NCBI GenBank assembly: GCA_024641965.1
Contig: JAHECC010000004.1
Location: 1,315-65,314 of the forward strand
DNA length: 64,000 nucleotides
Direction of reading: 5' to 3'
Source: Rubrivivax sp.
GTDB taxonomy: Bacteria > Pseudomonadota > Gammaproteobacteria > Burkholderiales > Burkholderiaceae_C
Part shown: positions 1 through 64,000 of the stretch, piece by piece
Position numbering within the stretch: the stretch's first letter is position 1
How the letters are laid out: each line of letters begins with the position of its first letter
Position numbers and translations under genes: made by a program
Notes under the pieces: model-generated
Told to the model about the DNA's origin: nothing
Databases searched by the model: none
The model's input: the letters and a program-made list of their open reading frames with translations, nothing else

Positions 1-1
1 C

Positions 2-964
2 GTGTTCGTCGCCATCCAGGACATGTGGGTGCGCGGCGCGCCGCTGATCGGTGCCACTGCCGCCTACGGCATGGCGCTGCAGGCGAATCGCGACGCCTCG
101 GATGCGGCGCTGGACGGTGCGGCTGCGCGTCTGGCCGTGGCGCGACCGACGGCCGTGAACCTGAACTGGGCCTTGATGCGCATGTCACAGCACCTTTCGC
201 GCCTGCCGGTCGGGCAGCGCGCAACGGCAGCCTGGCGCGAGGCCGACGCCATCGCCGACGACGACGTGCGCACCAACCAGGCCATCGGCATGCAGGGCCT
301 GAGCCTGTTGGCCGATCTGGCGGCGCGGCATGGCCGGCGCATCAACCTGCTGACGCATTGCAACGCCGGTTGGCTGGCCACGGTGGACTGGGGCACCGCG
401 CTGGCTCCGGTCTATCAGGCGCAGGCCGCCGGCATCGACGTGCATGTGTGGGTCGACGAGACGCGACCGCGCAACCAGGGCGCCGGCCTGACGGTGTGGG
501 AGCTGATGCAGCAGGGCGTGCCCTGCACGCTGATTGCCGACAATGCCGGCGGCCACTTGATGCAGCATGGCCAGGTGGACATCGTCATCGTCGGCTGCGA
601 CCGCGTCAGCGCCAACGCTGACGTGTGCAACAAGATCGGCACCTACCTGAAGGCGCTGGCCGCGCGCGACAACGGCATCCCGTTCTATGCCGCGATGCCC
701 CTGTCCACGCTGGACCTGTCGCTGCGCGACGGGCTGCGCGAGATCCCGATCGAGCAGCGCGGTGCGCGCGAGCTGACGCATGTCGCCGGACGCATGGCCG
801 ATGGCGACTGGTGCGAGGTGCAGATCGCGCCCGATGACTGCGTGGTCAACAACCCGGCCTTCGACGTCACGCCTGCAGCGCTGGTGACGGGTCTGATCAC
901 CGAACGCGGCGTGGTCGCTGCCAACGCCGAAGCGCTCTGGGCCATGGCCACGTCCGAGTCATGA
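2..964 (+). CDS. mtnA: S-methyl-5-thioribose-1-phosphate isomerase (5'-truncated by window edge)
   Basis: Translation has MtnA/eIF2B-like motifs ([63 protein letters not shown]); N-terminus outside window. Confidence 0.93.
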
Positions 965-1629
965 AAGCAATCGACGACGAGACCCTGCAGCGCGAGCAGG
1001 CTGTCGCGGCATTGCTTCGGCTCGACCGGCTGGGCCTGAACCGCGGCAGCACCGGCAACCTCAGCCTGCGCTGCACGCGCCAGCGGCAGCACGGCATGTT
1101 GATCACGCCCACCGGCATGGGCGCCAACGATCTGCGTGCGGTGGATCTGGTCTGGGTCGGGCCCGAGGGCGAGGTGCAGGGTGATTGGCTGCCCTCGTCG
1201 GAGTGGCATTTCCACCAGGCGATCTACGCCACGCGCGGCGATGTACAGGCCGTCGTGCATACGCATTCGATCCACGCCACCGCGCTGGCCTGCCTGGAGC
1301 GCGAACTGCCGGCGTTCCACTACATGGTGGCGGTGGCCGGCGGCGACACGGTGCCGCTGGCGCCGTACCACGCCTTCGGCAGCGTCGAGCTGTCGCAAGC
1401 GGTCGCTGCCGCGATGAGCAATCGTGATGCCTGCCTGATGTCGCACCACGGGCTGGTCGCCGCCGGCTCCAGCCTGGCGGCGGCAATGAAGGTGGCGATC
1501 GAAGTCGAGGCGCTGTGCGAGATCTATCTCAAGCTGCTGGCGGTGGCCGAGCCGGCAATCCTGAGCGGCGAGCAGATGGCAGAGGTGCTTGCCAAGTTCA
1601 GGCACTACGGGCAGACGCGCCGCGCTTGA
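961..1629 (+). CDS. class II aldolase/adducin family protein (candidate 5-methylthioribulose-1-P / 5-deoxyribulose-1-P aldolase)
   Basis: [37 protein letters not shown] motifs; ATGA overlap with mtnA. Confidence 0.85.
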
Positions 1630-2524
1630 GTGCCTGGGGCCAGGTGGCCAGCAGCAGCCCCGTCAGCGCCAGGGCCAGCGCTACGAGATGCAGGCCGCCG
1701 AAGGCCTCGCCCAGGAACAGCACGCCCACCAACGCTGCACTGATCGGTAGCATCACCGTGAACACCCCCGCCTGTGGCGCCGGCACATGGCGCAGCCCCA
1801 TCATCCACAACCACACCGTGATCATGCTGGCGGCGATGGCATAGAACAGCAGCAGTCCCCAGGTCTGCGCGGCCACCGCGCCGAAATCGAAACCCCAGGC
1901 CTGCCACAGGCCGAAGGGCGTGACCAGCGCCAGTCCCCACAGGTTGATCAACGCGCTGATGCGCCGCGGCGACACATTGCCTGTCAGGCGCTTGCCGATG
2001 ACCACGTAGCTGGCCTCGCAGAACACCGCGCCGAGCAGCAGTGCATAGCCAACGTAGCTGGCGGCACCGAGCGTGGCACCGGTCGATTCCTTGGCCAGCG
2101 CCAGCATGGCGATGCCGGCCACGGCGCAGGCGATGGCGATCATCACGCGGCCGCGAATATGCTCGCCGAGGAAGATGCGCGACAGCAGCGCCACCGCCGC
2201 CGGGATGGCCGCCATGACCACGCCTGCGGCCACCGCCGAAGTCAGCGCCACGCCGAAGAGCATGCAGATCGAGAACAGGAAGTTGCCTAGAAAGCTTTCC
2301 CAGAACAGCAGCTTGCGATCGTGTACCGAGAGCGGTGCATCGCCTTCGCGCCGCCGCACCCAGTGCGCCATGGCCACCGCTGCGATGCCGAAGCGCAGCC
2401 AGGCCAGCAGGAACACCGGGAAGGCCGCCAGCAGCAGCTTCGACAACCCGACGTACAGACCGACCACGCCCATGCTGGCGGCCAGGCTGGCATAGGCCAG
2501 CCAGGGCACCGCAGCCGGTCTCAA
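1598..2524 (-). CDS. DMT superfamily EamA-type transporter
   Basis: About 10 hydrophobic segments, C-terminal AALVGVLFLGEAFGGLHLVALALALTGLLL typical of EamA repeats. Confidence 0.85.
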   Translation of the reverse strand: MRPAAVPWLAYASLAASMGVVGLYVGLSKLLLAAFPVFLLAWLRFGIAAVAMAHWVRRREGDAPLSVHDRKLLFWESFLGNFLFSICMLFGVALTSAVAAGVVMAAIPAAVALLSRIFLGEHIRGRVMIAIACAVAGIAMLALAKESTGATLGAASYVGYALLLGAVFCEASYVVIGKRLTGNVSPRRISALINLWGLALVTPFGLWQAWGFDFGAVAAQTWGLLLFYAIAASMITVWLWMMGLRHVPAPQAGVFTVMLPISAALVGVLFLGEAFGGLHLVALALALTGLLLATWPQALKRGASARSA

Positions 2525-2539
2525 ATCGGTGCCTGCGGG

Positions 2540-3904
2540 TCAGAAGGCCGTGGCATATCGCTGCATTTCCCAGTCGCTGACATGCTGCTCGTATTCGGCG
2601 ACTTCGGCACGCTTGAGGCGCAGGAACTCGCTGGTCAAGGTCTCGCCCAATGCGCTGCAGACCAGTCCGTCTGCGGCCAATGCATCGAGTGCCTCGCCCA
2701 GACTGCACGGCAAGGGCTGGATGCCGCGCTCCAGCACCTGTTGCCGCGGCAGATCAAAAAGATCGTCGCTGCAATCCGGCGGGAGCGCGAGTTTGCGATC
2801 GACACCGTCGATGCCGGCGGCAATCAAGGCCGCCGTGGCCAGATAGGGGTTGGCACTGGCGTCCGGCACGCGCCATTCAAAGCGGCCGTGCAGGGTGCGC
2901 AGTGCCGCAGTGCGGTTGTTCGTGCCGTGGGCCGCATACGTGGGTGCCCAGCTCGTGCCCGAGCGCGATCGGCCTAGGCGCAGCCGCTTGTAGGAGTTGA
3001 CCGTGGGCGCTACCAGCGCCGTCAACGCCGCCGAATGCGACAGCACGCCGGCGACAAAATGCTCGCCGATCGGCGAAAGCCGGCGCTCCAGATCGATGCT
3101 GCCGTCGCTGCGGTGTGGCACGAACAGGCATTGCGCATTGTCCGGACGCTTGGGGTTCCAGCCCGACCACAGCGAGACATGGATGTGCATGCCGCTGCCG
3201 GGTTGATCGTAGAAGGGCTTTGGCATCATCGAGAACACCATGCCGCGCGCCTCGGCAAGCGCCTGTGCGGCGAGCTTGAACAGCATCAGGTGGTCGGCAC
3301 TGGCCAGTGCCTCATCGAAACCGAAGTTCACCTCGTATTGACCGTGCGCGTCCTCGTGGTCGATCTGCAGCACATCCAGTCCGCCCTGCACCAGCGCGTC
3401 ATGCAGCGCATGCAGGAAGTCGGTCTGGCGCGCCAGCGACTTGATGTCATAGGAAGGTTTGTCAAGCCGATCCTGCGCGTCGGCGCTGACCCAGCGTTCG
3501 CCCTGCCGGCGCAGCAGGAAGAATTCGGGCTCGATACCGGTGCGCAGGTGCCAGCCGCGTTCCGCCAGGCGCGCCATCGCGCGCTTCAGCACCTGGCGCG
3601 GACAGGCGTCGAAGGGCTGGCCGTTGACGAAACCGTCGCACACCACGCGCGCCACGCCCGGCATCCAGGGCAGCGCGGTGACGGTGCTGGCATAGCCGCG
3701 GGCGAAGTATTCGCTGCGCGGGCCCACGCGAGGCAAGCCCGTGCCGGCGATGGACGGGCCGGCGAAGCCGACGCCATCGGTCAGCAACGGGTCCAGGTGG
3801 GACAGCGGCACGAGCTTGCCCTTGGCCACACCATGCATGTCGGTGAATTGCGCCAGCAGCGTGTGCACGCCTGCATTGCGCAATCGTTCAATCAAGTCCT
3901 TCAT
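2540..3904 (-). CDS. glnT: type III glutamine synthetase-like protein (GlnT family)
   Basis: GS fold motifs: FTDMHGVAKGKLVPL, EPEFFLL, DHEDAHGQYEVNFGFDEAL, GSGMHIHVSLW, NSYKRL. Confidence 0.8.
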   Translation of the reverse strand: MKDLIERLRNAGVHTLLAQFTDMHGVAKGKLVPLSHLDPLLTDGVGFAGPSIAGTGLPRVGPRSEYFARGYASTVTALPWMPGVARVVCDGFVNGQPFDACPRQVLKRAMARLAERGWHLRTGIEPEFFLLRRQGERWVSADAQDRLDKPSYDIKSLARQTDFLHALHDALVQGGLDVLQIDHEDAHGQYEVNFGFDEALASADHLMLFKLAAQALAEARGMVFSMMPKPFYDQPGSGMHIHVSLWSGWNPKRPDNAQCLFVPHRSDGSIDLERRLSPIGEHFVAGVLSHSAALTALVAPTVNSYKRLRLGRSRSGTSWAPTYAAHGTNNRTAALRTLHGRFEWRVPDASANPYLATAALIAAGIDGVDRKLALPPDCSDDLFDLPRQQVLERGIQPLPCSLGEALDALAADGLVCSALGETLTSEFLRLKRAEVAEYEQHVSDWEMQRYATAF

Positions 3905-3964
3905 CGCGGCTCTCCCAGACCGGACCGGTCGGCGTGAGGATGCTACGCCGCGCGGGCACGTTGT

Positions 3965-5356
3965 TCAGAAGGAGACCACCACCGATGCGCCCAGCAGGTT
4001 GTTGTTCTTGCGGTAGCTGCCGTCGCTGACGTACTGGAAGACGTTCAGGTTCGACCAGTCGTAGCGGTATTCGGCCTTGAACATCGTGTAGGGATTGAAC
4101 ACGTAGTTCACGCCGAGCGACAGCGCATAGCGGTTCGCGCCCTCGTTGCAGCCGGCGCCGAAGCTGCCATCGCAACCGAGCGTGCCGTCGGGCCCGATGC
4201 CATTGCCGTAGTCCAAGCCGTAGCCGAGCAGGCCGCCGCCATTGCGCGCGTTGTTGATGAAGTCGAAGCGACCAACGCCTTCGAAGCGCGGCGTGAACTT
4301 GTAGGCCGCCAGCGCCGACAGGCCATACCAGGATGCGGTCTGCAGGTTGTCGTTGACGTCCTTCGTGATCGCTGCGTCCTTCTGATAGCCATAGCTGATC
4401 TGGCCCTGCACCGTCCAGTCGCCACGGATGAAGTAGCCGTCGATCTCGAACAGGCCAAGGTTGGTATTGCCGATGCTGTCGTCAGGCAGGGGATTGACGA
4501 AGTTCGGCGCCTGACCATAGACGCCGGCCAGGCCGAAGCCCTGGTATTCGCCGCGCGCGTAGTCGACGCGGAATGTGACCACCGAGCCCTTGGCCGTCGA
4601 GTAGTTGGCGTTCTGGTTCATCTGCGCCAGCATCGCCTTGGTGATCCACTTGCCGCTGCTGTAGTCGATGCCGGCACCGATGTAGCCGGTGGGCAGCGTG
4701 AAATCGAACAGCAGGTTGTGCGTGATCAGCTTGTTCAGCGTGGGTTGCAGGTACTCGTAGCCCGACCAATCGGGAATCTGGCCGGCGATGAAACGTGTCT
4801 GCAGGTCGGTCAAGGGCACCGAAACGCTGGCCTCGTGAACAATCGAATAACCATCGATCGCCGAACCCACGCCGCGCTGCGGCGCCAGCGTCAGGCGCCA
4901 ACGGGTGCCGTCCTGCATCTCCTTCTGGAAGTCGAGCATGGCCATGCCGATGTACGAGTTCCAGTAGTTGTAGCCATAGTCGGCCACCGAATCCAGGAAC
5001 TGGAAGCCAGCCAGGTCCTGCGCCTGGTTGTAGATGTAGGCGGTCTGCATCTGGCCGCTGACCTTCAGACCCAGAAAGCCGTTGGCTTCGCGTGCGTCTT
5101 CCAGCGCCTCGGTCTTGACCGTCAGGCGGTTCATTTCGGCCACCTGCTCGGGTGTCATGCCCCACTGCGCCCCGGCTGGCTTGGGCGCAGCGGCTTCCTT
5201 GGCCTTGCTTTCCTTGAGCTGCTTTTCCAGGTCGGTCACGCGCTCCTTCAACGCGCGCAATTCGTTCAGGATCTCGGCATTGCTTTGCGCGGCCACCGGA
5301 AAGGCCGCCGCCAAGGCGAATGCGAGCAGGCCGATCTTGCATGGGTTCTTCGTCAT
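3965..5356 (-). CDS. DUF3138-like outer-membrane beta-barrel/porin-like protein
   Basis: Signal peptide (MTKNPCKIGLLAFALAAAFPVAAQ), coiled-coil ELRALKERVTDLEKQLKE, repeated amphipathic strands, C-terminal ...LLGASVVVSF with terminal Phe. Confidence 0.75.
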   Translation of the reverse strand: MTKNPCKIGLLAFALAAAFPVAAQSNAEILNELRALKERVTDLEKQLKESKAKEAAAPKPAGAQWGMTPEQVAEMNRLTVKTEALEDAREANGFLGLKVSGQMQTAYIYNQAQDLAGFQFLDSVADYGYNYWNSYIGMAMLDFQKEMQDGTRWRLTLAPQRGVGSAIDGYSIVHEASVSVPLTDLQTRFIAGQIPDWSGYEYLQPTLNKLITHNLLFDFTLPTGYIGAGIDYSSGKWITKAMLAQMNQNANYSTAKGSVVTFRVDYARGEYQGFGLAGVYGQAPNFVNPLPDDSIGNTNLGLFEIDGYFIRGDWTVQGQISYGYQKDAAITKDVNDNLQTASWYGLSALAAYKFTPRFEGVGRFDFINNARNGGGLLGYGLDYGNGIGPDGTLGCDGSFGAGCNEGANRYALSLGVNYVFNPYTMFKAEYRYDWSNLNVFQYVSDGSYRKNNNLLGASVVVSF

Positions 5357-5402
5357 CGAGGATCTCCTGGGATCGACACAGTGGGGTTCATGGGAAGGGT
5401 GG

Positions 5403-6242
5403 TCAGTTGCGGGCGGCTTCGGCCAGTTCCGCCAGACGTTTGCGTTCGGCATGGGCGATCATGTAGCTGGCCACCAGCACGCCGATGGCGACAATGATGA
5501 CGATCAGCGTAGCCACGGCGTTGACGCTCGGGTTCAGCCCGAGACGTGCGCGTGAAAAGATCACCAGCGGCATCGTCGTTGCACCGGGGCCGGACAGGAA
5601 GGCGGACAGGACGACGTCGTCGAGCGACAACGTAAAGGTCAGCAGCCACGCCGACATCAGCGACTGCGAAATCAGTGGCAGCGTCACCAGCCAGAACACC
5701 TGCGAAGGATGCGCACCCAGATCCATGGCGGCCTCTTCGAGCGAAGGGTTCATCTCCAGCAGGCGTGACTGCACGATCACCGTGGCGTAGGCCATGCCCA
5801 CCAGCATGTGGCCGAGCCAGATGGTCATCATGCCGCGCTCGGGAAAACCGATGGCGCGCTGTACCGACACCAGCATCAGCAACAGCGACAGGCCGATCAC
5901 CACCTCGGGCATGACCAGCGGCGCATTCACCATGCCGTTGAACAGGGTGCGCCCGGTGAAGCGCTTGTACTTGACCAGCGCGAAGGCGGCCAGCGTGCCC
6001 AGCACGACAGACCCACAGGCCGTGAGGAAGGCGATCTTCAGGCTCAGCCACAGGCCGGATTGGATCTCGCGATCCTGTGCCAAGGCTTCGTACCATTTGA
6101 GCGTGAAGCCACGCCAGTGGTTCGGCACGGGCGAGTCGTTGAAGGAATACACGACCAGCGCGACGATCGGGAGGTACAGAAAGACAAAGCCCGCGGAAAG
6201 CCAGCCGCGCGCGAACCAGCGATTGAAGGCGCTGCCGCGCAT
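5403..6242 (-). CDS. potI: putrescine/spermidine ABC transporter permease (PotI-like)
   Basis: Start at MRGSAFNRWF; binding-protein-dependent permease EAAMDLGAHPSQVFWLVTLPLI motif; ATGA overlap with potH. Confidence 0.9.
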   Translation of the reverse strand: MRGSAFNRWFARGWLSAGFVFLYLPIVALVVYSFNDSPVPNHWRGFTLKWYEALAQDREIQSGLWLSLKIAFLTACGSVVLGTLAAFALVKYKRFTGRTLFNGMVNAPLVMPEVVIGLSLLLMLVSVQRAIGFPERGMMTIWLGHMLVGMAYATVIVQSRLLEMNPSLEEAAMDLGAHPSQVFWLVTLPLISQSLMSAWLLTFTLSLDDVVLSAFLSGPGATTMPLVIFSRARLGLNPSVNAVATLIVIIVAIGVLVASYMIAHAERKRLAELAEAARN

Positions 6243-7171
6243 CACCTGTGCCCCTCCTGGGCCTCGGCCTGGTACTTGTTGAAGATCGCCAGCGGCACGA
6301 TGATCAACAGCACCATGACCACGGCCACGCTCGAAGCCATTGGCCAGTCGTTGTTGGAGAAGAACTCGTCCCACATGACGCGGCCGATCATCAGCGTCTC
6401 GGGCCCGCCCAGCAGTTCGGGAATGACGAATTCGCCGATGCAGGGGATGAAGACCAACATCGAGCCGGCAATGATGCCGGCCTTGGACAGCGGTACCGTG
6501 ATCTTCCAGAACGCGGTCCAGGCACTGGCTCCCAGGTCGGATGCCGCCTCGAGCAGGTGCAGATCCATCTTCGCCAGGTTGCCGTAGAGCGGCAGGATCA
6601 TGAAGGGCAGGTAGGTGTAGGTCATGCCCAGCACCAGCGAGAAGGGCGTGTGCATCAGCCGGCCCGGGGCGGTGATCAACCCGGCCGCGGCCAGCAGCTG
6701 GTCGGTGCCGCTGTCGATGATCAGGTCGGCGATGAACCCGCCCTCGCTGAGCAGCCCCTTCCATGCATACACGCGCAGCAGGAACGAGGTCCAGAAGGGC
6801 AGCATCACCAGCATCAGCAGCGTCGGCTGCAGCGTGGACTTCGCGCGTGCCATGAAGTAAGCGAAGGGGTAGCCGAGAGCCAAGCACAGCACGGTCGTCG
6901 CCGCGGCGTATTTCAGACTCGCCAGGTAGGTGCCGACGTACAGGCTGTCCTGGGCGATGAAGGCGTAGTTCGACAGCTTCAGCGTGAGCTGCAGCAATCC
7001 GTCCTCGAAGGTGACCAGGTCCTTGAACTGCACCACCTCCATCACCGAGATGCTGATCTTGAAGACGATCAGGAAGGGCAGCAGGAAGAAGGCCAGCAGC
7101 CAGACCGACGGCAGCGCGATGACCAGCGCCCGCCCGCTGAGCCAGCGCGACTTGAGCTTGGACCCCGTCAT
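6242..7171 (-). CDS. potH: putrescine/spermidine ABC transporter permease (PotH-like)
   Basis: Start at MTGSKLKSRWLSG; EAASDLGASAWTAFWKITVPLS EAA motif. Confidence 0.9.
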   Translation of the reverse strand: MTGSKLKSRWLSGRALVIALPSVWLLAFFLLPFLIVFKISISVMEVVQFKDLVTFEDGLLQLTLKLSNYAFIAQDSLYVGTYLASLKYAAATTVLCLALGYPFAYFMARAKSTLQPTLLMLVMLPFWTSFLLRVYAWKGLLSEGGFIADLIIDSGTDQLLAAAGLITAPGRLMHTPFSLVLGMTYTYLPFMILPLYGNLAKMDLHLLEAASDLGASAWTAFWKITVPLSKAGIIAGSMLVFIPCIGEFVIPELLGGPETLMIGRVMWDEFFSNNDWPMASSVAVVMVLLIIVPLAIFNKYQAEAQEGHR

Positions 7172-8277
7172 TGCATCAGCACCACATGCGCCGTGCGTGA
7201 CCAGTGCGCCCACACCTGGTCGCCCCAGGTCAAGGCGTCTTCGCGCTGCCGCTGCACGTTGGCCTGGCTGATCTTCAGCCGCGCGCCGCTGGGCAGTTCG
7301 AGCTGATAGACCGTGAAACTGCCGAAGTACGACAGTTCCTTGATCGTGCCCTGGACGGTATTGAAGGCGTCTTCGGGCGGCTTGCGCGACAGGTGGATCT
7401 TCTCCGGGCGCAGGGCCACGCTGACCCGCGTGCCGACGCTGCCGGAAATGCCGTGAGCGACGAAGTGCTTGCAATCGGCACCGGCGATCACCGCGTGATC
7501 GGGCGCATCGACCTCGACCTTGCCATCCATCAAGTTGACGTTGCCGATGAAGTCGGCGACGAAGCGCGTCGCAGGTGCTTCGTAGATTTCCGCCGGTGCG
7601 CCCACCTGCAGGAAGCGGCCCTCGCTCATGATGGCGATGCGCGAGGCCATGGTCATGGCCTCTTCCTGATCGTGCGTGACCATGACACAGGTCACGCCCA
7701 CCTGCTCGATGATGTTCACCAGCTCGATCTGCGTTTCCTCGCGCAGCTTCTTGTCCAGCGCACCGAGCGGCTCGTCCAGCAGCAGCAGTTGTGGCTGGCG
7801 CGCCAGGCTTCGCGCCAGCGCCACGCGCTGTTGTTGCCCGCCGGACAACTGGTGCGGCTTGCGCTTGGCGAACTTCTCGAGCTGCACCAGCTTGAGCATG
7901 GCCTCGACGCGCTGCCCCAGCTGGTCGCGCGGCATCGATGCGCGCTTCAGCCCGAAGGCGATGTTCTCCCACACGCTGAGATGGGGAAACAGCGCGTAGT
8001 TCTGGAACATCATGTTCATCGGCCGCTCGTACGGAGGCAGCTTCGCCAGGTCCTTTCCGGCCAGCACGATGGTCCCCTCAGAGGGCTTCTCGAGCCCGGC
8101 CAGCATGCGCAGCAAGGTGCTCTTGCCGCAGCCGGACGAGCCCAGCAAGGCGAAGATCTCGCCCTTGGCGATATCGAGGCTGACATCGTTGACGGCCTTG
8201 TAGCCGTCGAAGTCCTTCGTCAGGTGATCGATGCGCAGGAAGGCCTGATCATGCGTGTCGCGGTCGTTGGCCGCCAT
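7168..8277 (-). CDS. potG: polyamine ABC transporter ATP-binding protein (PotG-like)
   Basis: Walker A GSSGCGKST, signature LSGGQQQRVALARSLA, Walker B LLLLDEPLGALD, TOBE region. Confidence 0.93.
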   Translation of the reverse strand: MAANDRDTHDQAFLRIDHLTKDFDGYKAVNDVSLDIAKGEIFALLGSSGCGKSTLLRMLAGLEKPSEGTIVLAGKDLAKLPPYERPMNMMFQNYALFPHLSVWENIAFGLKRASMPRDQLGQRVEAMLKLVQLEKFAKRKPHQLSGGQQQRVALARSLARQPQLLLLDEPLGALDKKLREETQIELVNIIEQVGVTCVMVTHDQEEAMTMASRIAIMSEGRFLQVGAPAEIYEAPATRFVADFIGNVNLMDGKVEVDAPDHAVIAGADCKHFVAHGISGSVGTRVSVALRPEKIHLSRKPPEDAFNTVQGTIKELSYFGSFTVYQLELPSGARLKISQANVQRQREDALTWGDQVWAHWSRTAHVVLMQ

Positions 8278-8305
8278 CGGCTGTCTCCGTCGAAAGCGGG
8301 TCCGG

Positions 8306-9421
8306 CTACAGGCCGGTCTTGAAGGAGGTGAAGGTGCGCGTCATCAGGCGGCGCAGGTCATTGTTCAAGGACTCCGGCGGCACCATGTTCTTCAGATCGT
8401 TCGGCGCCAGGAACACCGTCGGATTGCTCGCCACTTCGGGCTTGATGAACTTCTTCGACTCGAGATTGGGGTTGGCGTAGAACACCTTGTTCGTCAACGC
8501 AGCGTGCACTTCCGGACGCAGGATGTAGTTGATGAACTTGTGCGCGTTGCCTGGGTGCGCGGCATCGGCGGGAATCACCATCACGTCGAAGAACAACAGG
8601 CCGCCGTTCTTCGGGATCAGGGCTTCGATGTTGTTGCCGGTCTTGCCGTCGATGGCACGCTGGCGCGCGATGTTGATGTCGCCCGACCAGCCCAGCGCCA
8701 CGCAGATCGAGCCATTCGCCAGGTCGTTGATGTAGCCCGAGGAGCTGAACACGGAGATGTAGGGCCGTATTGCCTTCAGCACGTTGCCCGCGGCCGTGTA
8801 GTCGCCCGGGTTCTTGCTGAACGGCGGCTTGCCCAGGTAGTGCAGAGCGGCCGGTATCACCTCGGTGGCCGAATCGAGGAAGGACACGCCGCAGCTCTTG
8901 AGCTTGCTGACGTACTCGGGCTTGAAGATCAGGTCCCAGGCGTTTTCGGGCATCGGCAGCGGCGCGATGGCGGCCTTGACCTTTTCGACGTTGATGCCGA
9001 CCGTGGTGAAACCCCACAGCCAGTTGACCATGTACTGATTGCCCGGGTCGAGCTGGGCCAGTTGCGCCTGCACGGCGGGGTCCAGATACTTGAAGTTGCC
9101 CAGTTGTGCCTTGTCGATCTTGCGCAGCAGGCCGCCATCGATCTGCAGCTTCGCCCAGTTGGACGAAGGCACGACCACGTCGTAGCCGGTCTTGCCGGCC
9201 ACCAGCTTGGCGTGCACGATTTCGTTGTTGTCGAAGTTGTCGTAGCGCACCTTGATGCCGGTCTCCTTCTCGAAGTTGCGGATCGCATCCTCCGAGATGT
9301 AGTCCGACCAGTTGTAGACGTTGAGGATCTTCTCCTCCTCCTGTGCCTGCGCCGTGAACGAGGCAAAGGCAAGCACGGCGGCCAGCAGGGCGACCACGGG
9401 ACGGAGGGAAGGCATGCTCAT
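8306..9421 (-). CDS. potF: polyamine ABC transporter periplasmic binding protein (PotF-like)
   Basis: Signal peptide followed by EEEKILNVYNWSDYISEDAIRNFEKETGIKVRYD, typical PotF/PotD. Confidence 0.93.
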   Translation of the reverse strand: MSMPSLRPVVALLAAVLAFASFTAQAQEEEKILNVYNWSDYISEDAIRNFEKETGIKVRYDNFDNNEIVHAKLVAGKTGYDVVVPSSNWAKLQIDGGLLRKIDKAQLGNFKYLDPAVQAQLAQLDPGNQYMVNWLWGFTTVGINVEKVKAAIAPLPMPENAWDLIFKPEYVSKLKSCGVSFLDSATEVIPAALHYLGKPPFSKNPGDYTAAGNVLKAIRPYISVFSSSGYINDLANGSICVALGWSGDINIARQRAIDGKTGNNIEALIPKNGGLLFFDVMVIPADAAHPGNAHKFINYILRPEVHAALTNKVFYANPNLESKKFIKPEVASNPTVFLAPNDLKNMVPPESLNNDLRRLMTRTFTSFKTGL

Positions 9422-9513
9422 GAACAGGACTCCAAGCGGGGAAAGAGACCGGGCGCTAGTGTAGGGTCGGCGTGGCCACTCGATTGCTGGCGCTGCGCGG
9501 GGTTTTTTGGGCT

Positions 9514-10926
9514 TCAGGCCAGCCAGCCGTCGCGCTGCGCGTCGGCCAGTGTCAGATCGAGGCAACGGTGGATGAGCACCATCATCTCGTCGATCTGTGC
9601 ACGCGTCATGACCAGCGGCGGCGCGATGATCATGCGGTCGCCCACGGCGCGCATGATCAGGCCGTTGGCAAAGCAGTGGCCGCGGCAGACCATGCCGATG
9701 TCGACTTCGGCGGCGAAAGGCGTGCCCTTCGCCTTGTCCTTGACCAGCTGCACGCCGCCCATCAGGCCGCAGCTCTGTGTCTCGCCGGCCAGCGGATGCG
9801 CCGCCAGGGCCTCGAACTGCGCTGCCAGGTACGGGCCGGTGTCGTCGCGCACCTGAGTCACCAGGTCCAACTGCTGGATCAGCCGGATGTTGGCCACGGC
9901 CACGGCGCAGGCCACCGGGTGGCCCGAGTAGGTGTAGCCGTGATTGAATTCGCCACCCTGGTCGATGAGCACGCGGGCGATACGTTCGCCGACCATCACG
10001 CCGCCCAGCGGCACGTAGCCGCTGGTCACGCCTTTGGCGAAAGTCATCAGGTCGGGCTTGTAGCCGAAGCGCTCGCAGCCGAACCAGTGGCCCGTGCGGC
10101 CGAAGCCGCAGATGACCTCGTCGCTGACCAGCAGCACGCCGTACTTGTCGCAGATGCGCTGGATTTCGGGCCAGTAGCTGTCGGGCGGCACGATCACGCC
10201 GCCCGCGCCCTGCACCGGCTCGCCGATGAAGGCCGCCACCTTGTCCGCGCCGACTTCCAGGATCTTGTCCTCGAGCCAGCCGGCAGCAACACGGCCGAAC
10301 TCCTCACGGCTCAGTCCCTTGGGCCGGCCATGCTCCCACCAGTGCGGCTGCTCGATGTGCGTGATGTCCGGAATCGGCAGCCCGCCCTGGGCATGCATGC
10401 CGCCCATGCCGCCGAGCGACGCGCCGGCCATGGTCGAACCGTGATAGGCGTTGAGCCGGCTGATGATCACCTGACGCTGCGGCTGCCCGAGGATGTCCCA
10501 GTAGCGGCGCACCATGCGCACCACTGTGTCGTTGCCTTCCGAGCCCGAACCGGAGAAGAAGACATGCTGGAAGGTGGGCGGGCTGACCGCAGCCAGCAGT
10601 TCGGCCAGTTCGATGGCCGGGGGGGTCGCGGTCTGGAAGAAGGCGTTGTAGAAGGGCAGCTCGCCCATCTGCCGGGTGGCGGCATCGATCAGCGCACGCT
10701 GGCCGTAACCGACGTTGACGCACCACAGGCCCGACATGGCATCGAGGATCTTGTGGCCGTCGTTGTCCCATAGGTAGATGTTGTCGGCGCGCGTGATGAT
10801 GCGCGAGCCCTGTTGCGCCAGCGACTTGAAGTCGGTGAAGGGGTGCAGGAAATGCGCGGCGTCGGCAGCCTGCCATTGCGCGGTGCTGCGTGTCGTGCCG
10901 GCCGTTTTGTCGATGGTCTCGTTCAT
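9514..10926 (-). CDS. class III aminotransferase (putrescine/omega-amino acid--pyruvate type)
   Basis: GLWCVNVGYGQ, FFSGSGSEGNDTVVRMVR, DEVICGFGRTGHWFG, TFAKGVTSGYVPLGG PLP-Lys motif. Confidence 0.88.
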   Translation of the reverse strand: MNETIDKTAGTTRSTAQWQAADAAHFLHPFTDFKSLAQQGSRIITRADNIYLWDNDGHKILDAMSGLWCVNVGYGQRALIDAATRQMGELPFYNAFFQTATPPAIELAELLAAVSPPTFQHVFFSGSGSEGNDTVVRMVRRYWDILGQPQRQVIISRLNAYHGSTMAGASLGGMGGMHAQGGLPIPDITHIEQPHWWEHGRPKGLSREEFGRVAAGWLEDKILEVGADKVAAFIGEPVQGAGGVIVPPDSYWPEIQRICDKYGVLLVSDEVICGFGRTGHWFGCERFGYKPDLMTFAKGVTSGYVPLGGVMVGERIARVLIDQGGEFNHGYTYSGHPVACAVAVANIRLIQQLDLVTQVRDDTGPYLAAQFEALAAHPLAGETQSCGLMGGVQLVKDKAKGTPFAAEVDIGMVCRGHCFANGLIMRAVGDRMIIAPPLVMTRAQIDEMMVLIHRCLDLTLADAQRDGWLA

Positions 10927-10950
10927 TGTTCTTCGTTCCAATGGGGTGGC

Positions 10951-12318
10951 TCAGACATGCAGCAGCAGATGGTCCCGCTCCCAGGGCGAGATGACCTTCA
11001 TGAACTCGGCGTACTCGATGTCCTTGATCTCGCAATAGACCGTGACGAAGGCCTTTCCCAGCACGTCGGCCAGGTCCTTCTCGTCCTTCAGCAGGCGCAC
11101 CGATTCGCTCAGGCTGCGCGGCAGCACATGGTCGCCAAGGTAGGCATCACCCTTGCACTCGGGTGTCGGCTGAATCTTGTTCTTGATTCCCAGGTAGCCG
11201 CAGGCCAGCGTGGCCGCCAGTGCGACATAGGGGTTGGCGTCGGCGCCTACGACGCGGTTCTCGATGCGCCGCGACTGCGCACTCGCCACGGGCGAACGGA
11301 TGCCCACCGTGCGGTTGTCGGTGCCCCACTGGATGTTGATCGGTGCGGCCGTGAAGCGCGCCATGCGCCGGTAGCTGTTGACGTACGGCGCGAACAGCAC
11401 CATCGCCGCCGGGATGTAGCGCTGCAGGCCGCCGATGTACCAGTAGAACTCCGGGCTGGGCGTGCCGTCGGGATTGCTGAAAAGGTTCAGCCCCGTGGCC
11501 TGGTTGACAACGCTCTGGTGGATGTGCATCGAGCTGCCGGGCTCGCCGGCGATCGGCTTGGCCATGAAGGTGGCGTACATGTCGTGGCGCAGCGCGACCT
11601 CGCGCACCGTGCGCTTGAACAGGAACACCTCGTCGGCCAGGCCCAGCGGCTTGTCGTGGAAGAAGTTGATCTCCATCTGCCCGGCGCCGACCTCGTGGAT
11701 CAGCGTGTCGACGTTCAGTTCCATCTGTTCGCAATACTTGTAGACATCCTCGAACAGCGGGTCGAACTCGTTCACCGCATCGATGGAGTAGGCCTGGCGC
11801 GAGGTTTCGGCGCGCCCGCTGCGGCCGATCGGCGGTTTCAGCGGAATGTCCGGGTCGGTATTGCGCGCCACCAGATAGAACTCGAGTTCCGGCGCGACCA
11901 CCGGGTTCCAGCCCTCTGCCTCGAACAGGCCGCACACGCGTCGCAGCACCGAGCGTGGCGCGAAGGGCACCAGCGCGCCGTCCTTGTCGTAGCAGTCGTG
12001 GATGACCTGCGCGGTCGGGTCCGTGGCCCAGGGCACGATGCGCACAGTGGTCGGGTCGGCCTGAAGATGCATGTCGCGATCGGTCGGGCTGATGACGTCG
12101 TAGTACGGTCCCTCTTCGGGGAACTCGCCGGTCACGCCCATCGCCACCACCGCCTCGGGCAAGCGCATGCCGCGGTCTTCGGTGAACTTCTCGCGCGGCA
12201 GGATCTTGCCGCGTGCCACGCCGGTGAGGTCGGGCACCAGGCACTCGATCTCCGTCACGCGGTGCGTATCGAGCCACTTTTCGAGCTCGCTGAAGTTGAG
12301 ATTCTCTCGCTTGACCAT
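10951..12318 (-). CDS. puuA: glutamine synthetase-like gamma-glutamylputrescine synthetase (PuuA-like)
   Basis: GS motifs PDLTGVARGKILP, PELEFYLVA, HEVGAGQMEINF, GSSMHIHQS, NRVVGADANPY; adjacent to puuD/puuB-like genes. Confidence 0.82.
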   Translation of the reverse strand: MVKRENLNFSELEKWLDTHRVTEIECLVPDLTGVARGKILPREKFTEDRGMRLPEAVVAMGVTGEFPEEGPYYDVISPTDRDMHLQADPTTVRIVPWATDPTAQVIHDCYDKDGALVPFAPRSVLRRVCGLFEAEGWNPVVAPELEFYLVARNTDPDIPLKPPIGRSGRAETSRQAYSIDAVNEFDPLFEDVYKYCEQMELNVDTLIHEVGAGQMEINFFHDKPLGLADEVFLFKRTVREVALRHDMYATFMAKPIAGEPGSSMHIHQSVVNQATGLNLFSNPDGTPSPEFYWYIGGLQRYIPAAMVLFAPYVNSYRRMARFTAAPINIQWGTDNRTVGIRSPVASAQSRRIENRVVGADANPYVALAATLACGYLGIKNKIQPTPECKGDAYLGDHVLPRSLSESVRLLKDEKDLADVLGKAFVTVYCEIKDIEYAEFMKVISPWERDHLLLHV

Positions 12319-12397
12319 GGAAACCCTGAATCCTCTGTTGACGCGGTGGCTGATGGGGCGCCACCGGCGAACCCGTGGCCCGATTGTCGCCATTCGG

Positions 12398-13168
12398 CTA
12401 GGACGGCGGTTCCCTGTGCTGTTGCCGGTAGTTGCGGCAGGCCTCGCCAAAGGCGCGCGCCAGCTTCACCGAGACCGGGTTCTGCGCGGCCTGCCACTCC
12501 GGATGCCACTGTACGCACAGGTTGAATCCGGCGGCACCCGGCCACGAGAAGGATTCGACCAGGCCATCCGGCGCACGCGCCTCGACTCGCAACTGCGGCG
12601 CCAGCCGGTTCACGGCCTGAGCGTGCACCGAGTTCACCGCGAAGCGCGCCTCGTCGAAGATGCGTGACAGCTCCCCGCCGTCGACCACCTCGACCTCGTG
12701 CGCCGGGCCGTACTGCTGTTCGGCCGGCGCGTCGTTGTCGGCACGATGGTCGGCCATGCCGGCGAGTTCCTGTACCGCCTGGTGCAGCGACCCGCCCAGC
12801 GCCACGTTGGTCTCCTGCGCACCGCGGCAGATCGCGAACATCGGTATGCCGCGTGCCAGCACCTTGGGGATGAAAGGCAGCGTCCACTGGTCGCGCTCGG
12901 CATCCAGCGGCAGCTCCGGGTTGTGCACGCCTTCGTCGAAGTGGCGCGGATGCACGTTCGACGGCGAGCCGGTCAACATCACGCCATCGGCCAGCGCAAG
13001 CAGCGCGTCGACCTCCTCGTCCAGCGCATTCGGCACCACCAGCGGTACGCAGCCGGCCAGACGCACGAAGTCGATGTACTTCTTGCCGGCGATGTGGAAG
13101 GGGTGGTGGCCCAGCTGCCGGTTGCACGCCGGCACCAGCACCACGGGCAGCTGCTTGTTCGTCTTCAT
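12398..13168 (-). CDS. puuD: gamma-glutamyl-gamma-aminobutyrate hydrolase (PuuD-like class I amidotransferase)
   Basis: MLTGSPSNVHPRHF, AICRGAQETNVALGG (catalytic Cys), VNSVHAQAVNRL, FNLCVQWHPEW. Confidence 0.88.
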   Translation of the reverse strand: MKTNKQLPVVLVPACNRQLGHHPFHIAGKKYIDFVRLAGCVPLVVPNALDEEVDALLALADGVMLTGSPSNVHPRHFDEGVHNPELPLDAERDQWTLPFIPKVLARGIPMFAICRGAQETNVALGGSLHQAVQELAGMADHRADNDAPAEQQYGPAHEVEVVDGGELSRIFDEARFAVNSVHAQAVNRLAPQLRVEARAPDGLVESFSWPGAAGFNLCVQWHPEWQAAQNPVSVKLARAFGEACRNYRQQHREPPS

Positions 13169-14478
13169 GCCATCAGGTCTCTCAATCGGTACCACGCCAT
13201 GCCCAGCACCAGCGCCGGCGTGCGCAGCACCCGTCCGCCGGGAAAAGGCCGGTGTTTCAAGCGCGCGAAGGTGTCGAAGCGCGATGCGTCACCACTGATG
13301 GCCTCGGCGACGAGCTTGCCCGCCAGCCCGGTGAGCGCCAGCCCATGCCCTGAAAAGCCCTGCAGGTAGTACACGTTGGCCGCATTGTCGCCGGCCGGCG
13401 CGAGCCGACCGAAGTCGGGGGCACGGTTCATCGAGATGTCGACGAAGCCGCCCCAGGCGTACTCGATCCTCGCGTTCGGCAACTGCGGGAAGGTGCCGAC
13501 CATTCGCGCACGCATGCTGCCGGCCAGATCGGCCGGCGTGACCGTGCTGTAGCTGACGCGCCCACCGTAAAGCAGACGTTGGTCGTTGGTGGTGCGAAAG
13601 TAGTCGAGCACGAAATTCGTGTCGCATACCGCCGCGCGCGACGGGATCAGCGTTTCGGCCACGGCATCGGCCAGCGTTTCGGTGCAGGCGATATAGGTGC
13701 CCACCGGCATGATGCGCGCCTCGAGCTGCGGCGCGAGGCCATTCAGATAGACGTTGCCAGCGAGCAGCACAAAGCGCGCGCGCAGTTCACCCCCCGGCGC
13801 GCGCAGCCGCGCTTCAGTGCCACGCTGCAGCGCCTCGACCGGTGTGTTTTCGTGCAAGGTCACGCCGGCCGCCGCCGCGGCACGCGCGAGGCCCAGCGTG
13901 TAGTTCAGCGGGTGCAGATGGCCGGAGCGCGGGTCGAACACGCCGCTGTGATAACGCGGGCTGCCGATCCAGCGCGGCAGCTCGGGAGCATCGATGGCTT
14001 GCTGCGCGTAGCCGTAGACCCGCTCCAAGCGCTCGGCCCAGGCCAGCAGCTCGCGGCCCTTGCGCTCGGACGTGGCCACGCCGAGGTAGCCGTCGCGCCA
14101 GTCGCAGTCGATGGCGTGGGTACGGATGCGCTCGCGCAGGAGGTCCAGCGCCTCGATCGACATCGCCCAGATACGCTTGGCGTCGTCCAGGCCGAGCTGG
14201 GCTTCGATGGTCTGCTGGTCGCAGGCCAGGCCGTGAATCGCCTGGCCGCCGTTGCGGCCACTGGCGCCCCAGCCGATCTGGCGTGCTTCGAGCAGCGTCA
14301 CCGAAAAACCGCGCTGCGCCAGTTCCAGCGCGGCCGACAAGCCGGCGAGGCCGCCGCCGACCACCGCCACATCGCACGAGGCACTGCCCTGCAGAGCAGG
14401 GAAGACCTGCCGGCGCGCGGCGGTGGCGGCATAGTAGGAGTTGCGAGTCAGTTCGCGGTCGGCGCTGAGCAGGTCCAT
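13165..14478 (-). CDS. puuB: FAD-dependent oxidoreductase, gamma-glutamylputrescine oxidase-like (PuuB)
   Basis: DVAVVGGGLAGLSAALELAQRG (DAO fold), GWGASGRNGGQ, NVYYLQGFSGHGLALTGLAGKL. Confidence 0.85.
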   Translation of the reverse strand: MDLLSADRELTRNSYYAATAARRQVFPALQGSASCDVAVVGGGLAGLSAALELAQRGFSVTLLEARQIGWGASGRNGGQAIHGLACDQQTIEAQLGLDDAKRIWAMSIEALDLLRERIRTHAIDCDWRDGYLGVATSERKGRELLAWAERLERVYGYAQQAIDAPELPRWIGSPRYHSGVFDPRSGHLHPLNYTLGLARAAAAAGVTLHENTPVEALQRGTEARLRAPGGELRARFVLLAGNVYLNGLAPQLEARIMPVGTYIACTETLADAVAETLIPSRAAVCDTNFVLDYFRTTNDQRLLYGGRVSYSTVTPADLAGSMRARMVGTFPQLPNARIEYAWGGFVDISMNRAPDFGRLAPAGDNAANVYYLQGFSGHGLALTGLAGKLVAEAISGDASRFDTFARLKHRPFPGGRVLRTPALVLGMAWYRLRDLMA

Positions 14479-14527
14479 CGCTGCGCTAAACGCCAGGCAA
14501 GCCTCCGGTGGCGGGTCGTTGTCGGGA

Positions 14528-15835
14528 TCAGGCCGCGCGCCGGATCGCGCCGCGCAACGTGTCGACGATCTGGTCGATCTGCTCGCGCTCGATGATCAGC
14601 GGCGGCGACACGGCGATGATGTCGCCGGTGTAGCGCAGCATCACGCCCTTTTCCCAGCAGTCGAGGAACACGCCGAGTGCGCGCTTCGTCGGCTCGCCGG
14701 CCAGCGGCGTCATCTCGACGCCGCCGACCAGGCCGAAGTTGCGGATGTCGATAACGTTCGGCTCGCCTTTCAACGAATGCAGTGCCTCGCCGAAGTAGGA
14801 CTGCAACTGCGCCGCGCGCGTCAACAGGCTTTCGTCGGCATAGGTCTCCAGCGTCGCCAGGCCGGCGGCGCAGGCCAACGGGTGCGACGAGTAGGTGTAG
14901 CCATGGGCGAACTCGATCAGGTACTCGGGCCCGGTCATGAAGATGTCGTGAATGGCCTGTTTGGCCAGCACCGCGCCCATCGGCACGCAGCCGTTGGTGA
15001 TGCCCTTGGCCACCGTCATCAGGTCGGGCGTGACGCCGAAGGTGGTGGCGGCGAAGGGCGAGCCGGTGCGGCCGAACCCGGTGATGACCTCGTCGAAGAT
15101 CAGCAGGATGCCGTGTTTGTCGCAGATCTCGCGCAGGCGCTGCAGGTAGCCCTTCGGCGGGATCAGCACGCCGGTGGATCCTGCTATCGGCTCGACGATG
15201 ACGGCGGCGATGGTCGAGGCGTCGTGCAGCATGACCAGCCGCTCCAGGTCGTCGGCCAGTTCGGCGCCGTGCTCGGGCTGGCCCATGGCGAAGGCATTGC
15301 GGCCCAGGTCGTGTGTGTGGCGAATGTGGTCGACACCCGTGAGCAGGGTGCCGAACATCTTGCGGTTGCCCGCGATGCCGCCCACCGAAATGCCGCCGAA
15401 GTTGACGCCGTGGTAGCCGCGCTCACGGCCGATGAGCCGGGTGCGGGTGCCTTCGCCGCGTGCGCGGTGGTAGGCGATGGCCATCTTCAGCGCGGTCTCC
15501 ACCGACTCCGAGCCCGAGTTGGTGAAGAACACCTTGTTCATGCCCGGCGGCGCGAGCTTGGCCACCTTGTCCGCCAGTTCGAAGGCCTTCGGGTGCGCCA
15601 TCTGGAAGGGCGGCGCGAAGTCCATCTCGGCGGCCTGCTCCTGGATCGCCTTGACGATCTTCGGCCGCGTGTGGCCGGCGTTCACACACCACAGCCCGGC
15701 GACACCGTCGAGCACCTGCCGGCCCTTGTCGTCCCAGTAGTGCATGCCGGACGAGCGCACCAGCAAACGCGGCGACTTCTTGAAGTGGCGGCTGGCCGTG
15801 AAGGGCATCCAGAAGGCGTCGAGTTCGGGTTTCAT
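14528..15835 (-). CDS. class III aminotransferase (omega-amino acid/beta-alanine--pyruvate type)
   Basis: FWMPFTASRHFK, DGVAGLWCVNAGH, FFTNSGSESVETALKMA, DEVITGFGRTG, TVAKGITNG. Confidence 0.9.
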   Translation of the reverse strand: MKPELDAFWMPFTASRHFKKSPRLLVRSSGMHYWDDKGRQVLDGVAGLWCVNAGHTRPKIVKAIQEQAAEMDFAPPFQMAHPKAFELADKVAKLAPPGMNKVFFTNSGSESVETALKMAIAYHRARGEGTRTRLIGRERGYHGVNFGGISVGGIAGNRKMFGTLLTGVDHIRHTHDLGRNAFAMGQPEHGAELADDLERLVMLHDASTIAAVIVEPIAGSTGVLIPPKGYLQRLREICDKHGILLIFDEVITGFGRTGSPFAATTFGVTPDLMTVAKGITNGCVPMGAVLAKQAIHDIFMTGPEYLIEFAHGYTYSSHPLACAAGLATLETYADESLLTRAAQLQSYFGEALHSLKGEPNVIDIRNFGLVGGVEMTPLAGEPTKRALGVFLDCWEKGVMLRYTGDIIAVSPPLIIEREQIDQIVDTLRGAIRRAA

Positions 15836-15969
15836 GGGCGGGCTCCTTGGGTGGTGGCGCGTATCGCAGCAGTCTAATCACAACAGCTCGCAATGTGCTG
15901 GCGCTATACGCACGCCACATTGCCGCGTCCGCAATATCATGGCGGAAACACAACCACTATCGACACATT

Positions 15970-16449
15970 ATGCGAACTCTGTCCGCCGAGGCGCAACTCG
16001 ATTCGATCGATGTCGCCATTCTGAGTGAGTTGCAGCGTGACGGGCGGCTGTCCAACGTGGATCTGGCGCAGCGCGTGCACCTGTCGCCTTCGGCCTGTCT
16101 GCGGCGCGTCAAGCAGTTGGAGGAATCAGGTGTCATTGCCCAGTACGTGGCGCTGCTGAATGCGAAGTCGGTCGGCCGACACGGCACCAGCTTCACGATC
16201 ATCAATATGGAGAGCATGAACAACCGGCAACTCGAGGCCTTCGAGCAGGCAGTGCATGCCGCGCCCGAGATCCTGGATTGTTTCTACGTGGCCGGCTCCA
16301 ACGACTACCTGCTGCGCTTCGCCTACCGGGACGCCGAGGATCTGGAGCGGCTGCACACCGAGGTGTTGATGCGCCTGCCCGGCGTGGCGCGACTGAATTC
16401 GATGCTGGTGCTGCGCACGGTGAAGAAGACCACTGCGCTGGTGTTGTAG
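15970..16449 (+). CDS. Lrp/AsnC family transcriptional regulator
   Basis: LDSIDVAILSELQRDGRLSNVDLAQRVHLSPSACLRRVKQLEESGVI HTH followed by RAM-like domain; divergent from catabolic operon. Confidence 0.93.
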   Translation: MRTLSAEAQLDSIDVAILSELQRDGRLSNVDLAQRVHLSPSACLRRVKQLEESGVIAQYVALLNAKSVGRHGTSFTIINMESMNNRQLEAFEQAVHAAPEILDCFYVAGSNDYLLRFAYRDAEDLERLHTEVLMRLPGVARLNSMLVLRTVKKTTALVL

Positions 16450-16453
16450 CGGC

Positions 16454-17422
16454 TCAGCCTTGTGGGGTAGCACCACGCGCAATGCAGCCGCACAGGTAGG
16501 TCCAGACGAAACGCGCCGCGACGTAGCTGCTGAGCTCGGCATGGTCGTAGGCAGGGGCCACCTCGACGCAGTCCATGCCCACGAAGGGCAGGCCGGCGAG
16601 TTCCTCTAGCAGCGTGAACACCTGGTTGCTGCTCAGCCCGCCCGGCTCGGGTGTGCCGGTGCCGGGCGCAAAGGCCGGGTCGAGCGCGTCGATGTCCAGA
16701 CTCAGGTAGACGGGAGGGTTGCCGTGCAACGCCAGGCGCTGCCGGATGGCCGCCAGCACCGGCGCCAACTGCTGCTCGCTTTCCAGCCCGCGCAGCGAGC
16801 GTGCGTCGAAGATCATGCCGCCCTGGTCATTGACGTACTCGCGCGCGTCGCGCTGGCCGGCCGAACGGACGCCGAGCTGGAAGAAGCATTCGTTGATCAC
16901 CAGGCCTTCCCGCATGGCCTCGTAGACCCATGTGCCATGCCCGCTGGGTTCGCCGAAATGATCGCGCCAGGTGTCGCAATGGGCGTCGAAGTGGATCACC
17001 GCCAACGGCTGCCCCAACCAACGACGATAACAGCGCAGCAGCGGCAACGTGATCGAGTGGTCGCCGCCCAACCAGGCCATGTGGTGCTTGCGGATCAGCG
17101 CGTCGACCAGCGGTGGCATGGCGGCACGCATTTCGGCCAGACCGGTGTTCGGCAGCGGCAGGTCGCCGGCGTCTGCCAAGCGGCCCTCGGGGCTGACATC
17201 GAACAGCGGATGCACGCCGTCACACAGCATGTGGCTGGCCTGGCGGATTGCGCGCGGACCGAAGCGTGCACCCGGCCGACAGGTGGTAGCGCCATCCCAG
17301 GCGATGCCAGCCACGGCATAGGGCAGATCGGCGCGGCTGTCCGGCGACCTGAGGAATCGGTTGTCAGAATGAAAGGCGAATTCAGTCACGAGCGGACACT
17401 GCGGTAAGTGGCGGTGGATCAT
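16454..17422 (-). CDS. speB: agmatinase/ureohydrolase family protein
   Basis: GGDHSITLPLL, HFDAHCDTW, SLDIDALDPAFAPGTGTPEPGG manganese-binding motifs. Confidence 0.88.
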   Translation of the reverse strand: MIHRHLPQCPLVTEFAFHSDNRFLRSPDSRADLPYAVAGIAWDGATTCRPGARFGPRAIRQASHMLCDGVHPLFDVSPEGRLADAGDLPLPNTGLAEMRAAMPPLVDALIRKHHMAWLGGDHSITLPLLRCYRRWLGQPLAVIHFDAHCDTWRDHFGEPSGHGTWVYEAMREGLVINECFFQLGVRSAGQRDAREYVNDQGGMIFDARSLRGLESEQQLAPVLAAIRQRLALHGNPPVYLSLDIDALDPAFAPGTGTPEPGGLSSNQVFTLLEELAGLPFVGMDCVEVAPAYDHAELSSYVAARFVWTYLCGCIARGATPQG

Positions 17423-17483
17423 ACGGTCGCGATTCAACCCTTGCGCCGCTCATGTGCCGCTCGTCCGCGCGGCCCCGCAAACC

Positions 17484-18200
17484 ATGCCACCGATCCTGAT
17501 CCTGCAGCATCTCAGCTCCGACGGCCCCGCCTATCTGGGCACCTGGCTGCGTCGCAACGGCGTGCCGTATGTGGTGCTCGACACCGAAGCCGGTGACGAG
17601 TTTCCACAGCATATCGAGGGCTATGGCGCGCTGGCCGTCATGGGCGGCGAGATGAGCGCCAACGACCGGTTGCCGTCGCTGCGACGCGCCGAAGCCTTGA
17701 TCCTGGAGGCCATGGCGCAGGGGCGCCCGGTCATCGGCCATTGCCTGGGTGGGCAGTTGATGGCGCGCGCACTGGGCGTGCCCGTGGTGGCGTCGATCGC
17801 CCCCGAAGTCGGCTGGCAGGCGCTGACGCTGTCGGAGCACGGCGCGGCGCGCGACTGGTTTGGCGATGCCGAGCCGCCCCACGTGTTCCAGTGGCACGAA
17901 GAGGCCTTCGACCTGCCGGCTGATGCCGTGCCGCTGGCTTCCAGTGACGCCTGCGCCTACCAGGCCTTTGCCATCGGCCCGCACCTGGCCATGCAGTTTC
18001 ATGTCGAAGTCGACGAGGAGAAATTGCGCCGCTGGGCGACCCTGGATTCGACGCATTACCTTGGGTTGCAGCAGCGCTTTGGCACGGTGCAGAGCGGACG
18101 GGCCATGTGCGAATCACTCGACCAGCGGCTGAGTGCCCAGCAGGCACTTGCCGACCGCATCTATGCACGCTGGCTGAGGTCTGTGGTGTCGTGCGCTTGA
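17484..18200 (+). CDS. type 1 glutamine amidotransferase (GMP-synthase GATase-like)
   Basis: PVIGHCLGGQLMARALG nucleophile elbow, VFQWHEEAFDLP, AMQFHVEVDEE. Confidence 0.85.
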   Translation: MPPILILQHLSSDGPAYLGTWLRRNGVPYVVLDTEAGDEFPQHIEGYGALAVMGGEMSANDRLPSLRRAEALILEAMAQGRPVIGHCLGGQLMARALGVPVVASIAPEVGWQALTLSEHGAARDWFGDAEPPHVFQWHEEAFDLPADAVPLASSDACAYQAFAIGPHLAMQFHVEVDEEKLRRWATLDSTHYLGLQQRFGTVQSGRAMCESLDQRLSAQQALADRIYARWLRSVVSCA

Positions 18201-18345
18201 CGCATTTCCATATGGCGGTCGAGCAATTCCACATAGTAGGAATGAACGATATTGCAGCGCAGCATGATTTTTCATCTATGCACTCCTCGTTCCATATTGC
18301 GACATTGAATGTGTAACTTGTTGATTTAATTGGATGTAGATTACA

Positions 18346-18359
18346 GTCTTATATAAGAC
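18346..18359. promoter_or_regulatory. perfect 14-bp palindrome GTCTTATATAAGAC upstream of aceA (candidate operator)
   Basis: Read directly from sequence, ~90 bp upstream of aceA ATG in an AT-rich intergenic region. Confidence 0.55.
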
Positions 18360-18446
18360 ACAGGTCTTCACAAACACCGCCGTCCGGATTAAGCTTCGGG
18401 CTGCTTATTCACCCCATTTCGTTTCCACATCCACCAAGGAGTCAGC

Positions 18447-19745
<1,299 letters not shown>

Positions 19746-19765
19746 ACCGGACTCGCCGTTCGCCG

Positions 19766-19797
19766 AAGCCCGAAGGCCAAAAGCCTTCGGGCTTTTT
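19766..19797 (+). terminator. Rho-independent terminator after aceA
   Basis: AAGCCCGAAGGC-CAAAA-GCCTTCGGGCTT stem with T-run TTTTT. Confidence 0.85.
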
Positions 19798-19798
19798 C

Positions 19799-20761
19799 AT
19801 GGCCGCGGCTATGCTCGCGCGCTTGAGCACGACCCTCCTGACACCGCGCATGGCCAGCCTGCTGCAGCGCATCCAGCGCGCACAGCGCCGGCCTTTCCAT
19901 GCGATGTCGCCAACGGAAGCGCGCGCGGCCTACGAAGCAGCGGCGGAGATCCTCGACCTGCCGCGCGCGAAGCTGCAGCGCGTGCACGACTTCCATCTGC
20001 CGGCACGCGACGGTACACCGCTGCCGGCGCGGCTCTACGCCGATTCGGCGCAGACGCTGCCCGTGCTGCTTTACCTGCACGGCGGTGGCTTCGTCATCGG
20101 CTCGCTCGAAACCCACGACAGCCTGTGCCGCCAGCTCGCTCAGCGAAGCGGCGCGGCCGTGGTGGCGCTGGACTACCGTCTCGCGCCCGAACACCGCTTT
20201 CCGACCGCCGTCGAGGACGCCTGGTCGGCGTTGAGCTGGCTGCAAGGGCAGGGCGCTTCGATCGGCGTGGACGGTACGCGGCTGGCGGTTGGCGGTGACA
20301 GCGCGGGCGGCACGCTGGCGGCGGTGTGCGCGATCCTGTCGCGTGATCGCGAACTGCCTTTGGCCTTGCAGCTGCTGATCACGCCGGGCACGACTGCGTA
20401 TGCCGATACCGCATCACATCGCCTTTTCGCAAATGGCTTCATGCTCGATGCGGCCACCATCAACTGGTTCTTCGACCACACCATCGAGCACGCTCATCGG
20501 CCTGACTGGCGTTTTGCGCCCTTGGGTCACGATGACCTGCACGGCGTGGCACCGGCCTGCGTGATCCTGGCCGAATGCGACCCGCTGGTGGACGAAGGCA
20601 TTGCCTATGCGGACCGTCTGCGTCTGGCCGGCGTGAGCGTGGCCCTGGAGATGTATCGTGGGTTGACGCATGATTTCATCAAGATGGGCCGGGTGCTGAG
20701 CGAAGCCGCCGAAGCACAGCAGGCTGCGGCCCTGGCCATCCGAGGAGCGCTGAATCCATGA
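19799..20761 (+). CDS. alpha/beta hydrolase, hormone-sensitive-lipase type
   Basis: LYLHGGGFVIGS oxyanion motif, GGDSAGGTLAAV nucleophile elbow; start could also be 19811. Confidence 0.88.
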   Translation: MAAAMLARLSTTLLTPRMASLLQRIQRAQRRPFHAMSPTEARAAYEAAAEILDLPRAKLQRVHDFHLPARDGTPLPARLYADSAQTLPVLLYLHGGGFVIGSLETHDSLCRQLAQRSGAAVVALDYRLAPEHRFPTAVEDAWSALSWLQGQGASIGVDGTRLAVGGDSAGGTLAAVCAILSRDRELPLALQLLITPGTTAYADTASHRLFANGFMLDAATINWFFDHTIEHAHRPDWRFAPLGHDDLHGVAPACVILAECDPLVDEGIAYADRLRLAGVSVALEMYRGLTHDFIKMGRVLSEAAEAQQAAALAIRGALNP

Positions 20762-21615
20762 ATCGCGATGACTTCCGTTTCTTCGAGCGCCTGCGCGTGC
20801 GCTGGGTCGAGGTGGACCTGCAGAAGATCGTCTTCAACGGCCACTACCTGATGTATTTCGACACCGCGGTGGCGGGATACTGGCGCGCGATGGCCATGCC
20901 GTACCACGAGACCATGAAATATCTCGACGGCGACCTGTACGTGCGCAAGGCCACGCTCGAGTACCTGGACTCCGCGCGCTACGACGACCAGCTCGACATC
21001 GGCATGCGTTGCGTACGCATCGGCAACTCGTCGATCCTGTTCGGCGCGGCCGTGTACCGCGGCGACACGCTACTGGTCAGCGGCGAATTGGTTTACGTGT
21101 TTGCGAATCCCGACACGCAGACGCCGTTGCCCGTGCCTGCGCAATTGCGCGAGCTGCTGCAGGACTTCGAGGCCGGCAAGCCGATGCTCGATGTGCGTCT
21201 GGGCACCTGGGATGAACTCGGCCGCGAGGCAGCTGCCATCCGCACTCAGGTCTTCGTGCAGGAGCAGAAGATCCCGGCCGAGCTGGAATGGGACGCCGCC
21301 GATGTCGAGTGCATGCACGCCGTGGCCTACAACCGCTTCGGCATGGCCCTGGGCACCGGCCGCCTGCTCGAACATGCACCCGGCGTGGCAAAGATCGGCC
21401 GCATGGCGGTGCAGCAGACGATGCGCGGCGCGGATATCGGCCACGCGTTGCTCGACACGCTGATGCAGTGCGCACGCGAGCGCGGCGACCGCGAGCTGCT
21501 CTTGCACGCGCAATCGAGCGCCGTCGGCTTCTACGCTCGCGCCGGCTTCACGGCCCGTGGCAGCCCCTTCGAAGAAGCCGGCATCACGCATCTGGAAATG
21601 GTGCATGCACTGTAG
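20758..21615 (+). CDS. fused hotdog (4HBT) acyl-CoA thioesterase - GNAT N-acetyltransferase
   Basis: N-terminal RVRWVEVDLQKIVFNGHYLMYFDTA (YbgC-like) and C-terminal IRTQVFVQEQKIPAELEWD...KIGRMAVQQTMRGADIGHALL (GNAT/ElaA-like) in one ORF. Confidence 0.87.
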   Translation: MNRDDFRFFERLRVRWVEVDLQKIVFNGHYLMYFDTAVAGYWRAMAMPYHETMKYLDGDLYVRKATLEYLDSARYDDQLDIGMRCVRIGNSSILFGAAVYRGDTLLVSGELVYVFANPDTQTPLPVPAQLRELLQDFEAGKPMLDVRLGTWDELGREAAAIRTQVFVQEQKIPAELEWDAADVECMHAVAYNRFGMALGTGRLLEHAPGVAKIGRMAVQQTMRGADIGHALLDTLMQCARERGDRELLLHAQSSAVGFYARAGFTARGSPFEEAGITHLEMVHAL

Positions 21616-21630
21616 GCGCAGGCCGCTGCT

Positions 21631-21951
21631 TCAACCGTCCAGCGCTTCGAACACCTCGATGTGGCGCGCGCCCTTGAGCCAGCGTTGGGCGGCGGGCGCC
21701 ACGACGGCCTCGATCTGCTGCTGCAACGCATCGCCCACGCCCTCGGCGGCGATGTCGACATCGATGGCATAGGTCTCCATCAGCGTGGATTCGCCGGCCA
21801 CGAGGTCGCGGCGCTGGAACAGGCTGACCCTAAGCCCCGGGTGCTGTCGCGCAAGCTGCTGCTGCGCCTGGCGCACGGCCTGTTGGGCCGCAGACAGGTC
21901 GGCCGTCGCCAGGTGCCAGTAGGTGAAGAGTTGGCGCCGGCCCGCAGGCAT
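21631..21951 (-). CDS. DUF4936-like small protein
   Basis: ORF with internal ATG MPAGRRQLFTYWHLATADLSAA...; just downstream of ygfZ on the same strand. Confidence 0.6.
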   Translation of the reverse strand: MPAGRRQLFTYWHLATADLSAAQQAVRQAQQQLARQHPGLRVSLFQRRDLVAGESTLMETYAIDVDIAAEGVGDALQQQIEAVVAPAAQRWLKGARHIEVFEALDG

Positions 21952-21956
21952 GGCCC

Positions 21957-22895
21957 TTACCCGGCAGCGAGCGCGTAGGGCAGGGGCTGCGGTGTGAGCA
22001 GCGGGCCTTCGGCAGCGCCCGCATGCAAGGTGCCGCCTTCGAACGCGGCGATCTTCAGTTCCACCAGCGCGGCGCACGGGCCATCCGCAGTCGGCGCCGC
22101 CAGCACCACCATGCCCGCCGGCTGTGCCGGGTCGACGCTGTGGAACACCTCGGCTCCCGGTACGAGCGTCGCGGTCGCTTGCATCAGGTAGGTGCGCCGC
22201 TTCAAGGTACCGCGGTACTGGCTGCGTGCCACCACCTCCTGGCCGGGGTAGCAGCCCTTCTGGAAATCAACGCCGCCCAACAGTTCCAGGTTCAGCATCT
22301 GCGGCACGAACTGCTCGACCGTGGCCGCGGTGACCCGCGGCACGCCGCTGCGTACCTCGAGCCATGACCAGGCCTCGGGCTTCAGTGCCGGCAGCGGCGG
22401 TGGCGGCTGGTCGGCCGGTGCGGCGACGAGCCATCGCGCCGTGCCGTCGACATCGGGCAGGCGGATCGCTTGCGCATCGCCGGTCGAGATCAGGTCCCAT
22501 TCGGCAGCCTGCGCCGCGTCGCCCAGCCAAGTCTGCGCAGATGCACCGGCCAGGCCGTACAACGCGATGCTTTCGCTGGCATTGCTGAGCTTGCACTTGG
22601 CACGCAGCACGAACATCGACAGCCGCTTCAGCGTCGGCGCCAGCAGATCCGCGCTGCAGGCCAGCAGGATTTGGTCGGAAGGCGCACGCCACATCAAGAA
22701 TGTGGCCAACAGGCGGCCCTTGGCCGAGCAGTAGCCCGCCAGCCGCGCGTGACGCTCGTCCAAGTGCGTCACATCCTGCGTCAATTGGCCATGCAGAAAG
22801 CTTACGGCATCGGCGCCTTCGGCGCGGATCAGGCCCCAGTCGTACAGGCGCAATGCGCCGTCGACGGCGGGCTCGATGGCAGTGTGTTCAGGCAT
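21957..22895 (-). CDS. ygfZ: YgfZ/GcvT-domain folate-binding protein
   Basis: GADAVSFLHGQLTQDV, KGRLLATF, GGVDFQKGCYPGQEVVAR signature. Confidence 0.93.
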   Translation of the reverse strand: MPEHTAIEPAVDGALRLYDWGLIRAEGADAVSFLHGQLTQDVTHLDERHARLAGYCSAKGRLLATFLMWRAPSDQILLACSADLLAPTLKRLSMFVLRAKCKLSNASESIALYGLAGASAQTWLGDAAQAAEWDLISTGDAQAIRLPDVDGTARWLVAAPADQPPPPLPALKPEAWSWLEVRSGVPRVTAATVEQFVPQMLNLELLGGVDFQKGCYPGQEVVARSQYRGTLKRRTYLMQATATLVPGAEVFHSVDPAQPAGMVVLAAPTADGPCAALVELKIAAFEGGTLHAGAAEGPLLTPQPLPYALAAG

Positions 22896-22917
22896 GCCGC
22901 CATTATCATCGCCGCCC

Positions 22918-23937
22918 ATGTCTTCGATGTCCAAGGGGTCGCGCTGGCTGCTTTCGGCCCTGGCCTTGCTTGGCGTCGTGGCCGCGACAGGTGCCGCCGG
23001 CGGGTGGTGGTGGCTGCAGCGGCCGCTGGCACTGGCGGCGCCGACGGTGGAACTGTCCATCGAAACCGGCACCTCGCCGCGTAGCGTCGCCGCAGGGTGG
23101 GTCGACGCCGGTGTCAGGACGCATCCGGAATGGCTCTATCAATGGTTCCGCTGGTCCGGCCAAGCGCGGCGCATTCGTGCCGGAAGCTATTTGATCGAAG
23201 CCGGCACCACCCCGCGGCAATTGCTGGACAAGATGGTGCAGGGCGACGAGACCCTGGAAAAGCTGCGCTTCATCGAAGGCTGGACCTTGCGCCAGATGCG
23301 CTCTGCACTGGCGGCAGCGCCCTATCTGAAGCCTTCGAGCCAGGACATGGGCGATGCCGAACTGATGCGCTCGCTGGGCGAACCCGGCGTGGCGGGGGAA
23401 GGGCGCTTCTTTCCCGACACCTATGTCTACAGCCGTGGTGTGAGCGACCTTACGGTGCTGCGGCGCGCGCGGGCGACGATGCAGCGCCGCCTGGAAGCGG
23501 CCTGGCAGCAACGCGCGGCGGACACGCCGCTGAGCAGTCCCGAGCAGGCCTTGATCCTGGCCTCCATCGTCGAGAAGGAAACCGGACCGAAGGACGACCC
23601 GGGTCTGGTGGCCGGCGTGTTCCTGAACCGGCTGCGCATCGGCATGCCCTTGCAGAGCGACCCGACAGTGATCTACGGCCTGGGCGAAGCTTTCGACGGC
23701 AACCTGCGCAAGCGCGACCTGCTGGCCGATGGCGCCTTCAACAGCTATACGCGCGCCGGCCTGCCGCCCACGCCGATCGCCATGCCCGGCATGCGCTCGC
23801 TGCAGGCGGTGGTTCAACCCACGCCGACCAAGGCCTTGTATTTCGTGGCGCGCGGCGACGGCAGCAGCGAGTTCAGCGAAAACCTGGCCGACCATAATCG
23901 GGCGGTGAACAAGTACCAGCGCAAGACCGGGCCATGA
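22918..23937 (+). CDS. mltG: endolytic transglycosylase MltG (YceG-like)
   Basis: Single N-terminal [40 protein letters not shown]-like [18 protein letters not shown]. Confidence 0.95.
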
Positions 23938-24548
23938 ATGGCCGTTTCATCACGTTCGAGGGCATCGACGGTGCCGGCAAGTCCACGCACATCGCTGCAC
24001 TCGAGACCTGGCTGCGCGAGCGCGGGCAGGACGTGGTGCGCACGCGCGAGCCCGGCGGCAGTGCGCTGGCCGAACAGATTCGCGAATTGCTGCTGCACCA
24101 GCCGATGGATGCACTGACCGAATCGCTGCTCGTCTTCGCGGCACGCGGCGACCATCTGCGGCGCTGCATCGAACCGGCACTGGAGCGCGGCGCCACGGTG
24201 TTGTGCGACCGCTTCACCGACGCCACCTTTGCCTACCAGGGCGGCGGCCGTGCATTCGACCCGGCCGTGCTGACGCAGCTTGAAGCCTGGGTGCAACAAG
24301 GGCGCCAACCCGACCTGACGCTTTGGTTCGACCTGCCGCCGGCGCTGGCAGCTGAACGCCGTGGCGCGGCCCGCGCGCCCGACCGTTTCGAGCGGCAGGA
24401 CGAGGCTTTCTTCGAACGCGTGCGTGGGGCCTATGCACAGCGATTGGCGGAGGCGCCGGCGCGCTTCGTGCGGCTCGATGCCGCGCTCGAACGCAGCCAG
24501 GTATGGGCACAGATCGAGCGCGCCCTGGCGCAGCGGCGATGGTGGTAG
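23934..24548 (+). CDS. tmk: thymidylate kinase
   Basis: [17 protein letters not shown]-loop, [35 protein letters not shown]. Confidence 0.96.
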
Positions 24549-25594
24549 GCGCGGACGGCAGCGTACCGTTGCCCTGGCTCGAAGCCCCGCTGCGACGGGC
24601 GCTGGCCCAGCAGCGCTCGCATGCCTTGCTGGTGCAGGCCCCGCACGGTGTCGGCACATTGGAGTTCATGCTCAAGCTGGCGCAGGCCTGGCTGTGCGAG
24701 GTTGCAGACGGGCCCAGGCCCTGCGGGCATTGCGAAAGCTGCCGGCTGGTCCGGTCGCGCACCCATCCGGACCTGCTGGTGCTGCTGCCGGAGGCGCTGC
24801 GCGTCGCGTTGAACTGGAGCGCTTCGGTCGACGACAGCGGCGACGGGGGCAAGAGCAAACGCAAACCGAGCCGGCAGATCCGGATCGACGAGGTGCGCGC
24901 GGCCATCGACTGGGTCGTGCAGACCTCGTCTCGCGGGCGTGCCAAGGTGATGGTGATGCACCCGGCCGAAAGCATGAATCTGCAGTCCGCCAGTGCGATG
25001 CTGAAGACGCTGGAAGAGCCTCCAGGGCAGGCGCGGTTGTTGTTGGGCACGGCCGATGCGGCGCACCTGTTGCCGACGCTGCGCAGCCGCTGCCAGCGCA
25101 TCGCCCTGGCCGCGCCGGCGGACTCACTGGCCTGCCGCTGGCTGGAAGAGCAGGGTGTGGGCGACGCACCGATACTGCTGGCCGCGGCTGGCGGCGCGCC
25201 GCTGGGCGCGATGGCGCTGGCGGCCAGGGGCATCGACGGCGCCGCCTGGCTGCGCTTGCCGCAGGCCGTGGCGCAGGGCCAGGCGGCGGCGTTTGCCGGC
25301 TGGACCGTGCCGCAGGTGGTGGATGGCCTGCAGAAGATCTGCCATGACGCGATGGTGCTGGCCGCAGACGGCACGCCGCGCTATTTTCCAATCCAGGTAC
25401 TACCGGAGGGCGCGCGGATGCCGCACCTGAGCGCCTGGGCACGCTCGCTGGGACGGGTTGCGCGCCATGACGAGCATCCGTGGAACGAAGCACTGCTGGT
25501 CGAGGCGATGGTCAGCGAAGGCCGTACATGCTGGCAAGAAGCCACACATCGCAGCACCGCCGGCCGCAGACCTTTGGATACACTTGCCCGATGA
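24539..25594 (+). CDS. holB: DNA polymerase III subunit delta'
   Basis: [18 protein letters not shown] zinc motif, [26 protein letters not shown]; overlaps tmk end. Confidence 0.92.
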
Positions 25595-26004
25595 ACGATC
25601 GCGCGGCTGCCCGTATCGGCGCCCCGGCCGCAGCTACGGCCGGAACCAATGCCGTGGCAGCGCCGGCACGTCCGAGCGTGATCCAACTGGTGTTCCGCGA
25701 GAAGGGCGCCCTGTATGCGGCCTATATTCCGCTGCTCACTGATGGCGGATTGTTCGTGCCCACGGCGCGGGAGTACCGGCTGGGAGAGGATATCTACCTG
25801 TTGCTGTCCTTGCCCGACGACCCACAGCGTTACCCCGTGGCCGGCAAGGTGGCTTGGCTGACGCCGAGCAATGCCTCGGGCGGGCGCACGCAAGGCGTCG
25901 GTGTGCGCTTTCCGGCCGACGAAAAGACGCGCGGCCTGAAACTGAAGATCGAAGAACTGCTTGGCACGATGATTTCGTCGGCAAAGCCGACGCAGACCCT
26001 GTAG
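25591..26004 (+). CDS. pilZ: PilZ domain protein
   Basis: LFVPTAREYRLGEDIYLLLSLPDDPQRYPVAGKVAWLTP...QGVGVRFP; conserved holB-pilZ-tatD order. Confidence 0.85.
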   Translation: MNDRAAARIGAPAAATAGTNAVAAPARPSVIQLVFREKGALYAAYIPLLTDGGLFVPTAREYRLGEDIYLLLSLPDDPQRYPVAGKVAWLTPSNASGGRTQGVGVRFPADEKTRGLKLKIEELLGTMISSAKPTQTL

Positions 26005-26040
26005 ACCGGTAGCCGCGTGGCAGGCGCGACAATCGCGCCG

Positions 26041-26826
26041 ATGTTCGTCGACTCTCACTGCCACCTCAGCTTTCCCGAACTGCACACGCGCATCGACGAC
26101 ATCCGCCACGCGATGCGCGATGCCCAGGTCGATGCCGCGCTATGCATCTGCACGACACTGGAGGAATTCCCTACCGTGCATGCGCTGGCGCTGGCCCATG
26201 ACAACTTCTGGGCCAGTGCCGGCGTGCACCCCGACAACGAGGGCGTGCGAGAGCCCGATGTCGATGCACTGCTGCGACTGGCCGCGCTGCCGAAAGTGGT
26301 GGCCATTGGCGAAACCGGGCTGGACTACTACCGGCTGGACGGCCGCTCGCATGCGCAGATGGCATGGCAGCGCGAGCGTTTTCGCGTGCACATCCGCGCG
26401 GCACGGGCCAGCGCCCTGCCGCTGGTGGTCCATACGCGAAGCGCCAGTCAGGACACGCTGGACATCCTGCGAGAGGAGGGCGCCGGCCAGGTAAGCGGCG
26501 TGTTCCATTGTTTCACCGAGACCCAGCAGGTGGCCGATGCGGCGCTCGAGATGGGGTTTCACATCTCGTTTTCGGGCATCCTGAGCTTCAAGAACGCGAA
26601 GGCGTTGCGCCAGGTGGCCGCGAGCGTGCCCTTGGAGCGCTGCCTGATCGAAACCGACAGCCCCTATCTGGCGCCGGTACCGCATCGCGGCAAGATCAAC
26701 CAGCCCGCGTATGTGGCCCATGTGGCTGCCGCACTGGCCGAACTGAAAGGTCTGGACGTGGACCAGGTGGCACAGGTCACGAGTCGAAATTTTGCCAATC
26801 TGTTCGGACGCACTGCGACCCCATAG
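26041..26826 (+). CDS. tatD: TatD family hydrolase
   Basis: MFVDSHCHLSFPE, AIGETGLDYY, LVVHTRSASQDTLDIL, GVFHCFTE, IETDSPYLAPVPHRGKINQPAYV. Confidence 0.95.
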   Translation: MFVDSHCHLSFPELHTRIDDIRHAMRDAQVDAALCICTTLEEFPTVHALALAHDNFWASAGVHPDNEGVREPDVDALLRLAALPKVVAIGETGLDYYRLDGRSHAQMAWQRERFRVHIRAARASALPLVVHTRSASQDTLDILREEGAGQVSGVFHCFTETQQVADAALEMGFHISFSGILSFKNAKALRQVAASVPLERCLIETDSPYLAPVPHRGKINQPAYVAHVAAALAELKGLDVDQVAQVTSRNFANLFGRTATP

Positions 26827-26840
26827 TGGAGATCTAATAC

Positions 26841-27464
26841 ATGAAGAAATACTTTATATATGTCGTTTATCTGCTTGTCATAATTGGAGTTTCAAATTCA
26901 TTTGCAGACTCGTACGTAGACTATTTCCGGGCCGTCAACACGGACAACGCCAGCGGCGTCGAGGAATTGCTGGCACGTGGATTCGACCCCAACACGCTCA
27001 GCAGCTATGGCCAGACAGGCCTGTACCTGGCCATCCGCGACGACTCGCCGAAGGTGGCGGAGGTGCTGATGGCCAGCCCGACGCTGAATGTCGATCAGGC
27101 CAATGTCGTAGGTGAAACCGCGATGATGATGGCGGCACTGCGTGGCAACCTGGCATGGACCAAACGGCTCATCGCCCGCGGCGCCAAGGTGCAGCGCGAT
27201 GGGTGGACGCCATTGCACTATGCGGCGACGGGTCCGAATGTCGAAGTGGTGGCCTTTTTGCTGGAACTGGGTGCCGTCATTGACGTGCGCGCGCCCAATG
27301 GCAACACGCCTCTGATGATGGCAGCCAGCTTCGGCGACGAGGAAGTCGTCAAGCTGCTGCTCAAGCGCGGTGCAGACAAGAAGTTGAAGAACGATCGCGA
27401 GCAGAGCGCGGCGGATCTCGCGCGCGTCGCCGGGCGGCCTTGGCTGCTGCCGCTGCTGGAGTGA
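26841..27464 (+). CDS. ankyrin repeat protein with signal peptide
   Basis: MKKYFIYVVYLLVIIGVSNSFA signal; repeats such as DGWTPLHYAATGPNVEVVAFLLELGAVID / NGNTPLMMAASFGDEEVVKLLLKRGADKK. Confidence 0.9.
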   Translation: MKKYFIYVVYLLVIIGVSNSFADSYVDYFRAVNTDNASGVEELLARGFDPNTLSSYGQTGLYLAIRDDSPKVAEVLMASPTLNVDQANVVGETAMMMAALRGNLAWTKRLIARGAKVQRDGWTPLHYAATGPNVEVVAFLLELGAVIDVRAPNGNTPLMMAASFGDEEVVKLLLKRGADKKLKNDREQSAADLARVAGRPWLLPLLE

Positions 27465-27587
27465 TGTCGTGTCGAGGTGACAAGCTTGTCAGTGTGTTTC
27501 CGACAGTCGGCATGGGCTCGCGCCGACTGCGCAATGCTGGACTGGGTCATAGAGTGGCCCATGCCAATCCCGGCAAGGAGACACACG

Positions 27588-27827
27588 ATGACCACGCCAC
27601 GCATTCACATCGACAACCCGTTTGCCTTGCTGATGGACCCGGAGTCCATCTTCCGTGCGATTGAGGGCTCAGAACGCCTCGAGCGCCTGCACAGCCGCGT
27701 GTGCCGTCCGTTGGACAAGCCGCTGCTGCCGCATGCGCCCGCTGAAGCCGCAGCGACCTTCGATCAGGCCGTCGATACGACGGAAGACGAGTTCCTGTTC
27801 GATGATTTGCCTGGCGAGGCCATCTGA
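27588..27827 (+). CDS. hypothetical small protein (79 aa)
   Basis: ATG with upstream AAGGAG; MTTPRIHIDNPFALLMDPESIFRAIEGSERLERLHSRVCRPLDKPLL... Confidence 0.6.
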   Translation: MTTPRIHIDNPFALLMDPESIFRAIEGSERLERLHSRVCRPLDKPLLPHAPAEAAATFDQAVDTTEDEFLFDDLPGEAI

Positions 27828-27951
27828 CAGCAAATTCCGGTTCGGCAATTTCCAAGGACGGTCCGTCCATATGAATGCGCGACGATGTATATTATGTTAA
27901 CTATAAGACGTCTCACCGATGAGCGTCGAGATGCCGCGTCGCCCAAATGAA

Positions 27952-27973
27952 TGCGGGCCCCATAGGGCCCGCA
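27952..27973 (-). terminator. GC-rich hairpin downstream of thiolase gene (candidate terminator)
   Basis: TGCGGGCCC-CATA-GGGCCCGCA; weak T-rich stretch follows on minus strand. Confidence 0.5.
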
Positions 27974-28008
27974 GCAACCAGATCAGCGGGCCAGCGCCCG
28001 CGTGACAA

Positions 28009-29193
28009 TCACAGCCGTTCGAACACCGCGGCGATGCCCTGACCGCCGCCGATGCACATCGTCACCAGCGCGTACTTGCCGTTGGTGCGCTGCAGTTCAT
28101 ACACCGCCTTGGTGGCCAGGAATGCGCCCGAGCAACCAATCGGGTGGCCCAGCGCAATCGCGCCGCCATTGACGTTGGTCTTCTTCATGTCCAGTTCCAG
28201 CCCACGCGCCACGGCCAGCGCCTGTGCGGCGAAGGCCTCGTTGGACTCGATCACGTCCATCTTGTCCAACGTCAGGCCGGCTTTCTTCAGTGCCAGTTTG
28301 GTCGCCGGAATCGGGCCTTCGCCCATGATTTCGTTGGGCACACCGGCGACCGCATAGGAGACCAATCGCGCCATTGGCTTGTGTCCGGCGGACGCCGCCA
28401 CGGCGGCATCGGCCAGCACGAAGAAGGCCGCACCGTCGTTGATGCCCGAGGCATTGCCCGCGGTCACCGTACCGTCCTTCTTGAACGCCGGCTTCATCTT
28501 GGCCAGCGATTCCGCGGTGGTATTGGGCTTGACGTGCTCGTCGGTGTCGAAGGTCACCTCACCCTTGCGGGTTTGCTTGACGATGGCCACGATCTGTGAC
28601 TTGAAGCGCCCATCGGCAATCGCCGCCGCCGCGCGCTTGTGCGATTCGGCCGCCAGCGCGTCCTGTTCCTCACGGGTGATGCCCCATTTGGCGGCCAGGT
28701 TTTCGGCCGTGATACCCATGTGGCCGACGCCGAAGGGGTCGGTCAGCGTGGACACCATCGAATCGAACATCTTGGTGTCGCCCATGCGCGCGCCACTGCG
28801 CATCGCCGGCGACATGTAGGCGCCGCGGCTCATGACCTCGACGCCGCCGCCGATGCCGTAGTCGCAGTCGCCGAGCAGGATGTTTTGCGCCGTGGTCACG
28901 ATGCCCTGCAGACCCGACGAACACAGCCGGTTGACCGCCATGGCCACCGAGTCCATCGGCAACCCTGCCTGGATCGAGGCCACGCGCGCCACATAGGCGA
29001 AGCGCGGCTCGGTGGGAATGGTGTTGCCCACGGTCACGTAGTTGATCGCCTTGGGGTCCACGCCCGAGCGCTTCACCGCCTCCTTCATCACCGAACCGGC
29101 CAGCTCGCATGGCTCCATATCTGACAACGACCCACCGAAAGTGCCGATCGCCGACCTTGCCGCACCCAAGACCACCACGTCACGCTTGCTCAT
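28009..29193 (-). CDS. acetyl-CoA acetyltransferase / beta-ketothiolase (BktB-like)
   Basis: NRLCSSGLQGIVTTAQNI active-site Cys, NVNGGAIALGHPIGCSGA, MCIGGGQGIAAVFERL. Confidence 0.93.
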   Translation of the reverse strand: MSKRDVVVLGAARSAIGTFGGSLSDMEPCELAGSVMKEAVKRSGVDPKAINYVTVGNTIPTEPRFAYVARVASIQAGLPMDSVAMAVNRLCSSGLQGIVTTAQNILLGDCDYGIGGGVEVMSRGAYMSPAMRSGARMGDTKMFDSMVSTLTDPFGVGHMGITAENLAAKWGITREEQDALAAESHKRAAAAIADGRFKSQIVAIVKQTRKGEVTFDTDEHVKPNTTAESLAKMKPAFKKDGTVTAGNASGINDGAAFFVLADAAVAASAGHKPMARLVSYAVAGVPNEIMGEGPIPATKLALKKAGLTLDKMDVIESNEAFAAQALAVARGLELDMKKTNVNGGAIALGHPIGCSGAFLATKAVYELQRTNGKYALVTMCIGGGQGIAAVFERL

Positions 29194-29428
29194 CCTTGTC
29201 TCCTTGACAGTTTGAAACGCCTAAACCCCGAAGATAACGCCAACCGCTGGCGTCGTGCTGACAAGCGAGATTCAGCTTGCGCTAACGCAAGCCATACGGC
29301 GTGGCGCCAGAATAGCCGCAAAGTCGCGGCAGTTGCAGCCGCCACCTTCGAAGTTGCGCTCGGTATGGGAGCCCTGAATCACTGCCACAGCCCTGCATCA
29401 CCGAGGCGCCGGCGGAGCGGATCGACCA

Positions 29429-29451
29429 TGAAAAAGCCCCTTGCGGGGCTT
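29429..29451 (-). terminator. Rho-independent terminator downstream of tRNA-Ser
   Basis: Minus strand AAGCCCC-GCAA-GGGGCTT followed by TTT. Confidence 0.8.
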
Positions 29452-29467
29452 CGTTCGTAAGCATGTC

Positions 29468-29560
29468 TGGCGGAGCCGGAGGGATTCGAACCCTCGATGC
29501 AGGTTTTGCCCACATACTCCCTTAGCAGGGGAGCACCTTCGGCCACTCGGTCACAGCTCC
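29468..29560 (-). tRNA. tRNA-Ser(GCU)
   Basis: Minus strand GGAGCTGTGACCGAGTGGCCGAAGGTGCTCCCCTGCTAAGGGAG...GGTTCGAATCCCTCCGGCTCCGCCA; long variable arm, anticodon GCT, encoded CCA. Confidence 0.95.
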
Positions 29561-29598
29561 GCAGATCGAAGGCAAATTCTAACCGCTGGTCTTGCGTA

Positions 29599-30870
29599 CT
29601 AGGCGGCGGGCGTGTACTCCAGTTCGAAGGCCTTGTGCAAGGCGCGCACCGCCAGCTCCATGTACTTCTCGTCGATCACCACGCTGGTCTTGATTTCGCT
29701 GGTGGTGACCATCTGGATGTTGATGGCCTCTTCGCTGAGGGTGCGGAACATCTTCGCCGCCACGCCCACATGGCTGCGCATGCCGATGCCGATGATCGAC
29801 ACCTTGCAGATGCGCGGGTCGCCGGTGACCTCTGCCGCACCCGCCGCCGGTCCCACCTTCGACTGCAGCAACTCCAGCGCGCGCGGGTAGTCGTTGCGGC
29901 TGACGGTGAACGAAAAATCGGTGCGGCCGCCGTGGGAGACGTTCTGCACGATCACATCGACGTCGATGTTGGCATCGGCCACCGCCCCCAGGATCTGGTA
30001 GGCGATGCCCGGCTTGTCAGGCACGCCGACCACGGTGATCTTGGCTTCGTCGCGGGTGAAGGCGATGCCGGACACGAGCGCTTGTTCCATCTTTTCGTCT
30101 TCCTCGAATGTGATCAATGTGCCTGAAACCGCTTCCTCGCCGATATCGATGTCCCACGGCGTGAAGCTGGACAGCACGCGCAGCGGCACGTGGTACTTGC
30201 CGGCAAACTCCACCGACCGGATCTGCAGGACTTTCGAGCCGAGGCTGGCCATCTCGAGCATTTCCTCGAAACTGATGGTCTGCAGCCGGCGCGCCTCGGG
30301 CACGATGCGCGGGTCCGTGGTGTAGACCCCGTCGACGTCGGTGTAGATCAGGCATTCGTCCGCCTTCATCGCCGCGGCAACGGCCACGGCCGAGGTGTCC
30401 GAGCCGCCACGGCCAAGCGTGGTGATGTGGCCCAGCTCGTCGATGCCCTGGAAGCCGGTAATGATGACCACCCTGCCCGCTTGCAGATCGGCGCGCACGC
30501 GCACATCCTCGATGGCCTCGATGCGTGCCTTGGTATAGGCCGAATCGGTGCGCACCGGCACCTGCCAGCCGGCGTAGCTCACCGCATCGAGGCCCTCGGT
30601 CTGCAGCGCCAGCGCCAGCAGGCCCACCGACACCTGCTCGCCGGTGGCGGCAATCATGTCCAGCTCGCGCAGGGCCTGTGCGCTGTGCTTCTCGGGTGCC
30701 AGTTCCTTCGCCAGGCCGAGCAGGCGGTTGGTCTCGCCACTCATCGCCGAAGGCACGACGACCATCTGGTGACCGGCACGCGACCACTTGGCCACGCGTT
30801 TGGCCACATTGCGGATGCGCTCGGTCGAGCCCATCGACGTGCCGCCATATTTGTGAACGATGAGTGCCAT
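29599..30870 (-). CDS. lysC: aspartate kinase
   Basis: [43 protein letters not shown] domain pair. Confidence 0.97.
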
Positions 30871-30952
30871 GTCGGGTTGGAGTTGCAGACTGTGCACGCA
30901 CACGCGGGCTGCGCATGCAAACCGAGCATTTTAACGGCCGTGTCACGCCCGC

Positions 30953-32290
30953 TCAGTCGGGCGCCGCCGCCCTGGCGTACACCACGTCAGCTGCGTTGGC
31001 GACCCAGCGCAAGCCCAGCATGGGCTTTCCGTGGGGTGCCAGGCAACGGGCATCGATGCCCAACGCGGGCACGTACAACAGCTGATCGGCCGCGAAGACC
31101 AGCGGCCCGCTGCGCGCCCAGGCCGGGACGCCCGCTGCCTGGTACTGCTTCTTCAGGCTGCGCGGCAGCGACGCCGGTTGGCGCTGAAATCGCTCTCCCC
31201 CGCCGCGCGGACGCAGCACACATCGGCGCAGGAGTTCGGGTTCGATGCCGTTGCGATCGACGGCATTCACTTCGAACGCACCTCGCCAGTCCGGCACCTC
31301 AAAGCGGCCCACCCGGCTGAGATCGAGCGACACAGGGCCGGCGCCTGCTGGTTCGGGAAGTGGCGCCGTACCGGCATGGGCCAGCAACCCGCCATGCAGG
31401 CGCAACTCGCCGCCGTCCATCAGCCAACGTGCAAAGGTCGCGCGCGGCAACTCCTGCAACAGTCGCTGCACCAGCGTTTCGGGCACGCCGTTCACCGTTC
31501 GCGCTGATATCCACGCGCGCAGCAGGTTGGCGCGCCTTGCTTCAGACAAACACCGCCAGGCGGACAGTTGAAGCTGACCAGCGGCAGTGCAGCATTGCTT
31601 CTGGTCCGCTTCGGCCAACTCCTGCAGACAGGCCGCGGCCTCCTGCGCACGCACACAACTGGCCGCCAGGGGGCTCTCGGCATGCACAAAGGCACCGGCC
31701 AGTGCCGGCCAGACGGCATGGCGCAATCGATTGCGCGACCAACGAATGTCGGCGTTGCTCGGGTCCTCGATGAAACCCAGCCGATGGCGCTGTACATAGG
31801 CCTCGACCGCTTCGCACGGCCAATCCAGCCAGGGTCGTGCCCAGGTGATGCCCTGGCGCACAGCGACGCGCGGCATGCCCGACAGACCCGCCGGTCCGGC
31901 GCCGCGCAATGCCTGCAGCAAGAAGGTCTCGGCCTGGTCGCGCCGATGGTGAGCCAGCAGCACCAGGTCGATGCCTTCGTCTTGCGCCATTTCGGCCAGC
32001 GCTACGTAGCGGCCGCGGCGCGCCCAGGCTTCGGTGCTTTCGCCCTTGGCGGGCGCCCCTTGCAGGCGGCGCCACTGCAGCCGCACCGGCAGACCACGCG
32101 CCGCCCAGCGTTTCGCTTGCCGCTCAAGGTGTTTGACCCAGCCATCGGCCTGCGCCTGCAACCCATGATGCACATGCAGGGCCACCACCTCCAGAACAGC
32201 CGTTGCGGCAGCGAAACGGGCCGTGGCATGCCACAGCGCCGTGGAGTCGCGCCCGCCGCTCACAGCCACCGCGACGCGTTTCCGCTTCAC
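30953..32290 (-). CDS. tilS: tRNA(Ile)-lysidine synthase
   Basis: VAVAVSGGRDSTALWH PP-loop, LLAHHRRDQAETFLLQALRGAGPAGLSGMP. Confidence 0.93.
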   Translation of the reverse strand: MKRKRVAVAVSGGRDSTALWHATARFAAATAVLEVVALHVHHGLQAQADGWVKHLERQAKRWAARGLPVRLQWRRLQGAPAKGESTEAWARRGRYVALAEMAQDEGIDLVLLAHHRRDQAETFLLQALRGAGPAGLSGMPRVAVRQGITWARPWLDWPCEAVEAYVQRHRLGFIEDPSNADIRWSRNRLRHAVWPALAGAFVHAESPLAASCVRAQEAAACLQELAEADQKQCCTAAGQLQLSAWRCLSEARRANLLRAWISARTVNGVPETLVQRLLQELPRATFARWLMDGGELRLHGGLLAHAGTAPLPEPAGAGPVSLDLSRVGRFEVPDWRGAFEVNAVDRNGIEPELLRRCVLRPRGGGERFQRQPASLPRSLKKQYQAAGVPAWARSGPLVFAADQLLYVPALGIDARCLAPHGKPMLGLRWVANAADVVYARAAAPD

Positions 32291-32299
32291 GGCAAGGGC

Positions 32300-33271
<972 letters not shown>

Positions 33272-33273
33272 GC

Positions 33274-33927
33274 TCAATAGTCTACCGGCAGCGGGTCCAG
33301 ACTTCGCCAGATATACCAGGTGGCGACCGAGCGGTACGGAGCCCAGGCGTCGCCCAGTTCGCGCGCCTCGGCGCGTGATACCGGTTCGCCGCTGAAGTAG
33401 CTCTGGCTGATGCCCTTGAGCAGGCCCAGGTCGTCCAGCGGCAGCACATCCGGGCGCATCAAATGAAAGATCAGGAACATCTCTGCGGTCCAGCGGCCGA
33501 TGCCGCGGATGGCCACCAGTTCCTCGATGATGGCCTCGTCTTCCATCTGCCGCCACTGCTGCACATGCACCGTGCCGTCGCTGAAGTGCTGCGCCAGATC
33601 AAGCAGGTATTCGGCCTTGCGTAGCGACAGACCGGCCTCGCGCAACGCGCTGGCCGCCATGCCCTGCACTGCGACCGGCGCCACGCGCGTCGACGTGGTA
33701 CCCAGCAGAGCCATCAAACGCTCCCACACCGACTGCGCGGCCTTGACCGAAATCTGCTGGCCGACGATGGACCGGGCCAACGTGGTGAAGGCATCGCCGC
33801 GGCTTTGCAACCGGGCTTCGCCAAAGCAGGGGATGAGCTTCTTCATGACACGATCGCGGCGCGCCAGGTGCTTGCAGGCATCGTCCCAATATTCCGGCGT
33901 CACGCCGATGGCTGCACTCTTGGGCAT
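33274..33927 (-). CDS. DNA-3-methyladenine glycosylase (AlkA-like HhH-GPD)
   Basis: [55 protein letters not shown]. Confidence 0.9.
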
Positions 33928-33955
33928 CGCGCTCAGCGGACCGGGCCTGCGTGTG

Positions 33956-35329
<1,374 letters not shown>

Positions 35330-35520
35330 GGACGGCGGTGCGGCTGGCCTGCGTTTCAAGCCCGAAGGCAGTGTCGACAGGCCTTTGCGACGGCGCGCGA
35401 AGGCCGGTCTGCTGGACAGCGTGGATACAATCAAATCAGTATAGCGGTGGCCTTATGGAGAAGCGGCACCTGAGCACTCGCTCAGGACCCAGGCTTCGCA
35501 CCCTTCCCGTTCCTACACCC

Positions 35521-36066
35521 ATGTCAATCCGTTCACTCTGCACCACGCTGGTGCTGGCTCTTGCGTGCATCGGATCAGCGAACGTGCGCGCCGCTGACTT
35601 CAAGGAGATCGAGGCGCTGTATCAGGCTGGAAACGTCGACCAGGCGCTTGCGCGGGCCGATGCGGCCATCGCCGTGCAGCCCCGCGCAGCCCAGATCCGC
35701 TTTCTCAAGGGCGTGATGCTGATGGATCAGGGGCGCAACGCAGAGGCGATCGAGGTCTACATCGCGCTGACCCAGGACTTTCCCGAATTGGCGGATCCAT
35801 ACAACAACCTGGCCGTGATGTACGCATCGTCCGGTCAGTTGTCTGCCGCGCTCGCCGCGTTGCAGAGTGCGCTGCGCAACGACCCGCAGCACCAGCGCGC
35901 GCGCGAGAACCTGGGCGATGTCTATCTTTCACTGGCGTTGCAGGCATGGGATGCCGCCGCGGCGCAGGGCAAGGGTGAGGACGCCCAGTTGCAGCGCAAG
36001 CTGCGGCAGGCCGAGCAGATCGTACCTGCTTCAGTGCAGTCAAGCCGTTCGCGACGCCGGCGCTAG
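35521..36066 (+). CDS. TPR repeat protein with signal peptide
   Basis: MSIRSLCTTLVLALACIGSANVRA signal; TPR-like DPYNNLAVMYASSGQLSAALAALQSALRNDPQHQRARENLGDVY. Confidence 0.82.
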   Translation: MSIRSLCTTLVLALACIGSANVRAADFKEIEALYQAGNVDQALARADAAIAVQPRAAQIRFLKGVMLMDQGRNAEAIEVYIALTQDFPELADPYNNLAVMYASSGQLSAALAALQSALRNDPQHQRARENLGDVYLSLALQAWDAAAAQGKGEDAQLQRKLRQAEQIVPASVQSSRSRRRR

Positions 36067-36099
36067 ACTGACGCCCTTTTTGCAATCGACTGGACAAAG

Positions 36100-36675
36100 A
36101 TGATCGCGACCCAAGAATGGATGACCCGATGGGGCTGTGGCATCGCCCTTGCCATGTGCGCGGTGCTGCCCGCCGCCGCGCAGAACGTGCGCATGGACAC
36201 CAGCCTGGGTGAGATTGTCATCCAGCTCGACGCGGCCAAGGCCCCGAAGAGCACAGCCAACTTCATCGACTACGTCAAGTCAGGGCACTACGATGGCACC
36301 GTGTTTCACCGTGTCATTCCCAACTTCATGATCCAGGGCGGTGGCATGAATGCCGACATGCAGGAGAAGGCCACTCGTGCGCCCATTCCGCTGGAAAGCA
36401 AGAATGGCTTGAATAACGTGCGCGGCAGCGTGGCCATGGCTCGCACCAGCAACCCCAATTCAGCGACGGCGCAGTTCTTCATCAACATCAAGGACAACGC
36501 CTTCCTCGACGCTGCGAACTCGCCCGACGGCAACGGCTATGCGGTTTTCGGCAAGGTGGTCGCCGGCATGGACGTGGTGGACAAGATCTGGGCCGTGCCC
36601 ACCTCCAGCAAGGGACCGTTTCAGAACGTGCCGGTGACACCGGTGATCATCCGCAAAGCAAGCCTGGAGAAATGA
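36100..36675 (+). CDS. ppiA: peptidyl-prolyl cis-trans isomerase, periplasmic
   Basis: Signal peptide and cyclophilin motifs GTVFHRVIPNFMIQGGG, SVAMARTSNPNSATAQFFIN. Confidence 0.93.
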   Translation: MIATQEWMTRWGCGIALAMCAVLPAAAQNVRMDTSLGEIVIQLDAAKAPKSTANFIDYVKSGHYDGTVFHRVIPNFMIQGGGMNADMQEKATRAPIPLESKNGLNNVRGSVAMARTSNPNSATAQFFINIKDNAFLDAANSPDGNGYAVFGKVVAGMDVVDKIWAVPTSSKGPFQNVPVTPVIIRKASLEK

Positions 36676-36676
36676 A

Positions 36677-37180
36677 ATGACGAAGACCGTGGAGATGGAG
36701 ACCAGCGCCGGCACGCTGCACATTGAGCTGGACGACGAGCGCGCGCCGCTGAGCACGCAAAATTTCCTGGACTACGTGAAAAAGGGCCACTATGACGGCA
36801 CGGTGTTCCACCGCGTCATCAAGGGCTTCATGGTGCAAGGCGGCGGCTTCGACGAAAAGATGAACCAGAAGCCCACCGCGGCGACGATCCAGAACGAGGC
36901 CAACAACGGCCTGAAGAACAAGCGCTACACGCTGGCCATGGCGCGCACCTCGGCGCCGCACAGCGCGACTTCACAGTTCTTCATCAACGCCGCAGACAAC
37001 GCCTTCCTCGATTTCACGGCCGAATCTGCGCAGGGCTGGGGTTATGCGGTTTTCGGCCGCGTGGTCAAAGGGACCGAGGTGGTGGATGCGATCGAGAAGG
37101 TGCGCACCGGCAACCAGGGTGGTCACAGCGATGTGCCAGTCGAGACGGTGAAGATTGTGCGTGCCGTCGCGGTCGAATAG
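36677..37180 (+). CDS. ppiB: peptidyl-prolyl cis-trans isomerase, cytoplasmic
   Basis: GTVFHRVIKGFMVQGGGFDEKM, LAMARTSAPHSATSQFFIN; no signal peptide. Confidence 0.95.
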   Translation: MTKTVEMETSAGTLHIELDDERAPLSTQNFLDYVKKGHYDGTVFHRVIKGFMVQGGGFDEKMNQKPTAATIQNEANNGLKNKRYTLAMARTSAPHSATSQFFINAADNAFLDFTAESAQGWGYAVFGRVVKGTEVVDAIEKVRTGNQGGHSDVPVETVKIVRAVAVE

Positions 37181-37197
37181 CGACTCCATCGCTGCGC

Positions 37198-38001
37198 GTG
37201 ATCGCCGTTGACAGCGTTCTCCCGCCGGCCGCCGTGTGGCGCAAGCCCGAGGCCTGGGCGAAGATCGACTTCATCTCCGACCTGCATCTTTGCGAAACCC
37301 AACCACGCACCTTCGAGGCCTGGGCCCACTACATGCGCGGCACCTCGGCCGACGCGGTATTGATCTTGGGCGATCTGTTCGAGTTCTGGCCAGGTTCGGA
37401 TGCTGTGCAACTCGATTTCGAAGGGCACTGCATGCAGGTGCTGGCCGACACCGCCCGCGACCGCCATGTGGCCCTCATGGTCGGCAATCGTGACTTTCTG
37501 ATCACGGCCGACCTCTTGCAGGATCACGGTGTGCATCTGCTCGCGGACCCGACGCTGCTGCATGCCTGGCAGCATGCGCTGCTGCTGACGCATGGCGATG
37601 CGTTGTGCCTGGCCGACCTGCCGTACCAGCAGTTTCGCGCCTGGGTGCGCAACCCGCAGACCCAGCGCGATTTCCTGGCGCGTCCGCTGGCCGAGCGGGT
37701 GAAGATGGGCGCGGGCGTCCGCCATGCCAGCGAGGCCGGCCGCCGTCAGGGCCCTCCTCCGGGTGGCTGGGCCGATCTGGACGCCGACGCCGCAGTTGAC
37801 TGCCTGCGCCGCGCCGGCGTGCAACGCATGGTTCATGGCCACACCCACCGGCCTGGCGACTCGGTGCTGGCGCCGGGCTTCGACCGGCTTGTGCTCAGCG
37901 ACTGGGACCTCGACGACCCTCCATCACGTGCCGAAGTGTTGCGCCTGCAGCGCAATGGCTTCGTGAGGCTGGATCCGCGACACGCCGATCGGCGCGGCTG
38001 A
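37198..38001 (+). CDS. lpxH: UDP-2,3-diacylglucosamine diphosphatase
   Basis: DFISDLHLCETQPRTFEAW, ILGDLFEFWPG, VGNRDFL, LTHGDALC, MVHGHTHRPGD. Confidence 0.93.
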   Translation: MIAVDSVLPPAAVWRKPEAWAKIDFISDLHLCETQPRTFEAWAHYMRGTSADAVLILGDLFEFWPGSDAVQLDFEGHCMQVLADTARDRHVALMVGNRDFLITADLLQDHGVHLLADPTLLHAWQHALLLTHGDALCLADLPYQQFRAWVRNPQTQRDFLARPLAERVKMGAGVRHASEAGRRQGPPPGGWADLDADAAVDCLRRAGVQRMVHGHTHRPGDSVLAPGFDRLVLSDWDLDDPPSRAEVLRLQRNGFVRLDPRHADRRG

Positions 38002-38777
38002 TGCAAGCCCTGTGGCACCGCCTTCGCGAACGCAGCGAACAACGCGCCGTCGCGCGGCGTCCCATCCCCGACGACCTGTGGGCGTTGACGCTGGCACGCT
38101 ACCCTTTCCTCGCGCGGCGTAGCGCGGTCGACATTGCCGAACTGCGGCGCCTGAGCAGCCTGTTTCTCGATCGCAAGGAATTCAGCGGCGCGCAGGGCTT
38201 GCAGATCGACGATCAGATGGCGGTGGCGATCGCCGCGCAGGCCTGCCTGCCGGTGCTGCGGCTGGGACTGCAGGCCTTCGACGGCTTCGTCGGCATCGTC
38301 GTGCACCGCGACGAGGTCCAGGTGCGCCGCGAAGTGACCGACGAAAACGGCCTGGTGCACGAATACGACGAGGTGCTTGCCGGCGAAGCCATGGAAGGCG
38401 GCCCGGTGATGCTGTCCTGGCGCGACGTCGACGAGGCCGGTGAATCGGCGTCGTGGAGCTACAACGTGGTGGTGCACGAGTTTGCCCATGTGCTGGACAT
38501 GGCCGACGGCCTGGCCGACGGGGTGCCGACACTGCCGACGAACGCGGCGCGCATCCGTTGGCGCAGCGTGCTGCTGGAGGAGTACACGGCCTTCTGCGCC
38601 CGCGTGGACGCTGGGCAGCAGACCGCGCTGGACCCGTATGGCGCTGAAAGCCCGGAGGAGTTCTTTGCCGTCGCGACCGAGGCCTTCTTTGTTGCATCAC
38701 AGGAGATGCGCGACGAGCATCCGGCGCTGTACGCGCTGCTGGCCGGCTACTACCAGCAGGATCCGGCCGACGAATGA
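38001..38777 (+). CDS. mtfA: zinc-dependent peptidase (MtfA family)
   Basis: VVHEFAHVLDMADGLADGVPTL HExxH motif; ESPEEFFAVATEAFF. Confidence 0.92.
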   Translation: MQALWHRLRERSEQRAVARRPIPDDLWALTLARYPFLARRSAVDIAELRRLSSLFLDRKEFSGAQGLQIDDQMAVAIAAQACLPVLRLGLQAFDGFVGIVVHRDEVQVRREVTDENGLVHEYDEVLAGEAMEGGPVMLSWRDVDEAGESASWSYNVVVHEFAHVLDMADGLADGVPTLPTNAARIRWRSVLLEEYTAFCARVDAGQQTALDPYGAESPEEFFAVATEAFFVASQEMRDEHPALYALLAGYYQQDPADE

Positions 38778-38807
38778 ACGCGGGCCGGCCGAAACCGGCC
38801 TGATCGA

Positions 38808-41111
38808 TCAGGCAGCCGTGGTTTCGGTCTTCGGCTTGTCGCTCTTCTTCGGTGGCTGGATGTCGAGCAGGATCTCGCCCTTGTCGTCGACGTCCACGCC
38901 CAGGCGCCCGCCGTCGACGAGGCGGCCAAACAGCAGTTCGTCGGCCAGCGCGCGGCGGATCGTGTCCTGGATCAGCCGCTGCATCGGCCGCGCACCCATC
39001 AGCGGGTCGAAGCCCTTCTTCGCCAGGTGCTTGCGCAGCGTGTCGCTGAAGGTCACTTCCACCTTCTTCTCGACCAGCTGGCTTTCCAGCTGCAGCAGGA
39101 ACTTGTCGACCACGCGCAGGATGATGTCCTCGTCGAGCGCGCGGAAGGACACGATCGCATCCAGCCGGTTGCGGAACTCGGGTGTGAACAGCCGCTTGAT
39201 GTCGGCCATCTCGTCGCCCAGTTCGCGCGAGTTGGTAAAGCCGATGGTCGCCTTGTTCAGCGCTTCGGCGCCGGCATTCGTCGTCATGACGATGATCACG
39301 CTGCGAAAGTCGGCCTTGCGCCCGTTGTTGTCGGTCAGCGTGCCGTGGTCCATGACCTGCAGCAGCACGTTGAATACATCCGGGTGCGCCTTCTCAATCT
39401 CGTCGAGCAGCAGCACTGCGTGCGGCTTCTTGCTGATGGCCTCAGTCAGCAGCCCTCCTTGATCGAAGCCGACATAACCCGGGGGCGCGCCGATCAGCCG
39501 GCTGACGGCATGGCGCTCCATGTATTCGGACATGTCGAAGCGGATCAGCTCGATGCCCATGATGTAGGCCAGTTGCTTGGCGACCTCGGTCTTGCCCACG
39601 CCGGTCGGGCCGCTGAACAGGAAGGAGCCGATCGGCTTGTCGCCCCGGCCCAGGCCCGAGCGTGCCATCTTGATGGCTGATGCCAGGGCTTCGATCGCCG
39701 GCTCCTGGCCGAAGACGACGCTCTTCAGATCGCGATCGAGCGTCTTCAGCTTGCTGCGGTCGTCGCTGGACACGCTGGCCGGCGGAATGCGCGCGATCTT
39801 GGCAACGATCTCCTCGACTTCGAGCCGGGTGATCGTCTTCTTCTGCTTGCTCTTGGGCAGGATGCGTTGCGCCGCGCCAGCCTCGTCGATGACGTCGATG
39901 GCCTTGTCGGGCAGGTGCCGGTCGTTGATGTACTTGGCCGACAGCTCGGCCGCGGCCTGCAGCGCACCCACCGCGTACTTCACGCTGTGGTGTTCCTCGA
40001 AACGTGACTTGAGGCCCTTCAGGATCTCGATCGTCTGCTCGATTGACGGCTCGACCACGTCGATCTTCTGGAAGCGCCGCGACAGCGCCGCGTCCTTCTC
40101 GAAGATGCCACGGTACTCGGTGAAGGTCGTCGCACCGATGCATTTCATCGCACCGGTGGACAGCGCCGGTTTCAGCAGGTTGCTCGCATCCAGCGTGCCG
40201 CCGCTGGCTGCGCCGGCGCCGATCAGCGTGTGGATCTCGTCGATGAACAGGATCGCGTGCGGCTGGTCCTTCAGCTGCTTGAGCACGCCTTTCAGCCGCT
40301 GCTCGAAGTCGCCCCGGTATTTGGTGCCGGCCAGCAACGCGCCCATGTCGAGCGAATAGACGGTGGAGGCGGCCAGTATCTCGGGCACGTCGCTCTGCGT
40401 GATGCGCCAGGCCAGGCCTTCAGCGATGGCGGTCTTGCCCACGCCCGCCTCGCCCACCAACAACGGGTTGTTCTTCCGCCGCCTGCACAGTACCTGGATG
40501 ACACGTTCGACCTCGTGCTCGCGGCCAATCAACGGGTCGATCTTGCCGTCGCGGGCCAGCTGGTTCAGGTTCTGCGTGAACTGCTCCAGCGGTGAGCCCT
40601 TGGCGTCACCGGCTTCTTCCTTCTCCGCCTCGCCACCGCCGCTTTCGTTGGACTTGGCGGGCTCGGGCGGGTCGGACTTCTTGATGCCGTGGGCGATGAA
40701 GTTGACCACGTCCAGCCGGGTCACGCCTTGCTGGTGCAGGTAGTACACCGCATGCGAATCCTTCTCGCCAAAGATCGCGACCAGCACGTTGGCACCGGTG
40801 ACCTCCTTCTTGCCGCTGCCGGTGGACTGCACATGCATGATGGCGCGCTGAATCACGCGTTGGAAACCCAGCGTCGGCTGCGTGTCCACCTCTTCGGTGC
40901 CCGACACTGTCGGCGTGTTTTCCTTGACGAAAGTGACCAGACTCTTGCGCAGATCGTCGATGTTGGCCGCGCAGGCGCGCAGCACCTCGGCGGCCGAGGG
41001 GTTGTCCAGCAGCGCCATCAGCAGATGCTCGACGGTGATGAACTCGTGACGTTGCTGGCGTGCCTCCACGAAGGCCATGTGCAGGCTGACTTCCAGTTCG
41101 TTCGCAATCAT
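38808..41111 (-). CDS. clpA: ATP-dependent Clp protease ATP-binding subunit ClpA
   Basis: [31 protein letters not shown], two AAA+ modules ([30 protein letters not shown]). Confidence 0.97.
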
Positions 41112-41464
41112 GCGGCCTCCATAGTGCACTGCAAAGGGTGCCCGACCTTTCGGGCCGCGGCCACCACCAATTCCACCTTCGTCGCGGCAACGTCCTTAGG
41201 ATAGACGCCACACACCGCCCGCCCCTCGTGGTGAATCTTCAGCATGATGAGTGTGGCGGTTTCCAGATCACGTTGGAAGTACTGTTGCAGAACCATCACG
41301 ACGAATTCCATCGGCGTGTAGTCGTCGTTCAGCATCAGCACCTGGTACATGCGCGGCGGTTTCGTACGCGCACTCTTGCGTTCCGCCACCGCAGCGCCCT
41401 GCCCGTTGTCCGGACGCGGCACCACCGGGGCGGTGGCAGGTGGCTTGGGCTTTTCCTCGGGCAT
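41108..41464 (-). CDS. clpS: ATP-dependent Clp protease adaptor ClpS
   Basis: [24 protein letters not shown]...[23 protein letters not shown]. Confidence 0.96.
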
Positions 41465-41677
41465 GAATCATTCTATCGACTTGGACAACGCGCTGCGACG
41501 GCACACGTGGCGCCCTTTGCACTGTGGGCATATTGCACCAACCGGGCTCATTTCAAGCGCTGAAAAGCCGGGTTCGCAGGGTTGATGCAGGCCGCTTCGC
41601 GCCGCCTGAAGCACCGCGAACGCAGGCGCAGTTATGCTTGTTGCCTTAGGGCCAATCCATGTGAACAGGAGACCTGC

Positions 41678-42355
41678 ATGCCCAGAGCCGCAAAGAAGAC
41701 AGTTGTGTCCAAAGCGCGGCCACGTGCCAGGATCCCGGCCAAAGCGCTGAATCCGCCACCCCTGCTGCGGGAGGCCGGCGGGACGGCCGTGCGCTCGCTG
41801 GCGCGCCAATTGCACGCGTGGACCGGCAGCCTGATTGGTGGTGTCGGCACGGCCGCCGATCTGTCGCTGGCCATGGCTGCCGCCTCGGTGCAACGTCCCG
41901 GGCCCAAGGCGGCGGTAGCCAAGGCCTCGGCGTTGCTGCGCGACGCGCGGCAGGCAGCCGGCCTGACGCTGGACGAACTGGGTGACGCTCTGGAACTGAA
42001 AGATCCGACCTTCATGCGCCTGGTGGAAAGTGGCAAGGTCGGCCTGCCCTTCGAGATGATCCTGCGCATCGCCACCATCCTCGGCCGCAACGACCCCATG
42101 ACTTTTGTGCTGCAACTCACGCGCTCGTACAACCCGCGGGTGTGGAAGTCGCTGGAGGCACTGGGCGTGGGCAAGCTGATCGTGCAGGCCGGCCGCGAGC
42201 GCGAGTTTGCCAACATCTATCGCGGCAACACCGCGGCGCGTTCGCTGTCGGACAAGGACTTCGCCGCGGCCTTGGCCTTTTCGACGGCGGCCTTCGAAAG
42301 CGCGCTGGTGTTCATGGGGCATGCGAAGAAGACTGGTACCGGCAAGGCGGACTGA
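41678..42355 (+). CDS. XRE-like helix-turn-helix protein with basic N-terminus
   Basis: MPRAAKKTVVSKARPRARIPAK basic tail then LRDARQAAGLTLDELGDALELKDPTFMRLVESGKVGLPFEMILRIATILGR HTH. Confidence 0.7.
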   Translation: MPRAAKKTVVSKARPRARIPAKALNPPPLLREAGGTAVRSLARQLHAWTGSLIGGVGTAADLSLAMAAASVQRPGPKAAVAKASALLRDARQAAGLTLDELGDALELKDPTFMRLVESGKVGLPFEMILRIATILGRNDPMTFVLQLTRSYNPRVWKSLEALGVGKLIVQAGREREFANIYRGNTAARSLSDKDFAAALAFSTAAFESALVFMGHAKKTGTGKAD

Positions 42356-42481
42356 ACAAGCCGGCGGCGGCGTGTGCTTTGGCGCCAGACGCCGCTGCAC
42401 GCAGGCCGAAAGACTTGATCTGCGACAAAAGGACAGGGGCTTGGCGATGCGACGCTGTGCCTCCATGCCGGAGACAGGACC

Positions 42482-43066
42482 ATGAAACACGCCGCGCTGC
42501 GCATCATTCACGAGGAGCATAGGGCGCTGTCAGCCATGTTGCGCTCGATCCTGTTGTTGCTGTCCCAGAGCCGGCAGCGTGGCAGGCAGCCTGATTTCGC
42601 AGCCTTGCGCGCCATGCTGTTCTACGTCGACGAGTTTCCCGAAAAGCGCCACCACACCAAAGAATCGCAACTGCTGTTTCCAAAGATCCGCGAACGCTCG
42701 CCAGAGGCCCGCGAGGTGCTCGACCGCCTCGACCAGGATCACGCCCAGGGCGAACGTGCGATTCGCGACCTCGAGCACGCGCTGCTCGCCTTCGAGATGC
42801 TGGGCGAGGTGCGCCGGGAGCCGTTCGAGCAGGCTGCGAAGCACTATGTCGACTTCTACCTGTCGCATATGTCGGTCGAGGAAACGCGGATCCTGCCGCT
42901 TGCCGAGCGGGTGCTGACTGAATCGGACTGGGCCGAACTGGATGCGAGCTTCGCCGACAACCGCGATCCACTGACCGGTCACGTGCCCGAAGATGCCTAC
43001 CAGGAGCTGTTCAGGCGCATCGTGGCCGTGGTACCGGCACCTATAGGCCTGGGCCCGCCGCTCTGA
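42482..43066 (+). CDS. hemerythrin domain protein
   Basis: IIHEEHRALSAML, KRHHTKESQLLFPKI, DQDHAQGERAI, YVDFYLSHMSVEETRILPLAE His/Glu ligands. Confidence 0.88.
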   Translation: MKHAALRIIHEEHRALSAMLRSILLLLSQSRQRGRQPDFAALRAMLFYVDEFPEKRHHTKESQLLFPKIRERSPEAREVLDRLDQDHAQGERAIRDLEHALLAFEMLGEVRREPFEQAAKHYVDFYLSHMSVEETRILPLAERVLTESDWAELDASFADNRDPLTGHVPEDAYQELFRRIVAVVPAPIGLGPPL

Positions 43067-43164
43067 GCACGGGCGCGGCATCGCCAGCCTGGCCGGCACC
43101 ATGATCCGCAGGGCCTTTGCTTCTGCTCAAGGGCCAAGCCGAGCAAGCGTGGACTAATTACCTG

Positions 43165-44984
43165 ATGGGCAATTCGACGAAGCGGCGCCCTATGGGAGGG
43201 AAGCGGTCCGCGGCGGTCTCGCCTGCAGGCTCGCGCGAACGCGGTGGCAGTCCCTGGCTTGGGCGCGATGGCAGCGATTCGACAAGTTTCGAGTTGTATC
43301 AGCAACTCGAACGGGAAATCGGACGCTGGTTGCCCGTGCCGGACGCTGCCGTGGCGCCGACCACGGTCATTGGCGCGTACCTCGACTGGGCCATGCACTT
43401 GGCGGCTTCGCCGGCCAAGCAGGCGGAGCTGGCGCAGTTCGGCGTCGAGCAGTGGATGCGCGCGTGGCAATCGCTGTTGGGCGACACGCCCGAGCTCAGG
43501 CCATTGCCGCAGGACAAGCGCTTTGTCGATCCGTCGTGGCAGGCGCCACCGTACCGCTGGCTGGCGCAGGCTTTCCAGTTGCAGCAGCAATGGTGGCAAC
43601 ACGCCACCACCGGCGTGCCCGGCGTGACGCGGCATCACGAACACATGGTCAGCTTTGGCGCGCGGCAATGGCTCGACTTGGCGGCGCCTTCGAACTTTGT
43701 TTCCACCAACCCGCAGGTGCAGCAGCGCACGCTCGCCGAAGGCGGCATGAACCTGCTGCGCGGTGCGATGCATGCGTGGGATGACGCCTTGCACGAAGCC
43801 CTCGACCTGCCGCCAGCGGGTGCCGAGGCCTATGTCGTCGGCGAGAACATGGCTGTCACGCCGGGTCAGGTGGTCTTCCGCAACCGGCTTATCGAACTCA
43901 TCCAGTACGCACCGAGCACGCCCACGGTGCATGCCGAGCCGGTGTTGATCGTGCCGGCGTGGATCATGAAGTACTACGTTCTCGATTTGACACCGGCGGA
44001 CTCTCTGGTCAAGCACCTGGTCGACAGCGGCTTCACGGTCTTCACCATCTCGTGGAAGAACCCCGACGCGCAGGACCGCGACCTGAGCATGGACGACTAC
44101 GAGAACCTGGGCGTGCGCGCGGCGTTGCAGGCGGTGCGGCAAATCGTGCCGCGCCAGCTGCTGCATGCCGTGGGTTACTGCCTTGGCGGCACCTTGCTGT
44201 CCATCGTCGCGGCGGCGCTCGGTCGCGACGGCGATGCGGCGCTGAAGACAGTGACGCTGCTGGCCGCACAAACCGATTTCGCCGACCCGGGCGAGCTTGC
44301 ACTGTTCATCGACGAGAGCCAGGTGGCCTACCTGGAAAACCTGATGTGGCGCAGCGGCTACCTCGACAAGCGGCAGATGAAGAGTACCTTCCAGATGCTG
44401 CGCTCGAAGGACCTGGTCTGGTCCTACCGGCTGCACAACCAGCTGCTGGGCGAGCGGCTGCCGGTGAATGCGTTGATGGCCTGGAACGCCGACGGCACGC
44501 GGCTGCCCTACCGCATGCACAGCGAATACCTGCACGGCATGTTCCTGCGTAACGCGCTGGCGCGCGGCGAATGGCGCAGCGGCGGCCTGCCGGTGAACCT
44601 GGCGAGCATCCGCGTGCCCGTGTTCAACGTCGGTGCGATGCAGGATCATGTCGCACCCTGGCGCTCGGTATACAAGCTGCACCGCCTGACCGATGCCGAG
44701 CAGACCTTCGTACTCACTGCCGGCGGCCACAATGTCGGCATCGTCAACCCGCCCGGACAGGCACGCTCCAGCTACCAGATGCGCCGATGGCGCGCCGGCG
44801 ACCGCCTGCTCACGCCCGACGAATGGCTGCAGGCCACACCGGTCGAGGCAGGCTCATGGTGGAGCGCCTGGGTGCCTTGGCTGAAGGAGCACAGTTCGCG
44901 TCAGGTGGCGCCGCCGGCGATGGGTGCGCCGCGCGCGCGCCTCGCGCCGCTGGTTCCCGCGCCCGGCGAGTACGTGCACCAGCG

Positions 44985-44988
<4 letters not shown>
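43165..44988 (+). CDS. phaC: poly(3-hydroxyalkanoate) synthase, class I-like (start uncertain 43117-43192)
   Basis: [13 protein letters not shown] lipase box, [46 protein letters not shown]. Confidence 0.9.
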
Positions 44989-45719
<731 letters not shown>

Positions 45720-45725
45720 AATCGT

Positions 45726-45805
45726 CGGCCCCCACGTCGCAGCGTACCGTTCCTGCCCCCCAGGGGGGTCATGACCGCCTTGGGGCGGCCCAGCGGCGGT
45801 CATGA
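45726..45805. repeat. GC-rich palindromic intergenic element overlapping permease start
   Basis: CCCCCC-A-GGGGGG palindrome plus perfect 11-bp inverted repeat TCATGACCGCC...GGCGGTCATGA (45769-45779/45795-45805). Confidence 0.6.
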
Positions 45806-48174
45806 AGACTCTCGACAAGAAGCTGCTGCGCGACCTGCGCGCGATGTGGAGCCAGGCCCTGACGATTGCGCTGGTCGTCGCCAGCGGCGTCGGCGGTTTC
45901 ATCACCAGCTTGTCGGCCGTGGATTCGCTGGCGCTGGCGCGCGACCGCTTCTACGCCGAAGGGCGCTTCGCCGAGGTCTTCGCCAGCGTCAAGCGTGCGC
46001 CGCAATCCATGCTCGATCCGCTGCGCGCGCTGGGCGGCGTGGCCGACGCGCAGACCACCATCGAGCAGATCGTGCGCGTGGAGATCCCGGGCTCGAGCGA
46101 CCCGATCGTCGGCCAGCTGATCGGACTCGACGCGCGCGCCCCACAGCGCATGAACCTGATTACCGTGAGCGCCGGGCGCATGCTCGATCCCGACGGTGGT
46201 TCACACGCCGACGGCAGCCTGGAAGCACTGGTGTCCGAGGGCTTCGCGGCGGCGCGTGGGTTGAAACCCGGGGACCGCCTGAATGCGCTCATCAACGGTA
46301 AGCAGCGCAGTTTGGTCATCGTCGGCACGGCCTTGTCGCCCGAGTTCATCTTCGCCGGGCTTTGGGGCATGCCCGACCTGCGCGGTTTCGGCATCTTCTG
46401 GATCGACCACGACGCACTCGCCGCCGCCTACGACATGCGCGGCGCCTTCAACCGCGTGGCACTGAAGCTGGCCCCAGGGGCCTCGGAGCCGGCCGTCGTC
46501 GATGGCCTGACGCAATTGCTGTCGCGTTACGGCGGGCGCGAGGCCCATGGGCGCGACGAACAGGGCTCGCACGCCATGCTCGACAACGAGATCAAGGAGC
46601 AGCGTGTGCTCGGCACCGTGCTGCCGGCCATCTTCCTGGGTGTGGCCGCGTTCTTGCTGAACGTCGTGGTGTCGCGGCTGGTGTCCACGCAACGCGAGCA
46701 GATCGCCGCGCTGAAGGCACTCGGTTACCACGACATCGTGATCGGCACACACTACCTCAAGCTGGTGCTGCTGATCGTATTGCTGGGCGTGGGGCTTGGG
46801 CTGGGGCTCGGCCACTGGCTCGGCGGCTTGTTCACGGGGCTGTATACCGAGTTCTTCCGCCTGCCCTCCTTCGAGCATCGCGTCGCGCCTTCGCTGCTGC
46901 TGTTCAGTGCCGGCGTGGCGGCTCTGACGGCCGTGCTGGGCACGCTCAGCGCCATCGTGGCCACGGTACAGCTACCGCCGGCCGAAGCCATGCGTCCGCC
47001 GGCGCCCGGCAACTATCGCCGCACCCTGCTGGAACGGCTGGGCATTCACGGCCTGCGCCCAGCCCTGCGCATGGTGCTGCGCAACATGGAACGTCGTCCC
47101 TGGCGCACCGGGTTGTCGGTCGGCGGTGTGGCCGCAGCCATCGCCATCGTGGTCATGGGCAACTTCATTCGCGACGCCATCGAGGTGGTGGTCGACACGC
47201 AGTTCAATCTGAGCCTGCGCGCCGACGTCTCGCTGTGGACGGCCGAGGAGGTGAACGACAGCGTACGCCACGACCTGGCACGGCTGCCGGGCGTGAAGGC
47301 CGTCGAGTCGGATCGCCGCGTGCCGGTGAAACTCATCAACGGCCATCTGCGCGAGCGCGGTGTGATCCGGGGCCTGCCGGCACGCCCCGAACTCAACCGC
47401 ATCATCGACGTGGACCGGCGCCAGACGCTGCCTGCCGGCCGCGACCTGATCCTCACCGACCGGCTGGCGCACAAACTGGGGCTTCAGGTCGGCGACAGGG
47501 TGCGCGTCGAGGTGCTGGAAGGTCGCGCACGCACGCTGCACTTGCGCGTGGGCGCCACCGTGCGGGAAATGATGGGCCTGAACGCCTACATGGAACGCGA
47601 TGCGCTGAATCGCGCACTCGGCGACGGCGACGTGTCCACCGGCTTCATCCTCGCCGTCGACCGCGGCGGCGAAGCCACGCTGCTGCAGGCCATCAAGTCG
47701 CTGCCGCGCGCTGCCGGCGCCTGGAGCAAGGCCGCGATGCTGCGCAACATGGAGGACATCAGCGCGCGCAACGTGCGCATCATGAGCACCGTGCTGACGC
47801 TTTTCGCCAGCGTCATCGCCGTCGGCGTGGTCTACAACAATGCGCGCATTGCGCTGGCCGAACGTGCCTGGGAACTGGCCAGCCTGCGTGTGCTGGGCTT
47901 CACCCGCGGCGAGGTGTCGACCCTGCTGCTGGGCGAACTGGCCCTGGTGATCGCCTTGGCGCTGCCGCTGGGCATGCTGCTCGGCCTGGGGCTGACCCAC
48001 CTGATCACTGAACTGCTCAAGTCCGACCAGTTCTACTTTCCGGTGGTCATCCGCGCGCGCACCTACGCCCTGGCCGGGCTGTGTGTGGTGGCTGCGGGCG
48101 CCGCCAGCGCGCTGGTGGTGCGCCGGCGCATCGACCGGCTGGACATGGTCTCGGCATTGAAGACGAGGGAATGA
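45802..48174 (+). CDS. ABC transporter permease, FtsX-like duplicated domains
   Basis: FtsX/MacB-like segments FLGVAAFLLNVVVSRLVSTQREQIAALKALGYHDI and C-terminal ASLRVLGFTRGEVSTLLLGELALV. Confidence 0.88.
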   Translation: MKTLDKKLLRDLRAMWSQALTIALVVASGVGGFITSLSAVDSLALARDRFYAEGRFAEVFASVKRAPQSMLDPLRALGGVADAQTTIEQIVRVEIPGSSDPIVGQLIGLDARAPQRMNLITVSAGRMLDPDGGSHADGSLEALVSEGFAAARGLKPGDRLNALINGKQRSLVIVGTALSPEFIFAGLWGMPDLRGFGIFWIDHDALAAAYDMRGAFNRVALKLAPGASEPAVVDGLTQLLSRYGGREAHGRDEQGSHAMLDNEIKEQRVLGTVLPAIFLGVAAFLLNVVVSRLVSTQREQIAALKALGYHDIVIGTHYLKLVLLIVLLGVGLGLGLGHWLGGLFTGLYTEFFRLPSFEHRVAPSLLLFSAGVAALTAVLGTLSAIVATVQLPPAEAMRPPAPGNYRRTLLERLGIHGLRPALRMVLRNMERRPWRTGLSVGGVAAAIAIVVMGNFIRDAIEVVVDTQFNLSLRADVSLWTAEEVNDSVRHDLARLPGVKAVESDRRVPVKLINGHLRERGVIRGLPARPELNRIIDVDRRQTLPAGRDLILTDRLAHKLGLQVGDRVRVEVLEGRARTLHLRVGATVREMMGLNAYMERDALNRALGDGDVSTGFILAVDRGGEATLLQAIKSLPRAAGAWSKAAMLRNMEDISARNVRIMSTVLTLFASVIAVGVVYNNARIALAERAWELASLRVLGFTRGEVSTLLLGELALVIALALPLGMLLGLGLTHLITELLKSDQFYFPVVIRARTYALAGLCVVAAGAASALVVRRRIDRLDMVSALKTRE

Positions 48175-48175
48175 G

Positions 48176-49393
48176 ATGCAACGCAGGAGCTGGATCTATG
48201 GCGGCATCGCCGCGGCGGGCCTGGCGGGCTTGCTCGCCTGGGCTTTCGCGCCGCGGCCGGTCGAGGTGGAGTTGGGGCAAGTCAGCCAGGGCCACTTCGA
48301 AACCACGATCGACGAAGACGCAAAGACACGTTTGCGCGAGCGCTATGTGCTGTCGGCGCCGTTGGCCGGTCGGCTGGCACGCATGAGCCTGCGCGAGGGT
48401 GACACGGTCGCGGCCGGCGACATCGTCGCGCGGCTCGCGCCGGTGCTTTCGCCGCTGCTCGACGAGCGCAGCCTGCGCGAACAGCGCGCCCGGGTCGAGA
48501 TCACGCAGGCCCAGGTGCAGCGTGCCAAGGCCCGCGTCGAGGGCGCGAACGTGGCGCTGCAGCAGGCGAAGAATGAAGTTCAACGCACCGAGCAGCTTGC
48601 GGGCCAGGGCTTCGTCTCGCCGACCAAGCTCGACAACGATCGCCTGACGGCGCTGGCGGCGCAGAAGGAACTCGATGCTGCCGTCGAGGAGCGCCATATC
48701 GCCGAACACGGGGTCGAGCAGGCACGTGCCGCGCTGCTCGCCGTCAGCCGGCCGCTGTCGGCAGGCAATGGCAGTTTCGAGCTGCGTGCACCGGTAGCCG
48801 GCCGTGTATTGCGCGTGCTGCAGGGCAGCGAGACCGTGGTGGCGCTGGGTGCGCCGCTGCTGGAATTGGGCAACACGCGCGAGTTGGAGGTCGTTGCCGA
48901 ACTGTTGACCACCGACGCTTTGCGTGCGCAGCCGGGCAGCCGCGTGCGTATCGAGCGCTGGGGTGGCGACGGCGTGCTCGAAGGCCGTGTGCGCCGTGTC
49001 GAGCCGGCGGCCTTCACCAAGGTCTCGGCTCTGGGCGTGGAGGAGCAGCGTGTGAACGTACTGATCGACATCAGCAGCCCGGTCGAACAATGGCGTGCGC
49101 TCGGTGACGGCTATCGCGTGGGGGTGCGCATCGTCACGCGCTCGGTTGACAGCGCGCTGAAGGTGCCGGCCAGCGCGGTCTTCCCGCTGCCAGCGGCCGA
49201 TGCCGGATCGACAGAAGGCATGGCCGTGTTCACGCTGCGCGACGGTCGTGCGCGGTTGACGTCGGTGCGGGTCGGCGCGCGCAATGGTGACGAAGCCTGG
49301 CTGACCGAGGGGCCGGGCGTCGGGGAAAGCGTCATCGTGTACCCGCCGGCGGCGGTACGCGACGGGGTGCGCGTGAAGGAACGGCAGGTCTAG
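48176..49393 (+). CDS. HlyD-family periplasmic adaptor
   Basis: N-terminal TM, coiled-coil region, PVAGRVLRVLQGSETVVALGAPLLELGNT lipoyl-like domain. Confidence 0.88.
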   Translation: MQRRSWIYGGIAAAGLAGLLAWAFAPRPVEVELGQVSQGHFETTIDEDAKTRLRERYVLSAPLAGRLARMSLREGDTVAAGDIVARLAPVLSPLLDERSLREQRARVEITQAQVQRAKARVEGANVALQQAKNEVQRTEQLAGQGFVSPTKLDNDRLTALAAQKELDAAVEERHIAEHGVEQARAALLAVSRPLSAGNGSFELRAPVAGRVLRVLQGSETVVALGAPLLELGNTRELEVVAELLTTDALRAQPGSRVRIERWGGDGVLEGRVRRVEPAAFTKVSALGVEEQRVNVLIDISSPVEQWRALGDGYRVGVRIVTRSVDSALKVPASAVFPLPAADAGSTEGMAVFTLRDGRARLTSVRVGARNGDEAWLTEGPGVGESVIVYPPAAVRDGVRVKERQV

Positions 49394-49500
49394 CACGCGA
49401 GCATCGTGACGGCGCGCAAGGCCGAGCGGGAAGTCAAAGCTGCTAATCTCGCGTCGGCTGGCAACGGCCCTACACTTTCCGCCCCAACGGACCCGCCCGC

Positions 49501-50226
49501 TTGAACCCAGACCTTCACATCGCCGTTCTCGACGACGAAGTCGAAATCACCCAGCTGTTGGCCGGCTATCTGCAGAGCCACGGCTACCGGGTCACGCAGT
49601 TGCATGACGGGCGCTCGCTGATGCGCACCATGCAGGCCGATCCGCCAGCCTTGGTGCTGCTCGACCTGGGCTTGCCGGGCGAAGACGGCTTCAGCATCGC
49701 GCGCCAGCTGCGCGAACACTGGCAATGTGGCCTGGTCATCGTCAGCGGCCGCGGCGACGCGGTGGACAAGGTGGTCGGCCTGGAAGTCGGCGCCGACGAT
49801 TACGTCACCAAACCCTTCGACCTGCGCGAACTGCTGGCGCGCATCAAGGCCGTGCTGCGCCGCATGGTGCCGGCAGCAGGTCCGGCCAAGGCACAGCCAT
49901 CCGCGCCTGGGCCCATGCACTTTGCCGGCTGGGCGCTGGACGCTGCGGCGCGCCGGCTGGTGAATCCGCAAGGGCAGGACGTGAGCCTGACGAGCGGCGA
50001 ATTCGATCTGCTGCACACCTTCGTGCAGAACGCCGGGCGCGTGCTGTCGCGCGATTTCCTGCTCGAGCGCACGCGCGGGCGCGAAGCCGGGCCCTACGAC
50101 CGCACCATCGACGTGCAGGTGGGACGGCTGCGCAAGAAACTCGAGGTCTCGCCCGGCGATCCGCGGATCATCAAGTCGGTACGCGGCGCCGGCTACATCC
50201 TGGTGCCCGCCGTCGTCGTCGACTAA
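49501..50226 (+). CDS. OmpR-family response regulator (TTG start)
   Basis: IAVLDDEVEITQLLAGYL, LLDLGLPGEDGFSIARQLR, GADDYVTKPFDLRELLARI, winged-helix C-terminus VGRLRKKLEVSPGDPRIIKSVRGAGYIL. Confidence 0.92.
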   Translation: MNPDLHIAVLDDEVEITQLLAGYLQSHGYRVTQLHDGRSLMRTMQADPPALVLLDLGLPGEDGFSIARQLREHWQCGLVIVSGRGDAVDKVVGLEVGADDYVTKPFDLRELLARIKAVLRRMVPAAGPAKAQPSAPGPMHFAGWALDAAARRLVNPQGQDVSLTSGEFDLLHTFVQNAGRVLSRDFLLERTRGREAGPYDRTIDVQVGRLRKKLEVSPGDPRIIKSVRGAGYILVPAVVVD

Positions 50227-50229
50227 TAT

Positions 50230-50300
50230 GCAGGCGCCCCCACGCTCACTGCGTTTGCTTCCCCCAGGGCTCGGAACGAGCCCCTTCATGGCTCATGGGG
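50230..50300. repeat. degenerate second copy of GC-rich intergenic element
   Basis: GCGCCCCCACGCTCACTGCGTTTGCTTCCCCCAGGG resembles GGCCCCCACGTCGCAGCGTACCGTTCCTGCCCCCCAGGG at 45728. Confidence 0.45.
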
Positions 50301-52433
50301 AGCGTCAGTACCTACGCGCGGCCGGGCGGTCCTGACATGGGCATCGCGGCGCCCCTCACGCCGCAGCGGCCGGGCTCGGGCTCTTCGGAAATCGCGCTGC
50401 TGCAGGAATTGTTTCGCGCCCACCCGGACGTGCTGTTGCTGGTCGATCCGGGCGGTCGCATCGTGCGTGCCAATCCGGCTGCCGTGGCCATGCTGGGCTA
50501 CGCTGCCGAGGAACTGCTCGGCTTGCTGGTGGACACGCTGGTGCCGGCGACGGCACGCGCGCAGCACGCCGCTTTGCGCGAGCGCTATGGCCAGGACCCG
50601 CTACCGCGCCCGATGGGCACGCGCATGGGCCTGACGGCGCTGCGCAAGGACGGCAGCGAGGTGAATGTCGAGATCGCACTGAGCCCGCTTCAGGGCCTTG
50701 ACCAGCGCTACGTCGTGGCCGCACTTCGGGACATCAGCGCCTACCCGCGCGTGCAGAAGGTGCTGCAGCGGGCAGGCTACAGCGAGCACCTGGCGCAACT
50801 CGGACGCGTGGCGGTGGATGCACGTGAACCGCAGGTGGTGCTCGACCAGGTGTCGGCCATTGCGACTGGGGCGCTGCAGGCCGACACGGCGCTGATCTAC
50901 CTGCTCGAAAGCAATCTGAGCGATTTCCGGCTCGCCAGCGGCGCCGGCCTGGTGGCCGGCAGCGCCATCGGTTCGAAGCTGCCCAACCGACCCGATACCT
51001 TGCCTGGGTTCGTGCTGCACGAAGGCCATGCGGTGAAGGTGCCTGACCTGCGCCACGAAGAACGCTTCAGCTTCCCCGCCGCCTACGTCGAGGCCGGGCT
51101 GACGGTGGCGCTGGCCGTGCCGCTGTCCGATCGCGGCCGCACCATCGGCGCCATCGTCGTGTGCGGTCGTGCATCGCTGCACTTCGGCGACGATGAACTG
51201 CACTTCGTCGAGTCGCTTTGCAATCTGCTCGCCACCTGCTTGCAGCGCGCGCAGTCCGAAGACGCACTGAAACACGCGCAGCGTCTCGAGACCGTGGGGC
51301 AGCTCACCGGCGGCATCGCCCATGACTTCAACAACCTGCTGACCATCATCCAGGGCAGCCTGCAGGTGCTCGAGGAAATACCGTCGCTGGCCAACGACAC
51401 CTATGGCCAACAGCTCGTCGGCGCGGCGTTGCGCGCATCGCGGCGCGGTGCGGAGCTGACCGGCAAATTGCTGGCCTTCTCGCGCCGCCAGGTGCTGCAG
51501 CCCGACGCCGTGGACACCAGTGCGATGCTGCATTCACTGGCCGACATGCTGCGCCGCACGCTCGACCAGAGCATCCGCATCCAGGTGGATGCGCCAGCGG
51601 CCTGCCCGCCGGTGCAGGCCGATCCGGGCCAGCTCGAAGCGGCGCTGCTGAACATTGCCGTGAACGCGCGCGATGCCATGCTGGACGGCGGCACGCTGCG
51701 CTTTCGGGCGCGGGTCTGCAACCACCTGCCGGCCGAGGTCCGCCACAACCTCGACGACAAGAGCGCCGACGACGCGTCGTTCGTTGCCATCAGCGTGACA
51801 GACAGCGGCAGCGGCATGACCGAGGTGGTCAAGCGACGCGCCTTCGAACCCTTCTTCACCACCAAGGAAGCCGGCCGCGGCACCGGCCTGGGACTGAGCA
51901 CGGTGTATGGTTTCGTCACGCAGTCGAGCGGCGGCGTCACGGTGGACAGCACCCTGGGCATCGGCACGACGATGACGCTGTACCTGCCTAGACCCTTGGA
52001 CAGGACAGCGAGCGGCGATGCAGACGATGCCTCGAGCCATGCGCTGCCGAAGGGCCTGCGCGTGCTGCTGGTCGAAGACGACAGTGATGTGCGCCAGGTG
52101 GTACGGGCGTTCCTGGACGGTCTGGGCTGCCGTGTCACGCTGGCTTCGAGCGGCGAACAGGCCCTGCTGGCGGTGAGCGGCCATGGACCCTTCGACCTGT
52201 TGCTCAGCGACATTGCCCTGGGCGCCGGCATGCGCGGCACCGAACTCGCAAGGCGCGCACGACATAGCCAACCGACGTTGGCGGTATTGCTGATGTCGGG
52301 TTATGCGTCGGAACTGCTGAAAGCGGATCGCGATGCACCACCCGGTTGGCTGCAATTGCGCAAGCCCTTCACCCGCGCCGAACTCGCCGCCGCCATGCTG
52401 CGCCAGTTCACCCGGCGCGAGCCTTCGGGCTGA
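50295..52433 (+). CDS. hybrid sensor histidine kinase (PAS-GAF-HisKA-HATPase-REC)
   Basis: PAS LLVDPGGRIVRANPAAVAMLGY, H-box LTGGIAHDFNNLLTIIQGSL, GRGTGLGLSTVYGFV, REC LLVEDDSDVRQVVRAFL. Confidence 0.92.
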   Translation: MGSVSTYARPGGPDMGIAAPLTPQRPGSGSSEIALLQELFRAHPDVLLLVDPGGRIVRANPAAVAMLGYAAEELLGLLVDTLVPATARAQHAALRERYGQDPLPRPMGTRMGLTALRKDGSEVNVEIALSPLQGLDQRYVVAALRDISAYPRVQKVLQRAGYSEHLAQLGRVAVDAREPQVVLDQVSAIATGALQADTALIYLLESNLSDFRLASGAGLVAGSAIGSKLPNRPDTLPGFVLHEGHAVKVPDLRHEERFSFPAAYVEAGLTVALAVPLSDRGRTIGAIVVCGRASLHFGDDELHFVESLCNLLATCLQRAQSEDALKHAQRLETVGQLTGGIAHDFNNLLTIIQGSLQVLEEIPSLANDTYGQQLVGAALRASRRGAELTGKLLAFSRRQVLQPDAVDTSAMLHSLADMLRRTLDQSIRIQVDAPAACPPVQADPGQLEAALLNIAVNARDAMLDGGTLRFRARVCNHLPAEVRHNLDDKSADDASFVAISVTDSGSGMTEVVKRRAFEPFFTTKEAGRGTGLGLSTVYGFVTQSSGGVTVDSTLGIGTTMTLYLPRPLDRTASGDADDASSHALPKGLRVLLVEDDSDVRQVVRAFLDGLGCRVTLASSGEQALLAVSGHGPFDLLLSDIALGAGMRGTELARRARHSQPTLAVLLMSGYASELLKADRDAPPGWLQLRKPFTRAELAAAMLRQFTRREPSG

Positions 52434-52443
52434 AACGCGAGAT

Positions 52444-53232
52444 CTACTGCAACACCGTCGCCGCCGGCGCCAGGCTGCGATGCACGAACTCGGCCAACGC
52501 ACCGACGTGCGGAATCTGGATGTCGCGCCGGCCCTTTTCGGCGAAGTGGATCAGCTGGTTGCGCGCCAGACGTGACAGGGCCCGACTCACCGTTTCCAGC
52601 GTCATGCCCAGATAGTTGCCGATCTCGGCGCGCGTCATGCGCAGCGTGATCTGGTCGGTGCGCATGCCGCGCCGCGCCAGCGATTCTGCCCAGTAGCGCA
52701 GGAAGTCAGCCACGCGGGCGTCGGCGCTCAATGTGCACACCGACATCAGTGAATCACGGTCGCGCGCGATTTCGCGGCTCATCGCCACATGCAGCAGGTT
52801 CATCAGTTCCGGCTGGCGCGCGCAGGCGTCGAGCACCGTGTCGTAGCGCAGGATCCAGACCTCGCCGGTGTCCATGGCCACGGCGTCACAGGTGTAGCGG
52901 CTGTTGGCAATGCCGTCAAAACCCAGCCAATCGCCGCGGAACTTCAGGCCGACCACCTGCTCCCGACCATCCAGCGACAGGTTGACGACCTTGAAGAAGC
53001 CGGAGTTCAACACGTACAGGTTGCCGAAGTGCTCGCCGGTCTGATAGATCAGGTCACCGGCATGCACCATACGGCGCGGCGGCGCGAACAAGCCGTTCAG
53101 CAATTGCAGGTTGTTGGCGATGGCCTGGCTCGCACGCTGGCACATGGCCTCGTCGATGCTGAGCTTTGCAGCCGCTGCGGAGATGTTGTGTGCGACTTCG
53201 GTGCTTGTGTCGATGTCGGTTGTGCTCAGCAT
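52444..53232 (-). CDS. Crp/Fnr family transcriptional regulator
   Basis: cNMP-binding fold, MTRAEIGNYLGMTLETVSRALSRLARNQLIHF FNR-type recognition helix (E..SR). Confidence 0.93.
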   Translation of the reverse strand: MLSTTDIDTSTEVAHNISAAAAKLSIDEAMCQRASQAIANNLQLLNGLFAPPRRMVHAGDLIYQTGEHFGNLYVLNSGFFKVVNLSLDGREQVVGLKFRGDWLGFDGIANSRYTCDAVAMDTGEVWILRYDTVLDACARQPELMNLLHVAMSREIARDRDSLMSVCTLSADARVADFLRYWAESLARRGMRTDQITLRMTRAEIGNYLGMTLETVSRALSRLARNQLIHFAEKGRRDIQIPHVGALAEFVHRSLAPAATVLQ

Positions 53233-53383
53233 TCTTGTCTCCTCGGCGGCCTTGGCCGGTTGTTTGTTGCGTTCATGCTAGGAAGGCCTCGAAAACACCG
53301 TGTCAATGTGCAAGCTCATTCGGTAACGTTGTGTGAACACCGCGTATCCGGCGAGCGTCCGGGCCTGGGCTGGCTGCTCTGAA

Positions 53384-53397
53384 TTGACGACAGTCAA
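53384..53397. promoter_or_regulatory. FNR-type box TTGAC-GACA-GTCAA
   Basis: Perfect dyad half sites with 4-nt spacer in the divergent fnr-like / carbamoyltransferase-like intergenic region. Confidence 0.6.
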
Positions 53398-53460
53398 GGC
53401 TCCCCGGACACGCCTCGTTAGCCTGTCCGTTCCCGCAACGGCGGCATCGCATACCCTCCC

Positions 53461-53964
53461 ATGGCCCCATTCCTCAGGCATCGCCACCTCCCGGCTTGCA
53501 GCCAGTTGACGCCGGACGAGACCACTGAGCTGCTGGGAATGGTGCGAGACCTGCAGCGCGCCGGGGCAGGAGGTGGCCTGCAACCGCTGTTGCGTGGCAA
53601 GAATCTGGCACTGCTGTGCAGCGACGACAAGAAACCCGAGGCCCAGCTGTTCCGGCGTGCCGCCCTCGAACTGGGCGCGCATGTCGCGCATGTGGCCATC
53701 AGCCTGGACGAAAGCAGCCCGGACGCGGATGTGGTGCATACGGCACGGCTGCTCGGTCGCCTGTACGACGCGGTGGAATGCCAGGGCATGCCCGGCCCGT
53801 TGGTGCAGCGTGTGGCCGCAGAAACCGACATCGCGGTCTATGACGGGCTTGCCGCAGCCACGCATCCGACCGCGTCGCTGGCCTGGCAACTCGGCGACGA
53901 GGGTCATTTCAGCGACAACCGGCGCTACCTGCTGCAGACCTGTCTGCTCAGCACGATGAGCTGA
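53461..53964 (+). CDS. stand-alone ornithine/aspartate carbamoyltransferase N-terminal-domain-like protein
   Basis: LTPDETTELLGMVRDLQ, LLRGKNLALLCSDDKKPEAQLFRRAALELGAHV, DAVECQGMPGPLVQRVAAETDIAVYDGLAAATHPTASLAWQLGD resemble OTCase N-domain; no C-domain. Confidence 0.75.
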   Translation: MAPFLRHRHLPACSQLTPDETTELLGMVRDLQRAGAGGGLQPLLRGKNLALLCSDDKKPEAQLFRRAALELGAHVAHVAISLDESSPDADVVHTARLLGRLYDAVECQGMPGPLVQRVAAETDIAVYDGLAAATHPTASLAWQLGDEGHFSDNRRYLLQTCLLSTMS

Positions 53965-54122
53965 GCGCGCTGCCCGCCGCCCCTGGCCGCAGCGCCAAGC
54001 ATCGGAGCGGTTTTCAGGGCAGGTAGGAAGCCTTGCGCTCGATCAAGGTCCACCCCGCCCGCGGATTGAAGAATGCCTCATAACAGCGTGGTCTCGAGGC
54101 CGTGCGACAGAGGACGAAGAGC

Positions 54123-55478
54123 ATGCAACTGCGCTTTCTCGGCGGCGCCGGCAGCGTCACCGGAACGAAAGTCTTGGTCGAACGCGATGGCCACCGACTG
54201 CTGATAGATTGCGGCCTGTTCCAGGGCCTCAAGCAACTGCGGTTGCACAACTGGTCGGCCATGCCGGTGCCGAGCGCCTCGATCGATGCAGTGCTGCTGA
54301 CGCATGCCCATATCGACCACAGCGGTTTCCTGCCGCGCCTGGTCGAACTGGGTTTCAAGGGTCCGGTCTACGCCACGCAAGCCACGATCGACCTGTGTCA
54401 GCTGCTGTTGCCCGAGGCCGGCCAGTTGCTGACGGCGGAGGCCGAGTTCGCCAACCAACTGGGCTACACCAAGCATGCGCCCGCGCTGCCGCTGTACAGC
54501 GAGCAAAGCGCTCGCCTGGCGCTGGAGCAGTTTCGGGTGTGCGAGTTCGATCAGCTGTTCGAGCCGGCGCCAGGATTCAGTTGCCGTTTGGCGCCGGCTG
54601 GGCATGTGCTCGGCGCGGCCAGCGTGCACCTGCGCTGCGGCGAACACAGCCTGCTGTTCTCAAGCGACCTGGGCGGACAGGACGATCTCGTGATGAAGGC
54701 CCCTGTGCCTCCCGAGGCCGCCGACTTCGTGCTGCTCGAATCGACCTATGGCAACCAGCGCCACCGCAGTACGGAGGCACTGACGCGCCTGGCCAAGACC
54801 ATCAACCGCACCTGCGCACGCGGCGGCGTGGTCGTCGTGCCGGCCTATGCGGCCGGGCGCGCACAACTGCTGCTGCATGCCATCCGCCAACTGAAGAACA
54901 CGGCGCGCATCCCCGACGTGCCGGTGTACCTGAACAGCCCGATCGCCGCCGCCGCCACGCGGCTGTATCAGCAACACGCCGAACTGCACCGCCTGTCGGC
55001 CGATGCGTGCGCCGCGATGCTTGATGACGTGAACGTTGCGCATACCGAAGCCGAAGCGATGGCGCTGAACCATCTGGACACGCCCGGTATTCTTGTCGCC
55101 ACCGAAGGCGTGGCCAATGGCGGGCGCGTCGCGCACCACCTGAAGGCCTATGCCGTCGATGCACGCCATGCAATTGCCTTCACCGCACACCAGCCGGCGG
55201 GCACGCGCGGTGCGGCCATGTTGGCCGGCATACCGAGGGTGAAGATCCACGGCGAATGGATCGACATACGGGCCGAGGTAATTTCACTGCCGGGCCTGTC
55301 GGGCCACGCCGACCACCAGGGCCTGCTCGACTGGATCGAGGCGCTGCCGCGTGCACCGCGGCATGTCTACCTGATGCATGGCGAACCGGAGGCCGCCGAC
55401 AGCCTGCGCCAAGCCATTACCGAGCGGCAGGGCTGGCCCTGCTCGGTGCCCGAGTACCTCGAGTTGTTGTACCTCTGA
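54123..55478 (+). CDS. MBL-fold metallohydrolase, beta-CASP RNA-processing type
   Basis: LTHAHIDHSGFLPRL, AGHVLGAASVHL, LLESTYGNQRH, PGLSGHADHQGLLDWIEALP, YLMHGEPEAADSL. Confidence 0.93.
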   Translation: MQLRFLGGAGSVTGTKVLVERDGHRLLIDCGLFQGLKQLRLHNWSAMPVPSASIDAVLLTHAHIDHSGFLPRLVELGFKGPVYATQATIDLCQLLLPEAGQLLTAEAEFANQLGYTKHAPALPLYSEQSARLALEQFRVCEFDQLFEPAPGFSCRLAPAGHVLGAASVHLRCGEHSLLFSSDLGGQDDLVMKAPVPPEAADFVLLESTYGNQRHRSTEALTRLAKTINRTCARGGVVVVPAYAAGRAQLLLHAIRQLKNTARIPDVPVYLNSPIAAAATRLYQQHAELHRLSADACAAMLDDVNVAHTEAEAMALNHLDTPGILVATEGVANGGRVAHHLKAYAVDARHAIAFTAHQPAGTRGAAMLAGIPRVKIHGEWIDIRAEVISLPGLSGHADHQGLLDWIEALPRAPRHVYLMHGEPEAADSLRQAITERQGWPCSVPEYLELLYL

Positions 55479-55488
55479 CCAGCGGCGC

Positions 55489-55851
55489 TCAGGCCGCCTT
55501 GGCGCGGCTGAACTCGTCGAAGGCAGCGAGAGCGCTGGCGGCATACATCAGCGACGGGCCGCCGCCCATGTAGGTCGTCACGCCCAGCGTCTCGTCGATC
55601 TCCTGGCGTGTCGTGCCGAGCTTGACCAGCGTCTGCGTGTGAAACGCGATGCACGGGTCACAGCGCGCGGCCACGCTCAGCGCCAGTGCGATCAGTTCTT
55701 TGGTCTTGGCGTCGAGTGTGCCGTCCTTGGTGGCGGCACGGCCCAGGTCGCCAAAGGCCTTCATGACCTCGGGCGTGCTCTTGCGCAGGCTGGCCAGTTG
55801 CGACGACACGCTGTGCGCCAGGTCGCGGAAGCCGTTCTCGCTGTTCAACAT
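55489..55851 (-). CDS. carboxymuconolactone decarboxylase/AhpD-like protein with CxxC
   Basis: KTKELIALALSVAARCDPCIAFHTQTLVKLGTTRQEIDE. Confidence 0.88.
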   Translation of the reverse strand: MLNSENGFRDLAHSVSSQLASLRKSTPEVMKAFGDLGRAATKDGTLDAKTKELIALALSVAARCDPCIAFHTQTLVKLGTTRQEIDETLGVTTYMGGGPSLMYAASALAAFDEFSRAKAA

Positions 55852-55866
55852 CTTCAGCTCCTTCGT

Positions 55867-58564
<2,698 letters not shown>

Positions 58565-58577
58565 GCGTGTTCCCGTG

Positions 58578-58787
58578 TCAGTTGCTCGCAGGCGCACCGA
58601 GCTTGCGCATGATGGTTTCGAGCAGGCACCACTTGGTCAGCCCGCTTTGCAGCAGGTTGACGCCGACGAAGGCCGTGAAGGCCAGCCACCATTCATTCAT
58701 GAAGATCGGGCTGCCGGGGATGCCGAGGGCCAGCGACAACAGGATGAAGATGCCGGCGAAGATGCGAACGAGTTGCCAGGAAGTCAT
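58578..58787 (-). CDS. DUF2892-like small membrane protein
   Basis: MTSWQLVRIFAGIFILLSLALGIPGSPIFMNEWWLAFTAFVGVNLLQSGLTKWCLLETIMRKLG; overlaps RND stop (ATGA). Confidence 0.8.
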   Translation of the reverse strand: MTSWQLVRIFAGIFILLSLALGIPGSPIFMNEWWLAFTAFVGVNLLQSGLTKWCLLETIMRKLGAPASN

Positions 58788-61700
58788 GTGATTTCTCCTT
58801 GAGAAAGTTGAGGAACGAGCTTGGAAAGACGGTTTCGATAGGCCACGAAATACAGCAACGGGATGACCACCAGCGTCAGCAGCGTCGACACCAGGATGCC
58901 GAAGACGAGCGAGATCGCCAGCCCGTTGAAGATCGGGTCGTCGAGGATGAAGAAGGCGCCGAGCATGGCCGCCAGGCCGGTCAGCAGGATCGGCTGCGCG
59001 CGCGTGATGGCCGAATTGACCACCGCGTCCTTGAAGGGCTTGCCTTCGCGCAATTGCAGGTTGATGAAGTCCACCAGCAGGATCGAGTTGCGCACGATGA
59101 TGCCGGCCAGCGCGATCATGCCGATCATGCTCGTCGCGGTGTACTGTGCGCCGAGCAGCGCATGGCCGGGCATCACGCCGATGATGGTCAGCGGGATCGG
59201 CGCCATGATGACCAGCGGCGTCAGATAGCTGCCGAACTGCGCCACCACCAGCAGGTAGATCAGGATCAGCCCCACCGCATAGGCCGCACCCATGTCGCGG
59301 AAGGTCTCGTAGGTGATTTGCCACTCGCCGTCCCACTTGAGCGCATAGCCTCGGTACGGGTCGTCGGGCTGGCTGATGAAGTGCTCGGCAAGCAGGCCGC
59401 CACCGGGCGTGGCGATCGTCGCCGTCTGGCTGCGCATCTTGAACATGCCGTACAGCGGGCTGTCGACCGCGCCGGCCATGTCGGCGACGACATAGTTCAC
59501 CGGCAGCAGGTCCTTGTGATACACGGGCTGCTCGCGCAGCGTGTCGCTCACCGTCACCAGTTCGCGGATGGCGACGAGCTTGCCGCTGGCGCTGCGCACC
59601 GCAAGTTGCAGCAGCGCGTTCAGGTCGCCATGCCGGCTGGCGGGCAGTTGGATCGTTGCCGCTGCCGGGTACTTGCTCTGGTCATGCAGGTAGGCCGTGG
59701 CCTCGCCGGACAGCCCGGCGCGCAGCGTGCTCACGATCTCCTGCTGCGACACGCCCAGCATCGCGGCCTTGCGCCGGTCCACCAGCAGCAGCTTGCGCGG
59801 CGCGTCGGCGATGCTGCTGTCGTCGATGTCGACCACGCCTTCGGTGGCGGCAAAGACCTTGCGCACCGCCTGGGCCACCTCGCGCCGGCCTTCGGCCTCG
59901 GGGCCATAGATCTCGGCCACCAAGGGCGACAACACCGGCGGCCCCGGTGGCACTTCCACGACCTTGACATTGGCGCCATGGCGCTGGCCGATGGCCTGCA
60001 GCGCCGGACGCACGCGCGTGGCGATGGCGTGGCTCTGCTCGCTGCGGTGCGCCTTGTCCACCAGATTGACCTGGATGTCGCCGACCTCGCCGCCGCTGCG
60101 CAAGTAATACTGGCGCACCAGGCCGTTGAAGTTGATCGGCGCGGCCGTGCCGGCATAGACCTGATAGTTCGTGACCTCGGGCAGCGTCGCCAGATGCGTG
60201 CCCAGATCGCGCAGCACCGCAGCGGTTTGCTCCAGCGGTGTGCCCGCCGGCATGTCCACCACCACCTGGAACTCGGACTTGTTGTCGAAGGGCAGCATCT
60301 TCAGCTGCACCCACCCCAGCACCGGCAGCAACACCGACATCACGATCAGCGCCAGCATGCCCAGGCCCAGCAGGGCGCGGTTGCGCGTGCCGCGCTTCGC
60401 CTCGAGCAGCGGCTTGAAGATGCCCTTGAACAGCGGTGCCAGCTTCGTCGACAGCCCTTGCGGTGCGTGCGCACCGTCTCCGGCCGGATGCACCTTCATC
60501 CAGATGCGCGCCAGCCACGGTGTGACGACGAAAGCCACGGCCAGCGACAGCAGCATGCCCATGCTGGCGTTGATCGGGATCGGACTCATGTATGGGCCCA
60601 TCAGCCCCGAGACGAAGGCCATCGGCAGCAGCGCGGCAATGACCGTCAGCGTGGCCAGGATGGTCGGGCTGCCGACCTCATCGACCGCGCCGGGAATGAT
60701 CTGCGCCAGCGTCCTGCCGGGATAGAGTTGCTGGTGGCGATGGATGTTCTCGACGACGACGATGGCGTCATCGACCAGGATGCCGATGGAGAAGATCAGC
60801 GCGAACAGCGACACGCGGTTCAGCGTGAAGCCCCAAGCCCAGGATGCGAACAGCGTCACCGTCAGCGTCAGGATCACCGCGCTGCCGACGATCGCCGCTT
60901 CGCGCCGGCCGAGTGCGATGAACACCAGCGCCACCACCGCCGCCGTGGCGAAAAGCAGCTTCTGGATCAGCTTGACCGCCTTGTCGTTGGCGGTGGCGCC
61001 GTAGTTGCGCGTCTCCGCCACCTGCACCGCCGGCGGCACGACGGTGTTGCGCAGCGTGTCCATGCGCCGCATCACCGCGTCGGCCACGTCGATGGCGTTT
61101 TCGCCGGGCTTCTTTGTGACGCTCAGCGTCACCGCCGGGAATTCGCCACGGCCCTCGCCGGCGATGCCATGCCAGACGTAGCGCAGCGGCGGCAGCGGCC
61201 CGTCGACGACCTCGGCAACGTCGCGCAGGAACACCGGCTTGCCGTCGCGCACGCCGACCAGCAGTTCGCCCACCTCGCGCGCATCCTTCAGGAAGGGACC
61301 CGATTCCAGCGCCACGGCGCGGTTGCCGGAAAGCAGTTCGCCCACCGGCAGTCCCAGGTTGGCCGAGTGCAGCGCGGCGCGCAGGTCCGGCACGGTGATG
61401 CCGGTGCCGGCCATGCGCGTGGGGTCGATCTCGACGCGCACCGCGCGACCGGGGCCACCGATCGTCGTCACCTCGCGCGTGCCGGGCACGCGTTTCAGGT
61501 CGGACTCGACGCTGTGCGCCACGCGCTCCAGGTCGAAGGCACCGATGGCCGGGTCGCGGCTGAACAGCGTCAGCGTGACGATGGGCACGTCGTCGATGCC
61601 CTTGGGCTTGATGATCGGGTCGAGCACGCCCAGGCCACGCGGCAGCCAGTCGGCATTCGAATTGACCGTGTCGTACAGGCGCACCAGCGCCTCGATCCGC

Positions 61701-62026
61701 GGCACGCCGACCTTGAACTGCACCGTGACCACGGCCAGACCCGGTTGCGACACCGACATGACGTGTTCGACGCCCGAGATCTGTGCCAGCACCTGCTCGG
61801 CAGGCGTTGCCACCATCTGTTCGACATCGCGCACCGACGCCCCCGGGAAGGGGATCAGCACGTTGGCCATCGTGACGTTGATCTGCGGTTCTTCCTCGCG
61901 CGGCGTGACGAGCACGGCGAAGATGCCCATCAGCAGCGCCACCAGCGCCAGCAGCGGCGTGATCTGCGCCGACTGGAAGTAGGCGGCGATGCGGCCGGAA
62001 ATGCCCAGGGTGCTGTTCACGGCCAT
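58784..62026 (-). CDS. RND-family efflux transporter (AcrB-like)
   Basis: PREEEPQINVTMANVLIPFPGASVRDVEQMVATPAEQ, GILVDDAIVVVENIHRH, GIIVRNSILLVDFI. Confidence 0.95.
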   Translation of the reverse strand: MAVNSTLGISGRIAAYFQSAQITPLLALVALLMGIFAVLVTPREEEPQINVTMANVLIPFPGASVRDVEQMVATPAEQVLAQISGVEHVMSVSQPGLAVVTVQFKVGVPRIEALVRLYDTVNSNADWLPRGLGVLDPIIKPKGIDDVPIVTLTLFSRDPAIGAFDLERVAHSVESDLKRVPGTREVTTIGGPGRAVRVEIDPTRMAGTGITVPDLRAALHSANLGLPVGELLSGNRAVALESGPFLKDAREVGELLVGVRDGKPVFLRDVAEVVDGPLPPLRYVWHGIAGEGRGEFPAVTLSVTKKPGENAIDVADAVMRRMDTLRNTVVPPAVQVAETRNYGATANDKAVKLIQKLLFATAAVVALVFIALGRREAAIVGSAVILTLTVTLFASWAWGFTLNRVSLFALIFSIGILVDDAIVVVENIHRHQQLYPGRTLAQIIPGAVDEVGSPTILATLTVIAALLPMAFVSGLMGPYMSPIPINASMGMLLSLAVAFVVTPWLARIWMKVHPAGDGAHAPQGLSTKLAPLFKGIFKPLLEAKRGTRNRALLGLGMLALIVMSVLLPVLGWVQLKMLPFDNKSEFQVVVDMPAGTPLEQTAAVLRDLGTHLATLPEVTNYQVYAGTAAPINFNGLVRQYYLRSGGEVGDIQVNLVDKAHRSEQSHAIATRVRPALQAIGQRHGANVKVVEVPPGPPVLSPLVAEIYGPEAEGRREVAQAVRKVFAATEGVVDIDDSSIADAPRKLLLVDRRKAAMLGVSQQEIVSTLRAGLSGEATAYLHDQSKYPAAATIQLPASRHGDLNALLQLAVRSASGKLVAIRELVTVSDTLREQPVYHKDLLPVNYVVADMAGAVDSPLYGMFKMRSQTATIATPGGGLLAEHFISQPDDPYRGYALKWDGEWQITYETFRDMGAAYAVGLILIYLLVVAQFGSYLTPLVIMAPIPLTIIGVMPGHALLGAQYTATSMIGMIALAGIIVRNSILLVDFINLQLREGKPFKDAVVNSAITRAQPILLTGLAAMLGAFFILDDPIFNGLAISLVFGILVSTLLTLVVIPLLYFVAYRNRLSKLVPQLSQGEIT

Positions 62027-62030
62027 GTCC

Positions 62031-63071
62031 TCAAGGCAGTCGCGCCGCGGCCTGCGGGTCCAGCGCCACGCGCTCGCCGGCCGAGACGCCGGACAGCACC
62101 TCGACACTGTCGCCCATCGTGCGGCCCAGTCGCACCAGGCGCAGCGTCGGCAGGCCCTTGGCGTCGACGACGTACAGCGTGTTCATTTCGGCGCGACGCA
62201 CGATGGCTGACACCGGCACGAACAGTCGCGGATCGGCACCTGGGGCCACCGAGGGCAGCCACACGCGCGCGAACAAGCCCGGCGTCATGCCCTGGGCCTC
62301 GGCCGGCAGCGCGATGCGCAGCGTCACCGTGTGCGTGGCGGCATCGACCGTCGGCAGGACCTGCACTTGGGCCACCGGCAGCCAGCGCTGCGCCTCGCTC
62401 AAACCGGGGAACTCGACGCGCGCGTCCTTGACCGGCAGAATCAGCGCGCTTTGCGGCACGGCCGCGCTGACGCGCAGTGCGCCCGGCTGGTACAGCGTGA
62501 GCAGCGCGCGACCCGGCATGGCCATGTCGCCCAAGGCGACTGGCACTTCCGACACCACACCCGCATAGGGTGCGCGCACCACGTGCAGGCCGGTCTGCGT
62601 GCGCGCCGCATGGGCCTGCGCGAGTTGGGCCGCGGCCTGCGCCTGCGTCGCCTTGTACTGCGATTCGGCACGTTCCAGCGCCGCCTGGCTGATGTACTGC
62701 TTGTCGTAGAGCTGCTTCTGGCGCTGGTAGTCCTTGTCGGCCATCTCCAGCAGCGCCTGTGCCGAACGGGCCTGCGCATCGCTGGCGCTGGCGGCGTAGT
62801 CGGCGCTGCGTGCATCGATGCGCGCCAAAACCTGGCCGGCCTTGACCATGTCGCCGGCCTTGACTTCGAGCGACGTCACGGCGCCGGCCACCTGTGCTGC
62901 CACCACGGTCTGGCGCACCGCCTCGACGACACCGTCGTGTGCGCTGAGCGCCGCGTCGGCGGCGGTGGCGCGCACCGGCGCCGTGGCTAGCACGCCGGCC
63001 GCCGCGTAGGCGCTGGCTGCGCCGAGCATGCCGGCGCACAGCGCGAGCGTCGATCTCCAAGCCTTGAACAT
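62031..63071 (-). CDS. RND efflux periplasmic adaptor subunit
   Basis: Signal peptide, VVAAQVAGAVTSLEVKAGDMVKAGQVLARIDAR lipoyl motif, VRAPYAGVVSEVPVALGDMAMPG. Confidence 0.93.
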   Translation of the reverse strand: MFKAWRSTLALCAGMLGAASAYAAAGVLATAPVRATAADAALSAHDGVVEAVRQTVVAAQVAGAVTSLEVKAGDMVKAGQVLARIDARSADYAASASDAQARSAQALLEMADKDYQRQKQLYDKQYISQAALERAESQYKATQAQAAAQLAQAHAARTQTGLHVVRAPYAGVVSEVPVALGDMAMPGRALLTLYQPGALRVSAAVPQSALILPVKDARVEFPGLSEAQRWLPVAQVQVLPTVDAATHTVTLRIALPAEAQGMTPGLFARVWLPSVAPGADPRLFVPVSAIVRRAEMNTLYVVDAKGLPTLRLVRLGRTMGDSVEVLSGVSAGERVALDPQAAARLP

Positions 63072-63135
63072 AGCTCCTTCTCCTGATCCGTTGCAACCGA
63101 CCGGACCTGAAGAGGGGCTGGTCAACTGCATCGTG

Positions 63136-63171
63136 TTGAGTTATTATTTGCGCAATCAGCTAAATAGTCAA
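63136..63171. promoter_or_regulatory. AT-rich imperfect inverted repeat between RND operon and arsR-like gene (candidate operator)
   Basis: TTGAGTTATTATTTGCGCAATCAGCTAAATAGTCAA; TTGA...TCAA ends and TATTT...AAATA arms. Confidence 0.45.
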
Positions 63172-63216
63172 GTGCTCTGTCATGCAATTAGCCATTCCAA
63201 ATGAGGTCGATCGGGC

Positions 63217-63651
63217 ATGATGGCGGCCTCTCCATCCCCGGCGTGTGTACGCATGCAAGACCTGCCCAAGGAAGCGCTCGCCCAGGTTGCGGCCTATTTC
63301 CAGACGCTGTCGGAACCGACTCGTCTGTCGCTGCTGAACCTGTTGCGCGACGGTGAGCGCAATGTCGGCGAACTGGCGCAACTGACCGGTTTCACCGCCG
63401 CCAACGTGTCGCGCCATCTCGCGCTGCTGACCCAGCACGGATTGGTGGCGCGCGACAGCCGCGGCACCAGCGTGTACTACCGCATCGCGGACGAGTCGGT
63501 GTACGCGCTGTGCGATCTGGTGTGCGGAACTCTGGCGCGCCGCTTCGAGCGGACCGCGTCCGAGCGCGCCGCTTTCGTCGACAACGCGGCCCGGGCGGTC
63601 AGCTCGCGCCCGGCCCGCAGCGTGCCACGCCCTCGCAACCGCAGAGCCTGA
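63217..63651 (+). CDS. ArsR-family transcriptional regulator
   Basis: FQTLSEPTRLSLLNLLRDGERNVGELAQLTGFTAANVSRHLALLTQHGLVARDSRGTSVYYRIAD; start could be 63253. Confidence 0.92.
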   Translation: MMAASPSPACVRMQDLPKEALAQVAAYFQTLSEPTRLSLLNLLRDGERNVGELAQLTGFTAANVSRHLALLTQHGLVARDSRGTSVYYRIADESVYALCDLVCGTLARRFERTASERAAFVDNAARAVSSRPARSVPRPRNRRA

Positions 63652-63679
63652 GCCTCATGCCCTTCCATCGGAGAAGTTC

Positions 63680-64000
63680 ATGACACGCCTCGCCACTGGC
63701 CTGTTGCTGGTTGCGGCCTCAATGCTGCCCTTGCCGTCGCTGTCGGCCGACGCCGCCACCGACGCGATGCAGGCTGCCTATGCGCCTTACCGTGCCGCGT
63801 TGTTCCGCACCAACGGCAAGTCGCAAGTCGAGGCCGAGCAGGCCCTGGTCCAGGCGCAGCAGGCCTGGCAGGCCTTGATCCGGCAGTACGCGGCCAAGCC
63901 GCCGCCGCCCTACGAGCGCGACCCGAAGTTCTCCGACACGTTGACGCAAGTGGCGGTGGTCTACGAACGTGCCGCTGTCGACGTCCGCGCCAACCAGTTG
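63680..64000 (+). CDS. hypothetical secreted protein (3'-truncated by window edge)
   Basis: MTRLATGLLLVAASMLPLPSLSADA signal peptide; Ala/Gln-rich continuation, open to window end. Confidence 0.65.
   Translation, partial: MTRLATGLLLVAASMLPLPSLSADAATDAMQAAYAPYRAALFRTNGKSQVEAEQALVQAQQAWQALIRQYAAKPPPPYERDPKFSDTLTQVAVVYERAAVDVRANQL

Follow-up and report, generated by a model that had tools for sequence, protein, structure and literature searches.

The question raised by this locus is what a solitary carbamoyltransferase domain is doing beside an FNR-type regulator. The window, by which we mean the whole 64,000-nucleotide stretch of Rubrivivax DNA analysed, contains an open reading frame that begins with the ATG at 53461, ends with the TGA at 53962-53964, and encodes 167 aa. 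The Pfam profile OTCace_N (PF02729) matches residues 8-141 with 37.4 bits (E 3.4e-9), above its curated cut-off of 29.9 bits. An AlphaFold model made from a 30-member alignment (pLDDT 88.9, pTM 0.84) displays the carbamoyl-phosphate-binding N-domain fold of ornithine carbamoyltransferase (OTCase), and a Foldseek search of the PDB with this model ranks OTCases at the top, led by 9y83_A from Burkholderia xenovorans (TMq 0.72, 36% identity). In contrast to this agreement with the domain profile, the NCBIfam ornithine carbamoyltransferase models give 68 bits at most, far below their cut-offs of 280-559. The first-pass annotation had read the frame as a stand-alone carbamoyltransferase N-domain; it is indeed a real stand-alone OTCace_N domain, hereafter the pseudo-OTCase. 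Relatives occur in dozens of species, which puts the observation far beyond chance.

The same genome encodes three other OTCace_N proteins, all full length, which by sequence are ArgF, PyrB, and a YgeW-like knotted carbamoyltransferase. Searches of this genome for arginine deiminase (arcA) and the catabolic OTCase ArcB (arcB) found neither, in keeping with the earlier view that this is not an ordinary arginine enzyme. Features of the locus are collected in the table.

Table. Positions of the pseudo-OTCase gene, its motifs, its promoter elements and its conserved neighbours in the window
Feature	Position	Strand	Basis
Pseudo-OTCase: stand-alone OTCace_N domain plus OTCase C-terminal helix, 167 aa	53461..53964	+	Pfam PF02729, AlphaFold, Foldseek
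Residues 150-166, helix homologous to the C-terminal helix of OTCase; Arg319 is represented by R154 (60/74)	53908..53958	+	
DDKKPE, residues 55-60, acidic replacement of the STRTR phosphate-binding loop	53623..53640	+	column counts, 74 members
R96, equivalent of OTCase Arg106, retained	53746..53748	+	64/74 members
H135, equivalent of OTCase His133, retained; HPTQ changed to HPTA	53863..53865	+	H in 64/74 members; Q136 lost
FNR-type box TTGACGACAGTCAA, 77 bp before the ATG	53384..53397	+	perfect TTGAYN4RTCAA in 57/75 relatives
-10 element TAGCCT, spaced 21 bp downstream of the box as in class II FNR promoters	53419..53424	+	TANNNT pattern
GTRWC-like direct repeats every 10-11 bp (GTAAC..GTGAA..GTATC..)	53323..53359	.	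3 or more copies in 45/75 relatives
Partner FNR-type regulator FNRp: cNMP-binding fold, Crp HTH, ETVSR motif, no N-terminal 4Fe-4S cysteines	52444..53232	-	adjacent in 67/76 loci
Hybrid histidine kinase (PAS, GAF, HisKA, HATPase, REC), conserved neighbour	50337..52433	+	cluster in 25/30 loci
OmpR-type response regulator, conserved neighbour	49501..50226	+	cluster in 17/30 loci

Can this protein be an enzyme? The SxRT(R) phosphate-binding motif is replaced by acidic and small residues, reading S-D-D-K-K-P-E in the window protein; HPTQ reads HPTA; and the HCLP motif and SMG loop are absent, along with the second-substrate C-domain that carries D231. Relatives show the same trend. Among 74 members, the S55 column holds D in 29, T56 holds D in 26, R57 holds E or D in 30, T58 holds D or E in 29, and R59 is replaced by A in 45. 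These five residues, together with Q136, D231, and C273, are gone from almost all members; the H and P of HPxQ are mostly retained, and the Q is lost. No OTC reaction is therefore expected. The first-pass annotation had noted the replaced STRTR loop and the altered HPxQ motif and had called the protein probably non-catalytic, and on each point the residues agree with it. One relative (L008, from genome G034) has a long Ser/Asp/Asn-rich low-complexity insert in place of the STRTR loop.

Some of the pocket nevertheless persists. Three residues that in Escherichia coli OTCase touch the carbamoyl group and phosphate (PMC7004355) still have equivalents in most of the 74 members: Arg106 in 64, His133 in 64, and Arg319 in 60. 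LYDAV (residues 101-105) is invariant in the alignment (A1), and the flanking TARMLGRLYDAVECQ stretch nearly so. The three retained residues would suit a protein that binds a small molecule (carbamoyl phosphate, ornithine, or another low-oxygen metabolite) and serves as a sensor or buffer independent of FNRp. We regard this alternative as quite unlikely. Classical carbamoyl-phosphate binding is improbable because the phosphate loop has become acidic and Q136 is lost. The pocket may instead be residual or repurposed, or the acidic loop may form internal pairs with the arginines that remain.

The C-domain has been lost in an unusual manner. The last 17 residues of the protein match the ArcB C-terminal helix end to end in a profile alignment, and this placement is the best position across the entire 332-column ArcB profile; its score was reached by 3 of 1000 column shuffles, any register counted. 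Taken alone the match is weak (hhalign E-value 0.037), and it convinces only in combination with the shuffle test and a series of graded intermediates. These (alignment A3) descend from the intact 332 aa through 311 (G748), 271-246 (271 and 250 among them), 234, and 182 to 167 aa, and all size grades finish with the same helix. The 311-aa copy reads STRER and HGLS and has a 21-residue C-domain deletion; a 268-aa intermediate is predicted to fold with half a C-domain (pLDDT 81.5). The retained helix therefore indicates that the C-domain was excised from inside. A pure N-terminal truncation of OTCase was rejected on account of the helix match. Thus, the first-pass annotation was right that the ornithine-binding C-domain is gone, but the protein is more than an N-domain.

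What was the ancestor? In a tree of N-domains, in which many forks are unresolved, ArcB forms one clade (SH-aLRT 100), with the longer eroded forms next to it and most stand-alone forms further out. Two genomes are informative; their arc genes were identified by reading open frames and by tblastn against other arc loci. Genome G590 has the same FNRp and box, followed by arcD, arcA, arcB, arcC, and a universal stress protein gene. G748 combines the 311-aa decaying arcB, next to FNRp, with an intact arcDABC that lies elsewhere and carries the same box. The G590 arrangement is the probable ancestral state. A third genome, G573 (locus L153, 1156-2484), has an ArcA-like frame beside FNRp, in the place of the pseudo-OTCase. 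Its counterparts of the ArcA motifs, which we take to be FTRD, MHLDTVF, and HCMSC, read CMRE, EVLERVF, and HALCC, so that an arginine deiminase next to this regulator has apparently become a pseudo-enzyme as well. These sequences are most simply explained if FNRp formerly controlled arcDABC and if the pathway then disappeared while a catalytically dead part of ArcB was retained.

The pseudo-OTCase shares with ArcB about 30-38% identity, the fold of the N-domain, and the C-terminal helix, together with the FNR-linked place that arcDABC occupies in G590. It differs in lacking the STRTR, HPxQ, SMG, and HCLP motifs and the C-domain. Its loci also differ from those of ArcB: arcA, arcC, and arcD are absent, and the promoter and neighbours are different.

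The family comprises 76 distinct proteins that have neither STRTR nor HCLP, from about 30 genera of Burkholderiaceae, and was compared with 34 true ArcBs, each with both motifs. Most degenerate members are 150-184 aa long, with a minority of 230-271 aa that have a shrunken C-domain. One member (L088) belongs to another family of the order. The copy on contig L045, which is assigned to Methylotenera, shares 94.5% identity with the one in Roseateles puraquae (L050); this contig is probably mis-binned.

One alternative is that the gene is a decaying arcB relic, of which the promoter and 5' part survive without serving any function. The family is clearly derived by erosion from arcB, and the G748 copy is in mid-decay. 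However, the frames are open in all 76 divergent members, and dN/dS is well under 1 in 13 of 13 close pairs (0.085-0.49 by NG86; 0.031-0.37 by YN00). Codon changes show a third-position excess. Specific residues are invariant, promoter geometry is conserved, and co-occurrence with the regulator is complete. To judge from these codon comparisons, the gene is evolving under purifying selection, and the relic reading, which we rate as very improbable, is already largely refuted. The first-pass annotation had itself proposed that decay would be betrayed by relatives encoding a full-length OTCase here, or by a frame free of purifying selection. The second objection fails (dN/dS 0.03-0.5). The first is borne out to the letter by the full-length arcB of G590, which however reveals ancestry rather than decay. 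In the evolutionary sense of the word, a pseudo-enzyme derives from an active enzyme whose catalytic residues it has lost, and it is retained under purifying selection; both hallmarks are seen here.

Expression is predicted to be tied to oxygen regulation. A perfect TTGAYN4RTCAA lies at most 260 bp upstream of 57 of the 75 degenerate genes, but of no dinucleotide-resampled control and 0 of 34 ArcB genes. TANNNT follows 21-22 bp downstream in 56 of these 57 boxes, where 0.5 would be expected. The strict combination of box and -10 pattern, at class II distance, occurs twice in the whole genome of the window, once at the pseudo-OTCase gene. In Roseateles and Pelomonas (L037, L040-L047, L050, L052, L055), the box begins 48-49 bp before the ATG, with its centre at -41.5; transcription should therefore start at the start codon, and a leaderless transcript is predicted. 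The GTRWC-like repeat array, situated between the FNRp gene and the FNR box and seen neither in shuffles nor at ArcB genes, is a probable candidate for the site of the linked OmpR-type response regulator.

The FNRp gene divergently adjoins 67 of the 76 degenerate genes (64 found by script, and L065, L118, and L128 by tblastn), but none of the 34 true ArcB genes. In its product, ETVSR supplies the E..SR recognition helix with which the FNR/FixK family reads TTGAT half-sites. The N-terminal CxxC..C and central Cys that hold the 4Fe-4S cluster in canonical FNR are not found; the conserved cysteines of FNRp (C115, C137, and C166) occupy other positions. Two further FNR proteins in the genome both have the N-terminal cysteine motif, and these canonical Fe-S proteins could also act on the box, which counts against control by FNRp specifically. 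Nevertheless, promoter and neighbourhood together lend very strong support to the earlier suggestion of Fnr-type control.

Presence of the pseudo-OTCase follows presence of the regulator. Carriers make up 65 of the 401 genomes surveyed in the family, spread over about 30 genera. FNRp is encoded in 65/65 carriers versus 19/336 non-carriers (p=4e-58) and, within the window's own genus, in 9/9 carriers versus 4/72 others (p 3e-9), although these p-values overstate the number of events because related species are not independent. Carriers nest within FNRp genomes with no exception. The converse does not hold: about 18 of 84 FNRp genomes have no detected pseudo-OTCase, so the regulator is not strictly dependent on it. 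Inspection of 19 such genomes added one diverged member (G815), and found the intact arc operon in G590 and the arcA-like sequence in G573; the remainder had none nearby. In 10 of 71 survey loci the pseudo-OTCase is not adjacent to the FNR gene, and conserved adjacency elsewhere could partly reflect joint transfer of a cassette. Downstream in the window (54102-55478) lies a gene for a beta-CASP metallo-beta-lactamase with an RMMBL domain (RNase-like), a neighbour in several relatives; the nearest NCBIfam model to its product is type VII Cas14, at 309 bits, far below the cut-off for that model.

This distribution bears on another alternative, in which the protein modulates a genuine OTCase. OTCases work as catalytic trimers whose active sites form where monomers meet (PMC3474736), and the N-domain, source of the trimer contacts, is well kept in fold. 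The pseudo-OTCase might form mixed trimers with ArgF or ArcB, and so inhibit or tune them at low oxygen. ArgF is indeed present in the genome of the window. However, the protein is much nearer to ArcB than to ArgF, and ArcB (E <= 1e-20) was found in 9 of 65 carriers among the matches listed, and not in this genome. Heteromers with ArcB were given less weight, as most carriers, this genome among them, lack ArcB. With a distribution that tracks the FNR regulator, modulation of OTCase seems unlikely.

Instead, we consider it probable that the protein is a retained, FNR-driven pseudo-enzyme derived from arcB, devoid of carbamoyltransferase activity, that serves the FNRp circuit as a partner, feedback, or ligand-sensing protein. 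According to this proposal, the ancestor was the arcB gene of an FNR-driven arcDABC operon. The sequences show that arcD, arcA, and arcC have disappeared and that the arcB product no longer has the STRTR loop, the second-substrate residues, or the C-domain. Still in place are its N-domain fold and C-terminal helix and three residues of the pocket, as well as the promoter with its FNR box and the adjacent regulator gene. Low oxygen would turn on the gene when an FNR-type protein, one of the three in the genome, binds the box. The product, presumably without carbamoyltransferase activity, would serve the adjoining circuit of hybrid kinase, response regulator, and Fe-S-less FNR, most likely by binding the regulator or the kinase, or by giving feedback or sensing a ligand on behalf of either. 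Its action would lie outside arginine fermentation and be comparable to that of FixT in the FixLJ-FixK cascade.

Genomic sequence speaks directly to the origin and the promoter; the biochemical role, including the regulatory or scaffold function suggested by the first-pass annotation, is deduced, and most of the uncertainty lies in this last step. A role inside the FNRp circuit is most likely because presence of the protein depends on FNRp, not on ArcB. Likewise, since many Burkholderiales keep a catalytically dead protein beside one low-oxygen regulator, its function is most likely regulatory rather than enzymatic. A narrower version is offered tentatively: the pseudo-OTCase may be an obligate partner of an oxygen-circuit transcription factor, in which the OTCase N-domain, derived from an arcB formerly controlled by this very regulator, senses a metabolite through what is left of the pocket (Arg106/His133/Arg319) and modulates FNRp or its kinase.

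Two known systems provide useful comparisons. FixT is a small protein that inhibits the FixL kinase in the FixLJ-FixK system of Caulobacter (PMC7078487). The likeness, which is hypothetical, consists of a small protein beside a two-component system and a FixK/FNR-type regulator, with proposed feedback on the circuit. However, FixT is a receiver-domain Fe-S protein, whereas the pseudo-OTCase has an OTCase N-domain and no receiver-domain fold. The second comparison is the non-catalytic dihydroorotase partner of some bacterial ATCases (PMC4581275), likewise a dead enzyme of carbamoyl metabolism retained for a non-catalytic role. That protein is a structural partner of ATCase, whereas the pseudo-OTCase is linked to a transcription regulator.

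Two loci on Variovorax megaplasmids (L142 and L143) have universal stress proteins, BON domain proteins, phbB, and alcohol dehydrogenases around the pseudo-OTCase gene, and the L143 island additionally has phosphoketolase, hemN, and cco genes. Both are reminiscent of low-oxygen survival loci. Taken together, their stress-protein, phbB, alcohol dehydrogenase, hemN, and cco genes recall the low-oxygen-activated (lxa) locus of Burkholderia cenocepacia, a likeness in the general theme of low-oxygen survival. The lxa literature searched mentions the FNR-type BCAM0049 and arcB in general; no stand-alone OTCace_N or OTCase-like lxa gene was found in it.

The family has apparently gone undescribed so far: a literature search that covered few subscription papers found no account of an OTCase pseudo-enzyme, or of an FNR-linked or truncated OTCase of this family. 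Plasmid records label relatives ornithine carbamoyltransferase (WP_319362088.1, QRF62904.1), and the present analysis corrects this public annotation. It also flags an uncharacterised circuit with an Fe-S-less FNR in common bacteria of soil and water, including Variovorax, Roseateles, Pelomonas, and Aquabacterium. The passage from enzyme to non-enzyme is unusually well resolved here, from the intact arcDABC operon through copies in mid-decay to a 167-aa core, all with the same FNR box. If the pseudo-OTCase is truly an obligate partner of its regulator, then the circuit would have recruited one of its own target genes as a component. This raises the testable question of how the metabolic target gene of a regulator joins the regulatory circuit itself.
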